Assembly: GCA_013298075.1 (NCBI GenBank)
Contig: JAAFJG010000003.1
Coordinates: 62,001 to 126,000, forward strand
Reading direction: 5' to 3'
Origin: Cytophagales bacterium
Lineage (GTDB): Bacteria; Bacteroidota; Bacteroidia; Cytophagales; Microscillaceae
DNA: 64,000 nucleotides
Every line of letters begins with the position of its first letter. Position 1 is the stretch's first letter. The notes under the pieces are model-generated. The model searched no databases. It saw only the letters and a list, made by a program, of their open reading frames with translations, and was not told the origin of the DNA. Both the position numbers and the translations under genes were made by a program. Positions 1 to 64,000 of this stretch are shown in pieces.

Positions 1-1
1 T

Positions 2-157
2 TTTATCTATAGCCAAAATATCAATGATAATTTTCCAATGAATACAAGATATTTTACAGGATCAGGCTATAATTTAGATTATAATGATATAAATCAAAGG
101 CAAAGTAATCAGCATAGGGCGTTTGCTTTGTTTGGTAAAATATTTTTGTATTTTTAA
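2..157 (+). CDS. C-terminal end of an outer-membrane beta-barrel protein (partial)
   Basis: An open frame enters from the left edge and stops at 155-157. Only about 51 residues are visible. They are rich in Tyr, Asn and Phe and end in FGKIFLYF. Alternating aromatic residues with a C-terminal Phe are typical of the last strand of a Bacteroidota outer-membrane barrel such as a TonB-dependent receptor, but too little is present to name the family. A strong hairpin follows immediately and probably ends the transcript. Confidence 0.55.
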   Translation, partial: FIYSQNINDNFPMNTRYFTGSGYNLDYNDINQRQSNQHRAFALFGKIFLYF

Positions 158-159
158 AA

Positions 160-305
160 AAATAATTACCAAGAATTAAAAAAAGTCTTGGTAATTATTT
201 TATTTCAGTTTGTTACCCTCACGAATAGATTCGCAAACACTGAGATAAACCTCTCCTTTCATCTTTTTTTATATAAAAATGGTATATAATTAGTGGAAAT
301 CATTG
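160..305 (-). ncRNA. Candidate small RNA or micro-peptide unit
   Basis: A promoter-like sequence at 312-342 and a terminator at 161-199 enclose about 145 nt on the minus strand. The predicted RNA can form a small CGAAT/ATTCG hairpin. It also holds one short ORF at 200-262, MKGEVYLSVCESIREGNKLK (20 aa), ending at the terminator. It may be a regulatory RNA, a leader or a micro-protein. I do not recognise it; the call rests on signal spacing alone. Confidence 0.35.
161..204. terminator. Bidirectional rho-independent terminator
   Basis: A perfect 14-bp inverted repeat (161-174 with 186-199) is followed by T-rich sequence on both sides. It can end the barrel gene on the plus strand and the small minus-strand unit that begins near 305. 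Confidence 0.75.
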
Positions 306-311
306 AATACG

Positions 312-342
312 CAAAGGTAAACCACTTTTTTGACAATTCCAA
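312..342 (-). promoter_or_regulatory. Bacteroidota-type promoter
   Basis: Read on the minus strand, TACCTTTG (complement of 312-319) lies 20 bp downstream of a TTG (complement of 340-342). This matches the -7/-33 promoter of the phylum's primary sigma factor. No annotated gene follows, only the small unit at 160-305. Confidence 0.5.
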
Positions 343-533
343 GTAAAAACTTCCAGCACAAAATGATTTTTTAAGACTCTTTTTTGACCTAAAACGTTTA
401 TTATCAAAACAATTAGACGAAAAATCGTGTCAAAGCCAAGAAAAAATGTAGAATTGAAAGCGGCGAACAAAATTTAGAGGAAGAATAAAATCATATAAAT
501 ATTTTGGGCGATAACAGGCTATCGTGCAAGCAC

Positions 534-588
534 AGAGACAAAAAGGCAAAAACACTTCGTTCCTACGTGTTTTTGCCTTTTTGTCTCT
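534..588. repeat. Long palindromic intergenic element (22-bp perfect arms)
   Basis: Arms 534-555 and 567-588 are perfect complements around an 11-nt loop. It lies downstream of the porin gene's 3' end but has no U-run after it on the minus strand, so it is more like a REP-type palindrome than a plain terminator. A second, unrelated long palindrome lies at 17046-17118. Confidence 0.6.
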
Positions 589-646
589 ACAATACTGCTT
601 CTATCCTTATCGCAAACAGCCAATTTTGAAACAGCCAACTATTTTC

Positions 647-1882
647 CTATTTGAATAAAAAACAAGTTAATTGCAATTTTACTTCTCCGCCTGATTTTGT
701 TTCTGTAGTCAAACCATTGAAACGACCATAAAAAATTTGTTCATATTGCAATTTTAAATTACAATTAAAATCATTGATATAATAATTTAATCCGCCACCA
801 ATTCTTGATTCTGAAAAAACAGTATTAAAACTACCTTTAGATTGTGAAGTAGCATTGATTGGAAACGAATTATTTGCCACTCTATTTGGGTTTAATAAAT
901 ATTGCGTATCACTCACATTCATATTTTGTGCTTCGTATTTGATATAAGGTTGCAGTTTTGAGTTTGGAAAATAATAACCAACTTCTCCAAAAATAATACT
1001 TTGATTTGGTACTAATGGCGTAAAAGATTTTGCATTAGTGGTATTATTACCGCCTGACAAATACATATATCCTGCGTGTGCGGTCAATGCCCCCTCCCCT
1101 ACTGTTACATCAGCAAAAACATCCCCTGCAATATTGAAATAATCGTCTTGTATATCAATCCCCGCTCCTACTGCAAATATTTCTTTTTGTCCGAGATTAG
1201 TTCCTGAGTAATAATGTTCTTTTTCTACGTCTAAAAAGTTATAATTTAATCTTAAATTTGCCCTTAGATTTGAATATTTACTCGTTGCACGCCCTCTAAA
1301 AACTCCTCCTCTAATTTCTAATCTTTCCTCAAATACATAACTTCTAAAACTAACTCCCAAATCACGTCCAAAATTATTTTGTAAAGCTTGATTTTGAAAT
1401 AAATTATAAGGATATTGATACCAACCAAATTCCAAACCCATCAAAGTAACAGGCGATTGCATTCCTTGTCGATTTACGCCTGTGAGTTGCATACCCGCAT
1501 AAATCAAAAAATTATCAGACACTTTATGTTCTACTTGTGCATCTAAAATAATTAGTTTTGGGTCTTGTATGCTTTTGGTCGAATCCACAAAACCAATCGG
1601 TGATAAAATTTCAGTTTGCATAAATACAGAAGTTTTTTCTGTTAATTTTGCCCCTGCCATTAACCTTGCTCTCCAAATTTGTAGTTGAGTTCCCCAACCG
1701 CGCCCATTGTCTAATAAAGGACTTTGTGGTCTATCTTGTGTAAAAACGCCTTGCATTTGCAAAAAAGCACCAAACTGCACAGAAGGTTTAAAAGTGGTCG
1801 TGTCTTTTGTTTGTGCCAATATAGATAAAGGCAAAGCACACAAAAATAACAAAATTGAATATGTAAATAATATTTTTTTCAT
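647..1882 (-). CDS. Phosphate-selective porin O/P-like outer-membrane protein
   Basis: This 411-residue protein has a signal peptide (about residues 1-23, ending ILAQ) followed by an all-beta pattern of alternating polar and aromatic strands. The WRARLMAGAKLTEKTSVFMQTE region near residues 69-90 and the C-terminal LKLQYEQIFYGRF plus a final Phe-Lys resemble the OprP/OprO porin family of Bacteroidota. Such proteins form trimeric channels for phosphate or other anions. It appears monocistronic, with no adjacent phosphate-uptake genes, so the substrate is unknown. The start is an ATG at 1880-1882. Confidence 0.7.
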   Translation of the reverse strand: MKKILFTYSILLFLCALPLSILAQTKDTTTFKPSVQFGAFLQMQGVFTQDRPQSPLLDNGRGWGTQLQIWRARLMAGAKLTEKTSVFMQTEILSPIGFVDSTKSIQDPKLIILDAQVEHKVSDNFLIYAGMQLTGVNRQGMQSPVTLMGLEFGWYQYPYNLFQNQALQNNFGRDLGVSFRSYVFEERLEIRGGVFRGRATSKYSNLRANLRLNYNFLDVEKEHYYSGTNLGQKEIFAVGAGIDIQDDYFNIAGDVFADVTVGEGALTAHAGYMYLSGGNNTTNAKSFTPLVPNQSIIFGEVGYYFPNSKLQPYIKYEAQNMNVSDTQYLLNPNRVANNSFPINATSQSKGSFNTVFSESRIGGGLNYYINDFNCNLKLQYEQIFYGRFNGLTTETKSGGEVKLQLTCFLFK

Positions 1883-1964
1883 ATTGTTGTATTTTTTTTT
1901 AAATGAAATAAGATAAAAATAAAGTAAATAAAGTAAATAAATAAATTCAAAAAAGTATAAAGCA

Positions 1965-1994
1965 AAAAGAGTGCCTTTTACAAGGCACTCTTTT
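1965..1994 (-). terminator. Rho-independent terminator of the giant secreted-protein gene
   Basis: A 13-bp perfect stem (1965-1977 with 1982-1994) with a 4-nt loop lies 28 bp past the stop of the 11-kb gene. T-rich sequence follows in the minus direction. Confidence 0.85.
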
Positions 1995-2022
1995 AATTTT
2001 TATGAGGTATATTTGAAAATGA

Positions 2023-5000
2023 TTATCTTCTTACAATTCGAACCGCAGCTTTTCCACGTTTGTTTTCTAAATGTAATAAATAAACACCATTCGCCAAATG
2101 TCCTAGTCTTAATTGAATTTCTTCAACGCTATCAGTAATTTCGGCTTTGTCTTCAAAGACAACTTTTCCAGATAAATCTAATACTTTTACTGTGTAATCT
2201 CCTTTTGAGTTATTATCAAATCTCACATTGAAATCTGACGCACTCGGATTAGGATATACTGTAACGATTGGTTTTCCAAATTCTTCAATCGCAGTAACAT
2301 TATTGATACCAGTTCCTGATATTGTAAATGTTGATGTTCCTGAAATCGCATCACTATTTACTAAAACAGTTCCACTAAACGATCCTACACTACTTGGTGC
2401 AAATGTTACGGTTACAATTTGAGAACTTGCTGCTGGAATTACACCTGCAAATGCACCACTAAATCCAGTTGGATATTGAATACTTGAGATAGTCAATGGC
2501 GAGTTTCCATTATTTCTAATCGTAAATGTAGAAGTTCCAGATTGACCTACAATCACATCGGCAAGTCTTAAACTATCTACTATCGGTCCAAAAATCACTG
2601 GCATAATCAAAGCAATTACTCTTGTTGGTACAGGATTGATTGCTAATGTATAACTAATTGTTCCAGTACAACCTATCGCATCTGTTACTCTTACAGAGAA
2701 AGTAGAAGTGGCAGGAGCAGCCACCGTACCAGTCAAAGCACCGTTTGTTGCTAAGGTAAGACCTGTTGGCAATGTACCTGTCGTTACTACATAACTATAA
2801 GGAGCTGTACCACCTGTAGAAGTCAAGGTTTGATTATAGAATAAACCTATAATTCCAGAGTTCAATGTGGCAGGCGTAATAGTTACCGCCGTACACGCAG
2901 CATTGATAGTCATAACATATAAACCACTTCCCGTACAACCATTTGCATCAGTAGCAGTAACATTCACATTAGCAGTACCTGTTGTGGTTGGCGTACCTGA
3001 AATAACACCTGCTGGAGTCATAGATAAACCTACTGGCAATGTACCATTACTTACAGAGAATACATAAGGTGCAACACCACCTGTGGCTACTATGGTTGTG
3101 GCTGTATAAGCCGCACCTACATTACCCGCTGGCATAGTTGCTGGATTTAATAAAATTAGAGGACAACCAGAATTGATTTGCAATCCGAATACTTTAGTAA
3201 TAGAACAAAGACCTTGTGTCAAAGTTACCGTTACACTATTCGTTCCGAAAGTCGTTACTGTTCCTGAAATCACCCCTGTTGTAGCATTCATTGTCATGCC
3301 CGTTGGCAAACCTGTCGCAGACCAAGAAATTGTGCCTGTATAACCTGTTTGTGCCAATGTAATAGTATAAGGAACATTGATAAAACCTATTGGTAAAGTT
3401 GCGGTTGTAATAGAAACAACTGGACAAGTAACATTCCAAGTATAGTCTCTTGTCGTAGGACAAGGACCGTTAGTTTGTGTGGCTGTTACAGTTCCTGCAA
3501 ATGAACCTAAAACCGTAGCCGTTCCTGAGAAAGTACCTGTAGCAGTATTAAATGTAATACCCATTGGTAAAGTTCCCGTTTGCGACCATACCACTGCACT
3601 TGTATTTCCTATGGTACTCATTACTTGCGTATAAGGAATGTTTGGTACTGGCGTAGGAATAACAGCAGGTGTAACTGTAATGACTGGACAATTTACGTTA
3701 ATTGTATAGTTATTTGTTAAAGAACAAGGACTGCCTTGCGTACCAATCACTGCGAAAGTGAAAGCACCTGTAGCACTTGGTGTACCTGAAAGTACGCCTG
3801 TAGCCACATCAAACGTCATACCTGTTGGTATTGTACCTGTTGTACTATATGTAATAGCAAGTGTATTTCCTGCTGTTGCAAAAGTATAACTCACCGCTGT
3901 ACCTGCTACTAAAGTTGCTGGTACTGCTGGTGTAGGTGTCAAAGTAATGACTGGACAATTTACCGCAAAAGTATAAGTATTTGTTACCGTACAAACTCCT
4001 GTCTGAGTAGCAGTAACTACATAACCTGTAGAGGCTGTAACCGTTGTTGGTGTACCTGTAATTGCTCCTGTGCTTGTATCCAAAGTTAAACCTGCTGGTA
4101 ATGCTGGTAAAACTGAATATGTAATTGGTAATGTATTACCTGTAACAACTGCATTTATATTATACGAAGTTCCTACCGTAGCGGCACTAGCAGTTGTATT
4201 TGTAAATGTTATCGTTGGGCAATTTACTATCCAAGTATAAGGTTGAGGCACCGTACAACCACCTATACCTACAGTTAAGTTTATCTCAAAAGTATATGTA
4301 CCTGCTACTGTTGGCGTACCACTCAATGTAGCCGTTGCCACATCAAAAGTAACACCAGTTGGTAAAGTACCTGTCCCCAAAGACCAAGTAAATGGAGGAT
4401 TTGCACCTGTTTGAGAAACTACTACGTTTACGCTTGTTCCTACTGTTGCATTTGCCAAAGTAGCAGGGCTAAATAATGGAGTAGCACAAGCCACTACAAC
4501 AGAATAGTTAATCGTTGTAGAACAACCTGAAGCATTATCCGTAGCCGTAAAAGTCAATGGATATGTTCCAAATGTAGTTGGCGCACCTGACAATGTGGCT
4601 GTTCCAGCATTAAAACTCAAACCAGGCACACTACCAGTTGTTAAAGCAAATGTATAAACATTCGTCAAGCCTACAGCAGTCGCAGATAACGTTTGTGAGT
4701 AAGCTGTATTAACTAAACTACTTGGTAAAGTAACAGGGCTAATTGTAATAGTCGGGCAACCAATCACTATTGTATATACTTGTGTAAATACGCAAGTTAA
4801 TTGACTTATTTGCATTGTAAAGGTATATGAACCAGAAACCGTTGGCGTACCTGAAATCTCACCTGTTGTTGTATTTAAAGTTAAACCTGTTGGCAAACTA
4901 CCCGCACTTATCGACCATGATGATGGCAATACTAAACCCGTTTGAGTAACTATTTGAGAGTATGCTACTCCAACCGTACCATTCGCTGGTGCAGTGCCAA

Positions 5001-8000
5001 AAGTAGGAACTGGACAAGCAATCACTATTGTATAAACTTGTGTATAAGTACAAGTAGATTGTTGTGCTTGGACTGTAAATGTATATGAACCAGCAGAATT
5101 TGGTGTTCCTGAAATTACACCTGTTGTTGCATTTAAAGTCAATCCTAATGGTAAACTATTATTACTTATTGACCATGCAATAGGTGCAACTAAACCAGTT
5201 TGAGTAACCGTTTGAGAATATACAACTCCAACCGTACCATCTGCTGGTGCTGTTCCAAATGTAACAGAAGCAGCTGGAAGGCAATCTATAATCAATGTAT
5301 AAGCACGTGTGTTGGTACAAAATCCATCAGCCACTTGTACAGTAAAATTAAACGTACCTGCTACTGAAGGCGTTCCTGATAAAAGACCAGAAGTTGCATT
5401 CAAAGTAAGACCTGTTGGCAACGCACCTGCAGAAACTGACCAAGCAAGAGTACCTGTTAATCCTGTTTGTGTAATTGCTTGTGAATACGCAGTATTCAAT
5501 GTTCCATTAGATAATGTAGCAGGGCTAATCACTAATGAAGCAGTAAATTCATACGCTCCCATATCTGGCGTAGAAACGCTTCTCGGAAGTGGAACAATAT
5601 CAGTCGTTATTCCTGCTATTACAACACCTTTATTATCAACTCTACACGAAGTAGGCAATAAGTTAGTAGGAGTAGTAAAAATTGGATTTTGGTTTAATGA
5701 ATTTACATCTTGAGCTGTAGCCGTTTGCCAATTTGCCAAAGTTGCTCTTGCCGAAGTTAAGAAACCTACACTTCCGCCTGCTGCTGTAAAATAATCATTA
5801 TAATTTATACTTGTGAAAGCTGTATTGGCTGTAGCAGTATAAATAGCATAACGTGTACCCGTTGTTTGAGAATTTACAAAAATATTATTTCTGATATTTA
5901 AAGCAGTAGCACTCGAAACAATATTTATAGCAGCAGAATTACCAGCAGTAGCCTGATTGGTATTCATATTGACTGAGTTATAGTAGATATTATAGCCACC
6001 ACCCGCATTTACCATTATACCATATCCATTATCATCATTTGCCCAACCTGATGCAAAACCATAAGAAGCAACATCTGTTATCGTATTGTTAAATATATTA
6101 ACATTAGTATTTGTACTTGATGAATTCAAGAAAATACCATTTGATCCATATCCACCAGTATTTGTATTTTTAACGTTAGTAATTTGGTTATTACTTACAG
6201 TACCTCCGTTAATAATTGCGCCAATTAAAATTCCCGTTGATGTATTAATTGATGACGTAGATATGCCATTGATTTGATTATTGTTAATAATAAATCCTTG
6301 TGCATTTTGTACAGCTATTGCTCTAAGAGGCTGATTAGCTACTATGGTTGCATCACCCACAAGGTTATTATTAATTACCCAGCCTTGATCAGGCGTAATT
6401 ACATTACCAGTAGCAAAAACACCATTTTGACTTTTAGATAACGTATTATTGATAATAGAAATATTGTTATTAGGTATATTTGCTGCTGAACCCAAAACAC
6501 TACCACCTATCAAAATACTTGCAAGAGTTGTAGTACCCGCATTACCTATGACAATTAAATTTCTAAATGTATTATTAGTGGCAGCATCTGTAACACTTGC
6601 ACTTGAGTTCCAAATTACTGCACCAGCAGTATTTGTATTTTCAAAAGTCAAGTTTTTTGTGGTCGTATTATTATTAGACCCATCAATAGTTACAAAATCT
6701 GCCCCATTCAATCTAAGAATAGCATTTGCATTACTACCAGAAATAGATGATGTTACACCAGTACCAGGTTTAATCGTCAAAGTATTAACAGCACTTGCTT
6801 GTGTATTATTATTAACTACAATCGGATATGTTTCTGACGGATAAGTAGCATCTACCAAAGAGAATGTTACTGCACCACCCAAACAAGCCGTATTATAGGC
6901 ATTAACAGCCGCTGTTAAAGTCGTATAAGTTTGTGAAACACCCACATTATAATTTCCTGATAATAAAATAGTATTTGTATAAGCAAAAGGAGTTGTTGGC
7001 GGCGTTGTAACAGCTGGCGGACTTGGTGTAAATCCAGATGCTCCCAAAGAAGGTAACGAACCCGTATTCCCTAAGTTATCTTGTGCCATGACATAATAAG
7101 AAATTACATCATTTACTAATGAACCTGTACCAAGAGTAAATTGATATTGACTACCACTTATAAAAGTTGCCGTAGCTGCTTGATAAGCACCCGCATTAAT
7201 TCTCCAATATAAAACAGGTAAACCTGCTCCAGAGGTAGGCATACCATCCACATCTGTAATATTTACGGTGAGCGTTCTTGCTCCAACATTACAATTATTT
7301 GCCAATGGCGTAAGTACGATAATTGGATAGGAAAAGAAATTACCTGCATCTGCTCCAATATCTACTGGTGAATTGGCACTTCTTATTTCCGCATCAAAGT
7401 CGACAGTAACCGAAGGAATATCTACTCCTGTTCCCTCTACCGCTGATGGAAAAGGTGTATTGATATGTAAATCACCGTTAGCTGCATTGATAAAATTAAC
7501 ACTTGAATTAACACTATTAGTTTCACTTGCTGAATTAGTTTGCCAAGTGGCGAAAGTTCTTGGTGTTGTCCAATGACCTAAATTAGCAGGAGTTGCTACA
7601 TTCAATACGTTAAAATTAGAAGCATTTGCTCCCCAACCTGTTGCACTTGCAGTAGCACCAAAATTATTACCAATGGCATAATGAGCGCCTGTACCTCCAC
7701 TTCTTGTATTGATAAACACATTATTGCGAATATCTACTGGAGTGGTAATAGCAGTAGTAGAAAAATCACCTCTCATCAATCCAAATGAAGGCAAAGCACC
7801 CGCAGTCGCATTTCCTGTAATAAATACTGAATTATGATATATTTTAATAGGTGTTGTATTAGTAAAAGAGTTAAGAATACCCACAAAAGATGTATTAGTT
7901 GTTTGTGCATTTCCTAATGATACCATATTATTTGCCAAAGTCAAATCATCTAAGCTTGATCGTAGTATAAAACCAGCAACAATAGGTGGTGCAGTTAGCG

Positions 8001-11000
8001 TAGTACCCGTAGAAGCATTTGTTAATCCAAAAATTTGATTTCTTGTAACACTTGCTACTCCAGTAGCATTTATTCCTATCCCTGACACAATAGTAGCAGT
8101 AGTACCTGTATTAGTTGCTGATAAAGCTGATATAGTATTTCTACTAATATCTACTAATAAACCAGTTGCTGCCCAAGTATGAATACCTTGTACTGATGCC
8201 GCTGCACCTGCCTGAGAAATATTAGTATTAGCACCTGATAAATTTCTAATTGTATTTTGATTAATTGTAAGTGCACCACTTCCACCTCCATAATAGATAC
8301 CACGAATAAAAGCATCTGTGGTAGTAGCATTTTGATTTATATTTGCAATAGTGTTATTATTAATAGTAGTAACACCACTTGTAATATTGATACCTAATAC
8401 CGTTTGAGTACCCACAGTAGAAGCTGTTGACGCGTTAATGCTATTAGTAACCGTAGTACTTCCTATTGTATTATTGGTAATATTATTCGTTCCTATTGCA
8501 GAAGAGATACCATTAATACTCACAGCAAAAGATGGAGTCGAGCCTTTCGCATCAATAGACCCAATAATATTGTTACTAATTGTATTGATACCTGTAGCTG
8601 TAGGTCCAATAGTGATACCTATCACCGAACCTGTTAAAGAAGCAGAACTTGTTACATCAATAGCACCTGTCGTGGTAGTATTACCTATTGTATTACCAAT
8701 AATATTTACATCAGCAGGACCTGAACCAAAAATACCAATAAACATTCCGCCTGTACTTGCGGTAGTCATTGTAATATTTGTGATAACATTATTTTGGATC
8801 ATAACAGAAGGAAGACCTACTAATGTTCCTTGTGTACTTATACCACGATAGTTAAATGCTACCCCTACCCCACTGTTATAAGTTGTAACTCCTGTACCTG
8901 TTGCATTAGCAAAACCTATAATATTTCCACTAATATTATGCCCATTCCCTGAACTGGATAGAATACCAAAACCGGTCATTCCTGTTGTAACTGTCCTTGG
9001 GGCTGTTTGATATATTTTATTATTAGTGATAGTCCAAGTGTTATTATTACTGTTGATATTGATAGCGGAAAAAATAGTTGTGGGACTAAATATATTCGCA
9101 AAATTATTACCTGTTACAGTGCAATTACTATTGTCTATTGTTGGACTTGCCCCTATTGAAAGAAAACCAACTAATGGAAGATTGACACCAACTCCTGTAA
9201 TAGTATTATTACTAATTGTATTATTGTCATTTCCTACTACATTTCCACCTGCTATATATATTACAGCACCTGTACCTCCAGTAATAGCACCCTGCACAAT
9301 CGTATTTGTGATAGTGTTAAAAGTGGCATCATTAACAAATGCAATGGTATTAGTAGAAGGAGTAACAGATGTATTAGATATAGTCAATGTACTCGTTCCG
9401 TTTACTCCATTGATAGTAACATAATCTGCTCCATTAAGTATTATCAAAGCAGTAGTATTAGTACCTGAAATAACCACATTACCTGCAGTCGTAGAAGGTG
9501 TAATAGTTAATGTATTGATAGCACTTGTCGCAGCAATTTGATTGATAATAATTGGATAAGTTTCAGAAGGATAAGTTGCATCTATCAAACTAAAAACAAC
9601 TGGACCTGTTACACAACCTGCATTATAATTTAATATTGCTTGTGTAAGGGTAGTAAATTGCCCCCCTACTCCCACTGTATAAGTACCATTTAAGGTAGGT
9701 GCATTGGCGTAAGAATTAGGCGTAGTGGGTGGTGTTGAAGCGGCTGGCGGATTGGCTGTAAAACCTGCCGCACCTGCTGAAGGCAACGCACCTATATTTG
9801 GAGTTGCTGCATTGTCTTGTGCTACCACATAATAGGTAATAACATCACCCGTAACAGAACCTATACCTATAGAAAATTGATACTGATTACCCCCTAAAGA
9901 AGTTCCTACTGCTGGTAAATATGCACCTGCATTAATTCTAAAGTAAGCCACTGGCAAACCTGCCCCCGAAGTAGGTACTCCACTATTATCAATAATAGTA
10001 GCAACCAACGTTGTAGCCCCTGCAACACAACTTCCTGTGATAGGAGTATATGTAATAGTAGGCGGTACTAAATCTAAATAAATATAATCGCCTTCATAAG
10101 CACCTAAATCAGGTGAAAAACCACCACCATTTGTTTGGGCTGGTTTTGGATAACCTGTTCTAAGATTTAGTCCATTATAAGCATTGACAGCATCTGCAAA
10201 ACCTGCAATTACTGCCCCACCACTTTCTGCTAATGTAGCACCTGAAGGAGTTAGATAAGTAGCATTTGAACCAGTAGTAGAAACAAAACTCATATCTTGC
10301 TCAACTGACTGCTGATCTCTATTCACCATAAATGCTTTCATCTGTGCGAAAGTATTTTGAGCATTAACAGCGGGAATTGTGTTCCCTTCAGCATAAGTTA
10401 GATAATTTGTGATACCTGCTGTTGGATTAACCCAATACAAGTTATTATTTGAAGTAGTAGCATAGTTCGTTGGTACAACGCCTGCAGTACCTGCACTTCT
10501 TCTTAAACACGCAGTAATACCACCTGTCAGACCCGCCGTAGATGTATTTACTAAAATATTATTTCTTAAATTTAAAGTCGTTACTGTGCTACTATAAGTA
10601 ATACAAGTAGTACCAAAAGTAGTAGCAGATGAACTTACAGCATTTAATCTAATCGTATTATGAAATACATTATAAGTAGATGTTGCACTTAAATTCAAAC
10701 CCTGAACAGCATTTGTTCCTACAGAAGCAGTTGCACGCAAATCACCTATGATATTATTACTAATATCAAACCTTGTACCTGCTGTAAAATTAATACCATT
10801 TACAGTCGTTCCTCCTTGATTACCCGATATATCATAGATTTTATTTCTTGAAATAACAGTACCCGTTGCAGGAGCATTACCCATACTAATTCCACTAATG
10901 GTTATTGATGTACTCGTAGAAGACAATGTATTGATTGTATTATTTGTAATCACAATACCTGCGGAAGTATTTGAACAACTAATTCCTATTACTGTACCAA

Positions 11001-13137
11001 CAACCCCAGTATTTGTAGATGTAATATTATTAATTATATTTCCACTCACTAAAATAGAGGTAGCAAGGTTTGCAGTAGATCCAAGTATAATGGCTGTGAT
11101 AGCATTTGCTCCTGTAATATTTGTGATAGTATTATTAGACAATGAAGATACCCCACCCCAATATCCAAAATTCATACAAGTAATAGCATTAATACCACCT
11201 ATCCAATTATTAAAAATATTGCCTGTAATAGCTTTAGTAGGTGATGAGCCAGATCCATCTGTATTATTGAAACCTAAAATTGTGGAAGCACCTGTTACTG
11301 TAATATTAGAAAAATTATTATTGATGTAATTAGTAGTTGCACTATTAGGAGACGAGCCAGCAGTAGTAGTAAGTGTTAAAGCACCTGCTACTGTTCTCGC
11401 AAAAGCTGTAACAATCGAATTATTACTAATAATTGATTGTCCTGCGGCACTAATACTATAATTGTGATCTATAAAAATAACCGTTCCTGATGAAGCAACA
11501 GATATATTGGTAAAAGTATTATTTTGTATCGTAACTGATGGCGATAAGTCAGCATTATTAACTCTTAAATACGTATGAGTACTACTACCATTTATACTAT
11601 GTACAAATCCTTGCAAATTATTACCTGCCATAGAAGTAGTACAAGCACCAAGAGTTCCCGTTGATGTAATTCCAAATACTGCACCTGATGTGGCAGCACT
11701 AAATGTAACGGCTCCACTAGTTGAGTTACCAATCTGATTAGCATTCATATTCAGTGTAGTCGTTACTGCACCTATATTACTAATCCCTATAAATCCACCT
11801 GTAGTAGCAGTAGAAGTTGTTCCTCTTACTATATTATTGTTCATATTCAAATTAGCCGCTGACGCAGTATTTAGAATACCTGTAAAAGCAGTACCAGAGG
11901 TAGGCGTTGCAGTAATTGCACTATTTAATATCGTATTGTTATTAATATTTACGGTATTTAAAGCAGTAGTAGCACCTATTCCATTTTCAATGGCTGTAGC
12001 AGCAGAACCTGTAGCAGCACTCTTTACACTGACTGTATTATTCGTAATCGTTGCATTCGCACTCGTACCCGCCTGAGCAAATATACCTCTTAGTGTATTC
12101 ACGTGATTCACACCTGAGCCATTATTATTATCAACACTATTATAAGAAATATTGATGCCCCACTGATGGTTAGCACGAATACCAGCCGAAGCAGTGGCAG
12201 CACCAACAACACCACCGAAATTCAAAATAGTATTTCCTGTTCCTGCAATAGTCCCTCCAATATCATTGCCTAAATCACCTAAGAAAGTAGTAGCTACAGG
12301 TGCAGGTCCTACGCCCACAGTAGCAGCAAAACCACTCAAAACAATTCCATAATTACCACCATTAATAGTGTTAGTATAAAATTTATTATTTGAATTTGTA
12401 CCGTTGGTAGCTGAAGTACCTCCGTTAGTAGGCGTTAAAGATAAAATATTATTAGCTACGCTATTAATCACTAAAATACTTACACTACCTTCTACCATTG
12501 GTGTACCACCAGTTACATTATTGATACGTTGCATATTAAAAATACAATTTTGAATTGTATTATTATTTGCGCCATCACCTGCACTCAACTTAAATAAACC
12601 TAAACCATATTCCATTGTAGCGGGATTGGTTGTGTTTCCATCAGTAAAGGTCAAGCCATCAATCGTAACAAAGTCAGCTCCACGAAGACTAAAGATACCA
12701 TCTGGAGCAGCACTTGCAGGAGTTGCAATACCTCCTAAGCCTGCATTCAAGACAGTAGAAGCACCTGTTGCTTTTACGATTGTTATGGTGTTTGTAGCAC
12801 TCAAAACAGGGTTTAGCGTAGCACTTCCTAAAAACAATCCTGTTGCGGGAGCGGTTTCACTTCCGCCTGCTGCCAAAGTAAGCGTTACAGGTCCCGTCAT
12901 AGCAGTTACTGCATTTAAAGCAGTCAAAGCATTTGCCAAAGAAGTGTAAGTGGCTGCTAAGGCTGGGGATGTATTGGCTGAGCCAGTAACTGTTACCGCT
13001 ATTTGTGCTTGCAGTTGTGAAGTTGCAAGTAAGCCAAACATTACCAAAGCACAAACCCAATTCAAAACCCAAGATTTCGTTCGTTTGCCTATATCAGCAA
13101 ATGTTGAACTTAATCCAAATTTGTAATTTTTGTTCAT
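2023..13137 (-). CDS. Giant T9SS-secreted parallel beta-helix / putative-Ig repeat surface protein
   Basis: This 3704-residue protein starts with a long signal peptide (residues 1-45, ending SQLQAQ). Three right-handed beta-helix-like blocks follow (roughly 50-1010, 1150-1930, 2050-2525), each made of short GNTI.NN/NNTI repeats. They are joined by linkers with the GLPV.YFRINAGAY pattern and Pro-Thr spacers. About eleven tandem putative-Ig (He_PIG-like) domains span about 2530-3500, each with LP.GLTLNATTG.ISGTP and a terminal Cys. An ASH/choice-of-anchor-D-like domain (about 3500-3615) comes next. The last 80 residues (VYPNPS... to VRIVRR) are a type A T9SS sorting domain. The likely role is a cell-surface adhesin or matrix protein cleaved and anchored by the T9SS; the ligand is unknown. 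No T9SS machinery lies in the window. Tandem domain similarity could cause assembly errors. Confidence 0.92.
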   Translation of the reverse strand: MNKNYKFGLSSTFADIGKRTKSWVLNWVCALVMFGLLATSQLQAQIAVTVTGSANTSPALAATYTSLANALTALNAVTAMTGPVTLTLAAGGSETAPATGLFLGSATLNPVLSATNTITIVKATGASTVLNAGLGGIATPASAAPDGIFSLRGADFVTIDGLTFTDGNTTNPATMEYGLGLFKLSAGDGANNNTIQNCIFNMQRINNVTGGTPMVEGSVSILVINSVANNILSLTPTNGGTSATNGTNSNNKFYTNTINGGNYGIVLSGFAATVGVGPAPVATTFLGDLGNDIGGTIAGTGNTILNFGGVVGAATASAGIRANHQWGINISYNSVDNNNGSGVNHVNTLRGIFAQAGTSANATITNNTVSVKSAATGSAATAIENGIGATTALNTVNINNNTILNSAITATPTSGTAFTGILNTASAANLNMNNNIVRGTTSTATTGGFIGISNIGAVTTTLNMNANQIGNSTSGAVTFSAATSGAVFGITSTGTLGACTTSMAGNNLQGFVHSINGSSTHTYLRVNNADLSPSVTIQNNTFTNISVASSGTVIFIDHNYSISAAGQSIISNNSIVTAFARTVAGALTLTTTAGSSPNSATTNYINNNFSNITVTGASTILGFNNTDGSGSSPTKAITGNIFNNWIGGINAITCMNFGYWGGVSSLSNNTITNITGANAITAIILGSTANLATSILVSGNIINNITSTNTGVVGTVIGISCSNTSAGIVITNNTINTLSSTSTSITISGISMGNAPATGTVISRNKIYDISGNQGGTTVNGINFTAGTRFDISNNIIGDLRATASVGTNAVQGLNLSATSTYNVFHNTIRLNAVSSSATTFGTTCITYSSTVTTLNLRNNILVNTSTAGLTGGITACLRRSAGTAGVVPTNYATTSNNNLYWVNPTAGITNYLTYAEGNTIPAVNAQNTFAQMKAFMVNRDQQSVEQDMSFVSTTGSNATYLTPSGATLAESGGAVIAGFADAVNAYNGLNLRTGYPKPAQTNGGGFSPDLGAYEGDYIYLDLVPPTITYTPITGSCVAGATTLVATIIDNSGVPTSGAGLPVAYFRINAGAYLPAVGTSLGGNQYQFSIGIGSVTGDVITYYVVAQDNAATPNIGALPSAGAAGFTANPPAASTPPTTPNSYANAPTLNGTYTVGVGGQFTTLTQAILNYNAGCVTGPVVFSLIDATYPSETYPIIINQIAATSAINTLTITPSTTAGNVVISGTNTTALIILNGADYVTINGVNGTSTLTISNTSVTPSTNTIAFVNDATFNTITNTIVQGAITGGTGAVIYIAGGNVVGNDNNTISNNTITGVGVNLPLVGFLSIGASPTIDNSNCTVTGNNFANIFSPTTIFSAININSNNNTWTITNNKIYQTAPRTVTTGMTGFGILSSSGNGHNISGNIIGFANATGTGVTTYNSGVGVAFNYRGISTQGTLVGLPSVMIQNNVITNITMTTASTGGMFIGIFGSGPADVNIIGNTIGNTTTTGAIDVTSSASLTGSVIGITIGPTATGINTISNNIIGSIDAKGSTPSFAVSINGISSAIGTNNITNNTIGSTTVTNSINASTASTVGTQTVLGINITSGVTTINNNTIANINQNATTTDAFIRGIYYGGGSGALTINQNTIRNLSGANTNISQAGAAASVQGIHTWAATGLLVDISRNTISALSATNTGTTATIVSGIGINATGVASVTRNQIFGLTNASTGTTLTAPPIVAGFILRSSLDDLTLANNMVSLGNAQTTNTSFVGILNSFTNTTPIKIYHNSVFITGNATAGALPSFGLMRGDFSTTAITTPVDIRNNVFINTRSGGTGAHYAIGNNFGATASATGWGANASNFNVLNVATPANLGHWTTPRTFATWQTNSASETNSVNSSVNFINAANGDLHINTPFPSAVEGTGVDIPSVTVDFDAEIRSANSPVDIGADAGNFFSYPIIVLTPLANNCNVGARTLTVNITDVDGMPTSGAGLPVLYWRINAGAYQAATATFISGSQYQFTLGTGSLVNDVISYYVMAQDNLGNTGSLPSLGASGFTPSPPAVTTPPTTPFAYTNTILLSGNYNVGVSQTYTTLTAAVNAYNTACLGGAVTFSLVDATYPSETYPIVVNNNTQASAVNTLTIKPGTGVTSSISGSNANAILRLNGADFVTIDGSNNNTTTKNLTFENTNTAGAVIWNSSASVTDAATNNTFRNLIVIGNAGTTTLASILIGGSVLGSAANIPNNNISIINNTLSKSQNGVFATGNVITPDQGWVINNNLVGDATIVANQPLRAIAVQNAQGFIINNNQINGISTSSINTSTGILIGAIINGGTVSNNQITNVKNTNTGGYGSNGIFLNSSSTNTNVNIFNNTITDVASYGFASGWANDDNGYGIMVNAGGGYNIYYNSVNMNTNQATAGNSAAINIVSSATALNIRNNIFVNSQTTGTRYAIYTATANTAFTSINYNDYFTAAGGSVGFLTSARATLANWQTATAQDVNSLNQNPIFTTPTNLLPTSCRVDNKGVVIAGITTDIVPLPRSVSTPDMGAYEFTASLVISPATLSNGTLNTAYSQAITQTGLTGTLAWSVSAGALPTGLTLNATSGLLSGTPSVAGTFNFTVQVADGFCTNTRAYTLIIDCLPAASVTFGTAPADGTVGVVYSQTVTQTGLVAPIAWSISNNSLPLGLTLNATTGVISGTPNSAGSYTFTVQAQQSTCTYTQVYTIVIACPVPTFGTAPANGTVGVAYSQIVTQTGLVLPSSWSISAGSLPTGLTLNTTTGEISGTPTVSGSYTFTMQISQLTCVFTQVYTIVIGCPTITISPVTLPSSLVNTAYSQTLSATAVGLTNVYTFALTTGSVPGLSFNAGTATLSGAPTTFGTYPLTFTATDNASGCSTTINYSVVVACATPLFSPATLANATVGTSVNVVVSQTGANPPFTWSLGTGTLPTGVTFDVATATLSGTPTVAGTYTFEINLTVGIGGCTVPQPYTWIVNCPTITFTNTTASAATVGTSYNINAVVTGNTLPITYSVLPALPAGLTLDTSTGAITGTPTTVTASTGYVVTATQTGVCTVTNTYTFAVNCPVITLTPTPAVPATLVAGTAVSYTFATAGNTLAITYSTTGTIPTGMTFDVATGVLSGTPSATGAFTFAVIGTQGSPCSLTNNYTINVNCPVITVTPAVIPTPVPNIPYTQVMSTIGNTSAVVWSQTGTLPMGITFNTATGTFSGTATVLGSFAGTVTATQTNGPCPTTRDYTWNVTCPVVSITTATLPIGFINVPYTITLAQTGYTGTISWSATGLPTGMTMNATTGVISGTVTTFGTNSVTVTLTQGLCSITKVFGLQINSGCPLILLNPATMPAGNVGAAYTATTIVATGGVAPYVFSVSNGTLPVGLSMTPAGVISGTPTTTGTANVNVTATDANGCTGSGLYVMTINAACTAVTITPATLNSGIIGLFYNQTLTSTGGTAPYSYVVTTGTLPTGLTLATNGALTGTVAAPATSTFSVRVTDAIGCTGTISYTLAINPVPTRVIALIMPVIFGPIVDSLRLADVIVGQSGTSTFTIRNNGNSPLTISSIQYPTGFSGAFAGVIPAASSQIVTVTFAPSSVGSFSGTVLVNSDAISGTSTFTISGTGINNVTAIEEFGKPIVTVYPNPSASDFNVRFDNNSKGDYTVKVLDLSGKVVFEDKAEITDSVEEIQLRLGHLANGVYLLHLENKRGKAAVRIVRR

Positions 13138-13229
13138 AATTTGAAATAAAAAAATTAATTAATTAATTATAAAGTAAATAAAATTGAATGAAATAAAGTA
13201 ATATCTTTCTTTTTGTTTTGAAATAAATA

Positions 13230-13237
13230 CAAAAATA
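13230..13237 (-). promoter_or_regulatory. Putative -7 box for the giant gene
   Basis: The complement reads TATTTTTG, matching TAnnTTTG, about 90 bp upstream of the minus-strand start. No convincing -33 TTG is seen at the expected distance. Confidence 0.3.
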
Positions 13238-13442
13238 CGCACTTTCTTTTGAAAAAGAAAATTTTAACGAATATTTTTTAATATTTTAAGATAAATATCA
13301 CATTTGTATTCTATTTTAACAAAAATAGTAAGCAAAATAAGGTATTTATTTTTTAAACCTATTTTACTTTTTATTTTGATGTGTAATATTTTTTATTTTG
13401 ATACATAACATTTTTTGTTTTTTTTAGTTTAATCTATACATT

Positions 13443-13450
13443 TACTTTTG
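13443..13450 (+). promoter_or_regulatory. Putative -7 box for hisF
   Basis: TACTTTTG fits TAnnTTTG, 66 bp before the hisF start. The nearest TTG (13415-13417) is 25 bp upstream, longer than the usual 19-21 bp, so the call is tentative. The rest of 13138-13516 is featureless A/T-rich sequence between divergent genes. Confidence 0.35.
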
Positions 13451-13516
13451 CTTAAAATGAGTTCAAAATAAAAAATCATTTTCAAATGTATCACATTTTA
13501 AACTAAAAAAAATCCT

Positions 13517-14269
13517 ATGTTAGCAAAAAGAATTATTCCTTGTTTGGATATAAAAGATGGGCAAACTGTCAAAGGCATCAACTTTGAAAATCTTAAAAAT
13601 GCAGGAAATCCTCTCGAATTAGCCAAAAAATATGTAGAAGAAGGTGCAGATGAATTGGTTTTTTTGGATATTACAGCCACTATCGAAAACCGAAATACTT
13701 TGATTGATTTGGTCAAAAAAATTGCGGCTACTATCAATATTCCTTTTACTGTGGGCGGAGGAATTAAAAATGCTGATGACGTAGCACGATTATTAGAGGC
13801 AGGAGCAGACAAAATTTCTATCAATTCTTCGGCTGTTCAAAATCCAGATTTAATCGATAATTTGGCTTTGCGTTTTGGAAGTCAATGCGTTGTGTTGGCG
13901 GTGGATACTAATTTTTATGACAATCAATGGTTTGTGTATGTGAAAGGGGGACGAGAAATCACAAAATTAACGACTTTAGATTGGATAAAAGAAGCTGAAA
14001 ATAGAGGTGCAGGTGAAATTTTATTGACTTCAATGGCAAACGATGGCACAAAAAAAGGCTTTGCGTATGAACTAACTGCCAATATTTCGGAAAATATACA
14101 AATTCCTGTGATTGCGTCAGGTGGTGCGGGTACAAAAGAACATTTTTTAGATATTTTTACGAAAGGAAAAGCAGATGCAGCCTTGGCAGCAAGTATTTTT
14201 CATTTTGGCGAAATTCCTATTCCTACTTTAAAAAAATATTTAAAGGAAAAAGGACTTGTTTTAAGATAA
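13517..14269 (+). CDS. hisF: Imidazole glycerol phosphate synthase cyclase subunit HisF
   Basis: A 250-residue (beta/alpha)8 barrel of normal family length. HisF takes ammonia from HisH and converts PRFAR to imidazole glycerol phosphate and AICAR, in histidine synthesis with a branch to purines. The N-terminal [14 protein letters not shown] carries catalytic Asp11, and Asp130 lies in LAVDTNF. The phosphate-binding GGGIKN and ASGGAG loops are present. No other his gene is nearby, so it is detached from a his operon in this window. The ATG at 13517 begins the conserved N-terminus. Confidence 0.97.
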
Positions 14270-14292
14270 TTTTTGCTTACCTTTGTTCGATA

Positions 14293-14327
14293 AAAAAATG
14301 CTTATCTCTCTAACAAGAAAGACAAGC
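14293..14327 (-). terminator. Rho-independent terminator on the minus strand
   Basis: Arms 14300-14310 and 14317-14327 pair fully on the minus strand if two G-U pairs are allowed, but have two mismatches on the plus strand. A run of seven T follows in the minus direction. The asymmetry suggests it serves the small minus-strand ORF just upstream rather than hisF. Confidence 0.6.
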
Positions 14328-14339
14328 ACATCGTATCAA

Positions 14340-14483
14340 TTATTTTCTTTTACGTTTTTGAGTATTTTTATTTTGTGTATCGGGCGCAACTTCATCAAAA
14401 TTTTGCCATGCTAATTCTAAACCTGATAAGAAATTGTTATAATTTGAATCAAAAAAGCGGCGACTAAAAAGCAAATTGTTCAT
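14340..14483 (-). CDS. Possible 47-residue small protein
   Basis: ATG at 14481-14483 to TAA at 14340-14342. The product, beginning MNNLLFSRRFFDSNYNNFLS and ending in a very basic QKRKRK tail, has an amphipathic middle (GLELAWQNFDEVAPD). A minus-strand-specific terminator lies 13 bp after the stop, which supports transcription. I do not recognise the family. An antisense ORF of 38 codons at 14298-14414 is less protein-like. Confidence 0.45.
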   Translation of the reverse strand: MNNLLFSRRFFDSNYNNFLSGLELAWQNFDEVAPDTQNKNTQKRKRK

Positions 14484-14705
14484 AAAATTAGTTTTTTGTG
14501 TGAATTATTTTAGTATTCTATCTCTAAGACTTGAAATTTTTAAAAGGTTGCTTATTTTTTTTTAATTTCTTATAAATATTTTTGTTAAAATAATAAAATC
14601 AAAATAAAATATAATTATTATTTCATAAATCAAAATAAAAAACGTTTATTTACTTTAAATTCACTAAAAATCAATATAAAATATCATAAAAAAATTTACA
14701 AAAAA

Positions 14706-15734
14706 ATGAAAAAAATAGTCTATTTAATCCTTTTTTACTTTATTTCTTCTTTTTCTTGGGCAAATATTGCGATGCCGGGCTTTTTTAATGTAGGGGCAGG
14801 GGCAGGTTTTGTGCCTTATTTTCGAGAAGATAAAATTCATTTAGGAAAAATTCAAATGAAAAGCGAACTGATTACTATTCAATTATATCGCGGATATGCG
14901 GTCGTGAAAGGCGAATATATGATGTATAATCACGATAAAAAAAAGGTAAATATGAAAATTGGTTATCCTGTCAATGGCACTATTTATAACAATAATACAA
15001 ATGCAGTCGTTTTTCAAGATTTATATGAATTTCAAGTCAATATGAATCAAAAAAAATCTGAAATTTCTTTATTTCGTACCGATTCAATCCAAGAATCTTA
15101 TCGTTCTAAACACCTTGAAGGAGTACGAAATTGGTATGTTTGGGAAGGCGAATTTGAGCCTGAAACTATCACTAAAGTAACTGTTTATTTTATTGTCAAT
15201 ACTTCTAATGCGTTTATCAGAAAAGGATATGACAAAAATAATAGTGATGGTTTTTGTTATGTATTAGAATCGGGGGCACCTTGGAAAGATGCCATTGAAA
15301 AAGGAAGAATATTGATAGAATTGAAAGATAATTTGGAATTAAAAGATATTTTAGCTATTTTTCCAAATAATATTTTTAAAACAAAAGGAAAATATCTCGC
15401 TCTTGATTTTGAAAATCTCGAACCAAAACCTGCTGATAATATTATTTTTAGGTTAGAAGATACAAAAAATATGGAAAATAATGATTTTAAAAATATCACT
15501 AAAAATGTTAAAACTTTGTTCGAAAATATTGATACATTAAAGGCAAACGATATTTCATTCAAAGATTCAAAAACAATAGATGCCAAAGATTTTAATATCA
15601 ATCATTCTGCCAAAGGTTTAACTGCCAATTTTTTAACGTTTTTGGCGGTCTATGGTTTGCCTTTGTTTATGGTTGTGATTGGAGTATTTGTAGGTTTGAG
15701 TGCTATTTTTAAAAAGAAAAAAAATGAAATTTAA
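14706..15734 (+). CDS. Signal-peptide protein with C-terminal membrane anchor, unknown function
   Basis: The protein has 342 residues. A signal peptide (1-19, ending SSFSWA) leads to a mostly beta extracytoplasmic region with short GYPVNG and WYVWEGEFEP stretches. A single hydrophobic helix (about 313-335) and a short KKKK tail follow. The fold and the IAMPGFF start recall DUF4424-type envelope proteins, but I cannot confirm that. It is convergent with the next gene and appears monocistronic. Low-complexity A/T sequence precedes the start, with no clear promoter box. Confidence 0.75.
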   Translation: MKKIVYLILFYFISSFSWANIAMPGFFNVGAGAGFVPYFREDKIHLGKIQMKSELITIQLYRGYAVVKGEYMMYNHDKKKVNMKIGYPVNGTIYNNNTNAVVFQDLYEFQVNMNQKKSEISLFRTDSIQESYRSKHLEGVRNWYVWEGEFEPETITKVTVYFIVNTSNAFIRKGYDKNNSDGFCYVLESGAPWKDAIEKGRILIELKDNLELKDILAIFPNNIFKTKGKYLALDFENLEPKPADNIIFRLEDTKNMENNDFKNITKNVKTLFENIDTLKANDISFKDSKTIDAKDFNINHSAKGLTANFLTFLAVYGLPLFMVVIGVFVGLSAIFKKKKNEI

Positions 15735-15928
15735 GAAATATTTCGTTGCTATGTTTGAATAAAAAATGATGTGTGATGATAAATTGCTAAATTTTAATGG
15801 TTTATGGGAAATTATTACGAAGCTAATTTTGTTTATGAATAGCCATTTATTTTCAAAATATAGAAAAAATATCAATTTGAAAAACACAAATATTTCGGCT
15901 AAGAGCCAATGATTGAATTGTATATTAT

Positions 15929-15948
15929 CCTCCAGCTAAATCTGGAGG
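15929..15948. terminator. Hairpin between convergent genes
   Basis: CCTCCAG (15929-15935) pairs with CTGGAGG (15942-15948). Outer GAATTG/CAATTC can extend the stem with a bulge. It lies between the convergent genes ending at 15734 and 16019 and may terminate either. The rest of 15735-16018 shows nothing else. Confidence 0.45.
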
Positions 15949-16018
15949 CAATTCAAAAAATACATTTCAAAAAAATTCATCTCACGCATAAATTTCCTAA
16001 AAACCAAAAAAAAATAAC

Positions 16019-16366
16019 CTATTTTTTATTTTTATGTTGGATACAATAAGCAAAAAAAACGCTTATATAACTCACTAAAAAACTATACGCACCCAACCCA
16101 AGCCTACCTTTCAAGTTTATTATATCTCGAATATAAGGAATAAACCAAATCAACACAAAAATATAGAAAAAAATATGAATGATTTTGATAAATTTGTACG
16201 AAAAAAATACCAATATAAAATTAAGACAACCCACAAAAATAAAAAACTCAACAATAAATAATTCAAATCGTGTAAAAAAAACTTCTGTCGTAATGGCTTT
16301 TCCAAATGGCAAATATATTGCTGCTATCCAACTAATTCCTGCCAATAAAAATAAGATTTTTTTCAT
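16019..16366 (-). CDS. Small four-TM membrane protein, unknown function
   Basis: From the ATG at 16364-16366 the product is 115 residues, beginning MKKILFLLAG. A TTG 12 bp upstream is in frame but overlaps the previous stop and is less likely. Four hydrophobic segments cover nearly the whole length. The previous gene ends 8 bp before this start, so the two probably share a transcript. No enzymatic motif is visible. Confidence 0.65.
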   Translation of the reverse strand: MKKILFLLAGISWIAAIYLPFGKAITTEVFFTRFELFIVEFFIFVGCLNFILVFFSYKFIKIIHIFFYIFVLIWFIPYIRDIINLKGRLGLGAYSFLVSYISVFFAYCIQHKNKK

Positions 16367-16374
16367 ATTTATTT

Positions 16375-16971
16375 TCAAATTCTAAAAAGATAATCACTCA
16401 AATCTTTAAAAGGCAAAACGTTTGTAAACATACTATCGTTATAAAAACTGGCTATAACTTTCAAATACATAGGTTTTCTATCTATTTTTTGGTATTCTAT
16501 CAAAATATTTCCGTATTGTTGATTGCAAATTTGGGCTTCTTTTGCTTGTGCGTGAATGTCAGGTTTTAAATAATATCGTTCATTAATTTCTACCCAATTT
16601 TCTTTTTCTACCCAATTTCGTTCTGCATTTTGGATATAATAATTTTTTGTATTCAATAATTTTTCTTTAAAATCTTCCATCAAACATACTATTTCTTCTT
16701 CTTTGAGTTTATTTTCTGCCATCAAAGCCCAGCCTTCTGCCCCTGTCGAAGTCAATAAGTGCATTTCAAAAGTAGTTTTCAAATCTTTTGATTGTAGAAA
16801 ATAAGTTTGTGCGATATTGCCCAATAATTGTGGTCTTTCTTCACTTTTTTTCCATTTTTCGAATAGATTTTTTTCGTAATTATTTCTGACTAAAATTTCT
16901 TTATGCGTTATTTTTTGAGGATTTTCAGGCGTTCCAAACAAATCTTGCCATAATTTTTCTATAAAATTCAT
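16375..16971 (-). CDS. Conserved-looking cytoplasmic protein, unknown function
   Basis: This 198-residue soluble protein starts MNFIEKLWQDLFGTP and is rich in charged residues and aromatic side chains. It contains EGWALMAENKLKEEEIVCLM near residues 78-97. It has no signal peptide or membrane segment. It is immediately followed by a small four-TM protein gene, suggesting a two-gene operon. I do not recognise a family. Confidence 0.65.
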   Translation of the reverse strand: MNFIEKLWQDLFGTPENPQKITHKEILVRNNYEKNLFEKWKKSEERPQLLGNIAQTYFLQSKDLKTTFEMHLLTSTGAEGWALMAENKLKEEEIVCLMEDFKEKLLNTKNYYIQNAERNWVEKENWVEINERYYLKPDIHAQAKEAQICNQQYGNILIEYQKIDRKPMYLKVIASFYNDSMFTNVLPFKDLSDYLFRI

Positions 16972-17045
16972 TTTATTTTGATTTTAAATATATAATTATT
17001 GAAGTATCAAAGTCGCAAATTATTTATATTTTTTCATATTTTTTC

Positions 17046-17118
17046 TCCTTGGTCTGTGGCACACAGACTGAAATAGCTTAGTAACTTTTATTTCGGTCTG
17101 TGTGCCACAGACCAAGGA
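17046..17118. repeat. Long palindromic intergenic element (30-bp arms)
   Basis: Arms 17046-17075 and 17089-17118 are complementary at 29 of 30 positions, with a 13-nt loop. The arms contain GGTCTGTGGCACACAGAC and its complement, much richer in G/C than the surroundings. It sits between two minus-strand genes and could act as a terminator of the 17151 gene, but its size and composition suggest a dispersed palindromic repeat. Confidence 0.65.
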
Positions 17119-17150
17119 TTAACATAAAAGAAATGTCATTATCAAACTCA

Positions 17151-17900
17151 TTAATGTCTTTTAGTTGGTAAAGAAATCATAAATTCTAATACAACTGCTT
17201 GTCCTGCTCTATTAAAATCATTAGGCATTTTATAACCAAAAATCAAAACGTGATGCCCAATATCTATTTGAACGCCTGAAATTAAAGCTGCTAAATCGTG
17301 ATCACCTGAAAACCAATCTGCTACCAAACTTACGTGTTTGGATAATGGTTGCTCAAAACCTACCATCAAACTGAAAGGTCTTTGTGGTTCCAAACTAAAA
17401 TTACTTTCTTGCAGTAAAACTTTTCTAAATCCAAAACTTTGTTCTGTTCCATAACTTAAACCCGCTGTCAATCGTGTTTTAGTTTTGGGCAATCTAAAAC
17501 TAAAATGGCTGTAAGTCCAAAATCCTACATCTTTTCGGTTTAATGAATATAATAAATTTCCGCCTATTGTTAGTTTACTTTCATATTTATTTTCTTTGCT
17601 TAATTTGAAAACGTGTTTTGCTCCCAAACCAGCCGACATATTTTCTGAACCTTGATTATTTAGGTTATTAAAAGTGGCGGTTAATTCTGTACTTTTTCCA
17701 ATTCCGAAACATAAAAAATTAAAACTATTCCAACTCTTAGGAGTTGACCAAGTATTGACTTGGCTTTCGTGTGTAAATTCTATATGTCCTTTTTCTGCAA
17801 CGTCTGCTGAGGGAATACCTACGATTAAAGATTGTGAATGAAGTGATATATTATAAAAAGAAAGTAAAAAAATTAGTAATAGACTACTATAATAACACAT
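17151..17900 (-). CDS. Outer-membrane beta-barrel protein, unknown function
   Basis: This 249-residue protein has an N-terminal hydrophobic signal (1-22, LLLIFLLSFYNISLHSQ). The beta-barrel-like body has alternating residues, for example LTAGLSYGTEQSFGFRK and LVADWFSGDHDLAALISG. The IGIPSADV-like start and the GDHDL segment resemble small Bacteroidota porin-like proteins, but no transport function can be assigned. It has its own palindrome downstream. The upstream 260 bp hold no recognisable promoter. Confidence 0.65.
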   Translation of the reverse strand: MCYYSSLLLIFLLSFYNISLHSQSLIVGIPSADVAEKGHIEFTHESQVNTWSTPKSWNSFNFLCFGIGKSTELTATFNNLNNQGSENMSAGLGAKHVFKLSKENKYESKLTIGGNLLYSLNRKDVGFWTYSHFSFRLPKTKTRLTAGLSYGTEQSFGFRKVLLQESNFSLEPQRPFSLMVGFEQPLSKHVSLVADWFSGDHDLAALISGVQIDIGHHVLIFGYKMPNDFNRAGQAVVLEFMISLPTKRH

Positions 17901-18113
17901 AAAATTATATATTTTTTAGGAAAACTGAAATTACTATTAAAACTAATAAAATATTAAAATGTTTTGAATAAATATGAAATATTAACAAAAAAGTAATTGG
18001 CTGATGTTTCAAATTGATTGAATAAACCATTAAATATTTTGAAAAAAGATATAAATACAAAATATTATTTTGAAAAATATTAGTTTACAAAAGTAATTTT
18101 GTTTAAATTTAAT

Positions 18114-18146
18114 AAAAACAAACCTAAAAAAATTAGGTTTGTTTTT
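18114..18146 (-). terminator. Rho-independent terminator of the prohibitin-like gene
   Basis: A perfect 14-bp stem (18114-18127 with 18133-18146) and a 5-nt loop lie 16 bp past the stop codon, with T-rich flanks. Confidence 0.85.
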
Positions 18147-18161
18147 ATCGTTGCCTTGACT

Positions 18162-18986
18162 TTATTTTGTATCTTGATTGATAAGAAAAGGAGCTTTTCC
18201 GTCTGTAATAATCACTTTTGTATTCGGAGAAGTTGATAATTTTTCGAATACTCCCAAACTTTTATACTTGATAAGCAATTCAGTTAAGCCTTCAGAAATA
18301 ATTTTTTGGGCATCACGAATCCCTTCTGCTTCTATTTTTTGGCGGTCTGCTTCTTGCCTTTGTTTATCCAATACAAATTTCATCGTTTGTGCTTGTTGTT
18401 CTGCTTCTAATTTTTCCTCGATGGCTTTCGAAAGATTGGCAGGAAGTTGAATACTTTTCAACAATACAGCCTCGACCACAAAACCTCTATCTCCTAAAAT
18501 CTCGGTCATTTTGACTGCAATCGCTTTCTCTATATTTGTTCTTTCAGAAGTGTGTAAATCTTTGGCAAAAAAATGAGAAGTAATATCAGCGGCAGCAGAA
18601 CGCAAAACGCTTAAAATAATGCCTTCTCCAAATCTTAAACCTACTTGTTCAATGACTTGAATAGCATTCTCAGGTTTGATACGAAAAAGAATAGCCAACT
18701 CACAATCTACATTTAGACCTTCTTTTGAAGGTAGTTTTTCTAAAGTAACAGGCATATTGATAGTACGAATTGGTACTTTTAACATTCGAGTTGTAAAAAT
18801 ATTGATGCCATAAAGCCCCGGTTTTAGTGTACCAATTTTTAGTTTCCCAAACCTTTGTTTTACACCAACTTCGCCCGGTCTAATTATCGCACAACTATTA
18901 AAACTAAGGACTAAAATAAGTCCTAAAAACGCAAAAAACATACGAGAATAATACATACTAATCTTTTTAAAAAATGATTTTTTCAT
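18162..18986 (-). CDS. Prohibitin/SPFH (Band 7) family lipoprotein
   Basis: The protein has 274 residues. An N-terminal signal ends in a lipobox-like FNSC with Cys32, so it is probably a lipoprotein. The SPFH domain spans about 35-210 (RPGEVGVKQRFGKLKIGTLKPGLYGI, then the LKSIQLPANLSKAIEEKLEAEQQAQ helix). A coiled coil rich in Gln, Glu and Lys and a short tail follow. Prohibitin-like proteins form membrane rings that scaffold proteases or lipid domains. No NfeD or FtsH partner gene is adjacent, so the partner is unknown. The start is an ATG at 18984-18986. Confidence 0.85.
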   Translation of the reverse strand: MKKSFFKKISMYYSRMFFAFLGLILVLSFNSCAIIRPGEVGVKQRFGKLKIGTLKPGLYGINIFTTRMLKVPIRTINMPVTLEKLPSKEGLNVDCELAILFRIKPENAIQVIEQVGLRFGEGIILSVLRSAAADITSHFFAKDLHTSERTNIEKAIAVKMTEILGDRGFVVEAVLLKSIQLPANLSKAIEEKLEAEQQAQTMKFVLDKQRQEADRQKIEAEGIRDAQKIISEGLTELLIKYKSLGVFEKLSTSPNTKVIITDGKAPFLINQDTK

Positions 18987-19202
18987 ACAATTTGAATAGG
19001 TTTTTGATAACGGTAAAAAATAATTAAAAGTAAGTTAGATAAAATTTGTTATCATTCATTTCGCATAAAAATAACAAATATTTGATACTATTAAAACATC
19101 TTTTTTTTGCAAATAGTTTAATTTTTTACAAAAAAAGTTTTGAAACAACGCTCTTTTTTTACAATCGTTTGCGTTATTTTTTTATTTTTAGTAAAATTAT
19201 CC

Positions 19203-19210
19203 TACCTTTG
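19203..19210 (+). promoter_or_regulatory. Putative -7 box for the DUF1015 gene
   Basis: TACCTTTG followed by CAC lies 20 bp before the ATG, a typical Bacteroidota layout with a short 5' leader. A correctly spaced -33 TTG is not evident. Confidence 0.5.
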
Positions 19211-19230
19211 CACAAAAATAGAAAATTCTA

Positions 19231-20493
19231 ATGGCTGAAATACAATCTTTACGTGCTTGGCAATATAACGATTTTTTAAAAGAAAATCTACAAAATATGA
19301 CTGCTTCGATGTCTGAAACGGTTGCACAACAAAAAAAGGCAATGTTTTATCAACAACCTTTTCATTATTTTCATATTTCTTCTCCTATCGATACTCCTCC
19401 TTATCACAATGCAAAACGTAGAGTAGAAAATTGGAAACTCGATAAAGTAATCGAAAAAGATGCCTTAGATGGAATTTATGTGTATTATCAATATTTTCAT
19501 CTCAAAGAAAATCCTGAAAAAATGTATTGTAGAAAAGGTTTTATTGCTCATATCAAAGCCACAGATTTTTCCGAAAAAATTGTTTTACCTCACGAATTAA
19601 CCATCAAAAGAGCCGTAGAACACCGAATTGCCTTGTTAGAAAATACAGAAATGCACACCATTCCAACACACGCTTTTTATACTGATGAGGCACAAAATTT
19701 GGAAAAATATATGGAAGAATGTATCTCTCACCCAATTTCTGATGTGATTGATGCCAATAATACAAGGCACGTAGTCGGCGTGATTCACGATAGAAAAGTG
19801 ATTGATTTGTTTGTCAAAAATTTAGCAGAAAAACAAGTTTGGATTGCAGATGGGCATCATCGATACGAAAGTAGTTATAAATATGCCAAAATGCAAAAAG
19901 AACAAAATCCAAATCATACAGGAAAAGAATTATATAATTTTCATTTGATGTGGTTTACCAATACAGTTTCGAGTAATTTGGGCGTTTTTCCTACGCATCG
20001 AATTTTACATTCTTTGAAAAATTTTGATGAAAAAGACTTTTTTGATACGATTAGCGAATATTTTAATATCACAGAAACCACGCACACGCACAACAAAGGT
20101 TTAGCACCTACCGAAAATTTGGGTACTTTTTTATTGGTTTTTCTCGAAAAATCGTATTTGGCTACACTCAAAAATGATGCAATACAAAAATTTGCAATAG
20201 ATTTACCTGATGAAGTCAAAAAATTAGATTTAAGTGTTTTGCATTATTTTATGTTAGAAAAAGGATTGGGTTTGCGTGAACAAATGCAATTTGAATACCT
20301 CGATTTTACGCATCAAATTTCTGAATGTTATAAACAAGTGGAGTCAAAAAAAGCACAATTTGCAGTCATTACTCGAAAAGTAACTTTGAAAGAAATCGAA
20401 AGTGTCATTCAAAATGGTTATATTATGCCCGCCAAAACGACTTATTTTTTTCCAAAAGTATTGGGCGGATTGGTTTTTTCATCGGCAAAATAA
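19231..20493 (+). CDS. DUF1015 family protein
   Basis: The protein has 420 residues, normal for the family. The signature IADGHHRYESSYKYA lies near residue 207, and the C-terminus ends in MPAKTTYFFPKVLGGLV, both hallmarks of DUF1015. The family often neighbours serine-pathway genes, but none is present here and the biochemical role is not established. The next gene starts about 75 bp downstream on the same strand and may be co-transcribed. Confidence 0.88.
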   Translation: MAEIQSLRAWQYNDFLKENLQNMTASMSETVAQQKKAMFYQQPFHYFHISSPIDTPPYHNAKRRVENWKLDKVIEKDALDGIYVYYQYFHLKENPEKMYCRKGFIAHIKATDFSEKIVLPHELTIKRAVEHRIALLENTEMHTIPTHAFYTDEAQNLEKYMEECISHPISDVIDANNTRHVVGVIHDRKVIDLFVKNLAEKQVWIADGHHRYESSYKYAKMQKEQNPNHTGKELYNFHLMWFTNTVSSNLGVFPTHRILHSLKNFDEKDFFDTISEYFNITETTHTHNKGLAPTENLGTFLLVFLEKSYLATLKNDAIQKFAIDLPDEVKKLDLSVLHYFMLEKGLGLREQMQFEYLDFTHQISECYKQVESKKAQFAVITRKVTLKEIESVIQNGYIMPAKTTYFFPKVLGGLVFSSAK

Positions 20494-20568
20494 TTTTTTT
20501 ATTTGTATTTTTTTATCATTATTTTAACCTTATTTTTTCAAAAAATTTATCATATTCATAACAATAAA

Positions 20569-21942
20569 ATGCTTCCTCAAAATTTTATCGAGTCTTCAGA
20601 TTTTGGTTTGCCTAAAAAACAACATCAATCATTTTTAAAATCTTTGGACACTTCACCACCCATTTCGATTCGTTTAAATCCATTCAAACCGATTACAGAT
20701 TTTGAAAATTTGGAAAGTGTCGCTTGGGAAACGCAAGGAAAATATTTACCCAAAAGAATTAGTTTTACGACTGATGCAAATTTTTGGTCAGGTGCGTATT
20801 ATGTGCAGGAAGCGAGTTCTATGTTTTTGGGGGAAGTTTTGACGCAAGTTTTACCGATTGATAAAGATTTAAAAATTTTGGATATGTGTGCAGCACCGGG
20901 CGGAAAAAGTACGCATATTTTAAGCCTTTTATCAGAAAATTCTTTTTTGATGAGCAATGAAATCAATCGACAAAGATGCCAAATATTGACCGAAAATCTT
21001 GCTCGATTGGGCAAAGCAAATTATGTTGTTACCAATCAAAGTTCAGAAAATATAGGAAAATGGACGAGTCTTTTTGATGCGATTGTGATCGATGCACCTT
21101 GTTCTGGCGAAGGAATGTTTCGAAAAGATTTGAATAGCAGAGAAGAATGGAGTGCAGAAAATGTGTTGATGTGTGCCGAAAGACAGCAAGATATTTTAAA
21201 TAATATTATTCCTTCTTTGAAAGAAAACGGTTTTTTGATATATAGCACTTGTACTTTTAATACATTAGAAAACGAAAAAAATCTCCAAACCTTATTAAAT
21301 GAAGGTTTTGAAAGTATTCGATTGGTAATTGATAGTGATTGGAATATTACGGAAACAGAAACAAAAATTGATGGAAAAATTTTGTATGGTTATAGATTTT
21401 ATCCACATTTATTGGCAGGCGAAGGTTTTTTTATTAGTTGTTTACAAAAAACGTACAAAGAAAATTCGCAAAGAAAACCAAATCTCAAAAATCCAAATTT
21501 ATTGCCTATTCCACTCAAAAAACAAGATTTTTTAGATATTTGGTTAGAAGATAAAGATAAATCTAAATTTAAGTTATATATTACCCAAAAAAATGATATT
21601 TTTGCCTTACCAATTCAACAAGCAGAAAATATGCACTTGTGGGGCGAAACTTTGGGTGCGTGGCAGGCGGGTATTCGCATCGGCACACGCAAACACGAAG
21701 ATATTGAGCCAGCACCTGAGTTTGCTTTTTCATTAGATTTGAATAAAAATATTCCAAAAATAGCATTAGACTTAGAAAATGCGCTTAATTTTTTACGAAA
21801 AGTTGATATTTCTACGCCTATTCCTGACAAAAAAGGTTGGTATTTAGCCACTTTTAATGGTTTTGGATTGGGCTGGCTCAAAGCATTGCCTAATCGTTGG
21901 AATAATTATTATCCTGCACAATGGAAAATAAAGCATTTGTAG
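20569..21942 (+). CDS. RsmF-like 16S rRNA m5C methyltransferase (NOL1/NOP2/Sun family)
   Basis: From the ATG at 20569 the protein has 457 residues. An upstream TTG at 20503 would add a hydrophobic, unconserved stretch. SAM-binding CAAPGGKS is at 107-114. The two catalytic cysteines lie in DAPCSGEGMFRK (Cys178) and STCTF (Cys228). The C-terminal part (about 300-457) has the PUA/RsmF-C-type region seen in RsmF. The predicted reaction is C5 methylation of a cytosine in the small-subunit rRNA. Which base is modified cannot be told from sequence alone. Confidence 0.88.
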   Translation: MLPQNFIESSDFGLPKKQHQSFLKSLDTSPPISIRLNPFKPITDFENLESVAWETQGKYLPKRISFTTDANFWSGAYYVQEASSMFLGEVLTQVLPIDKDLKILDMCAAPGGKSTHILSLLSENSFLMSNEINRQRCQILTENLARLGKANYVVTNQSSENIGKWTSLFDAIVIDAPCSGEGMFRKDLNSREEWSAENVLMCAERQQDILNNIIPSLKENGFLIYSTCTFNTLENEKNLQTLLNEGFESIRLVIDSDWNITETETKIDGKILYGYRFYPHLLAGEGFFISCLQKTYKENSQRKPNLKNPNLLPIPLKKQDFLDIWLEDKDKSKFKLYITQKNDIFALPIQQAENMHLWGETLGAWQAGIRIGTRKHEDIEPAPEFAFSLDLNKNIPKIALDLENALNFLRKVDISTPIPDKKGWYLATFNGFGLGWLKALPNRWNNYYPAQWKIKHL

Positions 21943-21969
21943 GGTTTGGATAAGAAAATATAAAATTCA

Positions 21970-22030
21970 ATAAAATATTCACAAAAAAACAAAAAATAAA
22001 CAAACTTTTTTTAGATAAATAACGTTATAA
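21970..22030 (+). repeat. 61-bp direct repeat, copy 1
   Basis: Identical over 61 bp to 23134-23194. It ends in AATAACGTTATAA, which contains the palindrome TAACGTTA. A diverged end (ATAACGCTATAAAA) occurs near 26220. The copies flank the dinD unit. Confidence 0.8.
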
Positions 22031-22051
22031 AGTTGTGAGTTTTTTAAACAA

Positions 22052-22112
22052 TGGAGTCGAAAAACTTCAGTTATTGTAAGTTAAAGTAATGTTTTACTTA
22101 GTACTTAAACTA
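22052..22112 (+). promoter_or_regulatory. Shared leader, copy upstream of dinD
   Basis: About 60 bp, including TTCAGTTATTGTAAGTT and the hairpin AAGTAA-TGTT-TTACTT, recurs with about 80% identity at 23788-23846, ahead of the methyltransferase. Placement before both units suggests a common promoter or operator. No standard TAnnTTTG box is visible. Confidence 0.45.
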
Positions 22113-22161
22113 TTTTTTTGAAAAATACTTACGCAAGAATATTTATAAAAAATAAGAAACT

Positions 22162-23016
22162 ATGAAAAAAGAACAAATTGAATCATTATTTGAAAAATTT
22201 GAGTCAGCCAGCCAACTTATTGAAGATGTGGAGTGTTGGAGTGCTAGAGAATTGCAAACTATTTTGGGTTATACCAAGTGGCAAAATTTTGAGTATATTC
22301 TCAATAAAGCCAAAGAAGCCTGTAAAAATGCCGAAATTAGCGTTTCTAACCATTTTACTGAAATCAGTAAAATGGTCGAGTTGGGTAGTAGCTCAAAAAG
22401 AGAAATTGCAGATTTTGCCCTTACTCGTTATGCGTGTTATTTAGTTGCCCAAAACGGAGATTCGAGCAAAACCGAAATTGCCTTTGCCCAAACCTATTTT
22501 GCGGTACAAACTCGCAAACAAGAAATTATCGAACAACGCTTATTAGACAAAGAAAGGGTTTCGGCACGAGAGAAATTAAGTAAATCTGAAAAGAAACTAT
22601 CAGGAATTATTTATGAAAGAGGTGTAGATGAAAAAGGATTTGCCTTGATTCGTTCCAAAGGTGACTCGGCACTTTTTGGTGGGTTTAACACTTCGGAAAT
22701 GAAACACAAATTACAAGTGTCTGACAGCAAGCCTTTAGCTGATTTTTTGCCTACCCTTACTATCAAAGCAAAAGATTTTGCAACCGAACTCACCAGCCAC
22801 AATGTAGTCGAAAAAGACCTCAAAGGAGAGAAAAACATAGCCGAAGAACACATCGATAACAACAAAGCCGTCAGAAAAATATTGTTGGAACGAGGTGTAA
22901 AACCCGAAAATTTGCCTTCTTCTGAGGATATAAACAAAGTGAAAAGGCGTTTGAAAAATGAAGGTAAAAATATAGAAAAAAATGTTAAAAAAATTTCATC
23001 TTCTAAAAATCTATGA
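22162..23016 (+). CDS. dinD: DNA damage-inducible protein D (DinD)
   Basis: The protein has 284 residues, as usual for DinD. The N-terminal region (about 20-110) is Bro-N-like, with WSARELQTILGYTKWQNFEYIL. The family-typical GSSSKREIADFALTRYACYLVAQNGD follows, then YFAVQTRKQE, and ERGVDEKGFALIRSKGD..LFGG in the second half. Escherichia coli DinD is LexA-controlled and inhibits RecA filament activity. Here its stop codon overlaps the ATG of a deleted DUF262-HNH gene. The leader at 22052-22110 resembles that of the methyltransferase gene at 23881. Confidence 0.88.
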   Translation: MKKEQIESLFEKFESASQLIEDVECWSARELQTILGYTKWQNFEYILNKAKEACKNAEISVSNHFTEISKMVELGSSSKREIADFALTRYACYLVAQNGDSSKTEIAFAQTYFAVQTRKQEIIEQRLLDKERVSAREKLSKSEKKLSGIIYERGVDEKGFALIRSKGDSALFGGFNTSEMKHKLQVSDSKPLADFLPTLTIKAKDFATELTSHNVVEKDLKGEKNIAEEHIDNNKAVRKILLERGVKPENLPSSEDINKVKRRLKNEGKNIEKNVKKISSSKNL

Positions 23017-23115
23017 AAATAGAACTCAAAGAAATTACGGCTAAAAATTTTCTTAATTGGTTTAAGTATTAGGTGAAGCATTATTGAAACTAGTTTTTTA
23101 TACTTAAGTCGTCTT
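23013..23115 (+). pseudogene. Deletion scar of a DUF262-HNH nuclease gene
   Basis: Overlapping the dinD stop, ATG at 23013 begins MKIELKEIT, the same nine residues as the intact nuclease at 24939. Twenty-six of its first 28 bases match. The frame then reads AKNFLNWFKY and stops at 23070-23072. From 23061 the DNA matches the intact gene's terminator (26040-26080) at about 33 of 41 positions. An ancestral copy has therefore lost nearly all its body but kept both ends. Confidence 0.7.
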
Positions 23116-23133
23116 GAAAAAAATATAAGTTCG

Positions 23134-23194
23134 ATAAAATATTCACAAAAAAACAAAAAATAAACAAACTTTTTTTAGATAAATAACGTTATAA
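23134..23194 (+). repeat. 61-bp direct repeat, copy 2
   Basis: A perfect copy of 21970-22030, lying just after the dinD unit and before the mobile elements. Spacing between the copies is 1164 bp, so recombination between them would remove exactly the dinD unit. Confidence 0.8.
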
Positions 23195-23198
23195 TTGT

Positions 23199-23315
23199 AA
23201 TATGGCTGACTAATCATAGAGGCTTATAAGATCTAAATATTTAAAAGTATTGAAAAATACCTTAATCATCTTTAAATAGCCTCTTTATGTTAAATCCAAA
23301 ATGTCCCCCATATTG
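23199..23315. mobile_element. Short MITE-like element A
   Basis: About 117 bp with imperfect terminal inverted repeats, AATATGGCTGAC at the left and GTCCCCCATATTG at the right. Its right three-quarters, read in reverse, match the left part of element B at 50963-51177 over about 75 bp. Its left end recurs inverted at 23727-23766. It has no coding capacity and would need a transposase in trans. Confidence 0.65.
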
Positions 23316-23471
23316 AACCATTTTTGGAACTGAAACTTTTTTTGTGCTTTTTTAAGTTTAATTTTGTATTTTTCTTTTAATCGAACTATTTTTGGAATTG
23401 AAATGAGAAAAATCGTACAAAGATATATTTTTCTTTACGTCTTTTAATCGAACCATTTTTGGAATTGAAAT
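23306..23471 (+). CRISPR. Relic CRISPR array: three repeats, two full spacers
   Basis: Full 31-nt repeats lie at 23374-23404 and 23441-23471 (CTTTTAATCGAACYATTTTT then GGAATTGAAAT), differing at one base. A third at 23306-23336 keeps only its last 22 nt, with two changes. Periods are 68 and 67 nt and spacers 37 and 36 nt. The 3' end ATTGAAAT and these lengths are typical of CRISPR repeats. Element A ends exactly at the G where repeat 1 becomes recognisable, and element C begins 34 nt after repeat 3. Insertions therefore seem to have cut the array on both sides. No cas gene is in the window. Confidence 0.75.
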
Positions 23472-23505
23472 ATTATTTTAGATGTAATTTGTGGCATTGA
23501 TATAG

Positions 23506-23728
23506 CCGACCTTCCGCACCCTATTTTTAAAAATGAGTATTATCGTTAAAATTCGAGAATTTATTGGTAAAATCATCTAATAATTTTTATTTTAACAATA
23601 ATCTGAATAAAAATTAATAAATCGGGTAAATTTTCAGATAAATTAAATATATTTTATGCGTAAAATTTTAAATATTTATACATTTTTGAGTAAATACTCT
23701 AAACTGAAAAAAGGGTGCTGAAAGTAGG
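23506..23728. mobile_element. Short MITE-like element C
   Basis: 223 bp with 17-bp terminal inverted repeats (23506-23522 with 23712-23728, 14 of 17 matching, core GCACCCT). Its first 127 bp after the left end recur inverted at 26447-26574. A similar end (CTTTCAGCACCCC) lies alone near 49967. It is non-coding. Confidence 0.65.
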
Positions 23729-23766
23729 TTATAAGCCTCCATGATTAGGTCACCCATTTGTAATTA
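23727..23766. repeat. Isolated end of an element A-like MITE
   Basis: In reverse this reads TGGGTGACCTAATCATGGAG then GCTTATAA, matching the left end of element A. With 23199-23231 it forms an outer inverted repeat around the CRISPR relic and element C, suggesting nested insertion. Confidence 0.5.
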
Positions 23767-23787
23767 AACTAGTATTTTTTCGAATAT

Positions 23788-23846
23788 CAAAGTCAGAAAA
23801 TTTCAGTTATTATAAGTTTAAGTAATATTTTACTTAATACTCAACA
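23788..23846 (+). promoter_or_regulatory. Shared leader, copy upstream of the methyltransferase
   Basis: Matches 22052-22112 (upstream of dinD) at about 80%, with the same AAGTAA/TTACTT hairpin. This is evidence that the two units once shared their 5' region. Confidence 0.45.
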
Positions 23847-23880
23847 TTTTATTTTTTTATACTTAAACCAATTGGGGCAA

Positions 23881-24942
23881 ATGGAAGCAAAATCAAAAAA
23901 CACGAATTTACATAGTGCCAAAACAGGCAAAAAAGACGAATTTTATACCCAACTTACCGATATTGAAAGAGAGTTAAAACATTACAGACATCACTTTAAG
24001 GATAAAGTAGTGTACTGTAATTGTGATGACCCACGTATCAGTAACTTTTTTCATTTTTTTTCTTATAATTTTGAATTTTTGGGGCTAAAAAAACTCATTA
24101 CTACTTGCTACAAAAACCAAAATGCCGACTTATTTAGCGAAAATAAGTCTGAACAAGCTATTTGTATAGAATACAAGAGAGATGCAGAAGGAAAACTTAT
24201 GCCTTATCCAGAGTATATGAAAAGTATTTCTCAAGAAGCTTTATACAAAGGAGATAAAGATAATCCTAATATCCCTAATCCTGAAGATATTGGGATTAAA
24301 AAATTAGAAAAAGATGGCGATTTTCGTAGTCAAGAAAGCATAGAACTTTTGAAACAAGCCGATATTGTGGTTACAAACCCGCCTTTTTCCCTTTTTCGAG
24401 AATACGTAACTCAACTCATTGAATACGATAAAAAGTTTTTGATTGTAGGACATCAAAATGCAATCACTTACAAAGAAGTTTTTAAATTCATCAAAGAAAA
24501 TAAAATATGGTTAGGTGTTGATAACGGTGGTACAAAATGGTTTAGAGTACAAGACCATTATGATATTGCCACAGAAACAAGAAAAAAAGTAGAAAACGGA
24601 CAGCAATATTTTAGTATGGGAAGTGTTGTTTGGTTTACAAATTTGCTACATAAAAAACGCCATGAAGATTTAATTCTTTACAAGACGTACAACCTTGAAG
24701 AATATCCAACCTATGACAATTATGATGCAATAAATGTGGATAAAGTTACTGATATTCCAATGGATTATGCAGGTTTTATGGGAGTTCCTATTACTTTTTT
24801 GGATAAATTCAATCCTGAACAATTTGAAATTATTGGTATGGATAGACCTTTAATAAAAAAAATGACAGGAAAAGTTAGCCGTTTTCGTATTAATGGAAAA
24901 GAATTATATGCTCGAATAATCATCAAAAACAAAAAATTATGA
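23881..24942 (+). CDS. EcoRI-type adenine-specific DNA methyltransferase
   Basis: From the ATG at 23881 the product has 353 residues. A TTG nine bases upstream is also in frame. N-terminal KKDEFYTQLTDIERELKHY, then DDPRISNFFHFF near 49-60 and the catalytic NPPF (Asn166-Phe169, in VVTNPPFSLFREYV), match the EcoRI methylase family, which makes N6-methyladenine. Its stop overlaps the start of the DUF262-HNH gene (ATGA), implying translational coupling. No classic EcoRI-like restriction gene is present. The likely role is self-DNA marking in a restriction-like module. Specificity cannot be predicted. Confidence 0.82.
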   Translation: MEAKSKNTNLHSAKTGKKDEFYTQLTDIERELKHYRHHFKDKVVYCNCDDPRISNFFHFFSYNFEFLGLKKLITTCYKNQNADLFSENKSEQAICIEYKRDAEGKLMPYPEYMKSISQEALYKGDKDNPNIPNPEDIGIKKLEKDGDFRSQESIELLKQADIVVTNPPFSLFREYVTQLIEYDKKFLIVGHQNAITYKEVFKFIKENKIWLGVDNGGTKWFRVQDHYDIATETRKKVENGQQYFSMGSVVWFTNLLHKKRHEDLILYKTYNLEEYPTYDNYDAINVDKVTDIPMDYAGFMGVPITFLDKFNPEQFEIIGMDRPLIKKMTGKVSRFRINGKELYARIIIKNKKL

Positions 24943-26021
24943 AAATAGAACTCAAAGAAATCACAGTTAGAGAACTTGCCAAAGGCTATCAAGATAATGA
25001 AGAGAATGGTGTTGTAGGCTTTGGTGGCAAGTTAGACATTCGCCCGCCCTACCAACGTGAATTTATCTACAAAGACAAACAACGTGAAGCAGTAATTGAT
25101 ACACTTACCAAAAAATTCCCATTGAATGTTATGTATTGGGCAGTTCGTGAAGATGGTAATTATGAAGTGATAGATGGACAACAACGCACTATTTCCTTAT
25201 GTCAATATGTAAACGGAGAGTTTGCTTACTTCTTTAAGTATTTTCATAACCTACAAAAAGACGAAAAAGAAGAAGTTTTAAACTATAAACTAATGGTGTA
25301 TTTGTGCAGCGGCACAGATAGTGAAAAATTAAAATGGTTTCAGACGATAAACATAACAGGCGAAAAATTGACAGAACAAGAATTACGCAATGCGGTTTAT
25401 TCTGGTTCGTGGGTGTCAGATGCCAAACGATATTTTAGTAAGAATGGCTGTGCTGGTTACAACATAGGTAAAGATTACTTAAACGGTTCAGCCATTCGTC
25501 AAGATTATTTGGAAACGACTCTTGAGTGGCTTTCGAAAGGAAATATAGAGGTTTATATGTCAAATCACCAACAAGACCCCAACGCCAACGAAATTTGGTT
25601 GTATTTTCAAAGTGTGATTAATTGGGTAAAAGTTACGTTTCCAAAATACCACAAAGAGATGAAAGGTATTGCTTGGGGTTTTCTTTATAACGAGTTCAAG
25701 AATGCAAAACTTGACCACAAAAAATTAGAAATTGAAGTAGCCAAACTAATGCAAGACGAAGACGTAACGAGTAAAAAAGGAATTTACGAATACGTTTTGA
25801 CAGGTAAAGACAAGCACTTGAATATCAGGGCATTTTCGGACAATCAAAAACGAGAAGCATACGAAAAACAAAATGGAATGTGTGTAGTTTGTAAAAAACA
25901 GTTTGAGATTAATGAAATGGAAGCCGATCATATAACACCTTGGCACAGTGGTGGCAAAACAAGTGCGGAAAATTGCCAAATGTTATGCAGAGAAGACAAT
26001 AGACGAAAATCGGGGAAATAG
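24939..26021 (+). CDS. DUF262 (GmrSD/ParB-like) protein with C-terminal HNH nuclease
   Basis: The protein has 360 residues. The DUF262 domain (about 5-230) carries RPPYQRE (35-41) and IDGQQRT (78-84), the motif pair of GmrS/ParB-like nucleotide-using domains. The C-terminal HNH finger (about 313-357) has CVVC (Cys315/Cys318), ADHITPWH with His331, Asn345, Cys350 and Asn354. This layout is found in DUF262-HNH nucleases related to type IV GmrSD enzymes. Its ATG overlaps the methyltransferase stop. Inference: it is the DNA-cutting half of a two-gene defence module. Whether it cuts unmodified or modified DNA is open. Confidence 0.85.
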   Translation: MKIELKEITVRELAKGYQDNEENGVVGFGGKLDIRPPYQREFIYKDKQREAVIDTLTKKFPLNVMYWAVREDGNYEVIDGQQRTISLCQYVNGEFAYFFKYFHNLQKDEKEEVLNYKLMVYLCSGTDSEKLKWFQTINITGEKLTEQELRNAVYSGSWVSDAKRYFSKNGCAGYNIGKDYLNGSAIRQDYLETTLEWLSKGNIEVYMSNHQQDPNANEIWLYFQSVINWVKVTFPKYHKEMKGIAWGFLYNEFKNAKLDHKKLEIEVAKLMQDEDVTSKKGIYEYVLTGKDKHLNIRAFSDNQKREAYEKQNGMCVVCKKQFEINEMEADHITPWHSGGKTSAENCQMLCREDNRRKSGK

Positions 26022-26028
26022 AACACTA

Positions 26029-26077
26029 AAAAAACTGATTTAAGTATCAAGGAAAGAATTACTTAAACCAGTTTTTT
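26029..26077 (+). terminator. Terminator of the methyltransferase-nuclease unit
   Basis: Arms 26029-26046 and 26060-26077 pair at 17 of 18 positions, ending in six T. A diverged copy follows the deletion scar after dinD (23061-23101). Confidence 0.75.
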
Positions 26078-26446
26078 ATCTAAGCCTGATTTGTAGAAAA
26101 TAATCACACTTCTTTGATTTATGCATAATAGTTCTAAATTATTAAAAAAAATCATTAAGACTCACGGAATAAAGCATATTTTACTCTTTTCAACCAAAAA
26201 AGTGGTGTTTTAGTATTACATAACGCTATAAAATCGCAATTTTTCAAGCTAAAATATTCAATTTTATAATTATTTTTTGTATCTATTTTTATATTTATTA
26301 TGAAAAATCATATAAAAAGATGCTAATCACAGAATAAACATAGTTTTAAATATTATTTTTTTCAAAACTAAACTTTATTTTATAAAAATATAATAGTATT
26401 TTATTGTAATTTTTCAGTTCCTACGTTCTCTAAAACGGGAAGTTAC

Positions 26447-26574
26447 GGTTTAATTTGTCTAAAAATTTACTCGATTGATAAATTTCTACTCGGATTATTG
26501 TTAAAATAAAATTTATTAGATAATTTTACCAATAAATTTTCGAATTTTAATGATAATACTCATTTTTAAAAATA
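26447..26574. mobile_element. Partial inverted copy of element C
   Basis: The reverse complement matches 23522-23648 closely, but the GCACCCT terminus is missing, so it is a truncated copy. With element C it forms an inverted pair around the methyltransferase-nuclease operon. The remaining spacer 26078-26446 shows only A/T-rich sequence and ATAACGCTATAAAA near 26220, a diverged end of the 61-bp repeat. Confidence 0.6.
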
Positions 26575-26656
26575 CAGTTCAAGAAGTTTTTTCAAATAAA
26601 AAGAAATTATTTTTTGTTGATAACATTGGAATATTATCAAATCAAAACAACAAAAA

Positions 26657-26684
26657 TAGCCCACAAAAAATATTTTGCAGGCTA
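26657..26684 (-). terminator. Terminator of the ribosomal protein supercluster
   Basis: Arms 26657-26668 and 26673-26684 pair with two mismatches or wobbles. In the minus direction the stem is followed by TTTTTGTTGTTTT. It lies 26 bp after the rplQ stop. Confidence 0.7.
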
Positions 26685-26709
26685 AAATTTATTTTTAAAG
26701 AAATAAGAA

Positions 26710-27198
26710 TTATTCTTTTACTTCTTCTTCCACCAAGTCAGTAGTTGTTATTACAGTTGTATCTTCATCAGATTTAGCACCTTTTTTACGACTTCTACGA
26801 GTTTTTGCTTTTTGTTCGCCTTCATTCGCTACGTAAGTTGTATTAAAATCTACTAATTCCATCATACACATGTCTGCATTATCACCCAATCTTGTTCCAA
26901 TTCGAACAATACGAGTGAAACCACCGTTTCTTGTAGCAATTTTATCAGCTACTTTATCAAAAAGTTCTTTTACAGACGCTTTGTCTTGTAAATAAGAAAA
27001 GACAACGCGACGTGATTGCATTGTATTTTCCTTTGATTTGTTCAAGAGAGGCTCTGCATATTTGCGTAACGCTTTTGCTTTTGCGACTGTCGTGATGATG
27101 CGTTTGTGCAAAATCAAAGACGAAGTCATATTCGAAAGCATAGCCTTACGGTGTGTTGCGGTGCGTCCTAAATGATTAAAACCTTTACCGTGTCTCAT
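26710..27198 (-). CDS. rplQ: 50S ribosomal protein L17
   Basis: The protein has 162 residues. The L17 core ([21 protein letters not shown]) occupies about 1-120. It is followed by a charged tail typical of Bacteroidota: basic [11 protein letters not shown], then acidic to the end (EEEVKE). It is the last gene of the supercluster, 48 bp after rpoA. L17 binds 23S rRNA near the tunnel exit. Confidence 0.96.
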
Positions 27199-27246
27199 TA
27201 TTTTAAATATTTTATCAGAAGTTGAATTTTATTTCACTTCTATTTT

Positions 27247-28236
27247 TTAATCTTCATCAAGTTTATACTTAGAAACATCCATTCCAAAATGCAACTGTTT
27301 ATCAGAAACTAATTGCTCTAATTCGGTCAAAGATTTTTTACCGAAATTACGGAATTTCATCATATCGTCAATGTCTAACTTTACCAAATCGCCCAAACAT
27401 CTGATGTCCGCAGACTTCAAACAATTATAAGCACGTACAGAAAGGTCTAAATCGGTAATAGTGGTTTTCAAAAGTTTACGCATGTGTAAATAATGCTCAT
27501 CAACTTCCTCAACTTCTTCACGTTTAGCGGTTTCAATCATAATGTTCTGGTCAGAGAACAATAAGAAATGTTGAATTAGGATTTTAGCAGCTCCTTTCAA
27601 AGCGTCTTCTGGATGAATGCAACCATCAGTTTCTATATCCAAAATCAATTTTTCATAATCGGTACGTTGTTCTACGCGAGTATTTTCGATACTATATTTT
27701 ACATTTTTGATGGGTGTATGAATAGAATCTATAGCAATATACCCCATAGATTTATCTTCTTTATTATTTTCCTCAGATGGAACATAACCTCTCCCCTTTC
27801 CAATGCAAATTTCGATTTCAATCTCAACGCTTTCTTCCAAATCACAAATCACTAAATCAGGATTTAATATTTGAAAAGATTCACTAAATTGAGAAATATC
27901 CCCCGCTGTAAAAACATCTTGGTTTTGTATTCTCACCACGATTCTGTCCTCTTCATTTTCGGAAACCTTTTTAAAGCGAACTTGTTTTAGGTTCAGAATA
28001 ATATCGGATACATCTTGCACAACGCCTTTTATAGATGAAAATTCGTGCAATACGCCCGGCATTCTAACCGCAGTAATAGCATAACCTTCCAAAGAAGATA
28101 ACAATACTCTACGAATAGCATTACCAACAGTAACACCAAATCCTTTTTCTAAAGGTTTGAACTCAAATGTGCCATGAAATTCCGTTGCTTTTTCCATCAA
28201 CACTTTATCAGGCATTTGAAATGATAATAACGACAT
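27247..28236 (-). CDS. rpoA: DNA-directed RNA polymerase subunit alpha
   Basis: A 329-residue protein of normal length. The N-terminal domain (about 1-230) contains [21 protein letters not shown]-type assembly sequence (here [18 protein letters not shown]) for dimerisation and beta/beta' binding. The C-terminal domain (about 255-329) has [16 protein letters not shown] and [12 protein letters not shown] for UP-element DNA and activator contacts. It is preceded by a 119-bp gap holding a 14-bp hairpin, the largest gap in this part of the cluster. Confidence 0.97.
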
Positions 28237-28294
28237 ATTTTTTCGAGTTAAAAATTATTTATCGGATGTATAATTACGTAAAAAGTAATAAAAC

Positions 28295-28342
28295 AACTTT
28301 TATGAAATTAATATTTGTTAAAAATAATATTTCATAAAAGTT
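28295..28342. promoter_or_regulatory. Hairpin between rpsD and rpoA
   Basis: 14-bp perfect arms (28295-28308 with 28329-28342) and a 20-nt loop lie in the only long gap between rpsD and rpoA. It has no adjoining U-run in the minus direction, so it could be a processing site, attenuator or protein-binding site rather than a terminator. Confidence 0.4.
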
Positions 28343-28355
28343 ATTCCATTTATTA

Positions 28356-28961
28356 TTATTTAGAGTACAACTCAACTATGCGTTGTACATTAATATTTTC
28401 AGGTATTTGGTCACGGTCAGGGTACATTATAAATTTACCAGACATTTGAGCGCCATCCCACTCCAACCAATTGAACTTTCGAACATTTGATGCAGTAAGA
28501 CTTTTAGTAATAATTTCTAATGATTTTGACTTTTCGCGTACAGAAACAATATCACCTGCTTTCATAGAATAAGATGATATATTTACTACGCCTCCATTAA
28601 CCAAAATATGTTTATGTAATACTAATTGACGGGCACCACGTCTTGTAGGTGCGATACCCATTCTATAAACCGTATTATCTAAACGGGCTTCCAAAAATTT
28701 CAACAAGTTGTCGCCAGTAACGCCTTCTTTTGAGGCTGCTTTGCGAAACAAGTTAGAGAATTGACGCTCTAACACGCCATAAGTATATTTGGCTTTTTGT
28801 TTTTCTGCCAATTGGACTGCATACTCCGATAATTTACGGCGTTTACCTTTTCCGTGTTGTCCAGGGGCGTAATTTTTACGTTTTACTGCCTCTTGATAAC
28901 CTAAGATTGGTTCACCGAATCGACGAGAGATTTTTGCTCTTGGTCCTGTGTATCTTGCCAT
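28356..28961 (-). CDS. rpsD: 30S ribosomal protein S4
   Basis: The protein has 201 residues, starting [18 protein letters not shown]. The S4 RNA-binding domain is near 93-155 ([31 protein letters not shown]). It has no N-terminal zinc cysteines, so it is a zinc-free S4. S4 nucleates 30S assembly and in other bacteria represses the alpha operon by binding its mRNA. Such control is not shown here. Confidence 0.97.
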
Positions 28962-29018
28962 TTTTTTCTACAAGAATTTTTTTTAAAGGTGAAATAAATT
29001 TTCAGCCCAAACTATGCT

Positions 29019-29411
29019 CTATACGCGGCGACGTTTGGGAGGGCGACATCCATTGTGAGGTAACGGCGTTACATCACGGATTGTCGTAACTTCGATGTTG
29101 CAAGTTTGTAATGTACGAATAGCAGACTCGCGTCCTGCACCAGGTCCTTTCACAAACACTTCTACTTTGCGTAAACCCAATTCGTGTGCCACTTCTGCAC
29201 AATTTTTAGCGGCAACTTGAGCAGCATAAGGGGTATTTTTTTTAGAGCCTTTGAAGCCCATTTTTCCCGCAGATGCCCAAGAAATCACTTGACCATTGAT
29301 GTTTGTAAGCGAAATAATGATGTTGTTGAAAGAAGCCCTGATATGTGCTTGACCTACCGCTTCTACTACTACTACACGCTTCTTTGCTTTGTCTTTTCTT
29401 TTTTGAGCCAT
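29019..29411 (-). CDS. rpsK: 30S ribosomal protein S11
   Basis: The protein has 130 residues. The conserved core [12 protein letters not shown] and the C-terminal [23 protein letters not shown] leave no doubt. S11 forms part of the 30S platform near the E site. It lies between rpsM and rpsD in the usual alpha-operon order, 47 bp after rpsM. Confidence 0.97.
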
Positions 29412-29458
29412 GACTACAAATAAATTTGAACAAATTGTTAAATAATCTCAACAGGAGA

Positions 29459-29836
29459 TTATTTCGTTGCTTTTTTCTTATTAGGAACAGTTTTACGTTT
29501 ACCTTTACGAGTACGAGTATTGTTTTTCGTTCTCTGACCACGTACTGGTAAACCTTTACGGTGACGAACACCACGGTAACAACCGATGTCCATTAAGCGT
29601 TTGATGCTTAATTGTACTTCCGATTTTAATTGACCTTCTACTTTATAGTCAGTACCAATAATATTACGGACAGCACTAATTTCGCTATCAGTCCACTCAC
29701 TTACTTTTTTATCCACAGAAATTTCTGCTTTTTTTAAGATAGTTTGAGCGGCACTTCTTCCTATACCAAAAATATAGGTGAGGCTGATTAGACCTCTTTT
29801 TTTGTCTGGGATATCAACCCCTGCGATACGAGCCAT
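29459..29836 (-). CDS. rpsM: 30S ribosomal protein S13
   Basis: The protein has 125 residues, beginning [19 protein letters not shown]. The helix-two-turn-helix core is followed by [26 protein letters not shown], whose basic tail contacts tRNA in the P site. It forms head bridges to the 50S subunit. Confidence 0.97.
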
Positions 29837-29841
29837 AGTTA

Positions 29842-29958
29842 TTAACCTTGTCTTTGTTTATACCTTGGATTTTTTTTGTTAATCACGTACAGTTTGCCCT
29901 TGCGTTTGATTATTTTGCAATCGACACTGCGTTTTTTAATTGATGTTTTTACTTTCAT
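29842..29958 (-). CDS. rpmJ: 50S ribosomal protein L36
   Basis: The correct start is the ATG at 29956-29958, giving 38 residues from MKVKTSIKK to [10 protein letters not shown]. Longer in-frame starts would overlap infA. Of the zinc ligands in C+ L36, only Cys14 remains. Positions 11 and 27 are Ser and Asn and the His is Tyr, so this is a zinc-free form, common in Bacteroidota. Confidence 0.95.
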
Positions 29959-29971
29959 AATAACCAAAAGT

Positions 29972-30190
29972 TTATTTATAACGGTAAACGATCCTTGCTT
30001 TAGATAAATCATAAGGAGACATTTCAAGCCTTACCTTATCACCGGGTAAAATTTTTATATAATTCATACGCATTTTACCCGAAATATGTGCGATGACCTG
30101 ATGTCCATTTTCCAATTCAGCTCTAAACATTGCATTAGAAAGAGCCTCTAAAATTGTACCGTCTAGTTCTAACGATGCTTGCTTTGCCAT
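29972..30190 (-). CDS. infA: Translation initiation factor IF-1
   Basis: A 72-residue S1-like OB fold with [28 protein letters not shown] and [36 protein letters not shown]. It occupies the ribosomal A site during initiation. It lies 3 bp after map and 13 bp before rpmJ, the conserved map-infA-rpmJ order. Confidence 0.97.
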
Positions 30191-30193
30191 ATA

Positions 30194-30994
30194 TTAGTTT
30201 TTAAAAACTGCTTCAATGTGTTCAAATGTAGTAAGAACTTCGACCTGACCATTTAATATAGCCACAGTATGCTCAAAATGTGCAGAAGGTTTTCCATCTA
30301 TTGTACGGATAGTCCAACCATCTTCATCTTCGATAATTTCTTTCTTACCTAAGTTTATCATAGGTTCAATAGCAATTACTAAACCTTCTTTAATCCCTGC
30401 ACCTCTTCCTTTCTTACCAAAATTAGGCACATCAGGTGCTTCGTGTAAATCTCTTCCTATCCCATGCCCTAACAATTCCCTTACTACTGAAAAATTATTT
30501 CTTTCAACAAAAGTTTGAATTGTATAACTTACATCTTCGATAGTTTTTCCAATTTTTACTTCACTTATTGCTTTGTATAAAGATTTTTTAGTAATATCTA
30601 ATAATTTTTTCACATCTTGTCTTACCTCTCCAATTGGATATGTATAAGCACTATCACTATGAAATCCATTTAATTTTACTCCACAATCTACTGAAACAAT
30701 ATCTCCATCTTTTAATTGATATTCACTCGGAAAACCATGCACAATAATATCATTGACAGAAATGCAAAGAGAAAACGGAAATTGTTTATTTTTCTCTCCG
30801 TAATTTTTAAAGGAAGGAATACCTCCGTTATCTTTAATAAATTCCTCCGCTCTTCTATCCAAATCAATCGTTTTTACGCCCGGTTGAATTAGTTTGGCAA
30901 CTTCAGCGTGTGCTTTTCCAAGCACAACACCACTTTGCCTTATTAATTCTATTTCTTCCTTTGTTTTGTAATAAATTACTCTTTTGTCAATCAT
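30194..30994 (-). CDS. map: Methionine aminopeptidase, type I
   Basis: The protein has 266 residues. The five metal ligands of the pita-bread fold are visible: Asp103, Asp114, His177, Glu210 and Glu241, with substrate-side His86 in IVHGFP. It removes the initiator Met from new proteins. No N-terminal zinc extension is present. It lies directly after secY, with 5 bp between, as in many spc operons. Confidence 0.96.
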   Translation of the reverse strand: MIDKRVIYYKTKEEIELIRQSGVVLGKAHAEVAKLIQPGVKTIDLDRRAEEFIKDNGGIPSFKNYGEKNKQFPFSLCISVNDIIVHGFPSEYQLKDGDIVSVDCGVKLNGFHSDSAYTYPIGEVRQDVKKLLDITKKSLYKAISEVKIGKTIEDVSYTIQTFVERNNFSVVRELLGHGIGRDLHEAPDVPNFGKKGRGAGIKEGLVIAIEPMINLGKKEIIEDEDGWTIRTIDGKPSAHFEHTVAILNGQVEVLTTFEHIEAVFKN

Positions 30995-30999
30995 AAATT

Positions 31000-32334
31000 T
31001 TAGACATTAACCATTTCTTCACCCTGCACCGATTGTCCTTTTATCTTTCCAGATTGCATCAAACCATCATATTTACTTTGCAATAAATACATATTGATTT
31101 GTTGTAAAGTATCTAAGATTACACCCACCATAATTAACAAAGATGTTCCTCCATAAAATTGAGAAAATTCAGCAGTTATGCCTAATAATCTCGCTGCAAA
31201 TGCAGGTAAAATAGCTACTAATGCTAAAAATAAAGCACCAGGAAAAGTAATTTTTGATAAAATTTCATCAATGTAATCAGAAGTATCAGGTCCAGGTTGA
31301 ACCCCCGGAATAAAACCATTATTACGTTTGATGTCATCTGCAATTTTATTAGGCTCTACTTGAATAGCAGTGTAAAAATAGGTAAACACAATAATCAAAA
31401 AGGCAAATAAAGCATTGTAACCAATGGCAGTATAGTCTCCAAAATTACTTGCAAACCAAATAGCAGCATCATTATTAGGAAACATAGAAGGAATTAATCC
31501 CGGCAAAAACATCAAAGATTGTGCAAATATAATTGGCATAACCCCTGCAGAAATTAGTTTTAAAGGAATAAATTGGCGCTGTCCACCATATACTTTATTA
31601 CCAATTACCTGTTTTGCATATTGCACAGGCACTCTACGTGTTGCTTGTGTTACGGCTACTACTCCTAATACTACAAAAAATAAAGCGACAAACTCTAAAA
31701 TAAATAATATTAGTTCGCCTCCACCTGCTGCAAATCTTGAACTACTTTCTTGAATAATTGCTATTGGGAATCTCGAAACGATACCAATCATAATCAGCAT
31801 AGAAATACCATTTCCAATACCTTTTTCAGTGATTCGCTCTCCAATCCACATCGCAAACATTGTTCCCGTAGTAATGATTACCATTGATGAAAACAAGAAC
31901 AAAGAATAATCTACTAAAATAGCTTCTCTTGGGATAGTTGTTGTCAAGTACCCGAAAGATTGTGCTAATGTAATACCAATAGTCAAAAATCGAGTGATTT
32001 GATTTAATTTCTTACGTCCAGAATCACCTTCTTTTTGAAGTTTTTGGAAGTAAGGCAATGCCACCTGTAGTAATTGTACCACAATAGACGCAGATATATA
32101 AGGCATAATACCCAGAGCAAAGATTGCACCCTTGCTAAACGCACCACCTAAAAATATATCCAATATTCCCAAAATTCCACCTTGCGGTTTAGTAAGTGCT
32201 TGAGGATTGATACCCGGCAATACTATAAAAGAGCCTAAACGAAAAACCACTAACAAAATTAATGTATAAATGATTCTTTCGCGTAGATCTTTTATCGCAA
32301 ATATATTTTTTATTGTAGCAATAAACTTGTTCAT
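31000..32334 (-). CDS. secY: Preprotein translocase subunit SecY
   Basis: The protein has 444 residues with about ten transmembrane helices. Conserved pieces include LRERIIYTLILLVVFRLGSFIVLPGI at the start, GISMLIMIGI, the QVEPNKIADDIKRNNGFIPGVQPG loop and GGTSLLIMVGVILDT. It forms the Sec channel with SecE and SecG, which are encoded elsewhere. It sits between rplO and map. Confidence 0.97.
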   Translation of the reverse strand: MNKFIATIKNIFAIKDLRERIIYTLILLVVFRLGSFIVLPGINPQALTKPQGGILGILDIFLGGAFSKGAIFALGIMPYISASIVVQLLQVALPYFQKLQKEGDSGRKKLNQITRFLTIGITLAQSFGYLTTTIPREAILVDYSLFLFSSMVIITTGTMFAMWIGERITEKGIGNGISMLIMIGIVSRFPIAIIQESSSRFAAGGGELILFILEFVALFFVVLGVVAVTQATRRVPVQYAKQVIGNKVYGGQRQFIPLKLISAGVMPIIFAQSLMFLPGLIPSMFPNNDAAIWFASNFGDYTAIGYNALFAFLIIVFTYFYTAIQVEPNKIADDIKRNNGFIPGVQPGPDTSDYIDEILSKITFPGALFLALVAILPAFAARLLGITAEFSQFYGGTSLLIMVGVILDTLQQINMYLLQSKYDGLMQSGKIKGQSVQGEEMVNV

Positions 32335-32358
32335 ATAAATAGAAAAAGAAAAACTAAA

Positions 32359-32805
32359 TTAAATGATAACTGCTTTTCCACCTAATTTTTCGATGGCTTC
32401 TTTAGCTGAGGCAGAAAATGCGTTTGCTTTTACTTCAAGAGAAGCTGTCAACTCGCCCGTTCCTAACACTTTTACTAAATCTTTTTTAGATACAAGACCG
32501 TTTTTTTGTAATAATTCTAAATCAATAACAGAAACTTTTGATTCTTCCGCTATTCTTTGTAAATCTACTAAATTAACCGCTTTGTATTCTTTACGATTGA
32601 TATTATTAAAACCAAATTTAGGTAAACGACGTTGTAAAGGCATTTGACCGCCTTCAAAACCCACTTTTACACTATATCCCGAACGAGATTGCGCTCCTTT
32701 ATGTCCACGTGTGGCTGTACCACCCATGCCTGAACCTTGTCCACGTCCACGTCTTTGATTTGGTTTTACTGAGCCTTTCGCAGGCTTTAAACTATGTAAG
32801 TTCAT
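32359..32805 (-). CDS. rplO: 50S ribosomal protein L15
   Basis: The protein has 148 residues. The basic, glycine-rich N-terminus ([19 protein letters not shown]) and [18 protein letters not shown] are family signatures. It is an assembly protein of the 50S subunit, placed between rpmD and secY. Confidence 0.97.
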
Positions 32806-32842
32806 AGAATTTTTTATTCTTTAAAAAATGAATAACCTAATG

Positions 32843-33022
32843 TTAGATATTTTCCACTTTTACCAAGTGATGAACGGCTTTAGCCATTCCTGCAATTTGT
32901 GGTGTATTTTCTACTTCCACACTACGATTGATTTTACCCAAGCCTAACGCAATGATTGTGCGTTTCTGACGTTCTGGTCTATCAATTACGCTTCTTATTT
33001 GTGTAATTCTTACCTTCGCCAT
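32843..33022 (-). CDS. rpmD: 50S ribosomal protein L30
   Basis: A 59-residue protein, ATG at 33020-33022 to TAA at 32843-32845. It starts MAKVRITQIRSVIDRPERQK and ends KAVHHLVKVENI. The IALGLGKINRSVEVENTP segment matches L30. It lies 4 bp after rpsE, in the standard spc order. Confidence 0.95.
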   Translation of the reverse strand: MAKVRITQIRSVIDRPERQKRTIIALGLGKINRSVEVENTPQIAGMAKAVHHLVKVENI

Positions 33023-33026
33023 ATTC

Positions 33027-33563
33027 TTAACCGTTAAAAACTTTATTCATAGAAATTTGACGTTGCATAGCCACCATGTGAGGTGCTTTTACTCTTAATA
33101 ACGCATCAAAAGTTGCTTTGATAACGTTATGCGGATTAGAAGAACCTTTAGATTTCGCTAATACATCTTTGATACCAGCAGCCTCTAATACAGAGCGCAT
33201 TGCACCACCAGCAATTACGCCAGTACCCGCCGCAGCAGGTTTCAATAAAATAAGACCGCCACCAAATTTACCAAGTATTTCGTGAGGAATAGTATTTTTC
33301 ATGATAGGCACACGAATCAAATTTTTCTTTGCTTCTTCTACCCCTTTAGCAATCGCATCTGTAACTTCATTTGCTTTTCCTAAACCATATCCAACGATAC
33401 CATCTCCGTTTCCTACCACTACAATCGCTGAAAAGCTGAATCTACGTCCACCTTTTACTACTTTTGCTACGCGGTTGATAGCGACTACTTTTTCGTATTC
33501 AGCTTTTAAATCTATCTTTGATTCACCTATGCGAACAATTCTTGATTTTATATTTGCTTTCAT
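33027..33563 (-). CDS. rpsE: 30S ribosomal protein S5
   Basis: The protein has 178 residues. The double-stranded RNA-binding N-terminal part contains [20 protein letters not shown], and the C-terminal part [27 protein letters not shown]5 helps maintain decoding accuracy and mRNA helicase action at the entry channel. It lies 17 bp after rplR. Confidence 0.97.
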
Positions 33564-33580
33564 TATTATTTATACAAAAA

Positions 33581-33931
33581 TTAAAATTGTAAACCACCTT
33601 CACGCGCACCATCGGCTAAGGCTTTTATTCTACCGTGATATAAATACCCGTTACGGTCAAAAACTGCTTTGTCAAATCCTTTATCTTTTGCTTTTTTAGC
33701 AATTAGCTTTCCTACTTCTGTAGCAGCATTGATATTGACAGATTTAGCATCTTTATTGATTTCTCTTGAAGAAGCACTTACTAAAGTAATTCGTTTCACA
33801 TCATCAATCAACTGTGCATAAATGGCAGTATTAGAACGAAATACTGACAAACGAGGGCGTACATTCGAGCCAGCTATTCTTTTACGAATTCCTTTTTTGA
33901 TACGTTCCCTTCTGCTTAATATTCTACTCAT
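33581..33931 (-). CDS. rplR: 50S ribosomal protein L18
   Basis: The protein has 116 residues, with [20 protein letters not shown] and the C-terminal [27 protein letters not shown]18 binds 5S rRNA with L5. It is 8 bp after rplF. Confidence 0.97.
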
Positions 33932-33939
33932 TTTATTGC

Positions 33940-34503
33940 TTATTTTTTAGATGCTGTTTTACCTGCTTTACGACGAACTACTTCGCCAACTTCACGGATA
34001 CCTTTGCCTTTATAAGGCTCAACTTTTCTAAGAGAACGGATTTTTGCAGCGACTTGTCCAATCAACTGTTTATCAATTCCTTCTAAAGTAACAATAGGAT
34101 TTTTACCTTTTTCAGTCAAGGCACTCACTTTAATCTCTTGCGGGACCGCAAACAAAATACCATGAGAGAATCCTAAAGCCATTTCTAATACGTTATTAGC
34201 CGCTACTGTGGCTTTATAACCTACCCCTACAATCTCTAAGTCAATTTTATATCCCTGACTTACTCCATGTACCATATTATTAACTAAGGCACGATATAAA
34301 CCGTGCAGAGAACGATGTTTTCTTTCGTCAGAAGGACGAGTGAAAACAAGTTCACCATTTTCTTGTTCTATTTTAATATCAGGGTGAACATATTGCGTTA
34401 AAGTGCCTTTCGCACCTTTTACAGAAATAACATTTGCTTTTTCGTCAAATGTGATACTAACGCCATTCGGTAATGTAACTGGTTTTTTTCCGATACGTGA
34501 CAT
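33940..34503 (-). CDS. rplF: 50S ribosomal protein L6
   Basis: The product from the ATG at 34501-34503 has 187 residues, beginning [18 protein letters not shown] start 9 bp upstream would add MIC without support. It has two tandem L6 domains and a C-terminal [24 protein letters not shown]. It sits at the sarcin-ricin side of the 50S near the GTPase centre. Confidence 0.96.
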
Positions 34504-34512
34504 ACAAATCAA

Positions 34513-34914
34513 TTAATAAACGTAACACAAAACCTCACCACCGACTTTCAACTGGCGTGCTTCTTTATCAGTCATTACTCCTCTTGAGGTAGATAATACT
34601 GCCACACCTAAACCATTGATTACACGGGGTAATTCATCTTTATTAACATACTTACGCAAACCTGGACGGCTAATGCGTTCAAGACTTAAGATAGCAGATT
34701 CTTTCGTTTCAGGGCTATACTTCAAGGCAACCTTAATCAAACCTTGTTTATTTTGGGTATCTTCAAATTTAAAATTTTGAATATATCCTTTTTCGTGTAA
34801 TACACGTGTGATTTCCTTTTTCAAATTAGAAGCAGGAATTTCTACAATGCGGTGTCTTGCACTAATTGCATTACGCAAGCGTGTCAAGTAGTCCGCAATT
34901 GGGTCAGTCATCAT
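34513..34914 (-). CDS. rpsH: 30S ribosomal protein S8
   Basis: The protein has 133 residues, or 132 from the second ATG; both are adjacent. It contains DPIADYLTRLRNAISARHRIVEIPAS and the C-terminal STSRGVMTDKEARQLKVGGEVLCYVY. S8 binds helix 21 of 16S rRNA and is the spc-operon repressor in enterobacteria. A 77-bp gap with a possible promoter box precedes it. Confidence 0.97.
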   Translation of the reverse strand: MMTDPIADYLTRLRNAISARHRIVEIPASNLKKEITRVLHEKGYIQNFKFEDTQNKQGLIKVALKYSPETKESAILSLERISRPGLRKYVNKDELPRVINGLGVAVLSTSRGVMTDKEARQLKVGGEVLCYVY

Positions 34915-34955
34915 ATATAAAAACAGTATTTTAAAGCACTCTTATAATTGAGGTG

Positions 34956-34963
34956 CAAAGTTA
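34956..34963 (-). promoter_or_regulatory. Possible internal promoter box before rpsH
   Basis: The complement reads TAACTTTG (TAnnTTTG), about 40 bp upstream of rpsH in the rpsN-rpsH gap. No TTG stands at -33, so activity is uncertain. Confidence 0.3.
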
Positions 34964-34991
34964 AAACTTATTTTTGATAAAAAAAAATATT

Positions 34992-35261
34992 TTACCAACT
35001 TGATTTAGTAATTCCCGGAATTTTTCCTTCAGAAGCCATTTCTCTGAATACATTTCTGCAAATTCCGAATTTTCTCATATAACCGCGAGGACGACCTGTG
35101 ATTTTGCAACGATTGTGCAAACGTACTGGAGAAGCATTTTTGGGGAGTTTATCCAAAGCTTCGTAGTCGCCAGCAGCTTTTAAGGCGGCACGTTTTGTTG
35201 CATATTGAGCCACTGCTCTTTCGCGTTTTAAACCACGTGCAATGATTGATTTTTTAGCCAT
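34992..35261 (-). CDS. rpsN: 30S ribosomal protein S14, zinc-free type
   Basis: The protein has 89 residues. The C-terminal half reads [27 protein letters not shown]. It lacks the two CxxC motifs of the short zinc-binding form and has the longer C-minus architecture. It is located between rplE and rpsH as expected. Confidence 0.96.
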
Positions 35262-35286
35262 ATTTTTATATTGGTCTTAAAAAAAT

Positions 35287-35838
35287 TTATTTATTTTGAT
35301 TTACAAAAGGCATTCCTAATGATTTCAACAATTCTAATGCTTGTTCGTCATTAGCAGCCGTCGTTACAAAAGTAATATCCATTCCTGAAATACGTGCTAC
35401 TTTTTCAATACTAATCTCTGGGAATATAATTTGTTCTTTTACTCCCATTGTATAGTTACCACGTCCATCAAAACCTTTATCACTAATTCCTTTGAAATCA
35501 CGCACACGCGGTAAAGCGATAGCAATCAATCTATCTAAAAATTCGTACATAATATCGCCTCTCAAAGTAACTTTGGCACCGATAGGCATGTTTGCACGTA
35601 ATTTAAAATTGGAAATATCTTTACGAGATTTTGTTACTACCGCTTTCTGACCTGTGATAGTTGTAAGCTCTTCCACACCTACATCTACAATTTTTTTGTC
35701 AGAAGTAGCGCCACCCATACCTTTATTGACTACAATTTTAGTCAATTTAGGTACTTGCATTACAGATTTGAACTTGAATTTTTCTTTCAAAACTGCTACA
35801 AGTTCATTTGTATATTTTTCTTTTAATTTCGCTTTCAT
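35287..35838 (-). CDS. rplE: 50S ribosomal protein L5
   Basis: The protein has 183 residues. Family motifs include [37 protein letters not shown] and the FPEISIEKV segment. It binds 5S rRNA and contacts P-site tRNA. It lies 19 bp after rplX. Confidence 0.97.
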
Positions 35839-35857
35839 TTTTTTGAAAAATTACTTC

Positions 35858-36196
35858 TTATTTTTGCAAAGAAGTGTGTTCTTTAAAATAGCGTTCTAAT
35901 TTCCCTTGTGCATCTAAGCGTCTGCCCGTACGGCGTGCTTCACCTGCTTCGTTCAATACCATCAAATTACTGATGTGAATACTTGCTAATTTTTCTACAA
36001 TAGAGCCTTGTTTGTTTTGTTGAGAAGGCTTAATGTGTTTCGTAACGGTTTTTCCGTCTTCTACCACAGCTCTCAACTTATCTTTATCAATGCTCAATAC
36101 TTTTCCCTCTTTGCCTTTGCCTTTGCCTGAAATAATGCGAACATTATCACCAACTTTCAAATGCAATTTAGGTTGTTTGTTAAATTTACGTTCCAT
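35858..36196 (-). CDS. rplX: 50S ribosomal protein L24
   Basis: The protein has 112 residues. The KOW motif is in LHLKVGDNVRIISGKGKGKEGKVLSID (residues about 10-36). A long basic C-terminal part follows. It is an early assembly protein at the tunnel exit, 9 bp after rplN. Confidence 0.96.
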   Translation of the reverse strand: MERKFNKQPKLHLKVGDNVRIISGKGKGKEGKVLSIDKDKLRAVVEDGKTVTKHIKPSQQNKQGSIVEKLASIHISNLMVLNEAGEARRTGRRLDAQGKLERYFKEHTSLQK

Positions 36197-36205
36197 TTTA
36201 TTAAA

Positions 36206-36574
36206 TTACAATACTTCAGGGGCTAATGAAATAATTTTCATAAATTGCTTTTCACGCAATTCTCTTGCAACGGGTCCGAAAATACGTGTACCTTTTGGCT
36301 CATCATTTGGATTGAGCAATACAGCCGCGTTATCTTCAAAACGGATATAAGAACCGTCAGTACGGCGTATCGCTTTGCGTGTACGAACTACAACCGCTTT
36401 TGATACCGTACCTTTTTTTATACTACTTGAGGAAAGGGCAGCCTTTACAGTTACCACAATTTTGTCGCCTACGCTTGCATAATGTTTGCGTGTTCCTCCT
36501 AATACGCGAATACAAAGCACTTCTTTTGCCCCACTATTATCCGCTACATTTAAACGACTTTCTTGCTGAATCAT
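36206..36574 (-). CDS. rplN: 50S ribosomal protein L14
   Basis: A 122-residue protein with [28 protein letters not shown] and [15 protein letters not shown]-type sequence (here [18 protein letters not shown]). It forms an intersubunit bridge and is the landing site of RsfS. Confidence 0.97.
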
Positions 36575-36621
36575 ACTTTTTTAAAAGTTAAAAAATAAAA
36601 AAAAATTTCGTTTAAGCGTTA

Positions 36622-36885
36622 TTATTTAGCACGCTCTACTACTGAAACTAAGCGCCAACGTTTGTTTTTGCTCAAAGGGCGACATTCCATAATACGGACT
36701 ACATCTCCCACTTTTGCATCTTCCGTTTCGTCATGTGCCATAAATTTTATGGACTTAGAAAGGAATTTACCATATAAAGGGTGTTTGTATTTCGTTTCTA
36801 CTAATACAGTGATACTTTTATTCATTTTATCACTAACAACTTTCCCTACTTTCTCTTTACGTTTGTTTCTTACAACTACTTCCAT
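36622..36885 (-). CDS. rpsQ: 30S ribosomal protein S17
   Basis: From the ATG at 36883-36885 the product has 87 residues, starting [21 protein letters not shown] longer frame to 36969 would run into rpmC and is not conserved. The OB-fold motif [19 protein letters not shown] and the tail [22 protein letters not shown] are typical. Confidence 0.95.
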
Positions 36886-36901
36886 TTTTTTCAAAATTGG
36901 T

Positions 36902-37099
36902 TTACTTTGATGGTGAACGACGTGCGACAAGCGCTGTTGAGAGTTGTGCAATAAATTTACGAACAGCACGAATACGCATAGGATTTTCTATAGGTGAAAG
37001 TGCGTGAGCAAATTTTAATTTTTGTAACAACTCTTTTTCCTCTTTTAATTTAGAGGTTAAGTCTTCCAGAGAAAGACCATTTAATTCTGCATTTTTCAT
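36902..37099 (-). CDS. rpmC: 50S ribosomal protein L29
   Basis: A 65-residue helical hairpin: [42 protein letters not shown] and [12 protein letters not shown]. It lies at the tunnel exit, next to the trigger-factor site on L23, 1 bp after rplP. Confidence 0.95.
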
Positions 37100-37100
37100 C

Positions 37101-37520
37101 TTATTCTGCGTAATCTTTACGTACTACAAATACTGTTTTAACAGGTAATTTTTGTGCTGCTAAATAAAGTGCGTGTTCTGCCACTGCTTTCGGCACACCA
37201 TCTAATTCGAACATAATACGTCCCGGTCTTATTGGTGCTACCCAATATTCAGGAGAACCCTTACCTTTCCCCATACGAACCTCTGCAGGTTTTTTCGTAA
37301 TAGGTTTGTCAGGGAAAATACGAATCCAAATTTTACCTTCACGTTTCATTGTACGTGAAATCGTAACACGACAGGCTTCAATTTGACGCGCTGTGATACG
37401 ACCTATTTCTAAGGTTTTTAAGCCAAAAGAACCAAAATCAAGGTTAGTACCACGTTGGGCTAATCCTTTAATCCTTCCTTTTTGTTGCTTTCTATATAAG
37501 GTACGTTTAGGCTGTAACAT
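37101..37520 (-). CDS. rplP: 50S ribosomal protein L16
   Basis: The protein has 139 residues: [24 protein letters not shown] at the start, [18 protein letters not shown] and [21 protein letters not shown]. It organises the peptidyl-transferase and A-site region. It lies 67 bp after rpsC. Confidence 0.97.
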
Positions 37521-37587
37521 TTTCCTAAAAAAATTTTTATGTGAAAAGTTGTGTAATATTGTTCACATCACACAACCTGATTCAAAA

Positions 37588-38505
37588 TTAACGTTTTTTA
37601 TTATTACCCCCGCTATTATTACGGTTGTTATTATTATTATTGCGGTTGTTGTTGTTATTATTATTACCACTTCCGCCTTTATTATCAGTACCACCTTTGT
37701 TATTTCCGTTTCCGCCTTTGTTATTATTAGGACGATTACGATTATTACTATTGCGGTCATTTCCACCACCACCTCCGCGGTTATTACCACCACGATTTCC
37801 GCCATCACCATAATTACCACCACCTTGGAAGCTTCCTTTTTCAGATGAGTTTATGCCTGTGTTAGGAGAAAGGTCAGGTTTTCCGTAGATTTCTTTTTTG
37901 AATATCCAAACTTTGATACCAATTTTTCCATAAATCGTATGTGCTTCGCTTACAGCATAATCAATATCAGCACGTAAAGTATGCAAAGGAACACGACCTT
38001 CTTTGTATTGCTCAGTACGTGCCATCTCTGCACCTGCCAAACGACCTGAAAGTTTTATTTTAATTCCTTGAACACCTGCACGCATTGAATTTTGAATCGC
38101 TTGTTTCATGGCACGACGATAAGAAAAACGAGCCTCCAATTGTTGTGCGATTGTTTCACCTACTAATTTCGCGTCTGCATCTGGACGTTTAATTTCATAA
38201 ATGTTAATTTGCACATCTTTTTTCGTCAATTTTTTCAATTCTTCTTTAATCTTATCTACCTCTGCTCCAGCTTTGCCAATGACAACGCCCGGTTTTGCAG
38301 TGTGGATAGTAAGCGTTACTCGTTTCAAAGTACGTTCGATAATAACTCTTGCAATCGCACCTTTAGAGATACGTTTGCTGATGTATTTACGAATAAAATC
38401 ATCTTCTACTAATTTTTCAGAAAAATCTTTTCCGCCAAACCAGTTAGAATCCCAGCCACGAATAATACCTAATCGTAAACTGTTTGGATTAATTTTTTGT
38501 CCCAT
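37588..38505 (-). CDS. rpsC: 30S ribosomal protein S3 with a long Asn/Gly-rich tail
   Basis: The protein has 305 residues; typical S3 has 210-250. The core (1 to about 218) contains the KH domain ([21 protein letters not shown]) and [16 protein letters not shown], the normal S3 end in this phylum. From about residue 220 to 305 the chain is almost only Gly, Asn, Arg and Lys, with runs of Asn. Short basic or Gly-rich tails are common in Bacteroidota S3; this one is unusually long. It may be disordered and RNA-binding. The underlying DNA is a degenerate trinucleotide repeat liable to slippage. Confidence 0.95.
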
Positions 38506-38507
38506 TA

Positions 38508-38987
38508 TTAGTTTCTTTCGGTTCTTTTAGTGTGATTTGATGGAGTAGGTTCAACAGTACGCGTGTCTAAAACAAGCGTAACATGGTTAGAGCGTTTGCG
38601 AACACGATAACCTCTCCCTTGTGGAGCAGGGCGTAATCTTTTCAACATACGACCTCCATCTACAAAAATATCTTTTACATATAAATCTACGCTATCTAAA
38701 TCTACATTTGAATTAGCTAATTGCCAGTTGGCAATAGCACTTTTCAATAATGCAGTTAAATAAGTAGCACCAATTTTAGCTTCAAATTTCAACGCACCTA
38801 AGGCGATATTTGCACTTTTTCCACGAATCATATCAGTAATAAGACGCATTTTGCGAGGAGAAGTAGGAATATCTCTGTAATGAGCTTTTACTTGTCCTAA
38901 GTTACCTTGATTTTCTTCACGAAATTCACGCAGGGCTGCTTTTTTCTGACGGATTAAGACTGATTTTTTCACTTTTTGCTTTTCCAT
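38508..38987 (-). CDS. rplV: 50S ribosomal protein L22 with N-terminal extension
   Basis: The protein has 159 residues; many L22 have about 110-120. The core begins near residue 34 with [23 protein letters not shown] and ends [23 protein letters not shown]. An extra N-terminal segment of about 30 residues is rich in Lys and Gln, and a short Thr/Asn tail follows the core. The core beta-hairpin lines the exit tunnel. It is separated by 2 bp from rpsC. Confidence 0.95.
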
Positions 38988-38992
38988 TAGTC

Positions 38993-39271
38993 TTATTTTT
39001 TCTTTTTATCTTTTTTAGCGATATGTCCACGGAAATTACGAGTTGGTGCAAATTCACCTAAACGGTGACCAACCATATTTTCTGTTACATAAACAGGTAT
39101 AAATTTATTACCGTTATGTACGGCAAATGTATGATTTACAAAATCAGGTGAAATCATCGAACGTCTTGACCAAGTTTTAATAACCGTTTTTTTGTTCGCT
39201 TCATTCATCACATCTACTTTCTTTTGAAGGTGATGTTCGATATAAGGACCTTTTTTTAATGAACGTGCCAT
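38993..39271 (-). CDS. rpsS: 30S ribosomal protein S19
   Basis: The protein has 92 residues: [41 protein letters not shown] and [18 protein letters not shown]. It is a head protein paired with S13, 3 bp after rplB. Confidence 0.97.
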
Positions 39272-39274
39272 AAA

Positions 39275-40102
39275 TTATTTTTTAGCTTTTTTGGCTTTTA
39301 TTAAACGATTAGAATACTTTTTACGTGAACGAGTCTTTTTACCTTTTGTATAAAGACCTTTACGAGAACGTGGGTGTCCACCTGATGCACGTCCTTCACC
39401 ACCACCCATCGGGTGATCGACTGGATTCATTACTACCGCTCTTGTGCGAGGCGTACGACCTAACCAGCGTTTACGTCCTGCTTTTCCTAATCTCACGTTC
39501 ATGTGGTCAGGGTTAGATACAGTACCAATCGTTGCCATACAAGTTAATAATACTAATCTTGATTCGCCAGATGGCATTTTTAAGTTAGCATATTTTCCTT
39601 CTCTTGACAATAATTGTGCATAAGTTCCTGCACTTCTTGCCATTTGTCCGCCTTTACCTGGGTGTAATTCAATGTTATGAATAATAGTACCCAAAGGAAT
39701 TTCTCCTAATGGTAAAGAGTTTCCAACTTCAGGAGCAATTCCTGAGCCAGCAAGGATAGTTTGTCCTACTTTAAGTCCATTAGGACATAAAATATAACGT
39801 TTTTCACCATCAACATAAAAAATCAATGCGATGCGTGCCGAACGATTTGGGTCATATTCTACAGAAGCAACTTTACCCGGAATATTGAATTTATTTCTTT
39901 TAAAATCAATAATACGATAAGCTTGCTTATGACCACCTCCTATATAACGCATTGAGCGTCTTCCCGAGCTATCTCTCCCACCACTTTTTCTGTTGGGCAT
40001 CAATAACGATTTTTCAGGGGTTGCTTTTGTAATTTCATCAAAAGCAGGTGCCATTCTAAAACGTTGTCCGGGGGTTATAGGTCTAAATTTCTTTAAAGCC
40101 AT
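39275..40102 (-). CDS. rplB: 50S ribosomal protein L2
   Basis: From the ATG at 40100-40102 the product has 275 residues, starting [15 protein letters not shown]. An upstream in-frame start would add eleven unconserved residues. [17 protein letters not shown] and the [23 protein letters not shown] region near the peptidyl-transferase centre are intact. It is required for subunit joining and peptidyl transfer. Confidence 0.97.
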
Positions 40103-40206
40103 CTTTTTAAGCGTTATTTGTTTATTTAAAAACAAGCAACGAAAACTTTACTTGTGTACGCTTATCACTTGCAGTTTTCATTGCTAAAATTACAATTAAT
40201 TATTTT

Positions 40207-40524
40207 TTAGTTCGGGAGTTCTGCATAGAAATCTATAATTTCTCCTTCTTTTACAGTTACAACCGCTTTTTTATATGCTTTTGTATGCCCTGCTACTACT
40301 TTACCTTTTGTATAACGCGATTTTGCTTTTCCTTTATAGTTAAGAGTATTCACCGCATCAACTTTTACATTATACATTTTTGCTACCGCCTCACCAATTT
40401 GAATTTTATTAGCGCGGATATCAACGATAAATAAGTAACGTTCTTTATTTCCTTTATTTTTTTCGGAAATATTCGCCATTTTCTCAGAGAGTTTTGGGCG
40501 TTTTAAAATTTGTGTTGCTTCCAT
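40207..40524 (-). CDS. rplW: 50S ribosomal protein L23
   Basis: The protein has 105 residues, starting MEATQILKRPKLSEKMANI. It contains the VDIRANKIQIGEAVAKMYNVKVDAVNT core and a basic loop (KGKAKSRYTKGK). It is the docking site for trigger factor and SRP at the exit tunnel. A 104-bp spacer separates it from rplB. Confidence 0.95.
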   Translation of the reverse strand: MEATQILKRPKLSEKMANISEKNKGNKERYLFIVDIRANKIQIGEAVAKMYNVKVDAVNTLNYKGKAKSRYTKGKVVAGHTKAYKKAVVTVKEGEIIDFYAELPN

Positions 40525-40544
40525 TTTTCCTTATTCGCTTTTTA

Positions 40545-41174
40545 TTATTTCAAAATTTCTTCAATTTTAGCAATAGAACCTTCAGTCAAAATCAATTTTT
40601 GCGTATGTAAAATATCATACGTATTCAAAGATTGAGAACTTACGATGGCTGTTTTTGGTAAGTTACGACCTGATAAATAAACATTTTTGTTTACATCAGC
40701 CGTTACCAACAATGTTTTTGTCCCTTCTACTGAAAGACCTTTCAAAAAATCGATATAAGATTTAGTTTGAGGCGTATCCATTGTAAAGTCTTCTACTACA
40801 ATAATATTGTTAGTAGTTGCTTTATAAGTTAAGGCAGATTTACGAGCAACACGTTTTAATTTTTTATTCAATTTAAAACGATAGTCTTTAGGGCGAGGTC
40901 CGAATATACGTCCACCTCCTACAAATGTAGGTGATTTGATACTACCCGCACGCGCACCGCCTGTACCTTTTTGCTTTTTAATTTTACGAGTAGAACCTGC
41001 TATTTCAGCACGTTCTTTCGATTTATGCGTTCCTTGACGTTGATTTGCTAAATATTGCTTTATATCTAAATAGATAGCGTGGTCGTTTGGACTTTCAACA
41101 CCAAAAATTTCTGCAGGTAGTACAACTGTACGTCCTGTAGCTTGTCCTTGTTTATTTAATACTACTACTTCCAT
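40545..41174 (-). CDS. rplD: 50S ribosomal protein L4
   Basis: The protein has 209 residues, with the tunnel loop KIKKQKGTGGARAGSIKSPTFVGGGRIFGPRPKDY and the C-terminal ILHTQKLILTEGSIAKIEEIL. In enterobacteria L4 represses the S10 operon. It follows rplC by 8 bp. Confidence 0.97.
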   Translation of the reverse strand: MEVVVLNKQGQATGRTVVLPAEIFGVESPNDHAIYLDIKQYLANQRQGTHKSKERAEIAGSTRKIKKQKGTGGARAGSIKSPTFVGGGRIFGPRPKDYRFKLNKKLKRVARKSALTYKATTNNIIVVEDFTMDTPQTKSYIDFLKGLSVEGTKTLLVTADVNKNVYLSGRNLPKTAIVSSQSLNTYDILHTQKLILTEGSIAKIEEILK

Positions 41175-41182
41175 CGCCTTTA

Positions 41183-41818
41183 TTATGATTTTTCGATTAT
41201 GATATAAGAATTATTTGCACCCGCAACTGAGCCAGATACTAAGATAGCATTGTCTTGAGGATAAATACGTAAAACTTTTAGATTTTTTGTTTTGATTCTA
41301 TCTCCACCCATACGACCTCCCATACGCAATCCTTTGAATACGCGAGATGGATAAGAAGATGCACCGATTGATCCGGGGTGTCTTGCTCTATCGTGCTGTC
41401 CGTGAGTAGTTGCACCAACCCCACTAAATCCGTGACGTTTTACAACCCCTTGAAAGCCTTTTCCTTTTGACGTACCAATTACGTTTACTACATCTTTTTC
41501 TGAAAAGATGTCTGTTACTGTAAGTACATCACCTAACTGATATTTACCTTTTGCAAAGCCTTTAAATTCGATTACCTTAAATTTAGGTGTCGTTTTTGCT
41601 TTTTCAAAGTGTACTTTCATTGCCTTACTTGTGTTTTTTGGCTTTTTTTCGCCATAAGACAATTGAATAGCATCATACCCATCAGTTTCTTTGGTTTTTA
41701 CTTGCGTTACTACACAAGGACCAACTTGTAAAAGCGTACAAGCAATTTGCTTAGTAGAGGCTTCATCACTTTGGAAAATGTTGGTCATTCCAATTTTTTT
41801 ACCAATAATACCTGACAT
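41183..41818 (-). CDS. rplC: 50S ribosomal protein L3
   Basis: The protein has 211 residues, beginning MSGIIGKKIGMTNIFQSDE. VIGTSKGKGFQGVVKRHGFSG and ATTHGQHDRARHPGSIGASSYPSRVFKG are diagnostic. It is the first gene of the supercluster here, and no rpsJ precedes it. A strong promoter and a hairpin-bearing leader of about 85 nt lie directly upstream. Confidence 0.97.
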   Translation of the reverse strand: MSGIIGKKIGMTNIFQSDEASTKQIACTLLQVGPCVVTQVKTKETDGYDAIQLSYGEKKPKNTSKAMKVHFEKAKTTPKFKVIEFKGFAKGKYQLGDVLTVTDIFSEKDVVNVIGTSKGKGFQGVVKRHGFSGVGATTHGQHDRARHPGSIGASSYPSRVFKGLRMGGRMGGDRIKTKNLKVLRIYPQDNAILVSGSVAGANNSYIIIEKS

Positions 41819-41853
41819 TTCTTTGTATTAAAAATATTGAACTAAAATAAAAA

Positions 41854-41878
41854 ACTACTTACTCTTTTAATAAGTAGT
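41854..41878 (-). promoter_or_regulatory. Leader hairpin of the ribosomal supercluster
   Basis: ACTACTTA (41854-41861) pairs with TAAGTAGT (41871-41878) in the rplC 5' leader. It may serve autoregulation by L4 or RNA stability. A function is inferred only from position. Confidence 0.35.
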
Positions 41879-41910
41879 GCAATTTTGAAATTACTCTCTA
41901 ATTGGGAGTG

Positions 41911-41941
41911 CAAAATTAGAGAAAAAAAATTACATAACAAA
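41911..41941 (-). promoter_or_regulatory. Promoter of the ribosomal supercluster
   Basis: The complement of 41911-41918 is TAATTTTG and that of 41938-41941 is TTTG, spaced 19 bp, an ideal Bacteroidota -7/-33 pair. Transcription would begin near 41904, giving an rplC leader of about 85 nt. Interrupted inverted sequences (TTTTG/CAAAA, ACTC/GAGT) overlap the start region. Confidence 0.75.
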
Positions 41942-42028
41942 TTTTTTATCACTTTTTTTTAAAAATAATTTTTTATCTAAAATATTAACCAAAACGACAC
42001 CATTAAAAGCCAACTTTTTTAACCATTT

Positions 42029-42142
42029 TTATAGATATTTTTGCATAATTTCTTGTTTCGATTGACTTGCACGAGCAATAATTTCCTTATTTTCTAACAT
42101 TATTTTTTCTAAAATTTCTATCCCAGAAACTAATTTTTAATT
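42029..42142 (-). pseudogene. Short decayed coding fragment
   Basis: A minus-strand frame of 37 codons without a start reads LVSGIEILEKIMLENKEIIA then RASQSKQEIMQKYL and stops at 42029-42031. It looks like the helical C-terminus of a lost protein. The parent family is not recognised. The rest of 41945-42231 shows nothing more. Confidence 0.3.
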
Positions 42143-42231
42143 TTGCTAAAAAAATAATTTATTTATTTTAAAAAATGAAATTTTTATATCTTTTTAATCG
42201 TTACATAATTATATTTTAAAACAATTTTATT

Positions 42232-42429
42232 ATGGTTTATTACGTAAATAACAACTCTGATAGCAAGGGTAATCATGAAGTACATACAAGTACTTGTTCA
42301 TATCTTCCAACCAATAAAAAAATGCTCGGAGATTTTTCTAATTGTGCTGATGCGGTGAAAGAAGCAAAAAAAACTTATTCAAAGTCAGATGGTTGTTATT
42401 ATTGCTCAAATGCTTGTCATAGCAAGTAA
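42232..42429 (+). CDS. Small Cys-rich protein, unknown function
   Basis: The protein has 65 residues. It has HEVHTSTCSYLPTNKKMLGD followed by FSNCADAV and DGCYYCSNACHSK. Four or five Cys and the CxxC near the C-terminus suggest a zinc-binding knuckle. Similar small proteins are common as solitary hypothetical genes in Bacteroidota and cyanobacteria, with no known function. It is followed by a strong shared terminator. Confidence 0.7.
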   Translation: MVYYVNNNSDSKGNHEVHTSTCSYLPTNKKMLGDFSNCADAVKEAKKTYSKSDGCYYCSNACHSK

Positions 42430-42433
42430 TAAA

Positions 42434-42469
42434 AAAAAAGTTCTCAAAATAAATTTTGAGAACTTTTTT
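42434..42469. terminator. Bidirectional terminator between convergent genes
   Basis: 16-bp perfect arms (42434-42449 with 42454-42469) with A-run and T-run flanks lie between the Cys-rich small gene and the restriction-modification gene. Confidence 0.85.
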
Positions 42470-42475
42470 CTTTTT

Positions 42476-45400
42476 TTATAAATATTTTTTGATAATTTCG
42501 TTTTTCTTTTCTTTAATCAATTTTTCAAAATCCTTTAAAGAAATTCCATCTATTAAAAATTGATTTTTATTTTTTTCAAATTCCTCAATTTCCACTACTA
42601 TTTTTTCTTGGATTTCTAAAGGTGGAAGTGGAATTTTGAAACTTGATAATTTAGAAGAATTTATATTTGGCTGTGCCATTCCTATCGCTTCAGCTTTCAA
42701 AACGTCTATATTTGTAAATATTGCATTCATTAAATAATAAGGCAATAATTTATTTTTATCTTTAATTTCTAAGCCCACAATAGCTTGATTTGTGGTCATT
42801 GGCTCTTTTATAATTGCAATTCTGCCAATAGTTGCAAAAATTGTAACTATTACGGTATCAATATCTAAAATTTTTGCAGATGAGTTTTTTAAACCTAATT
42901 CTGTAATTTTTTCTTCTGTATTTATTACCTCGTCAAAATCTTTAAAATCATTGATTTTCAACCATTTTATAGTTCCATCTCTCCAAAAATCATTTTTATC
43001 TCTTGAAGGAGTTCCACCAGCTTTTAATATACAAATATCTCCCAACTTCACCATTTCCCATTTACTTTCCACTACAATTTTTTTCTTTGTATTTATCGCA
43101 AGAGCCTTATTAAAATCGGTTCTTGTGAAGTCGAGCATATCCGTGAGGTTCGTATATTGCATAAACTCGTGTGTGTTGGTGGTTTGTTTGTTTTCAAAGT
43201 TTTGTATAATCCAATAACTAATTTTTGTTTCGTCGTTTCTATCATTTGGATTAAACATAGGCGTAATAATATCATAAACCGTATCGCCACCATTATATTT
43301 AATACCTTCGTTGCCTTTTGAATTTGACCATTCATAACCTAAAAAGTTTTTTTGGTCTTTGTTGTCTTGCGGGCTTTTTACAACCAGCACTTTTTGCGGA
43401 TTGTGGTAAGCAAGCATAAAGAAATAGAATTTTTGTTTTTCTATTTCGTGTATAAAATTTATCAGGGTTTTATGAAGTTCTTTTTGTTGTTGTTCAGGCG
43501 TTTTTTTCTTAAAAATAGTAGATTTTTGTAAATTTATGTTTGCGGTGGCTTTATCAAAGGCATTTTTATATTCTTTAAATATTTCAAATTCCCAAAGGCT
43601 TTTTAGGTTTTCAAAATCTGTAAAGTTCAAAAGTTGCGAATATGTTTCAAAAGGTATTTCGATATGCGAGCAGTATTTTTTGAGTATATCCAAATCTTGA
43701 TATACGCCACCATTTGCGTTTATTTCATCTTTTCCATTTTCAAAATAATCGAGAGTTCTGTTCCAAAAATGTTCTGCTTGTTCAGGTTTTTGTGCATTTC
43801 TACGCAAAAATAGTACAACGGTATTCGTTCCTGTTTTTCCAAATGTACCACTTCCCAATTCTACAAGGCTGATAATATCAAAATATTTAAGTAGAATTTC
43901 TCTTGTTTGTATGTGCATTTCATCGCTGTTAGAAAGCACAGAAGTAGGCACGATAATGCCCGCCACTGCGTCAGGTGCAAGCAAATGTTTGGCACGTTCT
44001 AAAAAAAAGCATTGAATATTATTACTTTCTAAATTGGTTTCATTTTCTTTAAAAAGTTGAAATTTTTGGAGTTCTTTTTCGCCCAAATCTTCGAGTGTCA
44101 TCAGAAAATCTTTGACTGCAAAAGGCGGATTAGCGACCAATACGTCAAAACTTTCTTCTTTGATTTTTGGGTTTGAAACCAGTGCATCAGTATCTAATAC
44201 CTGAATTTCATTTTGCCCATACATACAAGCAGATACTTTGGCAACTTTGGCAAGTCTATCTTCTTTTTCTATCCCAAAAACTTCTTTATAATAGTCTGTG
44301 ATATTTGTTTGTTTATATTTTTCGACCAGAGGTTTTATTGCGATAGCGTATTCATTCAAAAAATGTCCAGAGCCGCAAGCATAATCGATGGCTTTGAGTG
44401 GTTCGGATTTTTGTTTTATTTTTTGTTCCAATGGCAACGAAGCCAACACAAATTTACAGATAGGAATGGGCGTAAAAAATTGTCCTTCGGTTTGTTTGAT
44501 GCCATTATCCAAAAAATATTCGAACATATCGCCTAAAAATTGATTTTGGTTTTGACTTCCGAGCCTCACACTTTGCCACATTTGGACAATTTCAATCAAT
44601 ATTTTAGCATTTTTATCGAAACCTTTTTTATTATTGACTTTTATAAATTCAAAATCAAGTCCTTTAAAAAACTTTAATTCTGTAAAAATTTCTTTGATGC
44701 GTTTTTTAGTGGCATTTCTATTGGTTTTGGTTGTCCAAAAAGCCTTGTCTATTTCGTCATTACTGACATACAAAACATCTTCCTCTAAAAATCGTTGCAT
44801 ACCAATTTTATACAATTCTTGCAATCTATCGACGAGGTCATAATAATTGTCGTAAGCAATTCCTTTCCAAAAGAATTTTAGTTTAGTTTTATTTTCTTTT
44901 TCATCAATAATTTTGCAGATAAAAAGATTAACCAAAATATCAAAAGCATTTTCACGCCTTGAAACGTTATATTTTCTTAAAATGGTTCTAAAAATATGAT
45001 ACAATCCTTTTTTATCAATAGAAGAAAGCGGTTTTGTGTCTATATCAAGCGTATATTCATTTTTTCCGATTTGATAAGGCAAAATATTTTCTTCAAAAAT
45101 ACCTGTTTTTGTAAATTCTAACTTGTAGGTATTTTTCCAAACTTCATAACGTTGTTTTACGTTTTGGGCTTTTTCAAAAGATTTTAGTTGGTTGTCTTGT
45201 TCTAAAATGGCTTGATTGTCTTTGTGGGAAATAATTTTTTGAAAATCTGCATATTCTTTTAATTTTTCGTTAAAATCAGACGCATATAAACATAAAAATT
45301 GTGTTTCTTGGATTTGTTGTACATAAGTAAAAAGTTGTCCGCCATCTTGTTGTGTATCTTTCCAAGCTTTGTCAAATTCTTTGCCTGCAGTTTTGCACTC

Positions 45401-45772
45401 AATCAAAAGCAAAGGTTTATACTCTCCTTTTTCGTCTTTTTCTTGACTTTTGACTAAAATATCGGCTCGTCCACCGCTTGCACCGTGTCCGAGTTTCCAT
45501 TTGGGCTCGAGTTCTATATGTTCAGGTTTATATCCTTTTTCAAAAAGTCGATGGACACATTCGAATACTACAAAATTTTCGGCAGAAGAAAAATTACAGG
45601 TTTGTCGTTCGTTCATCGTAAAACCTTTGTCTTCGGGATAGATAAGTATTTTTTTTTCAAAATCTGCTTTGATATAAACATCGTTTTGAAATTTTTTTGT
45701 AAAAATATCTTTTTCTTCTTCTTTGAATTGTAAGAAAATAAGTAGGTTTTTGAAAGTATCTTGTGAGAGCAT
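42476..45772 (-). CDS. Single-chain restriction-modification-specificity enzyme (type IIG-like)
   Basis: The protein has 1098 residues. The N-terminal HsdR-N-like nuclease has Asp104 and Glu125-Cys-Lys127 (LLLIECKTAG), a PD-(D/E)xK motif. The central N6-adenine methylase has FFTPIPICKFVLA, YACGSGHF (464-471) and NPPF at 548-551. A C-terminal HsdS-type target-recognition domain starts at about 905 (WEMVKLGDICILKAGGTPSR) and ends with a coiled coil. It contains one recognition domain, not two. Such R-M-S fusions bind, methylate and cut DNA by themselves. No separate HsdR, HsdM or HsdS gene is adjacent. The reading frame is intact. Confidence 0.88.
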   Translation of the reverse strand: MLSQDTFKNLLIFLQFKEEEKDIFTKKFQNDVYIKADFEKKILIYPEDKGFTMNERQTCNFSSAENFVVFECVHRLFEKGYKPEHIELEPKWKLGHGASGGRADILVKSQEKDEKGEYKPLLLIECKTAGKEFDKAWKDTQQDGGQLFTYVQQIQETQFLCLYASDFNEKLKEYADFQKIISHKDNQAILEQDNQLKSFEKAQNVKQRYEVWKNTYKLEFTKTGIFEENILPYQIGKNEYTLDIDTKPLSSIDKKGLYHIFRTILRKYNVSRRENAFDILVNLFICKIIDEKENKTKLKFFWKGIAYDNYYDLVDRLQELYKIGMQRFLEEDVLYVSNDEIDKAFWTTKTNRNATKKRIKEIFTELKFFKGLDFEFIKVNNKKGFDKNAKILIEIVQMWQSVRLGSQNQNQFLGDMFEYFLDNGIKQTEGQFFTPIPICKFVLASLPLEQKIKQKSEPLKAIDYACGSGHFLNEYAIAIKPLVEKYKQTNITDYYKEVFGIEKEDRLAKVAKVSACMYGQNEIQVLDTDALVSNPKIKEESFDVLVANPPFAVKDFLMTLEDLGEKELQKFQLFKENETNLESNNIQCFFLERAKHLLAPDAVAGIIVPTSVLSNSDEMHIQTREILLKYFDIISLVELGSGTFGKTGTNTVVLFLRRNAQKPEQAEHFWNRTLDYFENGKDEINANGGVYQDLDILKKYCSHIEIPFETYSQLLNFTDFENLKSLWEFEIFKEYKNAFDKATANINLQKSTIFKKKTPEQQQKELHKTLINFIHEIEKQKFYFFMLAYHNPQKVLVVKSPQDNKDQKNFLGYEWSNSKGNEGIKYNGGDTVYDIITPMFNPNDRNDETKISYWIIQNFENKQTTNTHEFMQYTNLTDMLDFTRTDFNKALAINTKKKIVVESKWEMVKLGDICILKAGGTPSRDKNDFWRDGTIKWLKINDFKDFDEVINTEEKITELGLKNSSAKILDIDTVIVTIFATIGRIAIIKEPMTTNQAIVGLEIKDKNKLLPYYLMNAIFTNIDVLKAEAIGMAQPNINSSKLSSFKIPLPPLEIQEKIVVEIEEFEKNKNQFLIDGISLKDFEKLIKEKKNEIIKKYL

Positions 45773-45799
45773 TTTATTTTGATGAGTAATTTAATTTTG

Positions 45800-45830
45800 C
45801 AAAAGTATATAATTTATACAAAAAAAGCAA
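45800..45830 (-). promoter_or_regulatory. Promoter of the restriction-modification gene
   Basis: TACTTTTG (complement of 45800-45807) lies 20 bp from TTG (complement of 45828-45830). The implied start near 45793 leaves a 5' leader of about 20 nt. Confidence 0.6.
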
Positions 45831-45934
45831 TTTTTTTGATTTTATTTATTTTTTTGTTACTGTAATTAAAAGTGTGTAAAATAATTTGGTTATTTTTTCG
45901 TTTGTTAGTTATCACAAAACAATTATAATTAATT

Positions 45935-46148
45935 ATGGCACAGTAGAATTTAAAATTAGAAGAGATAATGGCTCGGTTATTCATACTACTAAAGAAATTC
46001 CAGAGGGTCTGGTAGAGCCGAAAAAGGTGTGGACTTAGTAGTGGCACAAAGACAAAAAAATAAACCTATTGCAATGGGCTACCAATGGAGGCTCCACGCA
46101 CTTAGTGTTATCATATTTTTGTATCTTAATCAAAAGAAAAAAGCATCT
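45935..46148 (+). pseudogene. Decayed, frameshifted coding fragment
   Basis: An open stretch reads NYGTVEFKIRRDNGSVIHTT then KEIPEGLVEPKK. The next frame continues EKGVDLVVAQRQKNKPIAMG then YQWRL, so a single shift would join them. Its G/C content is higher than that of the surrounding spacer. No parent family is recognised. The remaining spacer up to purE shows only a TATTTTTG box at 46114-46121, which may serve purE. Confidence 0.35.
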
Positions 46149-46225
46149 TAACAAAATATACACGAAAAATTACAGTAACAATAAGTGTAAATCGTTCTGA
46201 AATTGTGATTGAAAAAAATAAAAAA

Positions 46226-46699
46226 ATGGTCGGAATTATTATGGGAAGTCAATCAGATTGGGAATTGATGAAACCTGCAGCAGATTTTTTAACAGAAATG
46301 AATATTGCTTTCAAAGCCGAAGTCGTTTCTGCCCATCGAACTCCTTTGCGTATGGTGGAATATGCCCAAAATGCAATTCAAAATGGTTTAAAAGTGATTA
46401 TTGCAGGGGCAGGAGGAGCAGCACATTTGCCTGGTATGATTGCTTCTTTGACCATTTTGCCTGTGATTGGTGTGCCTATCAAATCACATAATTCGATTGA
46501 TGGTTGGGATTCTATGTTGTCTATTTTACAAATGCCAAATGGCGTTCCTGTGGCAACTGTGGCATTAAATGCCGCTCAAAATGCAGGAATTTTAGCTGCA
46601 CAAATATTGGCAACTTCTGATACTAATTTACAAGAAAAATTAATATTATTCAAACAAAAATTAAAAGAAAAAGTAGAAAAAAGTACTTTTTTGATGTAG
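46226..46699 (+). CDS. purE: N5-carboxyaminoimidazole ribonucleotide mutase
   Basis: From the ATG at 46226 the product has 157 residues, starting MVGIIMGSQSDWELM. A GTG at 46205 would add seven residues. SAHRTPLRMVEYA and the GAGGAAHLPGMIASLTILPVIGVPIKS active-site region are those of class I PurE. It moves the carboxyl group of N5-CAIR to C4, giving CAIR in purine synthesis. The usual partner purK is not adjacent. Confidence 0.96.
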   Translation: MVGIIMGSQSDWELMKPAADFLTEMNIAFKAEVVSAHRTPLRMVEYAQNAIQNGLKVIIAGAGGAAHLPGMIASLTILPVIGVPIKSHNSIDGWDSMLSILQMPNGVPVATVALNAAQNAGILAAQILATSDTNLQEKLILFKQKLKEKVEKSTFLM

Positions 46700-46739
46700 T
46701 TTTTTATTGATTGTAAACTTATTTATTTCCAAAAACACG

Positions 46740-47897
46740 ATGAGAAAATTATACCTATTTCTTTTATTTTTTTGTTTCAATTTTTTATTTTTTTGTTCGT
46801 ATTTATTGGCACAATTACCCAATCAATCAGTCACAGAAAAACTAATCAACATAGACAGCACACAAAAAGATAATGTATATTTTTCTTGTTTTACGAAAGG
46901 ATATTTTAGGAATAATGAGTATTTTAGTCCTGTTTTATTGGGCGAAACAATATTTGGTTATTATGTTAGTCCATCGTTTGTATATCACCCATATCAAAAT
47001 TTTTCTATTGAAATTGGAGCAAATATTCAAAAAGATTTTGGTAATCCAGATTTTACACAAGTACAACCGCGCTTTCGTATGCGTTATGCAAAGTATTTTA
47101 TCAAAGATAGTTTTGAAATTATTTTGGGAAATATACACGCCAATTTTGCGCATCAGCTTATCGAACCTCTGTATGCTTTTGAACAAGGATACAAAAGACC
47201 TTTTGAAAATGGATTGCAACTCAAATACAAAAGAAAAAAATGGCAAGCAGAGACTTGGATAGATTGGCAAAAACAATTAGCCCAAAATCCACCCACACAA
47301 GAAGTTTTTTGGGCAGGTTTTAAAATGGATTTTAGTTTATTAGACAGAAAAAAATTTGGGCTTTATATCACTAATCAAAATACTTTTTTTCATCAAGGCG
47401 GGCAAGATATTAGAGGAAATACACCACCAGCCACCACACAATTAGCCACTACAATAGGATTAAAAACATTATTTAACCAAAAATTAAGTGCAGAAATATA
47501 TGGTTTGTATTCTCAAAAAGAAGTTTTTCCTGATTCAACTTTGATAAGTTTTACAGAAACAGCAGGCAATGGAATATACGGAAATATCAAACTAAAAACA
47601 AAAGTAGGCGATTTTTTAGTCAATTATTTATATACGAATAATTTCAGACCAACCAATGTTGGCGGGGCATTGTACGGCTCAATTTCAGCAGCACAAACAG
47701 GAAGTGAACGTTTTTTTAGGTTTCGAGAATTGATTTTTTTACGTTGGTGCAAAGATTTTAAATTGAGTGAAAACTTAACTTTTACCTTGAGAGTCGAACC
47801 TTATTATGATATAAGATTAAAATTATTCGAGTATAATTATGGTTTTTATATGAGTTTTCAACCTCGTTTTTTTCTTAGAAAAATAAAATTTGAGTAA
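46740..47897 (+). CDS. Outer-membrane beta-barrel protein, unknown function
   Basis: The best start is the ATG at 46740, giving 385 residues and a clean signal peptide (about 1-25, ending SYLLAQ). A TTG 33 bp upstream is less likely. The body alternates aromatic and polar strands, for example VQPRFRMRYAKYFIKDSFEIILG, and ends FQPRFFLRKIKFE. It resembles Bacteroidota porin-like proteins, but no specific family is evident. It follows purE by 40 bp and may share its transcript. Confidence 0.65.
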   Translation: MRKLYLFLLFFCFNFLFFCSYLLAQLPNQSVTEKLINIDSTQKDNVYFSCFTKGYFRNNEYFSPVLLGETIFGYYVSPSFVYHPYQNFSIEIGANIQKDFGNPDFTQVQPRFRMRYAKYFIKDSFEIILGNIHANFAHQLIEPLYAFEQGYKRPFENGLQLKYKRKKWQAETWIDWQKQLAQNPPTQEVFWAGFKMDFSLLDRKKFGLYITNQNTFFHQGGQDIRGNTPPATTQLATTIGLKTLFNQKLSAEIYGLYSQKEVFPDSTLISFTETAGNGIYGNIKLKTKVGDFLVNYLYTNNFRPTNVGGALYGSISAAQTGSERFFRFRELIFLRWCKDFKLSENLTFTLRVEPYYDIRLKLFEYNYGFYMSFQPRFFLRKIKFE

Positions 47898-48588
47898 GAA
47901 AATATGTTTTCCTGTTGTATTTTATCATTTTTTTTATGTATATTTGTAAAAAAAATATATAAAATTATTACTTTTGTAACAAAAATAAAAGAGGAAAATA
48001 ATCATAGAAGAACCAAAAAAATTAATTCTAATAAATTTTCTTTTTTGCAAGCACAAATATTACAAAAAATATACCTTGATTTGTACCAAAAAAGAAAGCA
48101 ATCTTGAAAGATGGTATTTTTGACACAATATTGCATTACGCGAAGAAATTATGATTATTCAAAAATAAAACTATAAAATAAAATCCAACGAAATTTTTAC
48201 TTTCCCTATTGACAACGAAAGTCAAAATGCAAAAGATGCGGTAAATAATTGTTATTGTAGATTTTTAAATAGAGTTTTTTAAATGGTAGCCAAAAATTGA
48301 CAAAAATGATTAAAAATTCGAGAAAAAAGAAAAAAAATCCATATTAATCCGCTAAATCCGTGTTATCTGTGTGCTAAAATCTCTTTCATTTAAAAAATAC
48401 TAATAAAATTTGTGATAGACAAAGTCGTAGAATTTCCTATCCAATAGTGTTTTATAAAAATAAATAGCCAAAATGTGTATTGATTTGTTCAAAAAAATAA
48501 TATTTTTTTAATATCTATTATTTTTGTAATTTTATTCTCAAAAACAATACAAATCGAGCAAGAAAATTCCATATAAACGACTATAACT
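47898..48588. other. Gene-poor spacer with decayed fragments and a 9-bp tandem repeat
   Basis: A 67-codon frame at 47904-48107 lacks protein-like composition after a hydrophobic start. A 38-codon open stretch ending at 48280-48282 (SNEIFTFPIDNESQNAKDAV) looks like an old gene end. Four copies of a 9-bp unit resembling AATCCGTGT lie at 48336-48372. TATTTTTG at 48519-48526 may be the -7 box of the following permease gene. Confidence 0.4.
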
Positions 48589-49842
48589 ATGTTTGATTTA
48601 GATAAATGGCAAGAAATATTGCATACCATGAAAAAAAATAAATTACGTACATTTTTAACAGCATTTGGCGTATTTTGGGGAATATTTATGTTGGTAATAT
48701 TATTGGGAGCAGGAAATGGATTGCAAAATGGAACAGAAAGAAATTTTAAAGATGCTTCTTTGAGTTCGTTTTGGGTTTGGAAAGGGCAAACAAGCACAGG
48801 TTCGAATGGATTTAAAGCAGGCAGGACAATTCAATTTACCAATGCGGACATCAAAGCATTACAAGAACAAATTCCTGAATTAGAAGAGGTAGCACCAAGA
48901 GGAACACTTTTTGGTGAATATGTTTTAAAATATAAAAGTAAAAATAGTACTTCAAGAGCAGACGGAGTTTCGCCTGATTTTCAAAATATCAATGGCTCAA
49001 AATTATACGAAGGAAGACTTTTGAATTGGAGTGATGAAAAAGAAAGAAAAAAAGTAACCGTTTTAGGCAAAAAAACGAAAGAAATTTTATTTGGAAAAGA
49101 AGAAAATGCAATTGGAAAATATATTGATATTAAAGGCATTTTTTTTCAAGTCGTGGGGGTTTTTCAAAATAAAACCAACGGTGGCAGAATAGAAGAGCGT
49201 GTTTATATTCCATTTTCAACTTTTCAATACACATTTGGACAAATCAATAAAGTTGATGTGTTCGCACTCACACATAATCCTAATGCCAATACGCAAGAAA
49301 TTACAGATAAAATAAGGCGAGTAATGGCAAAACAACATCGTTTTGAGGCATCAGATACACAGGCGTTGGGCGTGAATAGCAATCAAGAAAATGCCAAAAG
49401 ATTTAGATCTGTTTTTGATGCAATTCGGGTATTTGTGTGGGTTGTGGGTATGGGAACTTTGATTGCGGGAATTGTAGGTGTGAGTAATATTATGATGATA
49501 ATTGTGAAAGAACGTACCAAAGAAATTGGGGTGAGAAAGGCTTTGGGAGCAACTCCTTTTTCAATCGTGAGTTTGATATTACAAGAGTCAGTTTTTATTA
49601 CTTCTTTGGCGGGTTATGCGGGACTTTTGGCTGGAGCAGGGATTTTACAACTAATGGAATCGGGAATTGATATGATAGAAGCACAAGGAGGACAAGTTGG
49701 ATTTTTTTATAAGCCTGAAATAAATGCAGGAATTGCGATTTCGGCTGCGATTCTTTTAGTGATTTCGGGGGCTTTGGCTGGTTTAATACCTGCGTTGCAA
49801 GCAGCACGCGTAAAACCAATTGAGGCTTTGAGAGCGGATTAG
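48589..49842 (+). CDS. MacB/FtsX-type ABC transporter permease
   Basis: The protein has 417 residues with the classic layout. A short cytoplasmic start (WQEILHTMKKNKLRTFLTAF) leads to TM1 at about 23-45 and a large periplasmic MacB-core domain (about 46-275). Three C-terminal helices follow, with IMMIIVKERTKEIGVRKALGATP and LIPALQAARVKPIEALRAD. Such permeases act in mechanotransmission or in export of peptides and lipoproteins. The ATPase and membrane-fusion partners are not in the adjacent sequence. Confidence 0.92.
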   Translation: MFDLDKWQEILHTMKKNKLRTFLTAFGVFWGIFMLVILLGAGNGLQNGTERNFKDASLSSFWVWKGQTSTGSNGFKAGRTIQFTNADIKALQEQIPELEEVAPRGTLFGEYVLKYKSKNSTSRADGVSPDFQNINGSKLYEGRLLNWSDEKERKKVTVLGKKTKEILFGKEENAIGKYIDIKGIFFQVVGVFQNKTNGGRIEERVYIPFSTFQYTFGQINKVDVFALTHNPNANTQEITDKIRRVMAKQHRFEASDTQALGVNSNQENAKRFRSVFDAIRVFVWVVGMGTLIAGIVGVSNIMMIIVKERTKEIGVRKALGATPFSIVSLILQESVFITSLAGYAGLLAGAGILQLMESGIDMIEAQGGQVGFFYKPEINAGIAISAAILLVISGALAGLIPALQAARVKPIEALRAD

Positions 49843-50075
49843 AAAAATAATATAAATATTTTTATACTACATTTTTTTTGAAGTTTATCAAATCTTCGAC
49901 TGGTATATTTCTTTTGAGAGGAAAAGGCAAAAAAAAAGTCATTCAACTATTATCCGACTTTCAGCACCCCCTATTCCATATTAGAGTTTTTTAAATGAGA
50001 TAAATTAGGCAAATATATAAAAAATTAGTAAATTTGCATCAAAAAAGTTCCCATAATTTTTAAAAAAATATAAAA

Positions 50076-50279
50076 ATAGAAAAAGTAGATAAAAAACGAG
50101 TTACCAAAGTAAGTATTTACCAAAACTTATCAAATGATCAACAATACAAAGCAAGTACAGGTTTAACGATTTCAGAATTTTCTACTTTATTTTGTAGTTT
50201 TGATAAATTGTATAATTTCAAGAAAGGTTCAGGTTTAAAAAATTTATATAAGCCCTCAAATTTTTTTTCTTGTGCTTGA
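50076..50279 (+). pseudogene. Probable transposase N-terminal fragment
   Basis: A plus-strand open stretch without a start codon encodes IYQNLSNDQQYKASTGLTIS then EFSTLFCSFDKLYNFKKGSG and stops at 50277-50279. The TGLT.xEF..L...FDKLY pattern recalls the helix-turn-helix domain that opens many IS5-type (DDE_Tnp_4) transposases. No DDE domain follows. An element end-like CTTTCAGCACCCC lies about 110 bp upstream. Confidence 0.4.
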
Positions 50280-50326
50280 ATATTTGTAAAAATACATAAA
50301 AACATACAGAATATAAATATTTTCAT
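50138..50326 (-). CDS. Short secreted protein, possibly truncated
   Basis: A 62-codon ORF. The first 18 residues (MKIFIFCMFLCIFTNIQA) form a good signal peptide, but the rest runs antisense to the transposase fragment and has little protein character. Inference: the start of a secreted-protein gene was cut by an insertion. Confidence 0.3.
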   Translation of the reverse strand: MKIFIFCMFLCIFTNIQAQEKKFEGLYKFFKPEPFLKLYNLSKLQNKVENSEIVKPVLALYC

Positions 50327-50340
50327 TTTTTTATTTATAA

Positions 50341-50375
50341 AAACGTTAGTAATTTTCTAAATTACTAACGTTTTA
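50341..50375 (-). terminator. Terminator of the 50384 gene
   Basis: A 16-bp perfect stem (50341-50356 with 50360-50375) and 3-nt loop lie just after the stop, with T-rich sequence following in the minus direction. Confidence 0.85.
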
Positions 50376-50383
50376 GACCAAAA

Positions 50384-50800
50384 TTAGTTTAAGAAACTAA
50401 GTGCTACTTGGGTTACTTGATCGACTATGCGAGAATGATTCGCAAATTCTTCACAGTTACCATATTTATAGTCCACACACTCAAGAGTCATAGTGGTAGG
50501 TTGTTCATCTTTTATCTGCGCAAGTTGTCCATCCTGATTCGATCCTTTAAGACGAATATCCACACTGAAATTTCCGTAACCTATTTTAACCTCACCACAA
50601 TAAAGGTCAGCACTAAATCTAATACGTGCTCCGCCTAAAAGTGATGCAGGATAAGATACCTTAAAACAACAAGCATTTTTTATGCTTGGGTTATAACAAC
50701 TTACACTTGATTTTAATAAATGTTGACCAATATTTCTTTCAGCATTCAAGAAGTTATTTGTAGCTGCAATAATCAATAGACTTAAAAGTATTTTTTTCAT
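50384..50800 (-). CDS. Small secreted protein with Cys residues, unknown function
   Basis: The protein has 138 residues. The signal peptide (about 1-20, MKKILLSLLIIAATNNFLNA) is followed by a compact beta-rich domain with six or more Cys (SCYNPSIKNACCFKVSYP, LYCGEVKIGYG, LECVDYKYGNCEEF). Disulphides outside the cytoplasm are likely. The probable -7 box lies at the edge of a pentanucleotide microsatellite, so expression could vary with repeat number. The family is not recognised. Confidence 0.6.
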   Translation of the reverse strand: MKKILLSLLIIAATNNFLNAERNIGQHLLKSSVSCYNPSIKNACCFKVSYPASLLGGARIRFSADLYCGEVKIGYGNFSVDIRLKGSNQDGQLAQIKDEQPTTMTLECVDYKYGNCEEFANHSRIVDQVTQVALSFLN

Positions 50801-50908
50801 TTTAAATTAACTTTATTTAATTTTAATATTTTTTTAATAATTAGGAGAAAAAAATATTATAAATATTTTTTCAACGATTAATCTTTTATACATATGTTAT
50901 TTATGGTA

Positions 50909-50962
50909 CAAAAATAAAATAAAATAAAATAAAATAAAATAAAATAAAATAAAGTAAAATAA
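50909..50962 (-). repeat. AAAAT-type microsatellite, left block, overlapping a promoter box
   Basis: About ten pentanucleotide units. Its first bases, 50909-50916, complement to TATTTTTG, a -7 box for the 50384 gene, so the repeat occupies the -33 spacer. The block resumes at 51178 after element B. Confidence 0.6.
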
Positions 50963-51177
50963 CAATATGAGTGACATTTTGAATTTAACATAAAAAGGCT
51001 ATTTAAAGATGATTAAGGCATTTTTCAATACTTTTAAATTTTAGTATTTGGTTAAATGAATAAAAAATACTTACGGGAATTTGTCGTATCTATTTTTAAT
51101 TAATGTTTTAAATACAAAAAATTCTTTTATACTAAATTTAAGCCTTTATAGCCTTTACAACTATGTCACCCATATTG
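50963..51177. mobile_element. MITE-like element B inserted in the microsatellite
   Basis: 215 bp with 15-bp terminal inverted repeats (50963-50977 with 51163-51177; CAATATGAGTGACAT against CAATATGGGTGACAT). The left 75 bp match element A at 23199-23315 in reverse. It is non-coding. Confidence 0.75.
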
Positions 51178-51238
51178 AAATAAAGTAAAGTAAAATAAAA
51201 TAAAATAAAATAAAATAAAATAAAATAAAATAAAATAT
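51178..51238. repeat. AAAAT-type microsatellite, right block
   Basis: About eleven pentanucleotide units with two G variants near the element junction. It is the continuation of the block at 50909-50962. Confidence 0.8.
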
Positions 51239-51365
51239 ATAATTATTCTAATAAAAATGTAATTATTTTTAGATTTTAAATGCTATACTATTTTAAATAA
51301 TTATTTTATTATTACTTAATAGTAAGCTCATTTTATCAATTATTTAAAATATTAATCCAAAAAAA

Positions 51366-52022
51366 CTACCATTCAATTTCACTTTCGCCTTTATTTTTAA
51401 GATATTCATTTGCTTGACTAAAATGTTTATTGCCATCAAAACCTTTTGCCAAAGGCGATGGGTGTGGTGCTTTTAAAACCAAATGTTTTTGAGCATCTAT
51501 TACTTTTCCTTTGTCGTGTGCATATTTTCCCCACAACATAAACACAACTCCTTCTTTTTCTTCGGATATTTTTTTGATAACTACATCAGTAAATCCTTCC
51601 CAACCTTTTTTTTGGTGCGAGCCAGCCGTATCTTTTACGACAGTCAAAGTAGCATTTAACAAAAATACGCCTTGATTTGCCCAGCGTTCTAAGTTTCCTG
51701 ATTTTGGTATTTCTTTTCCTAAATCCTCTTTAATTTCTTTAAAAATATTTCTCAAAGAAGGGGGAATTTTGATGCCATCATTGACAGAAAAACAAAGTCC
51801 ATTTGCCTCGCCTGTGCCGTGATATGGGTCTTGTCCCAAAATAACTACTTTTACTTGTTCAAAAGGGCATTTTTCAAAAGCATTAAACATCAAATTTCCT
51901 GCAGGAAAAATAGTTTTTGTTTTATATTCTTCTTTCAAAAAATCAGTCAATTTGATAAAATAATCTTTTTCAAATTCGTCTTTCAAACGTTCTTTCCAAG
52001 AACTTTCTATTTTTACGTCCAT
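51366..52022 (-). CDS. ung: Uracil-DNA glycosylase
   Basis: From the ATG at 52020-52022 the product has 218 residues, starting MDVKIESSWKERL. An ATG 24 bp upstream falls inside the preceding hairpin and is less likely. The water-activating motif GQDPYH (63-68, Asp65) and the minor-groove loop HPSPLA (187-192) are intact. Family 1 UDG removes uracil from DNA to begin base-excision repair. Confidence 0.96.
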   Translation of the reverse strand: MDVKIESSWKERLKDEFEKDYFIKLTDFLKEEYKTKTIFPAGNLMFNAFEKCPFEQVKVVILGQDPYHGTGEANGLCFSVNDGIKIPPSLRNIFKEIKEDLGKEIPKSGNLERWANQGVFLLNATLTVVKDTAGSHQKKGWEGFTDVVIKKISEEKEGVVFMLWGKYAHDKGKVIDAQKHLVLKAPHPSPLAKGFDGNKHFSQANEYLKNKGESEIEW

Positions 52023-52039
52023 ATAAAATTGTGAATAAA

Positions 52040-52087
52040 TACACATAGATTTTTCATTTTTGTAAAAAACTGAAAAATCTATGTGTA
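52040..52087 (-). terminator. Hairpin between the SLATT-like gene and ung
   Basis: 17-bp perfect arms (52040-52056 with 52071-52087) and a 14-nt loop lie just downstream of the 52140 stop. It probably terminates that gene, leaving ung to start from the ATG at 52022. Confidence 0.65.
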
Positions 52088-52139
52088 TGATTTAAAATGA
52101 TTTATTTTTGTGAATATCAACAATGATATTTTGATAATT

Positions 52140-53075
52140 TTATTCTTTTCTTACTCTTTTGGCAATATCATCATTATCTGCTTGAACCTGAATTTCGTAA
52201 TCTTGTGTAGAAGCAACAATTCTATCTATTTCGTATTTTAGAATATTTATATCATCTAAAGAAACATATTCATTCCCTAATTCTAAATATTCAATTACGT
52301 CAGACATCTGATTAAGTCTATTGATAGTATCTGCATATTTGATGTATAATTCGCCTGCGTCATAAAAATTTTGTACCACACCAATAATAGAAATAGTAGC
52401 CGTAATAATCAAAGCCAACGAATTAAAATACCAATCTACGCCATAACTTTTGAGCGTATCCGTTACATTAATCCCCAATAGAACAGTTACAATAGCCGCC
52501 AAAAGTGAAGATAATAGTTTGAAAACAAACGCCCAGCGTCTCGACCTATTTTCATAATTTTGATACAAAGCCTTGTATTTATCTATTTTATCTATTAAAA
52601 ATTTTAATTTGCTTGTTATTTCTGGTCTTTCAAGTACAGGAGTTAATTGTCTTTTAGGTTTTCCAAACAATTTTTTATTCAATATATCTAAATGTGTTGC
52701 GCCACGTCCTTCTTCCTCCATAAATTTTGAGATGGTAGAAGGTCCTTGTCCAATAGTAGTAAGATTTTGAAATATTTCTTGTGAATCTGCTACTAAATTT
52801 TTATTATGCTCTCGCCTTTTATTGATTTCATTATAATCAGTTTTTACAGGTTGTGTAGGCGTAGTAGGCGTAGTAGAAACGGTACCAGATTTATTAAAAT
52901 CAAACGCATCTGCTAACCATTTTTCGAGTTCCTCAAAAGCATCTTTAGGTTTTTCCTCTACTTCATAAATTTGTGTGTCCGAAACAACGTCTTCTTGAAT
53001 TTCGTGGTCATCATAATCATCGTCATCTCCAAGATTTTCTCTTGTTAGGGCATCTAAATCGTCATTATCAATCAT
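52140..53075 (-). CDS. Two-TM protein with SLATT-like (DUF4231-like) domain
   Basis: The protein has 311 residues. The acidic N-terminus (1-60, DDDDYDDHE) is followed by a Thr/Pro linker (64-79). A basic helical region precedes two TM helices (about 182-202 and 215-235). A helical segment (NFYDAGELYIKYADTINRLNQ) comes next. RSRRWAFVFKLLSSLLA... then two TM helices and a coiled region is the SLATT layout. In other bacteria, SLATT proteins are predicted pore-forming effectors paired with nucleotide-sensing or -making proteins. No such partner is adjacent, so the role is inferred weakly. Confidence 0.55.
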   Translation of the reverse strand: MIDNDDLDALTRENLGDDDDYDDHEIQEDVVSDTQIYEVEEKPKDAFEELEKWLADAFDFNKSGTVSTTPTTPTQPVKTDYNEINKRREHNKNLVADSQEIFQNLTTIGQGPSTISKFMEEEGRGATHLDILNKKLFGKPKRQLTPVLERPEITSKLKFLIDKIDKYKALYQNYENRSRRWAFVFKLLSSLLAAIVTVLLGINVTDTLKSYGVDWYFNSLALIITATISIIGVVQNFYDAGELYIKYADTINRLNQMSDVIEYLELGNEYVSLDDINILKYEIDRIVASTQDYEIQVQADNDDIAKRVRKE

Positions 53076-53105
53076 AGTGTTGTAGGCAGTAAGATAAATT
53101 TTTTA

Positions 53106-53136
53106 CAAAAATAAGTGTTATTTTTAATTACACAAA
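53106..53136 (-). promoter_or_regulatory. Promoter of the SLATT-like gene
   Basis: TATTTTTG (complement of 53106-53113) lies 19 bp from TTTG (complement of 53133-53136). The start would be about 25 nt before the ATG at 53075. Confidence 0.6.
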
Positions 53137-53206
53137 TTTTTTTTCATTTTTTATTTATAAATACGCATTTTTTTTTCATTTTAGACAAAAAAACTTATAT
53201 TTTACA

Positions 53207-53354
53207 TTACTTTATACGAGTTTTGATAGGTAAATTGTTCAACTATTTATCTAAAAAAGATTTATTAGCCGATAAAGGTACGATATAATATTTATAAAAA
53301 AGACAGAAAAAAGGTATGTTTTCTACTTTATCTATCACCGTAATAATAGACGTA
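53207..53354. repeat. 148-bp direct repeat, left copy
   Basis: Identical to 58429-58576 at 145 of 148 positions, 5222 bp apart. It covers the last 37 codons and the 3' flank of the 88-residue ORF. Confidence 0.9.
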
Positions 53355-53509
53355 GAACCTGTATGTGTCAAAAACAATTCTTTTTGTTTTTTGATAAGGA
53401 AATCAACATGTGTGCCACCAAAACCGATAAAATAAATACCTTTTTCTAATTTATTTTTCATTTCTTTGACAACCTCTTCACAAGGAATATCGTCATCAAT
53501 TTCTAACAT
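53243..53509 (-). CDS. 88-residue protein resembling the C-terminal part of a larger family
   Basis: It begins MLEIDDDIPCEEVVKEMKN and contains GIYFIGFGGTHVDFLIKKQKEL, ending YYIVPLSANKSFLDK. The pattern recalls the C-terminal half of secreted NlpC-like proteins of Bacteroidota (GLY.VGLD.HVGF...), but no catalytic Cys domain is present. It may be a remnant. Its 3' end is duplicated 5.2 kb away, beyond the glycan genes. Confidence 0.4.
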   Translation of the reverse strand: MLEIDDDIPCEEVVKEMKNKLEKGIYFIGFGGTHVDFLIKKQKELFLTHTGSTSIITVIDKVENIPFFCLFYKYYIVPLSANKSFLDK

Positions 53510-53566
53510 TACGTTATCTATACTAAAAAAATAAATTATTTTATTTTTTATTTATAAAAAAAGTAC

Positions 53567-53574
53567 TATATTTG
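53567..53574 (+). promoter_or_regulatory. Putative promoter box for the glycan operon
   Basis: TATATTTG followed by CACC is a good -7 box, but the first ATG is 279 bp further on. This implies a long leader containing a repeated CCGCGAA (53577, 53632). The -33 element is not seen. Confidence 0.4.
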
Positions 53575-53852
53575 CACCGCGAAACTAAATGCAGAGAGTT
53601 ATTAATTTATGACCTGAAATTCCGCGAAGTACAAAGCAAAAAAATTAATTTTTTTTGTATTTACGCAGAAAATAAAGATACCTTTTTTTAATATTGATAT
53701 TTTATTATTTTGAGTTGTTTTTTTTAGAAATAACAAAATTATCTCAATACTAATTTTCCAATAACTAACAAAATTTAGAAATTACAAAACATCTAATAAA
53801 ATAATAAAAAATATACTAATAAAATATAACTTGATGCCTATACCTAAATGGT

Positions 53853-55340
53853 ATGATAACTATTTACAAAAAAAATAATATGAAAATACTTGATATATTG
53901 GTAGAAAAATTAGATAATAAATACATCACATTAAACATCATTCTCTTGGTGGCTTTTATTATTAGAATTTATGACATTAATTTTGAAGATTTATGGACAG
54001 ATGAGATTATTGCCTTATATACTTCTAATCCCGATATTTCTCTGAGAAGAATGTATGATGTATTACATTTTTGGGACCAAACCCCACCACTTTATCCCGT
54101 TATGTTGTGGTTATGGTTAAAAGTTGTTGGTTTTACAGAATTTCAGGCTCGTTTTTTTTCTGTTATTGGCGGAATGTTAAGTTTATTGACTATTTATCAT
54201 CTCATCAAAGAAATATTTAATAGAAAAAATGCCTTATTAGTTGTTTTTATTCTTTCATTTATCCCCTATCATATTTATTTTTCAAGAGAAGCAAGGTCAT
54301 ATATTTGGGCTTTTTTTATGACTGCTTTAGTATTATATTTATTTGTAAAACAACTAAAACAATATGATAAAAAATATACAAGGTTTTTATTTATTCTTGT
54401 AGGTGGTTTATTTATGCACATGAGCTATTTTAGTTTTTTTGTACATATAGGTTTGGTTTGTATCATTATTTACTCCTATTTTACCAAACAAATAAAAATT
54501 AACTTAAAAAATTGGATAGTAGATTATATATTTGTTGGTGTTTTATTTTTACCATGGTTTTTTCAATTTATTAAAATACTTCGTTTTCATAACGGAGAAA
54601 ATATAGATACTCCCTCTTTTTTATATATTTTAGAAATATTAAATGTATTTTCTGCTACTATGGCTGGTAGTCATATTTTGATGACTACTTACTTACTTTT
54701 GTTAGTTATTTTTTTATACCAAATTATATATCAAAAGAAATCAAAACAATTACCTATTTTTTTCTATCTTTTTATAGCGATGTTTCTATTTATTTACGTA
54801 TTAATGTATATTAAATCAGTCAGAGGAAGGAATATACTTAATTATTTTATGTATAGTTATGTTATTGTTTTATTTCCAATTTTTTTAGTCATTATAGCAG
54901 GGATTTTTAGTCAGTTGAGCAAACAAATTATTGCTTTATTTTTGCTTTTGTTTTTTGTAGCAAATATTGTAAATTATTCATCTTGGGGCAAGTTAGCATA
55001 TCATAAAAAATCATCGGAGCCTTACAGAGAGTTAGCACAATTCATAGCAAAATCTTCTTATGCCAACAAGCCAATATTATGTTCTTCTGCTTATTTACAA
55101 GAATTTTATTTTTATAAACTAAAAATGGATAAGCAGTTAGTTAGTTTTATGGACTTGGATAAAAAAATAAAGCCAACAAAAGATAAATATATGTGGATAA
55201 TTGATTCATTTGATATGAAATCAGAAATGATGTTGCAGCAAGTAAAACAAAAATTTTCTATAAAAATAGAACAAACCACACACATAAAAGCAACTACTGG
55301 AAAATTTGTATTCAGGGCTTTACTTTTAAAGTTTGAATAA
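53853..55340 (+). CDS. GT-C (family 39/ArnT-like) membrane glycosyltransferase
   Basis: The protein has 495 residues, or 486 from the second ATG at 53880. About eleven TM helices follow an early extracytoplasmic loop, LWTDEIIALYTSNPD, with the Asp-Glu typical of GT-C catalysis. PPLYPVMLWLWLK and FSREARSYIWAF are family signatures. It likely transfers a sugar from a polyprenyl-phosphate donor. It is first in a four-gene same-strand cluster with a lipid-sugar synthase (DPM1-like) that could make that donor. Confidence 0.82.
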   Translation: MITIYKKNNMKILDILVEKLDNKYITLNIILLVAFIIRIYDINFEDLWTDEIIALYTSNPDISLRRMYDVLHFWDQTPPLYPVMLWLWLKVVGFTEFQARFFSVIGGMLSLLTIYHLIKEIFNRKNALLVVFILSFIPYHIYFSREARSYIWAFFMTALVLYLFVKQLKQYDKKYTRFLFILVGGLFMHMSYFSFFVHIGLVCIIIYSYFTKQIKINLKNWIVDYIFVGVLFLPWFFQFIKILRFHNGENIDTPSFLYILEILNVFSATMAGSHILMTTYLLLLVIFLYQIIYQKKSKQLPIFFYLFIAMFLFIYVLMYIKSVRGRNILNYFMYSYVIVLFPIFLVIIAGIFSQLSKQIIALFLLLFFVANIVNYSSWGKLAYHKKSSEPYRELAQFIAKSSYANKPILCSSAYLQEFYFYKLKMDKQLVSFMDLDKKIKPTKDKYMWIIDSFDMKSEMMLQQVKQKFSIKIEQTTHIKATTGKFVFRALLLKFE

Positions 55341-55367
55341 TAAAGATATAATAGAATAAAAACATTT

Positions 55368-56429
55368 ATGCACATACTTATTACAGGCGGAGCAGGTTTT
55401 GCGGGGTCAAATATAGCTATTAACTTTAAAGAAAAATATCCTCACTATGATATTACATGTTTGGATAATTTAAAACGCAGAGGTTCTGAACTTAATTTGC
55501 CAAGATTGCAAGCAAGGCAAATTAATTTTGTGCATGCAGACATTAGAAATAATGAAGATTTACAAGAAATAAAGCCTTTTGATTGCTTAATAGATGCTTC
55601 CGCTGAACCTTCTGTATTGGCAGGAATTACTTCCCCAATAGCACAAGTAATCAATAATAATTTTTTAGGTACATTAAATTGTCTGGAATTGGCTCAAAAA
55701 AATAAAGCCTCTTTTATATTTCTTTCTACAAGCAGAGTTTATCCCATCAAAACTTTAGAAATGGCTAATTTCATTGAAAAAGAAACTAGATTTGAATGGA
55801 TAGACGAACAGATATTACAAGGAATTTCCTCTGAAGGTATAGAAGAAAATTTTAACTTAGAAGGCTCCCGTTCTTTTTATGGAACTACCAAATTGGCTTC
55901 GGAATTGCTTATCCAAGAATACATAGATTTATTAGGAATGAAAGCCGTTATTAACAGATGTGGCGTACTTACAGGTGCTTATCAAATGGGTAAAGTTGAC
56001 CAAGGCGTAATAGTATTGTGGGCAGCAAGGCATTTTTGGAAAAAAGATTTAGGATATTTTGGTTATGGAGGTACAGGCAAACAATTAAGAGATATATTAC
56101 ATATTCAAGATTTATTTGAATTGATAGATTTACAAGTACATCAAATAGATAAATTTAATAATCATATTTTCAATGTAGGTGGTGGGAAAGACATAAGTGT
56201 TTCTTTGCAGGAATTGACGAATATATGCGAAGAAATTTCAGGAAATCATATCAACATCAACAGAATAGTAGAGAATAGAGCCGTAGATTTAAGAATTTAT
56301 GTTACAAATAACAAAAAAATTACTACCTTTGGAGATTGGAAACCAAAAATTAAAGTAAAAGAAATTATGGTAGATATATTTCAATGGTTGAAACAAAATG
56401 AAAAAATATTGAAACCTATTTTAACATAA
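55368..56429 (+). CDS. CDP-paratose 2-epimerase-like SDR
   Basis: The protein has 353 residues. The nucleotide-binding motif is GGAGFAGSN (7-15), and the catalytic pair is Tyr171-GTT-Lys175 in SFYGTTKLASELL. RCGVLTGAYQMGKVDQGVI and GYGGTGKQLRDILHIQDL are close to the TyvE/CDP-paratose 2-epimerase group, which interconverts C2 epimers of nucleotide dideoxysugars. The true substrate here is unknown. It starts 27 bp after the GT-C gene. Confidence 0.82.
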   Translation: MHILITGGAGFAGSNIAINFKEKYPHYDITCLDNLKRRGSELNLPRLQARQINFVHADIRNNEDLQEIKPFDCLIDASAEPSVLAGITSPIAQVINNNFLGTLNCLELAQKNKASFIFLSTSRVYPIKTLEMANFIEKETRFEWIDEQILQGISSEGIEENFNLEGSRSFYGTTKLASELLIQEYIDLLGMKAVINRCGVLTGAYQMGKVDQGVIVLWAARHFWKKDLGYFGYGGTGKQLRDILHIQDLFELIDLQVHQIDKFNNHIFNVGGGKDISVSLQELTNICEEISGNHININRIVENRAVDLRIYVTNNKKITTFGDWKPKIKVKEIMVDIFQWLKQNEKILKPILT

Positions 56430-56440
56430 TTAAAATTTTT

Positions 56441-57181
56441 ATGAAACTTAGTGTAGTTATACCTGCTTATAATGAACAAGAATCCATTATTGAAACTATA
56501 GAAATACTTTATAATGTATTGCAAAAATATGAAATACCTCACGAAATTTTGGTAGTTAATGATAATTCAAAAGATAATACCGAACAGGTATTACAAGAAC
56601 TTAAATCAAAAATTACTACCTTGAATTATTATACGAACAAAGGTAATAACGGTTTTGGTTATGCAGTAAGGTATGGACTGGAACGTTTTGATGGAGATTG
56701 TGTAGCTATTATGATGGCAGATTTATCAGATGACCCTGAAGACTTGGTAAAATTCTATAAAGCAATGTTGGAAGGAAATTATGATTGTGTATTTGGCAGT
56801 AGATTTATCAAAGGGGGGAAGGTAGTAGATTATCCTAAACACAAATATTGGATAAATAGATTAGCAAATTTTATTGTGCGTATTTCTGTGGGTATGCGTT
56901 ATAATGATACAACTAATGCTTTTAAATTATATAAAAGAGAAACAATGGAAGGTTTGAAACCTTTTTTATCTCCGCATTTTAATTTAACTTTAGAACTCCC
57001 ACTCAAAGCAATTGTGAGAGGATATACTTATACAATCTTACCTAACTCTTGGACGAATAGGAAATATGGCGTATCCAAATTAAAAATAAAAGAAATGGGA
57101 AGTCGATATTTTTTTATCCTGCTTTATTGCTTGATTGAAAAATTCTTCTCTAGAGGTGATTTTAAAAAAAATAAAAAATAA
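56441..57181 (+). CDS. DPM1-like family 2 glycosyltransferase
   Basis: The protein has 246 residues. A GT-A fold starts MKLSVVIPAYNEQESI, with VVNDNSKDNT and the metal-binding MMADLSDDPEDL near 87-98. FGSRFIKGGKVVDYP is typical of dolichol/polyprenyl-phosphate mannose or glucose synthases. It has no C-terminal TM pair, so it is a soluble or peripheral synthase. Its likely product is a polyprenyl-phosphate sugar used by the GT-C enzyme. It is 11 bp after the first SDR gene. Confidence 0.88.
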   Translation: MKLSVVIPAYNEQESIIETIEILYNVLQKYEIPHEILVVNDNSKDNTEQVLQELKSKITTLNYYTNKGNNGFGYAVRYGLERFDGDCVAIMMADLSDDPEDLVKFYKAMLEGNYDCVFGSRFIKGGKVVDYPKHKYWINRLANFIVRISVGMRYNDTTNAFKLYKRETMEGLKPFLSPHFNLTLELPLKAIVRGYTYTILPNSWTNRKYGVSKLKIKEMGSRYFFILLYCLIEKFFSRGDFKKNKK

Positions 57182-57225
57182 AAAATTTTCTAACTTTAAA
57201 ATATAAATTCTAAAAAATATAAACA

Positions 57226-58287
57226 ATGAATATAGCAATTATTACAGGTTCAGCAGGTTTGATAGGAAGTGAATCAGTGAGCTTTTTATCTCCTAAAATG
57301 GACTTAATTATTGGCATAGACAATAACCAAAGAGCCTATTTTTTTGGTAAAGAAGCATCAACTGAATGGAATAAAAATAGAATAGAAGCAAATTATACCA
57401 ATTATGAACATCATAACATAGACATCAGAAATTATAATGATTTAAAAATAATTTTTGAAAAATATAATAAAGACATTAAACTTATCATTCATACAGCTGC
57501 ACAACCAAGCCATGATTGGGCAGCACGTGAACCATTGACAGATTTTACTATCAATGCTAACGGAACGCTTAATTTGTTAGAACTTACAAGATTATTCGCA
57601 GAAAAAGCAGTTTTTATATTCACATCTACCAATAAAGTTTATGGTGATACCCCTAATTTTTTACCTTTGGTTGAGCTAGAAAATCGCTGGGAACTTGACG
57701 AAAATCATGCTTATTTTAAAGAAGGAATAGATGAAAATATGTCTATTGACCAGTCAAAACACTCTCTTTTTGGTGCTTCAAAAGTAGCAGCAGACATCTT
57801 AGTGCAAGAATATGGAAAATACTTTAATATGAATACTGGCGTATTTCGTGGAGGTTGTTTGACAGGACCCCAACATTCAGGAGCGCAATTACATGGTTTT
57901 TTGGCTTACTTAATGAAATGTGCCATTACAAAAAATCATTATACTATTTTTGGTTATAAAGGCAAACAAGTAAGAGATAATATTCATAGTTGGGATTTAG
58001 TAAATATGTTTTGGCATTTTTATCAAAATCCTAAACAAGGAGAGGTTTATAACGCAGGCGGCGGAAGATTTGCTAACTGCTCTATGAAAGAAGCTATTAT
58101 TTTATGTGAGGACATTACAGGTAATAAAGTAGATTATTCTTACTCTCAAGATAATCGTATCGGCGACCATATTTGGTATATATCTGATTTGAGTAAATTC
58201 AAAACACATTATCCTGAGTGGAATTGGAAATATGATTTGAAAGCAACACTCGTAGAAATGTATGAGAATATGAAAAATAGAGTATAA
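57226..58287 (+). CDS. CDP-paratose 2-epimerase-like SDR with Phe in place of catalytic Tyr
   Basis: The protein has 353 residues, equal in length to the gene at 55368 and homologous to it. The nucleotide-binding start is [10 protein letters not shown] (8-17). [19 protein letters not shown] and [20 protein letters not shown] are conserved. The expected YxxxK reads Phe182-GAS-Lys186 ([12 protein letters not shown]). Loss of the Tyr hydroxyl suggests altered catalysis or a structural partner of the first SDR. It is the last gene of the glycan cluster. Confidence 0.82.
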
Positions 58288-58341
58288 TTTATTTTCATAT
58301 TTTTAGTAAAAAAAACAAAAATAGTAATTCTGTTCCAATTT

Positions 58342-58385
58342 CGTTGCAAATTTATTTTTTATGTTGAAAAAATAAATTTGCAACG
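58342..58385 (+). terminator. Terminator of the glycan gene cluster
   Basis: 19-bp perfect arms (58342-58360 with 58367-58385) with a 6-nt loop, then ATTTTATTTT. It lies 55 bp after the last SDR gene. Confidence 0.8.
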
Positions 58386-58428
58386 ATTTTATTTTAAATC
58401 TCTTGCAACTGATTTAGGATACCATCTG

Positions 58429-58576
58429 TTATTTTATACGAGTTTTGATAGGTAAATTGTTCAACTATTTATCTAAAAAAGATTTATTAGTTGATAAAGG
58501 TACGATATAATATTTATAAAAAAGACAGAAAAAAGGTATGTTTTCTACTTTATCTATCACCGTAATAATAGACGTA
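58429..58576. repeat. 148-bp direct repeat, right copy
   Basis: The match to 53207-53354 ends abruptly on both sides. It contains a 37-codon C-terminal piece (58465-58576, minus strand) of the 88-residue gene, with one Ala-to-Thr change and no start. Confidence 0.9.
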
Positions 58577-58615
58577 AATGCGTTGCAAAAAGTTGGTTTT
58601 ACATACTCCAAGACT

Positions 58616-58658
58616 AAAAACTCTATATTTCATTCATTGAAAATACAGAGTTTTTTTT
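58616..58658 (+). terminator. Terminator-like hairpin
   Basis: Arms 58616-58630 and 58641-58655 pair with one G-U, followed by eight T on the plus strand. It may be a second stop after the glycan cluster or belong to the right repeat's former context. Confidence 0.55.
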
Positions 58659-58679
58659 ATTTTTTATCCCATAAAAAAA

Positions 58680-58701
58680 GCTTCAAATATTATTTTGAAG
58701 C
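58680..58701 (-). terminator. Terminator of the tRNA operon
   Basis: GCTTCAAA (58680-58687) pairs with TTTGAAGC (58694-58701). A run of seven T follows on the minus strand. It lies 15 bp after the tRNA-Leu 3' end. Confidence 0.75.
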
Positions 58702-58715
58702 CTATTTATTGTTTG

Positions 58716-58801
58716 TACTAAAAGTGGGAATCGAACCCACACGAGATTTAAGTCTCACAGGATTTTAAGTCCTGCGCGTCTACCTATTCCGCCATTTCAG
58801 C
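58716..58801 (-). tRNA. tRNA-Leu (UAA)
   Basis: 86 nt with a long variable arm as expected for class II tRNA. The anticodon stem-loop is CAGGA-CTTAAAA-TCCTG, with anticodon TAA. The T loop is GTGGGTTCGATTCCCAC. The acceptor stem contains two G-U pairs. CCA is not fully encoded. Confidence 0.92.
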
Positions 58802-58820
58802 AAGGAAACAAAAGATGAAA

Positions 58821-58842
58821 AAAGCCCTTCTGAATGGGCTTT
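58821..58842 (-). terminator. Hairpin between the two tRNA genes
   Basis: AAAGCCC (58821-58827) pairs with GGGCTTT (58836-58842). It may be a weak terminator or a processing site. The downstream tRNA-Leu has no promoter of its own, so some transcription probably passes. Confidence 0.45.
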
Positions 58843-58854
58843 TAATATCTTTGG

Positions 58855-58927
58855 AGCGAAAGACGAGTCTCGAACTCGCGACCTCAACCTTGGCAAGGTT
58901 GCGCTCTACCAACTGAGCTACTTTCGC
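58855..58927 (-). tRNA. tRNA-Gly (GCC)
   Basis: 73 nt. The acceptor GCGAAAG pairs with CTTTCGC, the anticodon loop is TTGCCAA (anticodon GCC), and the T arm is GCGAGTTCGAGACTCGT. CCA is encoded at 58852-58854. It is preceded by a strong promoter. Confidence 0.94.
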
Positions 58928-58969
58928 ATTTGTAAAGTAATTATTTTGATTACTTTGTTATTGATAGTG

Positions 58970-59001
58970 CAAAGGTACTATCTGTAATTTTAATTTCCAA
59001 A
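58970..59001 (-). promoter_or_regulatory. Promoter of the tRNA operon
   Basis: TACCTTTG (complement of 58970-58977) with TTTG (complement of 58998-59001) at 20 bp spacing, about 40 bp upstream of tRNA-Gly. Confidence 0.75.
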
Positions 59002-59085
59002 TATTTCTGCATATATTTTTAAATATTTTTTTACTTTTTTTTATTGATATTTTTAATACATTGATAATCAATTATTTGTATTTTT

Positions 59086-59751
59086 TTATATTTTAATGAC
59101 ATATAAATTTTCTGCGACTTCTTTCGTAATCATCATTATTTTAGATTGATTTATTTCAATTTCTAAGGAATCATCATAATCAACTCTTTCCATAATTTTG
59201 ATATTTGTTTCTAAATTAATTTGTAGTTTATTCAAATATTTTAAAAAAATAGGTGAATTCTCTTCTACCGCTACTACTTTTAAATTTTCTTGAATCGGTG
59301 CATTTTTTAATAATATTCTTTTAATGACTATAAATTCTCCTTTATCATTCGGAATCGCATCTCCGTGCGGGTCAAATTGAGGAAATCCTAAAAATTCATC
59401 TAATCTTTGAATTAATACATCAGAATCGATATGTTCTAATTGTTCTGCTACAATATGCACTTCGTCCCAAGTAAATTTTAGTTTTTCTACCAAAAAAGTT
59501 TCCCAAAGTCTGTGTTTTCTAATAATTTTTACAGCCGTTAATTTTCCTAATTCTGTCAGATTTACGCCTTGATATTTAACATAATTGATGAGTTGTTTGT
59601 TAGATAATTTTTTTATCATATCACTCACAGAAGCCGCACTAATATCAATTTTTTTAGCAATATCATTGGTGCTAATTTCTTGATTATCAATATTTTGCGA
59701 TAAATGATAAATAGTTTTAAGATAATCTTCTTCTGTTAAACTTAGGTGCAT
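59086..59751 (-). CDS. DtxR/MntR-family metal-dependent repressor
   Basis: From the ATG at 59749-59751 the product has 221 residues; a TTG 30 bp upstream is less likely. The winged helix (1-65: LTEEDYLKTIYHLSQ, IDISAASVSDMIKKLSNKQLI) is followed by the dimerisation and metal-binding domain (VEKLKFTWDEVHIVAEQLEHI, FPQFDPHGDAIP). A C-terminal FeoA/SH3-like domain runs from about 150 to 221. Such proteins sense Fe(II) or Mn(II) and repress uptake genes. No transporter is adjacent, so the targets lie elsewhere. Confidence 0.92.
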   Translation of the reverse strand: MHLSLTEEDYLKTIYHLSQNIDNQEISTNDIAKKIDISAASVSDMIKKLSNKQLINYVKYQGVNLTELGKLTAVKIIRKHRLWETFLVEKLKFTWDEVHIVAEQLEHIDSDVLIQRLDEFLGFPQFDPHGDAIPNDKGEFIVIKRILLKNAPIQENLKVVAVEENSPIFLKYLNKLQINLETNIKIMERVDYDDSLEIEINQSKIMMITKEVAENLYVIKI

Positions 59752-59824
59752 TTTGTTATGAAAATTAAGATGAATAGACAATTAAATCAAAAAACTATAC
59801 GATTTTTTATACTAATAACTGCTA

Positions 59825-59855
59825 CAAAAGTAAGTTTTTTTTTGAATAGAACAAA
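59825..59855 (-). promoter_or_regulatory. Promoter of the DtxR-family gene
   Basis: TACTTTTG (complement of 59825-59832) with TTTG (complement of 59852-59855) at 19 bp spacing. Predicted transcription start near 59818. Confidence 0.65.
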
Positions 59856-59922
59856 ATATTTGTCTCAATTTTTTGTAAATATTTTATTTTTACTTGGAGT
59901 TTTTCTATTGGTTTTAATGTAT

Positions 59923-61023
59923 TTATTTTTTAAATTTTCTACTTACACGCACATCAAAAAAATTCGCAATGTGTCTATGTGCTTTCAAACTAATGCCAAT
60001 TCCCCATTTTTGATTAGGGTAATACAAAATACCCCAACGATGATACCAAGCGTCAAAATAAGGATTATTTTGATAGATATACACGCCAATTTGTTGTGTA
60101 AATCTAAATTTTCCTAAAATAAATTGATGTCCAGCCAACAAACCAGCCCGCCAACCATCGCCTTTTTCATTGTTTTGTCGCAATCTTTCTACCAATGAAC
60201 CATCATAATAAATTTCTGTTCCCAAAGATAAAGCACTCAAACGACTGATTTGTTTATGAATTTGAAAACTCGTTCCAAATATAAAAAAACGTTGTTTATC
60301 GCCAATTTTTGCCTCTTTATTAGATACCCAAACAAATAATTCTTTTTCTACACTTGCCTTTTTTTTATCAAAAATATTCCTTTCACGCATAGGCAAAGGC
60401 GTAGGTTTAGGCGTATAAATCACGCTCAAACTCCCTGTAACCCAATTTATTCCTTTGTTGGGTTCTTTTACACCGCCATTCGAAATGTGTTGATAATTGC
60501 CATACAAACCCATACTCCAAGCATTATTTATCTTAAAATGGCTTCCAATTCCTACGCCTAAATATACGCTCAAAGGCAAACTATACGATTGATTGTTAGG
60601 ATTTTTTTGTATATCATAAGGATTGCTCAACCAAGCACCGCCAAAGGAAGTTCTGAAAGATAAATCAAAACGGGAACTTAATTTGAAATAAGGTTCTAAA
60701 AGATAAGCAAAATTCAAACTGCTACCCAAATATTGATTATCATAATTATTGTATGCCAAAGAAAAACCTATTTTAGGATAACAATTACAATTTTCCCATA
60801 CTTTTTTACTGATTTTTTGCCAAATAAAATCGGTTTGAAAAGCAAAAGGTCGAGAACCTGCTGTATTTTCAACTGCTTCGGAATGTGCAAAAATACTCCC
60901 ATAATGAAGTTGCACGCCAATTTTAAAAATATTATTTTTGGTGCTATCTTCTTGGGCTTTTGTGTAGGTAGAAAAACATAGGAGAAAAATAAGATGATAA
61001 TAAATTTTAGCGTATTTTTTCAT
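59923..61023 (-). CDS. Acyloxyacyl hydrolase / PagL-like outer-membrane protein
   Basis: The ATG at 61021-61023 gives 366 residues with a signal peptide (about 1-23, ending YTKAQ); an upstream in-frame start would hide it. The barrel contains the PagL-type motif YQHISNGGVKEPNKGINWV (His-Ser-Asn), expected in lipid A 3-O-deacylases. It is larger than PagL (about 150-190 residues) and has a second beta-rich half, as in many Bacteroidota members. Enzyme activity is not proven by the motif alone. Confidence 0.75.
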   Translation of the reverse strand: MKKYAKIYYHLIFLLCFSTYTKAQEDSTKNNIFKIGVQLHYGSIFAHSEAVENTAGSRPFAFQTDFIWQKISKKVWENCNCYPKIGFSLAYNNYDNQYLGSSLNFAYLLEPYFKLSSRFDLSFRTSFGGAWLSNPYDIQKNPNNQSYSLPLSVYLGVGIGSHFKINNAWSMGLYGNYQHISNGGVKEPNKGINWVTGSLSVIYTPKPTPLPMRERNIFDKKKASVEKELFVWVSNKEAKIGDKQRFFIFGTSFQIHKQISRLSALSLGTEIYYDGSLVERLRQNNEKGDGWRAGLLAGHQFILGKFRFTQQIGVYIYQNNPYFDAWYHRWGILYYPNQKWGIGISLKAHRHIANFFDVRVSRKFKK

Positions 61024-61077
61024 ACACGTTAAATTATTTTTAATTTTAAAATGTAAGTGTTTAACTATTTTTTTACT

Positions 61078-61085
61078 CAAAAATA
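61078..61085 (-). promoter_or_regulatory. Putative -7 box for the PagL-like gene
   Basis: The complement reads TATTTTTG, 55 bp before the start. No spaced -33 box is visible. Confidence 0.35.
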
Positions 61086-61086
61086 T

Positions 61087-61120
61087 AATTTGTATGGATA
61101 AAAAAATATCCATACAAATT
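61087..61120 (-). terminator. Terminator of the acyl-CoA dehydrogenase gene
   Basis: 14-bp perfect arms (61087-61100 with 61107-61120) lie 9 bp after the stop codon, followed by TATATTTTTG in the minus direction. Confidence 0.85.
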
Positions 61121-61128
61121 TCTTTTTT

Positions 61129-62325
61129 TTATTTATTATATTGCTTAAAAATACTTTTTGCTAACGCAGATTTATGTACTTCATCAGCCCCATCATAAAT
61201 GCGAGAAGGTCTTTCATGTCGCCATAAATGAGAAAGAATGGTATCATCAGAAACGCCTAATCCGCCGTGAACTTGTATTGCTCTGTCCAAAGTTTCGTGC
61301 ATAATTTTAGGCACAAAAAACTTAATCATAGAAATTAAATCTTTGACTGAAGCCGCACCTTTTTCATCAATTTGTCGGGCAGTATCCAAAACCATCAACC
61401 TTGCCGCATTGATATTTGCTCTACATTCTGCAATCCAATGTTGTATTACTTGTTTATCTGCCAACTTTTCCCCTGCATTTAGTTCTCTTTTGAGTGCATA
61501 TTTTATCATCATATCTAAGGCTCTTTCTGCAATTCCAACCCAACGCATCGTGTGATGAATACGCCCAGGTCCGAGCCTATGTTGTGCCAACGCAAAACCT
61601 GCTCCTTCTTGTCCAATTAAATTTTCTTTGGGAACAATACAATTTTCAAATCGTAATTCTGCGTGGCTGCTCCAACCTTCGCCTGTATCACCCATCACAG
61701 AAATATTACGAACAAATTGATAGCCTTTTGTGTCTGTTGGCACAATAATCATACTGGCTCTTTGGTGTGGTGGATTTTGTGGATTTGTAACCGCCATTAC
61801 AATCGCAAAATTTGCTCCATCAGCCGAAGAAGTGTACCATTTGTGTCCATTGATAACATAATTATCACGATCTAAAACTGCGGTTGTGCCTAAATTAACA
61901 GGATTTGAGCCTGCAAATTCGGGTTCTGTCATCGCAAAACAACTTCTTATTTTTCCTTCTGTCAAAGGTTTCATAAATTTTTCTTGTTGCATTTCTGTTC
62001 CAAATTGATGCAATAATTCATAATTGCCGATGTCTGGTGCTTGACAATTAAACGCATAGTGACCAAAAGGAGAAAGGGCTAATACTTCGCTGAGTTGTCC
62101 AAATTCCACTAATGAAAGGTCTAAACCGCCTAATTTTTTGGATAAATGCAATCCCCACAAACCCAATGCGTGAATTTTAGGGCGTTTTTCTTCGATAATA
62201 ATTTGAGAAATATAATGAAAACCTTTGTGAATATGTTTTTCCAAAGGTATAATTTCATCTAAAACAAAATTTTTAACTTGCGTTAAAATAGGAGTAAGTC
62301 TATCAGTGAGAAATAAATCTGTCAT
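61129..62325 (-). CDS. Acyl-CoA dehydrogenase family protein
   Basis: From the ATG at 62323-62325 the product has 398 residues. FAD-binding and active-site segments include IRSCFAMTEPEFAGSNPVNL, YVINGHKWYTSSADGANFAIVMA, LGPGRIHHTMRWVGIAERALDMM and, near the C-terminus, AIQVHGGLGVSDDTILSHLWRHERPSRIYDGADEVHKSALAK. This closely resembles the ACAD10/11-type group. It oxidises acyl-CoA at C2-C3, passing electrons to ETF. No other beta-oxidation gene is adjacent. A TAnnTTTG box sits at 62362-62369 (complement TATATTTG). Confidence 0.9.
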   Translation of the reverse strand: MTDLFLTDRLTPILTQVKNFVLDEIIPLEKHIHKGFHYISQIIIEEKRPKIHALGLWGLHLSKKLGGLDLSLVEFGQLSEVLALSPFGHYAFNCQAPDIGNYELLHQFGTEMQQEKFMKPLTEGKIRSCFAMTEPEFAGSNPVNLGTTAVLDRDNYVINGHKWYTSSADGANFAIVMAVTNPQNPPHQRASMIIVPTDTKGYQFVRNISVMGDTGEGWSSHAELRFENCIVPKENLIGQEGAGFALAQHRLGPGRIHHTMRWVGIAERALDMMIKYALKRELNAGEKLADKQVIQHWIAECRANINAARLMVLDTARQIDEKGAASVKDLISMIKFFVPKIMHETLDRAIQVHGGLGVSDDTILSHLWRHERPSRIYDGADEVHKSALAKSIFKQYNK

Positions 62326-62427
62326 ATTTTTATTTTTTGAAAGGGATTTTTTTTTATCCTGCAAATATAATCAAAAAAAAAAAAATATCATAAAATAAGA
62401 AAAAAATATTGAGTGAGATTTATAGTT

Positions 62428-63123
62428 TTAGTCTAATAAATTATATAAAATTTGTAGTTGAATACTACCTGTTAATCTATTAGGTCTATCTTCGTCATTA
62501 ATTGAAAGCAAGGTACGTCCCATTCCTACTGTATAACCATAAGGTATGCCCACATATTCGGGTGGAGTGGCAGCACGACTTTCATTTTCAAATGATAACA
62601 TATAAGTAGGATTTATGCCAAGTGACATATAAAATTTTTTAGAAAAATTATGGACGTATTGAAATTTTACATCTATAGCAGTTGCTTTCAAAAAGCCACG
62701 AGAATAAGTAGTTGTATAATCACCAAATATATTTCCTTTTATTTTTACATCAAATATTTCTTTGCTTTCGCTTGCAATAAAACCCATTCCCATACTAAAA
62801 AAATCTTTGTTAAGTGTATAGGTCAAAAAATTTACTCCAACTCGTCCATAATAACCAATATTTCTATATCTATCAATATTTGGAATAGACCTTTTCATGC
62901 CCATTTGTGTATACCCGCCCTCCAATTCAAAAAGAAATTTATCGTATTTATATTTTATGATTGGGTCAATGCTATATCCATTAGAAAGAGCGTTATACAA
63001 CAATCTTGTAGTGTTTATTCCTACTAATAATTGTGTTTTTTTTGTATTGATTTTTTGGTCTTGTGCCTGTATTTTGATACAAAATAAAGACAATAACGCA
63101 ATAAGATAATATTTTTTCATCAT
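62428..63123 (-). CDS. DUF6048-like outer-membrane beta-barrel protein
   Basis: The protein has 231 residues with a signal peptide (about 1-21, ending KIQAQ). A small barrel follows: LVGINTTRLLYNAL, FELEGGYTQMGMK, RVGVNFLTYTL, GMGFIASESKEIFDVKIKG. In Bacteroidota, DUF6048 genes often follow DUF6452 lipoprotein genes, and here the upstream gene looks like such a partner. Two ATG codons are adjacent at the start. The biochemical role is unknown. Confidence 0.7.
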   Translation of the reverse strand: MMKKYYLIALLSLFCIKIQAQDQKINTKKTQLLVGINTTRLLYNALSNGYSIDPIIKYKYDKFLFELEGGYTQMGMKRSIPNIDRYRNIGYYGRVGVNFLTYTLNKDFFSMGMGFIASESKEIFDVKIKGNIFGDYTTTYSRGFLKATAIDVKFQYVHNFSKKFYMSLGINPTYMLSFENESRAATPPEYVGIPYGYTVGMGRTLLSINDEDRPNRLTGSIQLQILYNLLD

Positions 63124-63134
63124 TTTTTTGTTTT

Positions 63135-63566
63135 TTAATTGATAATTATTTGCATTCCTCTGGTAGAAAGTTGATATAATAAACCTAAACTACTTTCTGA
63201 ATTTACTTGTTTGGGTTGATTTATATGCATTCGAAATCCACAAATGTTACTTACAAATACGCTTTTTCTTGTATAACTCACTGTAAAAAAATAAACTTGT
63301 CCATTATTTAACCTAATAAAATATTTAGTTTTATCTCGAGTTAAATCTAAAGGCATTAAATATAAACCATTTTCATTTTTTTCTATTTCTTTCATAGAAT
63401 TTTCTACGCTTATTTGTTGTATAAGTGGATAAATATTTTGTCCAGATTGCGTAATAATCTCCAATATAGAAGTGGGTTCTTTGTCATCTCCATCACAGCC
63501 ATTAGACTTACAACTAACTAATAAAAGAACTAGAAATAAATAAAATATTATTTTGTTTAGTGTCAT
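63135..63566 (-). CDS. DUF6452-like lipoprotein
   Basis: The protein has 143 residues. The lipobox VSC (Cys19) follows a hydrophobic signal. GDDKEPTSILEI, YLMPLDLTRDKTKYFIRLNN and the C-terminal CGFRMHIN are similar to the gene just upstream (63597), so the two are tandem paralogues. It lies 11 bp from the DUF6048-like gene and is probably an assembly or structural lipoprotein partner. Confidence 0.65.
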   Translation of the reverse strand: MTLNKIIFYLFLVLLLVSCKSNGCDGDDKEPTSILEIITQSGQNIYPLIQQISVENSMKEIEKNENGLYLMPLDLTRDKTKYFIRLNNGQVYFFTVSYTRKSVFVSNICGFRMHINQPKQVNSESSLGLLYQLSTRGMQIIIN

Positions 63567-63596
63567 TTTTTACTTTTTAATTGGTAAATATATTTT

Positions 63597-64000
63597 TTAC
63601 AAAATACGAACTCTCATTTGTGGGTTATATGAACTATGAAGAAAACCTGTACTATATACGCTAGCCCAAGCATCATCAATATTGACATCACTTTCAGCAC
63701 CAACTTTTTGTATGTCATTTAGTTCCATCACAAAACCACAAGTTTCTGACCCAAATTTTGGCTTTCTTGTATATTTAAAAGTTAAAATATATTCTTGTCC
63801 ATTATTGAATTCGAACACAAATTGTGTTTTATCTCGAGTTAAATCTAAAGGCATTAAATAAACTCCATCTTTATTTTTAGGAACTAATTTTGAAGAATTT
63901 GTTACTCTAATTCTACTGATTAGTGGATAAGCATCAGCATTTCCTTTAGTTATTTCAAGACCAAATTCAGGTTCTTTTTGTGTACTACATTCGCCGCAAC
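63597..64000 (-). CDS. DUF6452-like lipoprotein, N-terminus outside the window
   Basis: The frame runs off the right edge. The visible 133 residues read CGECSTQKEPEFGLEITKGN near the edge, then KDGVYLMPLDLTRDKTQFVF, CGFVMELND and end MRVRIL. The Cys near the edge may be the lipidation site. It shares YLMPLDLTRDKT and the CGF motif with the next gene at 63135, indicating a recent tandem duplication. An internal Met at 63854 is not the start. Confidence 0.7.
   Translation of the reverse strand, partial: CGECSTQKEPEFGLEITKGNADAYPLISRIRVTNSSKLVPKNKDGVYLMPLDLTRDKTQFVFEFNNGQEYILTFKYTRKPKFGSETCGFVMELNDIQKVGAESDVNIDDAWASVYSTGFLHSSYNPQMRVRIL

Follow-up and report, generated by a model that had tools for sequence, protein, structure and literature searches.

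The direct repeat around dinD of a Cytophagales bacterium belongs to a dispersed intergenic family with a promoter-like core

The 61-nt direct repeat around dinD in a Cytophagales genome consists of two members of a dispersed repeat family, which is beyond chance. Judged from nucleotide sequence, the repeat probably represents the head of a gene unit and carries a promoter core that would be recognized by an alternative sigma factor, probably of the ECF class, and that has been multiplied as well as locally duplicated. The core would comprise an A-tract, a -35-like AAAC(T)5-6, 16–17 nt and a -10-like AAYGTT. Transcription of dinD and of the methylase gene of the neighbouring unit would start a few nucleotides past the core and, in tailed copies, pass through the three hairpins. 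Copying of the core, often together with the ~95-nt tail, would have generated dozens of intergenic copies, and a local duplication would have provided two tandem units (dinD; methylase and HNH nuclease) with sister core and tail sequences. If the core is indeed a multiplied alternative-sigma promoter, one genome ties many accessory genes, some of them defence-like, to one signal, and the regulation of horizontally gained defence genes becomes directly testable. The repeat is interesting as regulation and ordinary as recombination, which corrects the tempting view that repeats flanking defence genes are attachment sites.

Organization of the dinD locus

The window, i.e. the whole stretch of 64,000 nt analysed, is part of a 4.71-Mb genome (G000; 153 contigs, 97.9 % complete). 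In agreement with the preliminary description, both repeat copies (Table 1) are identical over 61 nt and share the 3' end AATAACGTTATAA. The 61 nt are the maximal exact match, which can be extended to 68 nt at 97 % identity. A diverged third end (ATAACGCTATAA), previously placed near 26220, was rejected as a repeat copy: the best core scores between 26100 and 26300 against the family matrix are -19 bits (+ strand) and -23 bits (- strand). The second unit does contain a recurring element, namely copy 2's own hairpin tail. The proposal that the repeats bound each cassette holds in that one copy heads each of two units, both of which close with an inverted terminal hairpin (H3); dinD appears flanked because both tandem units start with their own core and tail.

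Table 1 Features of the dinD locus (window coordinates)
Feature	Position	Strand	Remarks
rsmF	20503-21942		upstream of repeat copy 1
Repeat copy 1, A-tract and promoter-like core	21963-22030	+	61-nt perfect part 21970-22030
Copy 1 -35-like box AAACTTTTTT	22002-22011	+	
Copy 1 -10-like box AACGTTAT	22021-22028	+	
Hairpin tail of copy 1, decayed	22040-22131	+	H3 at 22080-22113
dinD (DNA damage-inducible protein D), 284 aa	22162-23016	+	Pfam Bro-N; NCBIfam NF008573 equivalog, 345 bits, cut-off 242
39-nt stretch, 87 % identical to GmrSD/HNH gene start (24931-24969)	23005-23043	+	overlaps dinD end
Inverted terminal hairpin H3 after dinD	23057-23090	-	
Repeat copy 2, head of second unit	23127-23194	+	perfect part 23134-23194; motif 23166-23190
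Other repeats between copy 2 and its own tail	23195-23774	.	dispersed 23233-23316, CRISPR-like 23312-23471, ~226-nt 23503-23731
Tail of copy 2	23775-23865	+	H3 at 23816-23849; sister of tail 1
EcoRI-like adenine methylase, 356 aa from TTG (ATG at 23881)	23872-24942	+	Pfam PF13651, E 1.5e-132
GmrSD_N and HNH nuclease, 360 aa	24939-26021	+	Pfam PF03235, PF01844
Inverted terminal hairpin H3 after HNH gene	26035-26068	-	

The two tails of the window are sisters, aligning locally with a score of 81 where 300 shuffles reach at most 37, and among 45 family copies each of its two cores finds its best match in the other; the duplicated item was therefore the head of core and tail (~170 nt), one per unit. 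The 580 nt that hold other repeats would have come between copy 2 and its tail by insertion, and these repeats have copies in C99, C92, C12, C68, C110, C79 and elsewhere in C77. Among them, three ~30-nt repeats (YTTTTAATCGAACYATTTTTGGAATTGAAAY) at 67-nt spacing resemble a short CRISPR array, with relatives at C97:29893-30013 and in C221 and C39 of the congeneric genome G001. The ~226-nt repeat has copies of ~94 % identity in C99, C92 and C12 and of 88 % in C68, and an inverted partial copy lies downstream of the HNH gene (26449-26574). Elsewhere in the window (17046-17118), a strong 30-nt inverted repeat (TCCTTGGTCTGTGGCACACAGACTGAAATA) is located between genes, similar text occurring beside cores in C94 and C123.

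The 39-nt stretch at the end of dinD reads as a remnant of a GmrSD/HNH gene start. Since dinD ends on this stretch, the upstream unit may formerly have been a second methylase-HNH unit, the contents of which were replaced. Derivation of the stretch from an ancestral methylase-dinD-HNH operon was rejected: 172 relatives of dinD were found (66–76 % identity, under many phylum names), and among the 80 loci retained, none has a methylase match and two have an HNH/GmrSD match (E ≤ 1e-5) beside dinD. Beyond the methylase and GmrSD/HNH unit follow the genes for L17 and rpoA. The empty site of the window is unreadable, because the gene after L17 differs in the two congeneric genomes G001 and G002; the rsmF contig of G001 stops 1.2 kb past the gene.

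The repeat family in the source genome

A genome-wide search for further copies, as suggested in the preliminary description, yielded at least 41 matches to the 68-mer in G000 (E ≤ 1e-3), a lower bound because 40 of 468 first-look candidates were scored. Their neighbours are housekeeping as well as many nuclease- or defence-like genes. Forty of the 41 matched copies could be anchored on AAYGTT; the core weight matrix built from them finds 45 sites above 18 bits in the 422 kb around the matches, as against none in the control (one base-shuffled copy, one strand scanned). The family consensus is AAAAAACAAAAAATAAACAAACTTTTTTYAGATAAATAAYGTTATAA and the core motif AAACTTTTTT-N9/10-AAYGTTAT. Matrix and pattern combined give 61 sites in the examined parts of the genome, 60 of which are located outside genes of >100 aa. 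The ~95-nt tail is present at 25 sites (two by loose text match) and not adjacent to the other 36, a group that includes window copy 2 and C94, their tails being further off. The tail alone has at least 41 matches in G000 (40 of 85 candidates scored). At C46:18989-19070, two oppositely oriented cores overlap at AACGTT.

As far as searched, the many intergenic copies are restricted to this species or its kin, the distribution of BOX-type repeats. Neither genome_contigs nor viral_contigs, scanned without the own genome, contains a sequence matching the exact core pattern. Of 18 other genomes, 9 give matches to the 68-mer, all of them weak and short (best E 5.5e-6). The tail was compared with 12 further genomes of the bacterial family and is unmatched in 11; the remaining one, G002, has three weak tail matches which on inspection represent a divergent hairpin relative.

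A recombination or attachment function had been considered refutable if the repeat were common in unrelated intergenic DNA; this is what the 61 sites reveal, and copies also adjoin genes for MlaE, GidB, SiaC, enolase and nucleotidyl-transferase. Attachment sites of an integron or of another tyrosine recombinase, with crossover in the TAACGTTA palindrome, are accordingly highly improbable. The palindromic core, the short spacing between copies in places and the opposite-orientation pair sharing AACGTT (C46:18989/19023) would suit such sites. However, tailed copies stay conserved for ~100 nt past one end of the palindrome, most copies stand alone over a distance of 4 kb, and the palindrome corresponds to the -10-like half in a motif that resembles a promoter and precedes other genes in congeners. 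An attC-like tandem array was not found, no contig having three successive copies at steps of <4 kb (contig breaks limit this view). A search of G000 for recombinases of the Phage_integrase family retrieved no more than two proteins. They reach 57–117 bits against integron-integrase model cut-offs of 265 and 435 and match XerD and XerC best, likewise below the cut-offs (XerD 326.8 of 329.6). The attachment-site reading was rejected on the grounds that, within this family, only these XerC/XerD-like proteins and no integron integrase were found.

Hairpin tail and terminal hairpin

Many core copies are followed by the tail with its three hairpins. In an alignment of 32 core and tail sequences (mean identity 65 %), 91.5 % of cells in the three hairpins pair. 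Covariation is evident from 25 two-sided cells versus 12.7 in shuffled alignments (sd 2.6; 0 of 500 as high), slid structures giving at most 8. Folding of eight single tails resulted in z-scores from -2.7 to +0.4, three of them below -2; window tail 1 (22031-22125) folds no better than shuffles (z +0.4). Rfam has no match at gathering thresholds within 15000-30000.

H3 also occurs without tail. Of 12 such hairpins within 110 nt of a gene 3' end, 11 share one orientation, the CAGTTGG end facing the gene (hand count), a call that is soft because H3 is nearly palindromic; a T-run as in a terminator accompanies only 3 of the 12. A general terminator role of H3 was rejected, T5 following 19 of 52 hairpins in the forward and 4 of 52 in the reverse sense. 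Inverted hairpins on both sides characterize the dinD unit, the methylase-HNH unit and units in C99, C91, C68, C94, C98 and C11. Given the shared orientation of H3 at gene 3' ends, several units thus sit between inverted hairpins in the fashion of mobile cassettes.

That the units are mobile cassettes bounded by inverted terminal hairpins, with core and tail as a long left end which happens to carry a promoter, is nevertheless unlikely. Besides the hairpin arrangement, varied and often nuclease- or defence-like cargo (by Pfam) is in line with this explanation, as is the methylase-HNH pair of G001, which lies between perfect 43-nt direct repeats. Close core pairs are also in excess (9 among 45 copies; 1.66 expected, at most 7 in 2000 uniform placements), although the uniform model ignores gene density; only three of the nine (C77, C91, C143) consist of partners each placed first or second in the ranking of the other, so most are not fresh local duplications. 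Within the loci and protein families covered, neither a target duplication nor an empty site nor a matching transposase was found, and a promoter would fit both the tail-less cores next to housekeeping genes and the motif matches in congeners. The 43-nt repeat of G001 (L204 7147-7189 and 9405-9447) holds a TAnnTTTG housekeeping-type box, and a 26-nt part of it has no other exact copy in the loci examined. Together with the orientation of H3, it hints that gene units and promoters were duplicated together.

A bolder and distinctly unlikely variant is a self-spreading expression cassette, in which a stress-responsive sigma promoter and a hairpin leader, closed by the inverted last hairpin, would accept different defence genes. 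New defence genes would then enter a DNA-damage or stress regulon on arrival, perhaps together with uvrB, ssb and recO.

Position relative to genes and spacing of the motif

Interpretation of the core as a promoter agrees with the placement of tail-less sites. For 35 of the 36, the next gene is within the examined sequence; 30 point into that gene and 5 face its end, and in 18 of the 35 the gene starts no more than 120 nt away. Of 20,000 intergenic points chosen at random, 54.7 % point into the next gene and 22 % are as close to its start; for an unrelated REP-type repeat, the corresponding counts are 20 and 4 among 51 copies. Biases in strand and distance are each significant at p of about 1e-4, the controls being drawn from 48 larger loci and the repeat copies being non-independent by shared descent. 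Tailed sites have no strand bias (15 on the same strand as the next gene, 9 on the opposite, 1 without next gene); therefore, many of them cannot serve the adjacent gene as promoter. A same-strand position just upstream of genes is hence a property of tail-less cores and not of core and tail sites.

The REP-type repeat used as control is tied to a Y1 transposase, has 51 matches in 560 kb and differs from the 61-nt repeat family. At L067 (C82:24206-24577 and flanks), a single Y1 (RAYT-like) transposase is located between inverted REP-type repeats with the hairpin CCTCCAGATTTATTTGGAGG.

The pattern AAACTTTTTN{8,12}AAYGTT has 51 matches in G000 versus 23 for the reversed-pattern control. By hand count, spacing between both boxes is N10 in 37, N9 in 11 and N11 in 3 matches, N8 and N12 being absent; two-box spacing is thus nearly fixed (48 of 51 at N9/N10). 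The prevalence of N10 in this genome is weak evidence, because most N10 matches are copies by descent. The motif is found 28 nt before the TTG-started recO frame and also before genes with GmrSD_N, PDDEXK_2, AAA_21 and AAA-ATPase_like domains. Overall, neighbours of the repeat are varied, often nuclease- or defence-like by Pfam, and include housekeeping genes. At E ≤ 1e-10, PADLOC matched 229 models among 109 element-adjacent genes versus 100 among 109 control genes (sampled from 115 genes >2.5 kb from any element). No tested defence enrichment is claimed, since these counts refer to models rather than proteins and defence genes are present in the control set as well.

The motif in congeneric genomes

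In G001 and G002, 11 of 12 motif matches have N9/N10 spacing (one-sided p 3e-4 for an even spread), while raw counts are no higher than with the reversed pattern used as control (9 versus 12 in G001; 3 versus 6 in G002). Nine of the 11 are followed by a same-strand reading frame 29–168 nt downstream, the other two having none near. The motif is located 32 nt upstream of uvrB in G001 and 47 nt upstream of ssb in G002, each seen in one genome only. It precedes both members of two orthologous pairs: rhomboid genes (72 % identical; 89 nt in G001, 36 nt in G002) and a G001 gene with its 86 %-identical G000 orthologue (43 and 15 nt, respectively). Motif matches in more distant genomes, of which 20 of those listed were inspected, give a mixed picture and were excluded from the evidence. 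In two other genera, the motif occurs before IscA/SufA-like frames at L288 and L300 (G009, 70 nt; G034, 155 nt), named by reading the translated starts.

These matches also bear on the idea of a BOX- or MITE-like interspersed repeat that is neutral, owes its spread to some transposase and lacks a promoter role. Such a repeat would account for the modular build, the hairpins, the expansion limited to G000 as far as searched and the lack of strand bias at core and tail sites. It is very unlikely in view of the strand and distance biases of tail-less cores, the motif spacing kept in congeners and the motif before two orthologous gene pairs.

Relation to Bacteroidota sigma factors

ECF sigma promoters usually consist of a -35 AAC and a -10 CGTT separated by 16–17 nt. 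According to the accessible parts of the respective reports, a second promoter type of B. thetaiotaomicron (PM2) has boxes at -30 and -10, with TGTT near -10, is enriched before oxidative-stress genes and is tied to ECF sigma factors (PMC7366714, PMC12596196), and the motif of P. gingivalis SigP, another ECF factor of Bacteroidota, differs from the core (PMC4800418, as partly available). By analogy, the core may be said to fit the description of the Bacteroides -30/-10 "TGTT" promoter. No interspersed intergenic hairpin repeat with a promoter was found in the literature searched on Bacteroidetes, and none of the matches listed for defence genes with direct repeats in Bacteroidota was relevant, judged from the excerpts at hand.

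Comparison with known systems

Chromosomal integrons with defence cassettes harbour short gene units separated by related sequences, which is also the appearance of the window. In contrast to integrons, no integron integrase was found, copies are mostly isolated and the repeat is located at the unit head. Mobile insertion cassettes carry passenger genes between inverted ends in the absence of a transposase, as do the units of the window; unlike in those cassettes, left and right ends of these units are unequal and mobility is putative. Promoter-carrying MITEs such as the Correia elements are short non-coding repeats able to bring signals next to genes. The present repeat is likewise short, non-coding and capable of placing signals beside genes, whereas a terminal inverted repeat with target duplication, as in Correia-type MITEs, is not evident here.

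The pneumococcal BOX, RUP and SPRITE repeats, as far as described in the available part of the source (PMC3049150), resemble the repeat in being hairpin-rich, intergenic and largely confined to one species and its close kin; they differ in that the present core is promoter-like and has matches before orthologous genes in congeners. Compared by description rather than by logo, and within the portions of the PM2 reports at hand (PMC7366714, PMC12596196), the core departs from PM2 by the T-run after AAAC on the -35 side and by being embedded in a multiplied repeat. Both share boxes at about -30 and -10 with TGTT or CGTT in the -10 box, are not of the TAnnTTTG housekeeping type and stand before scattered genes.
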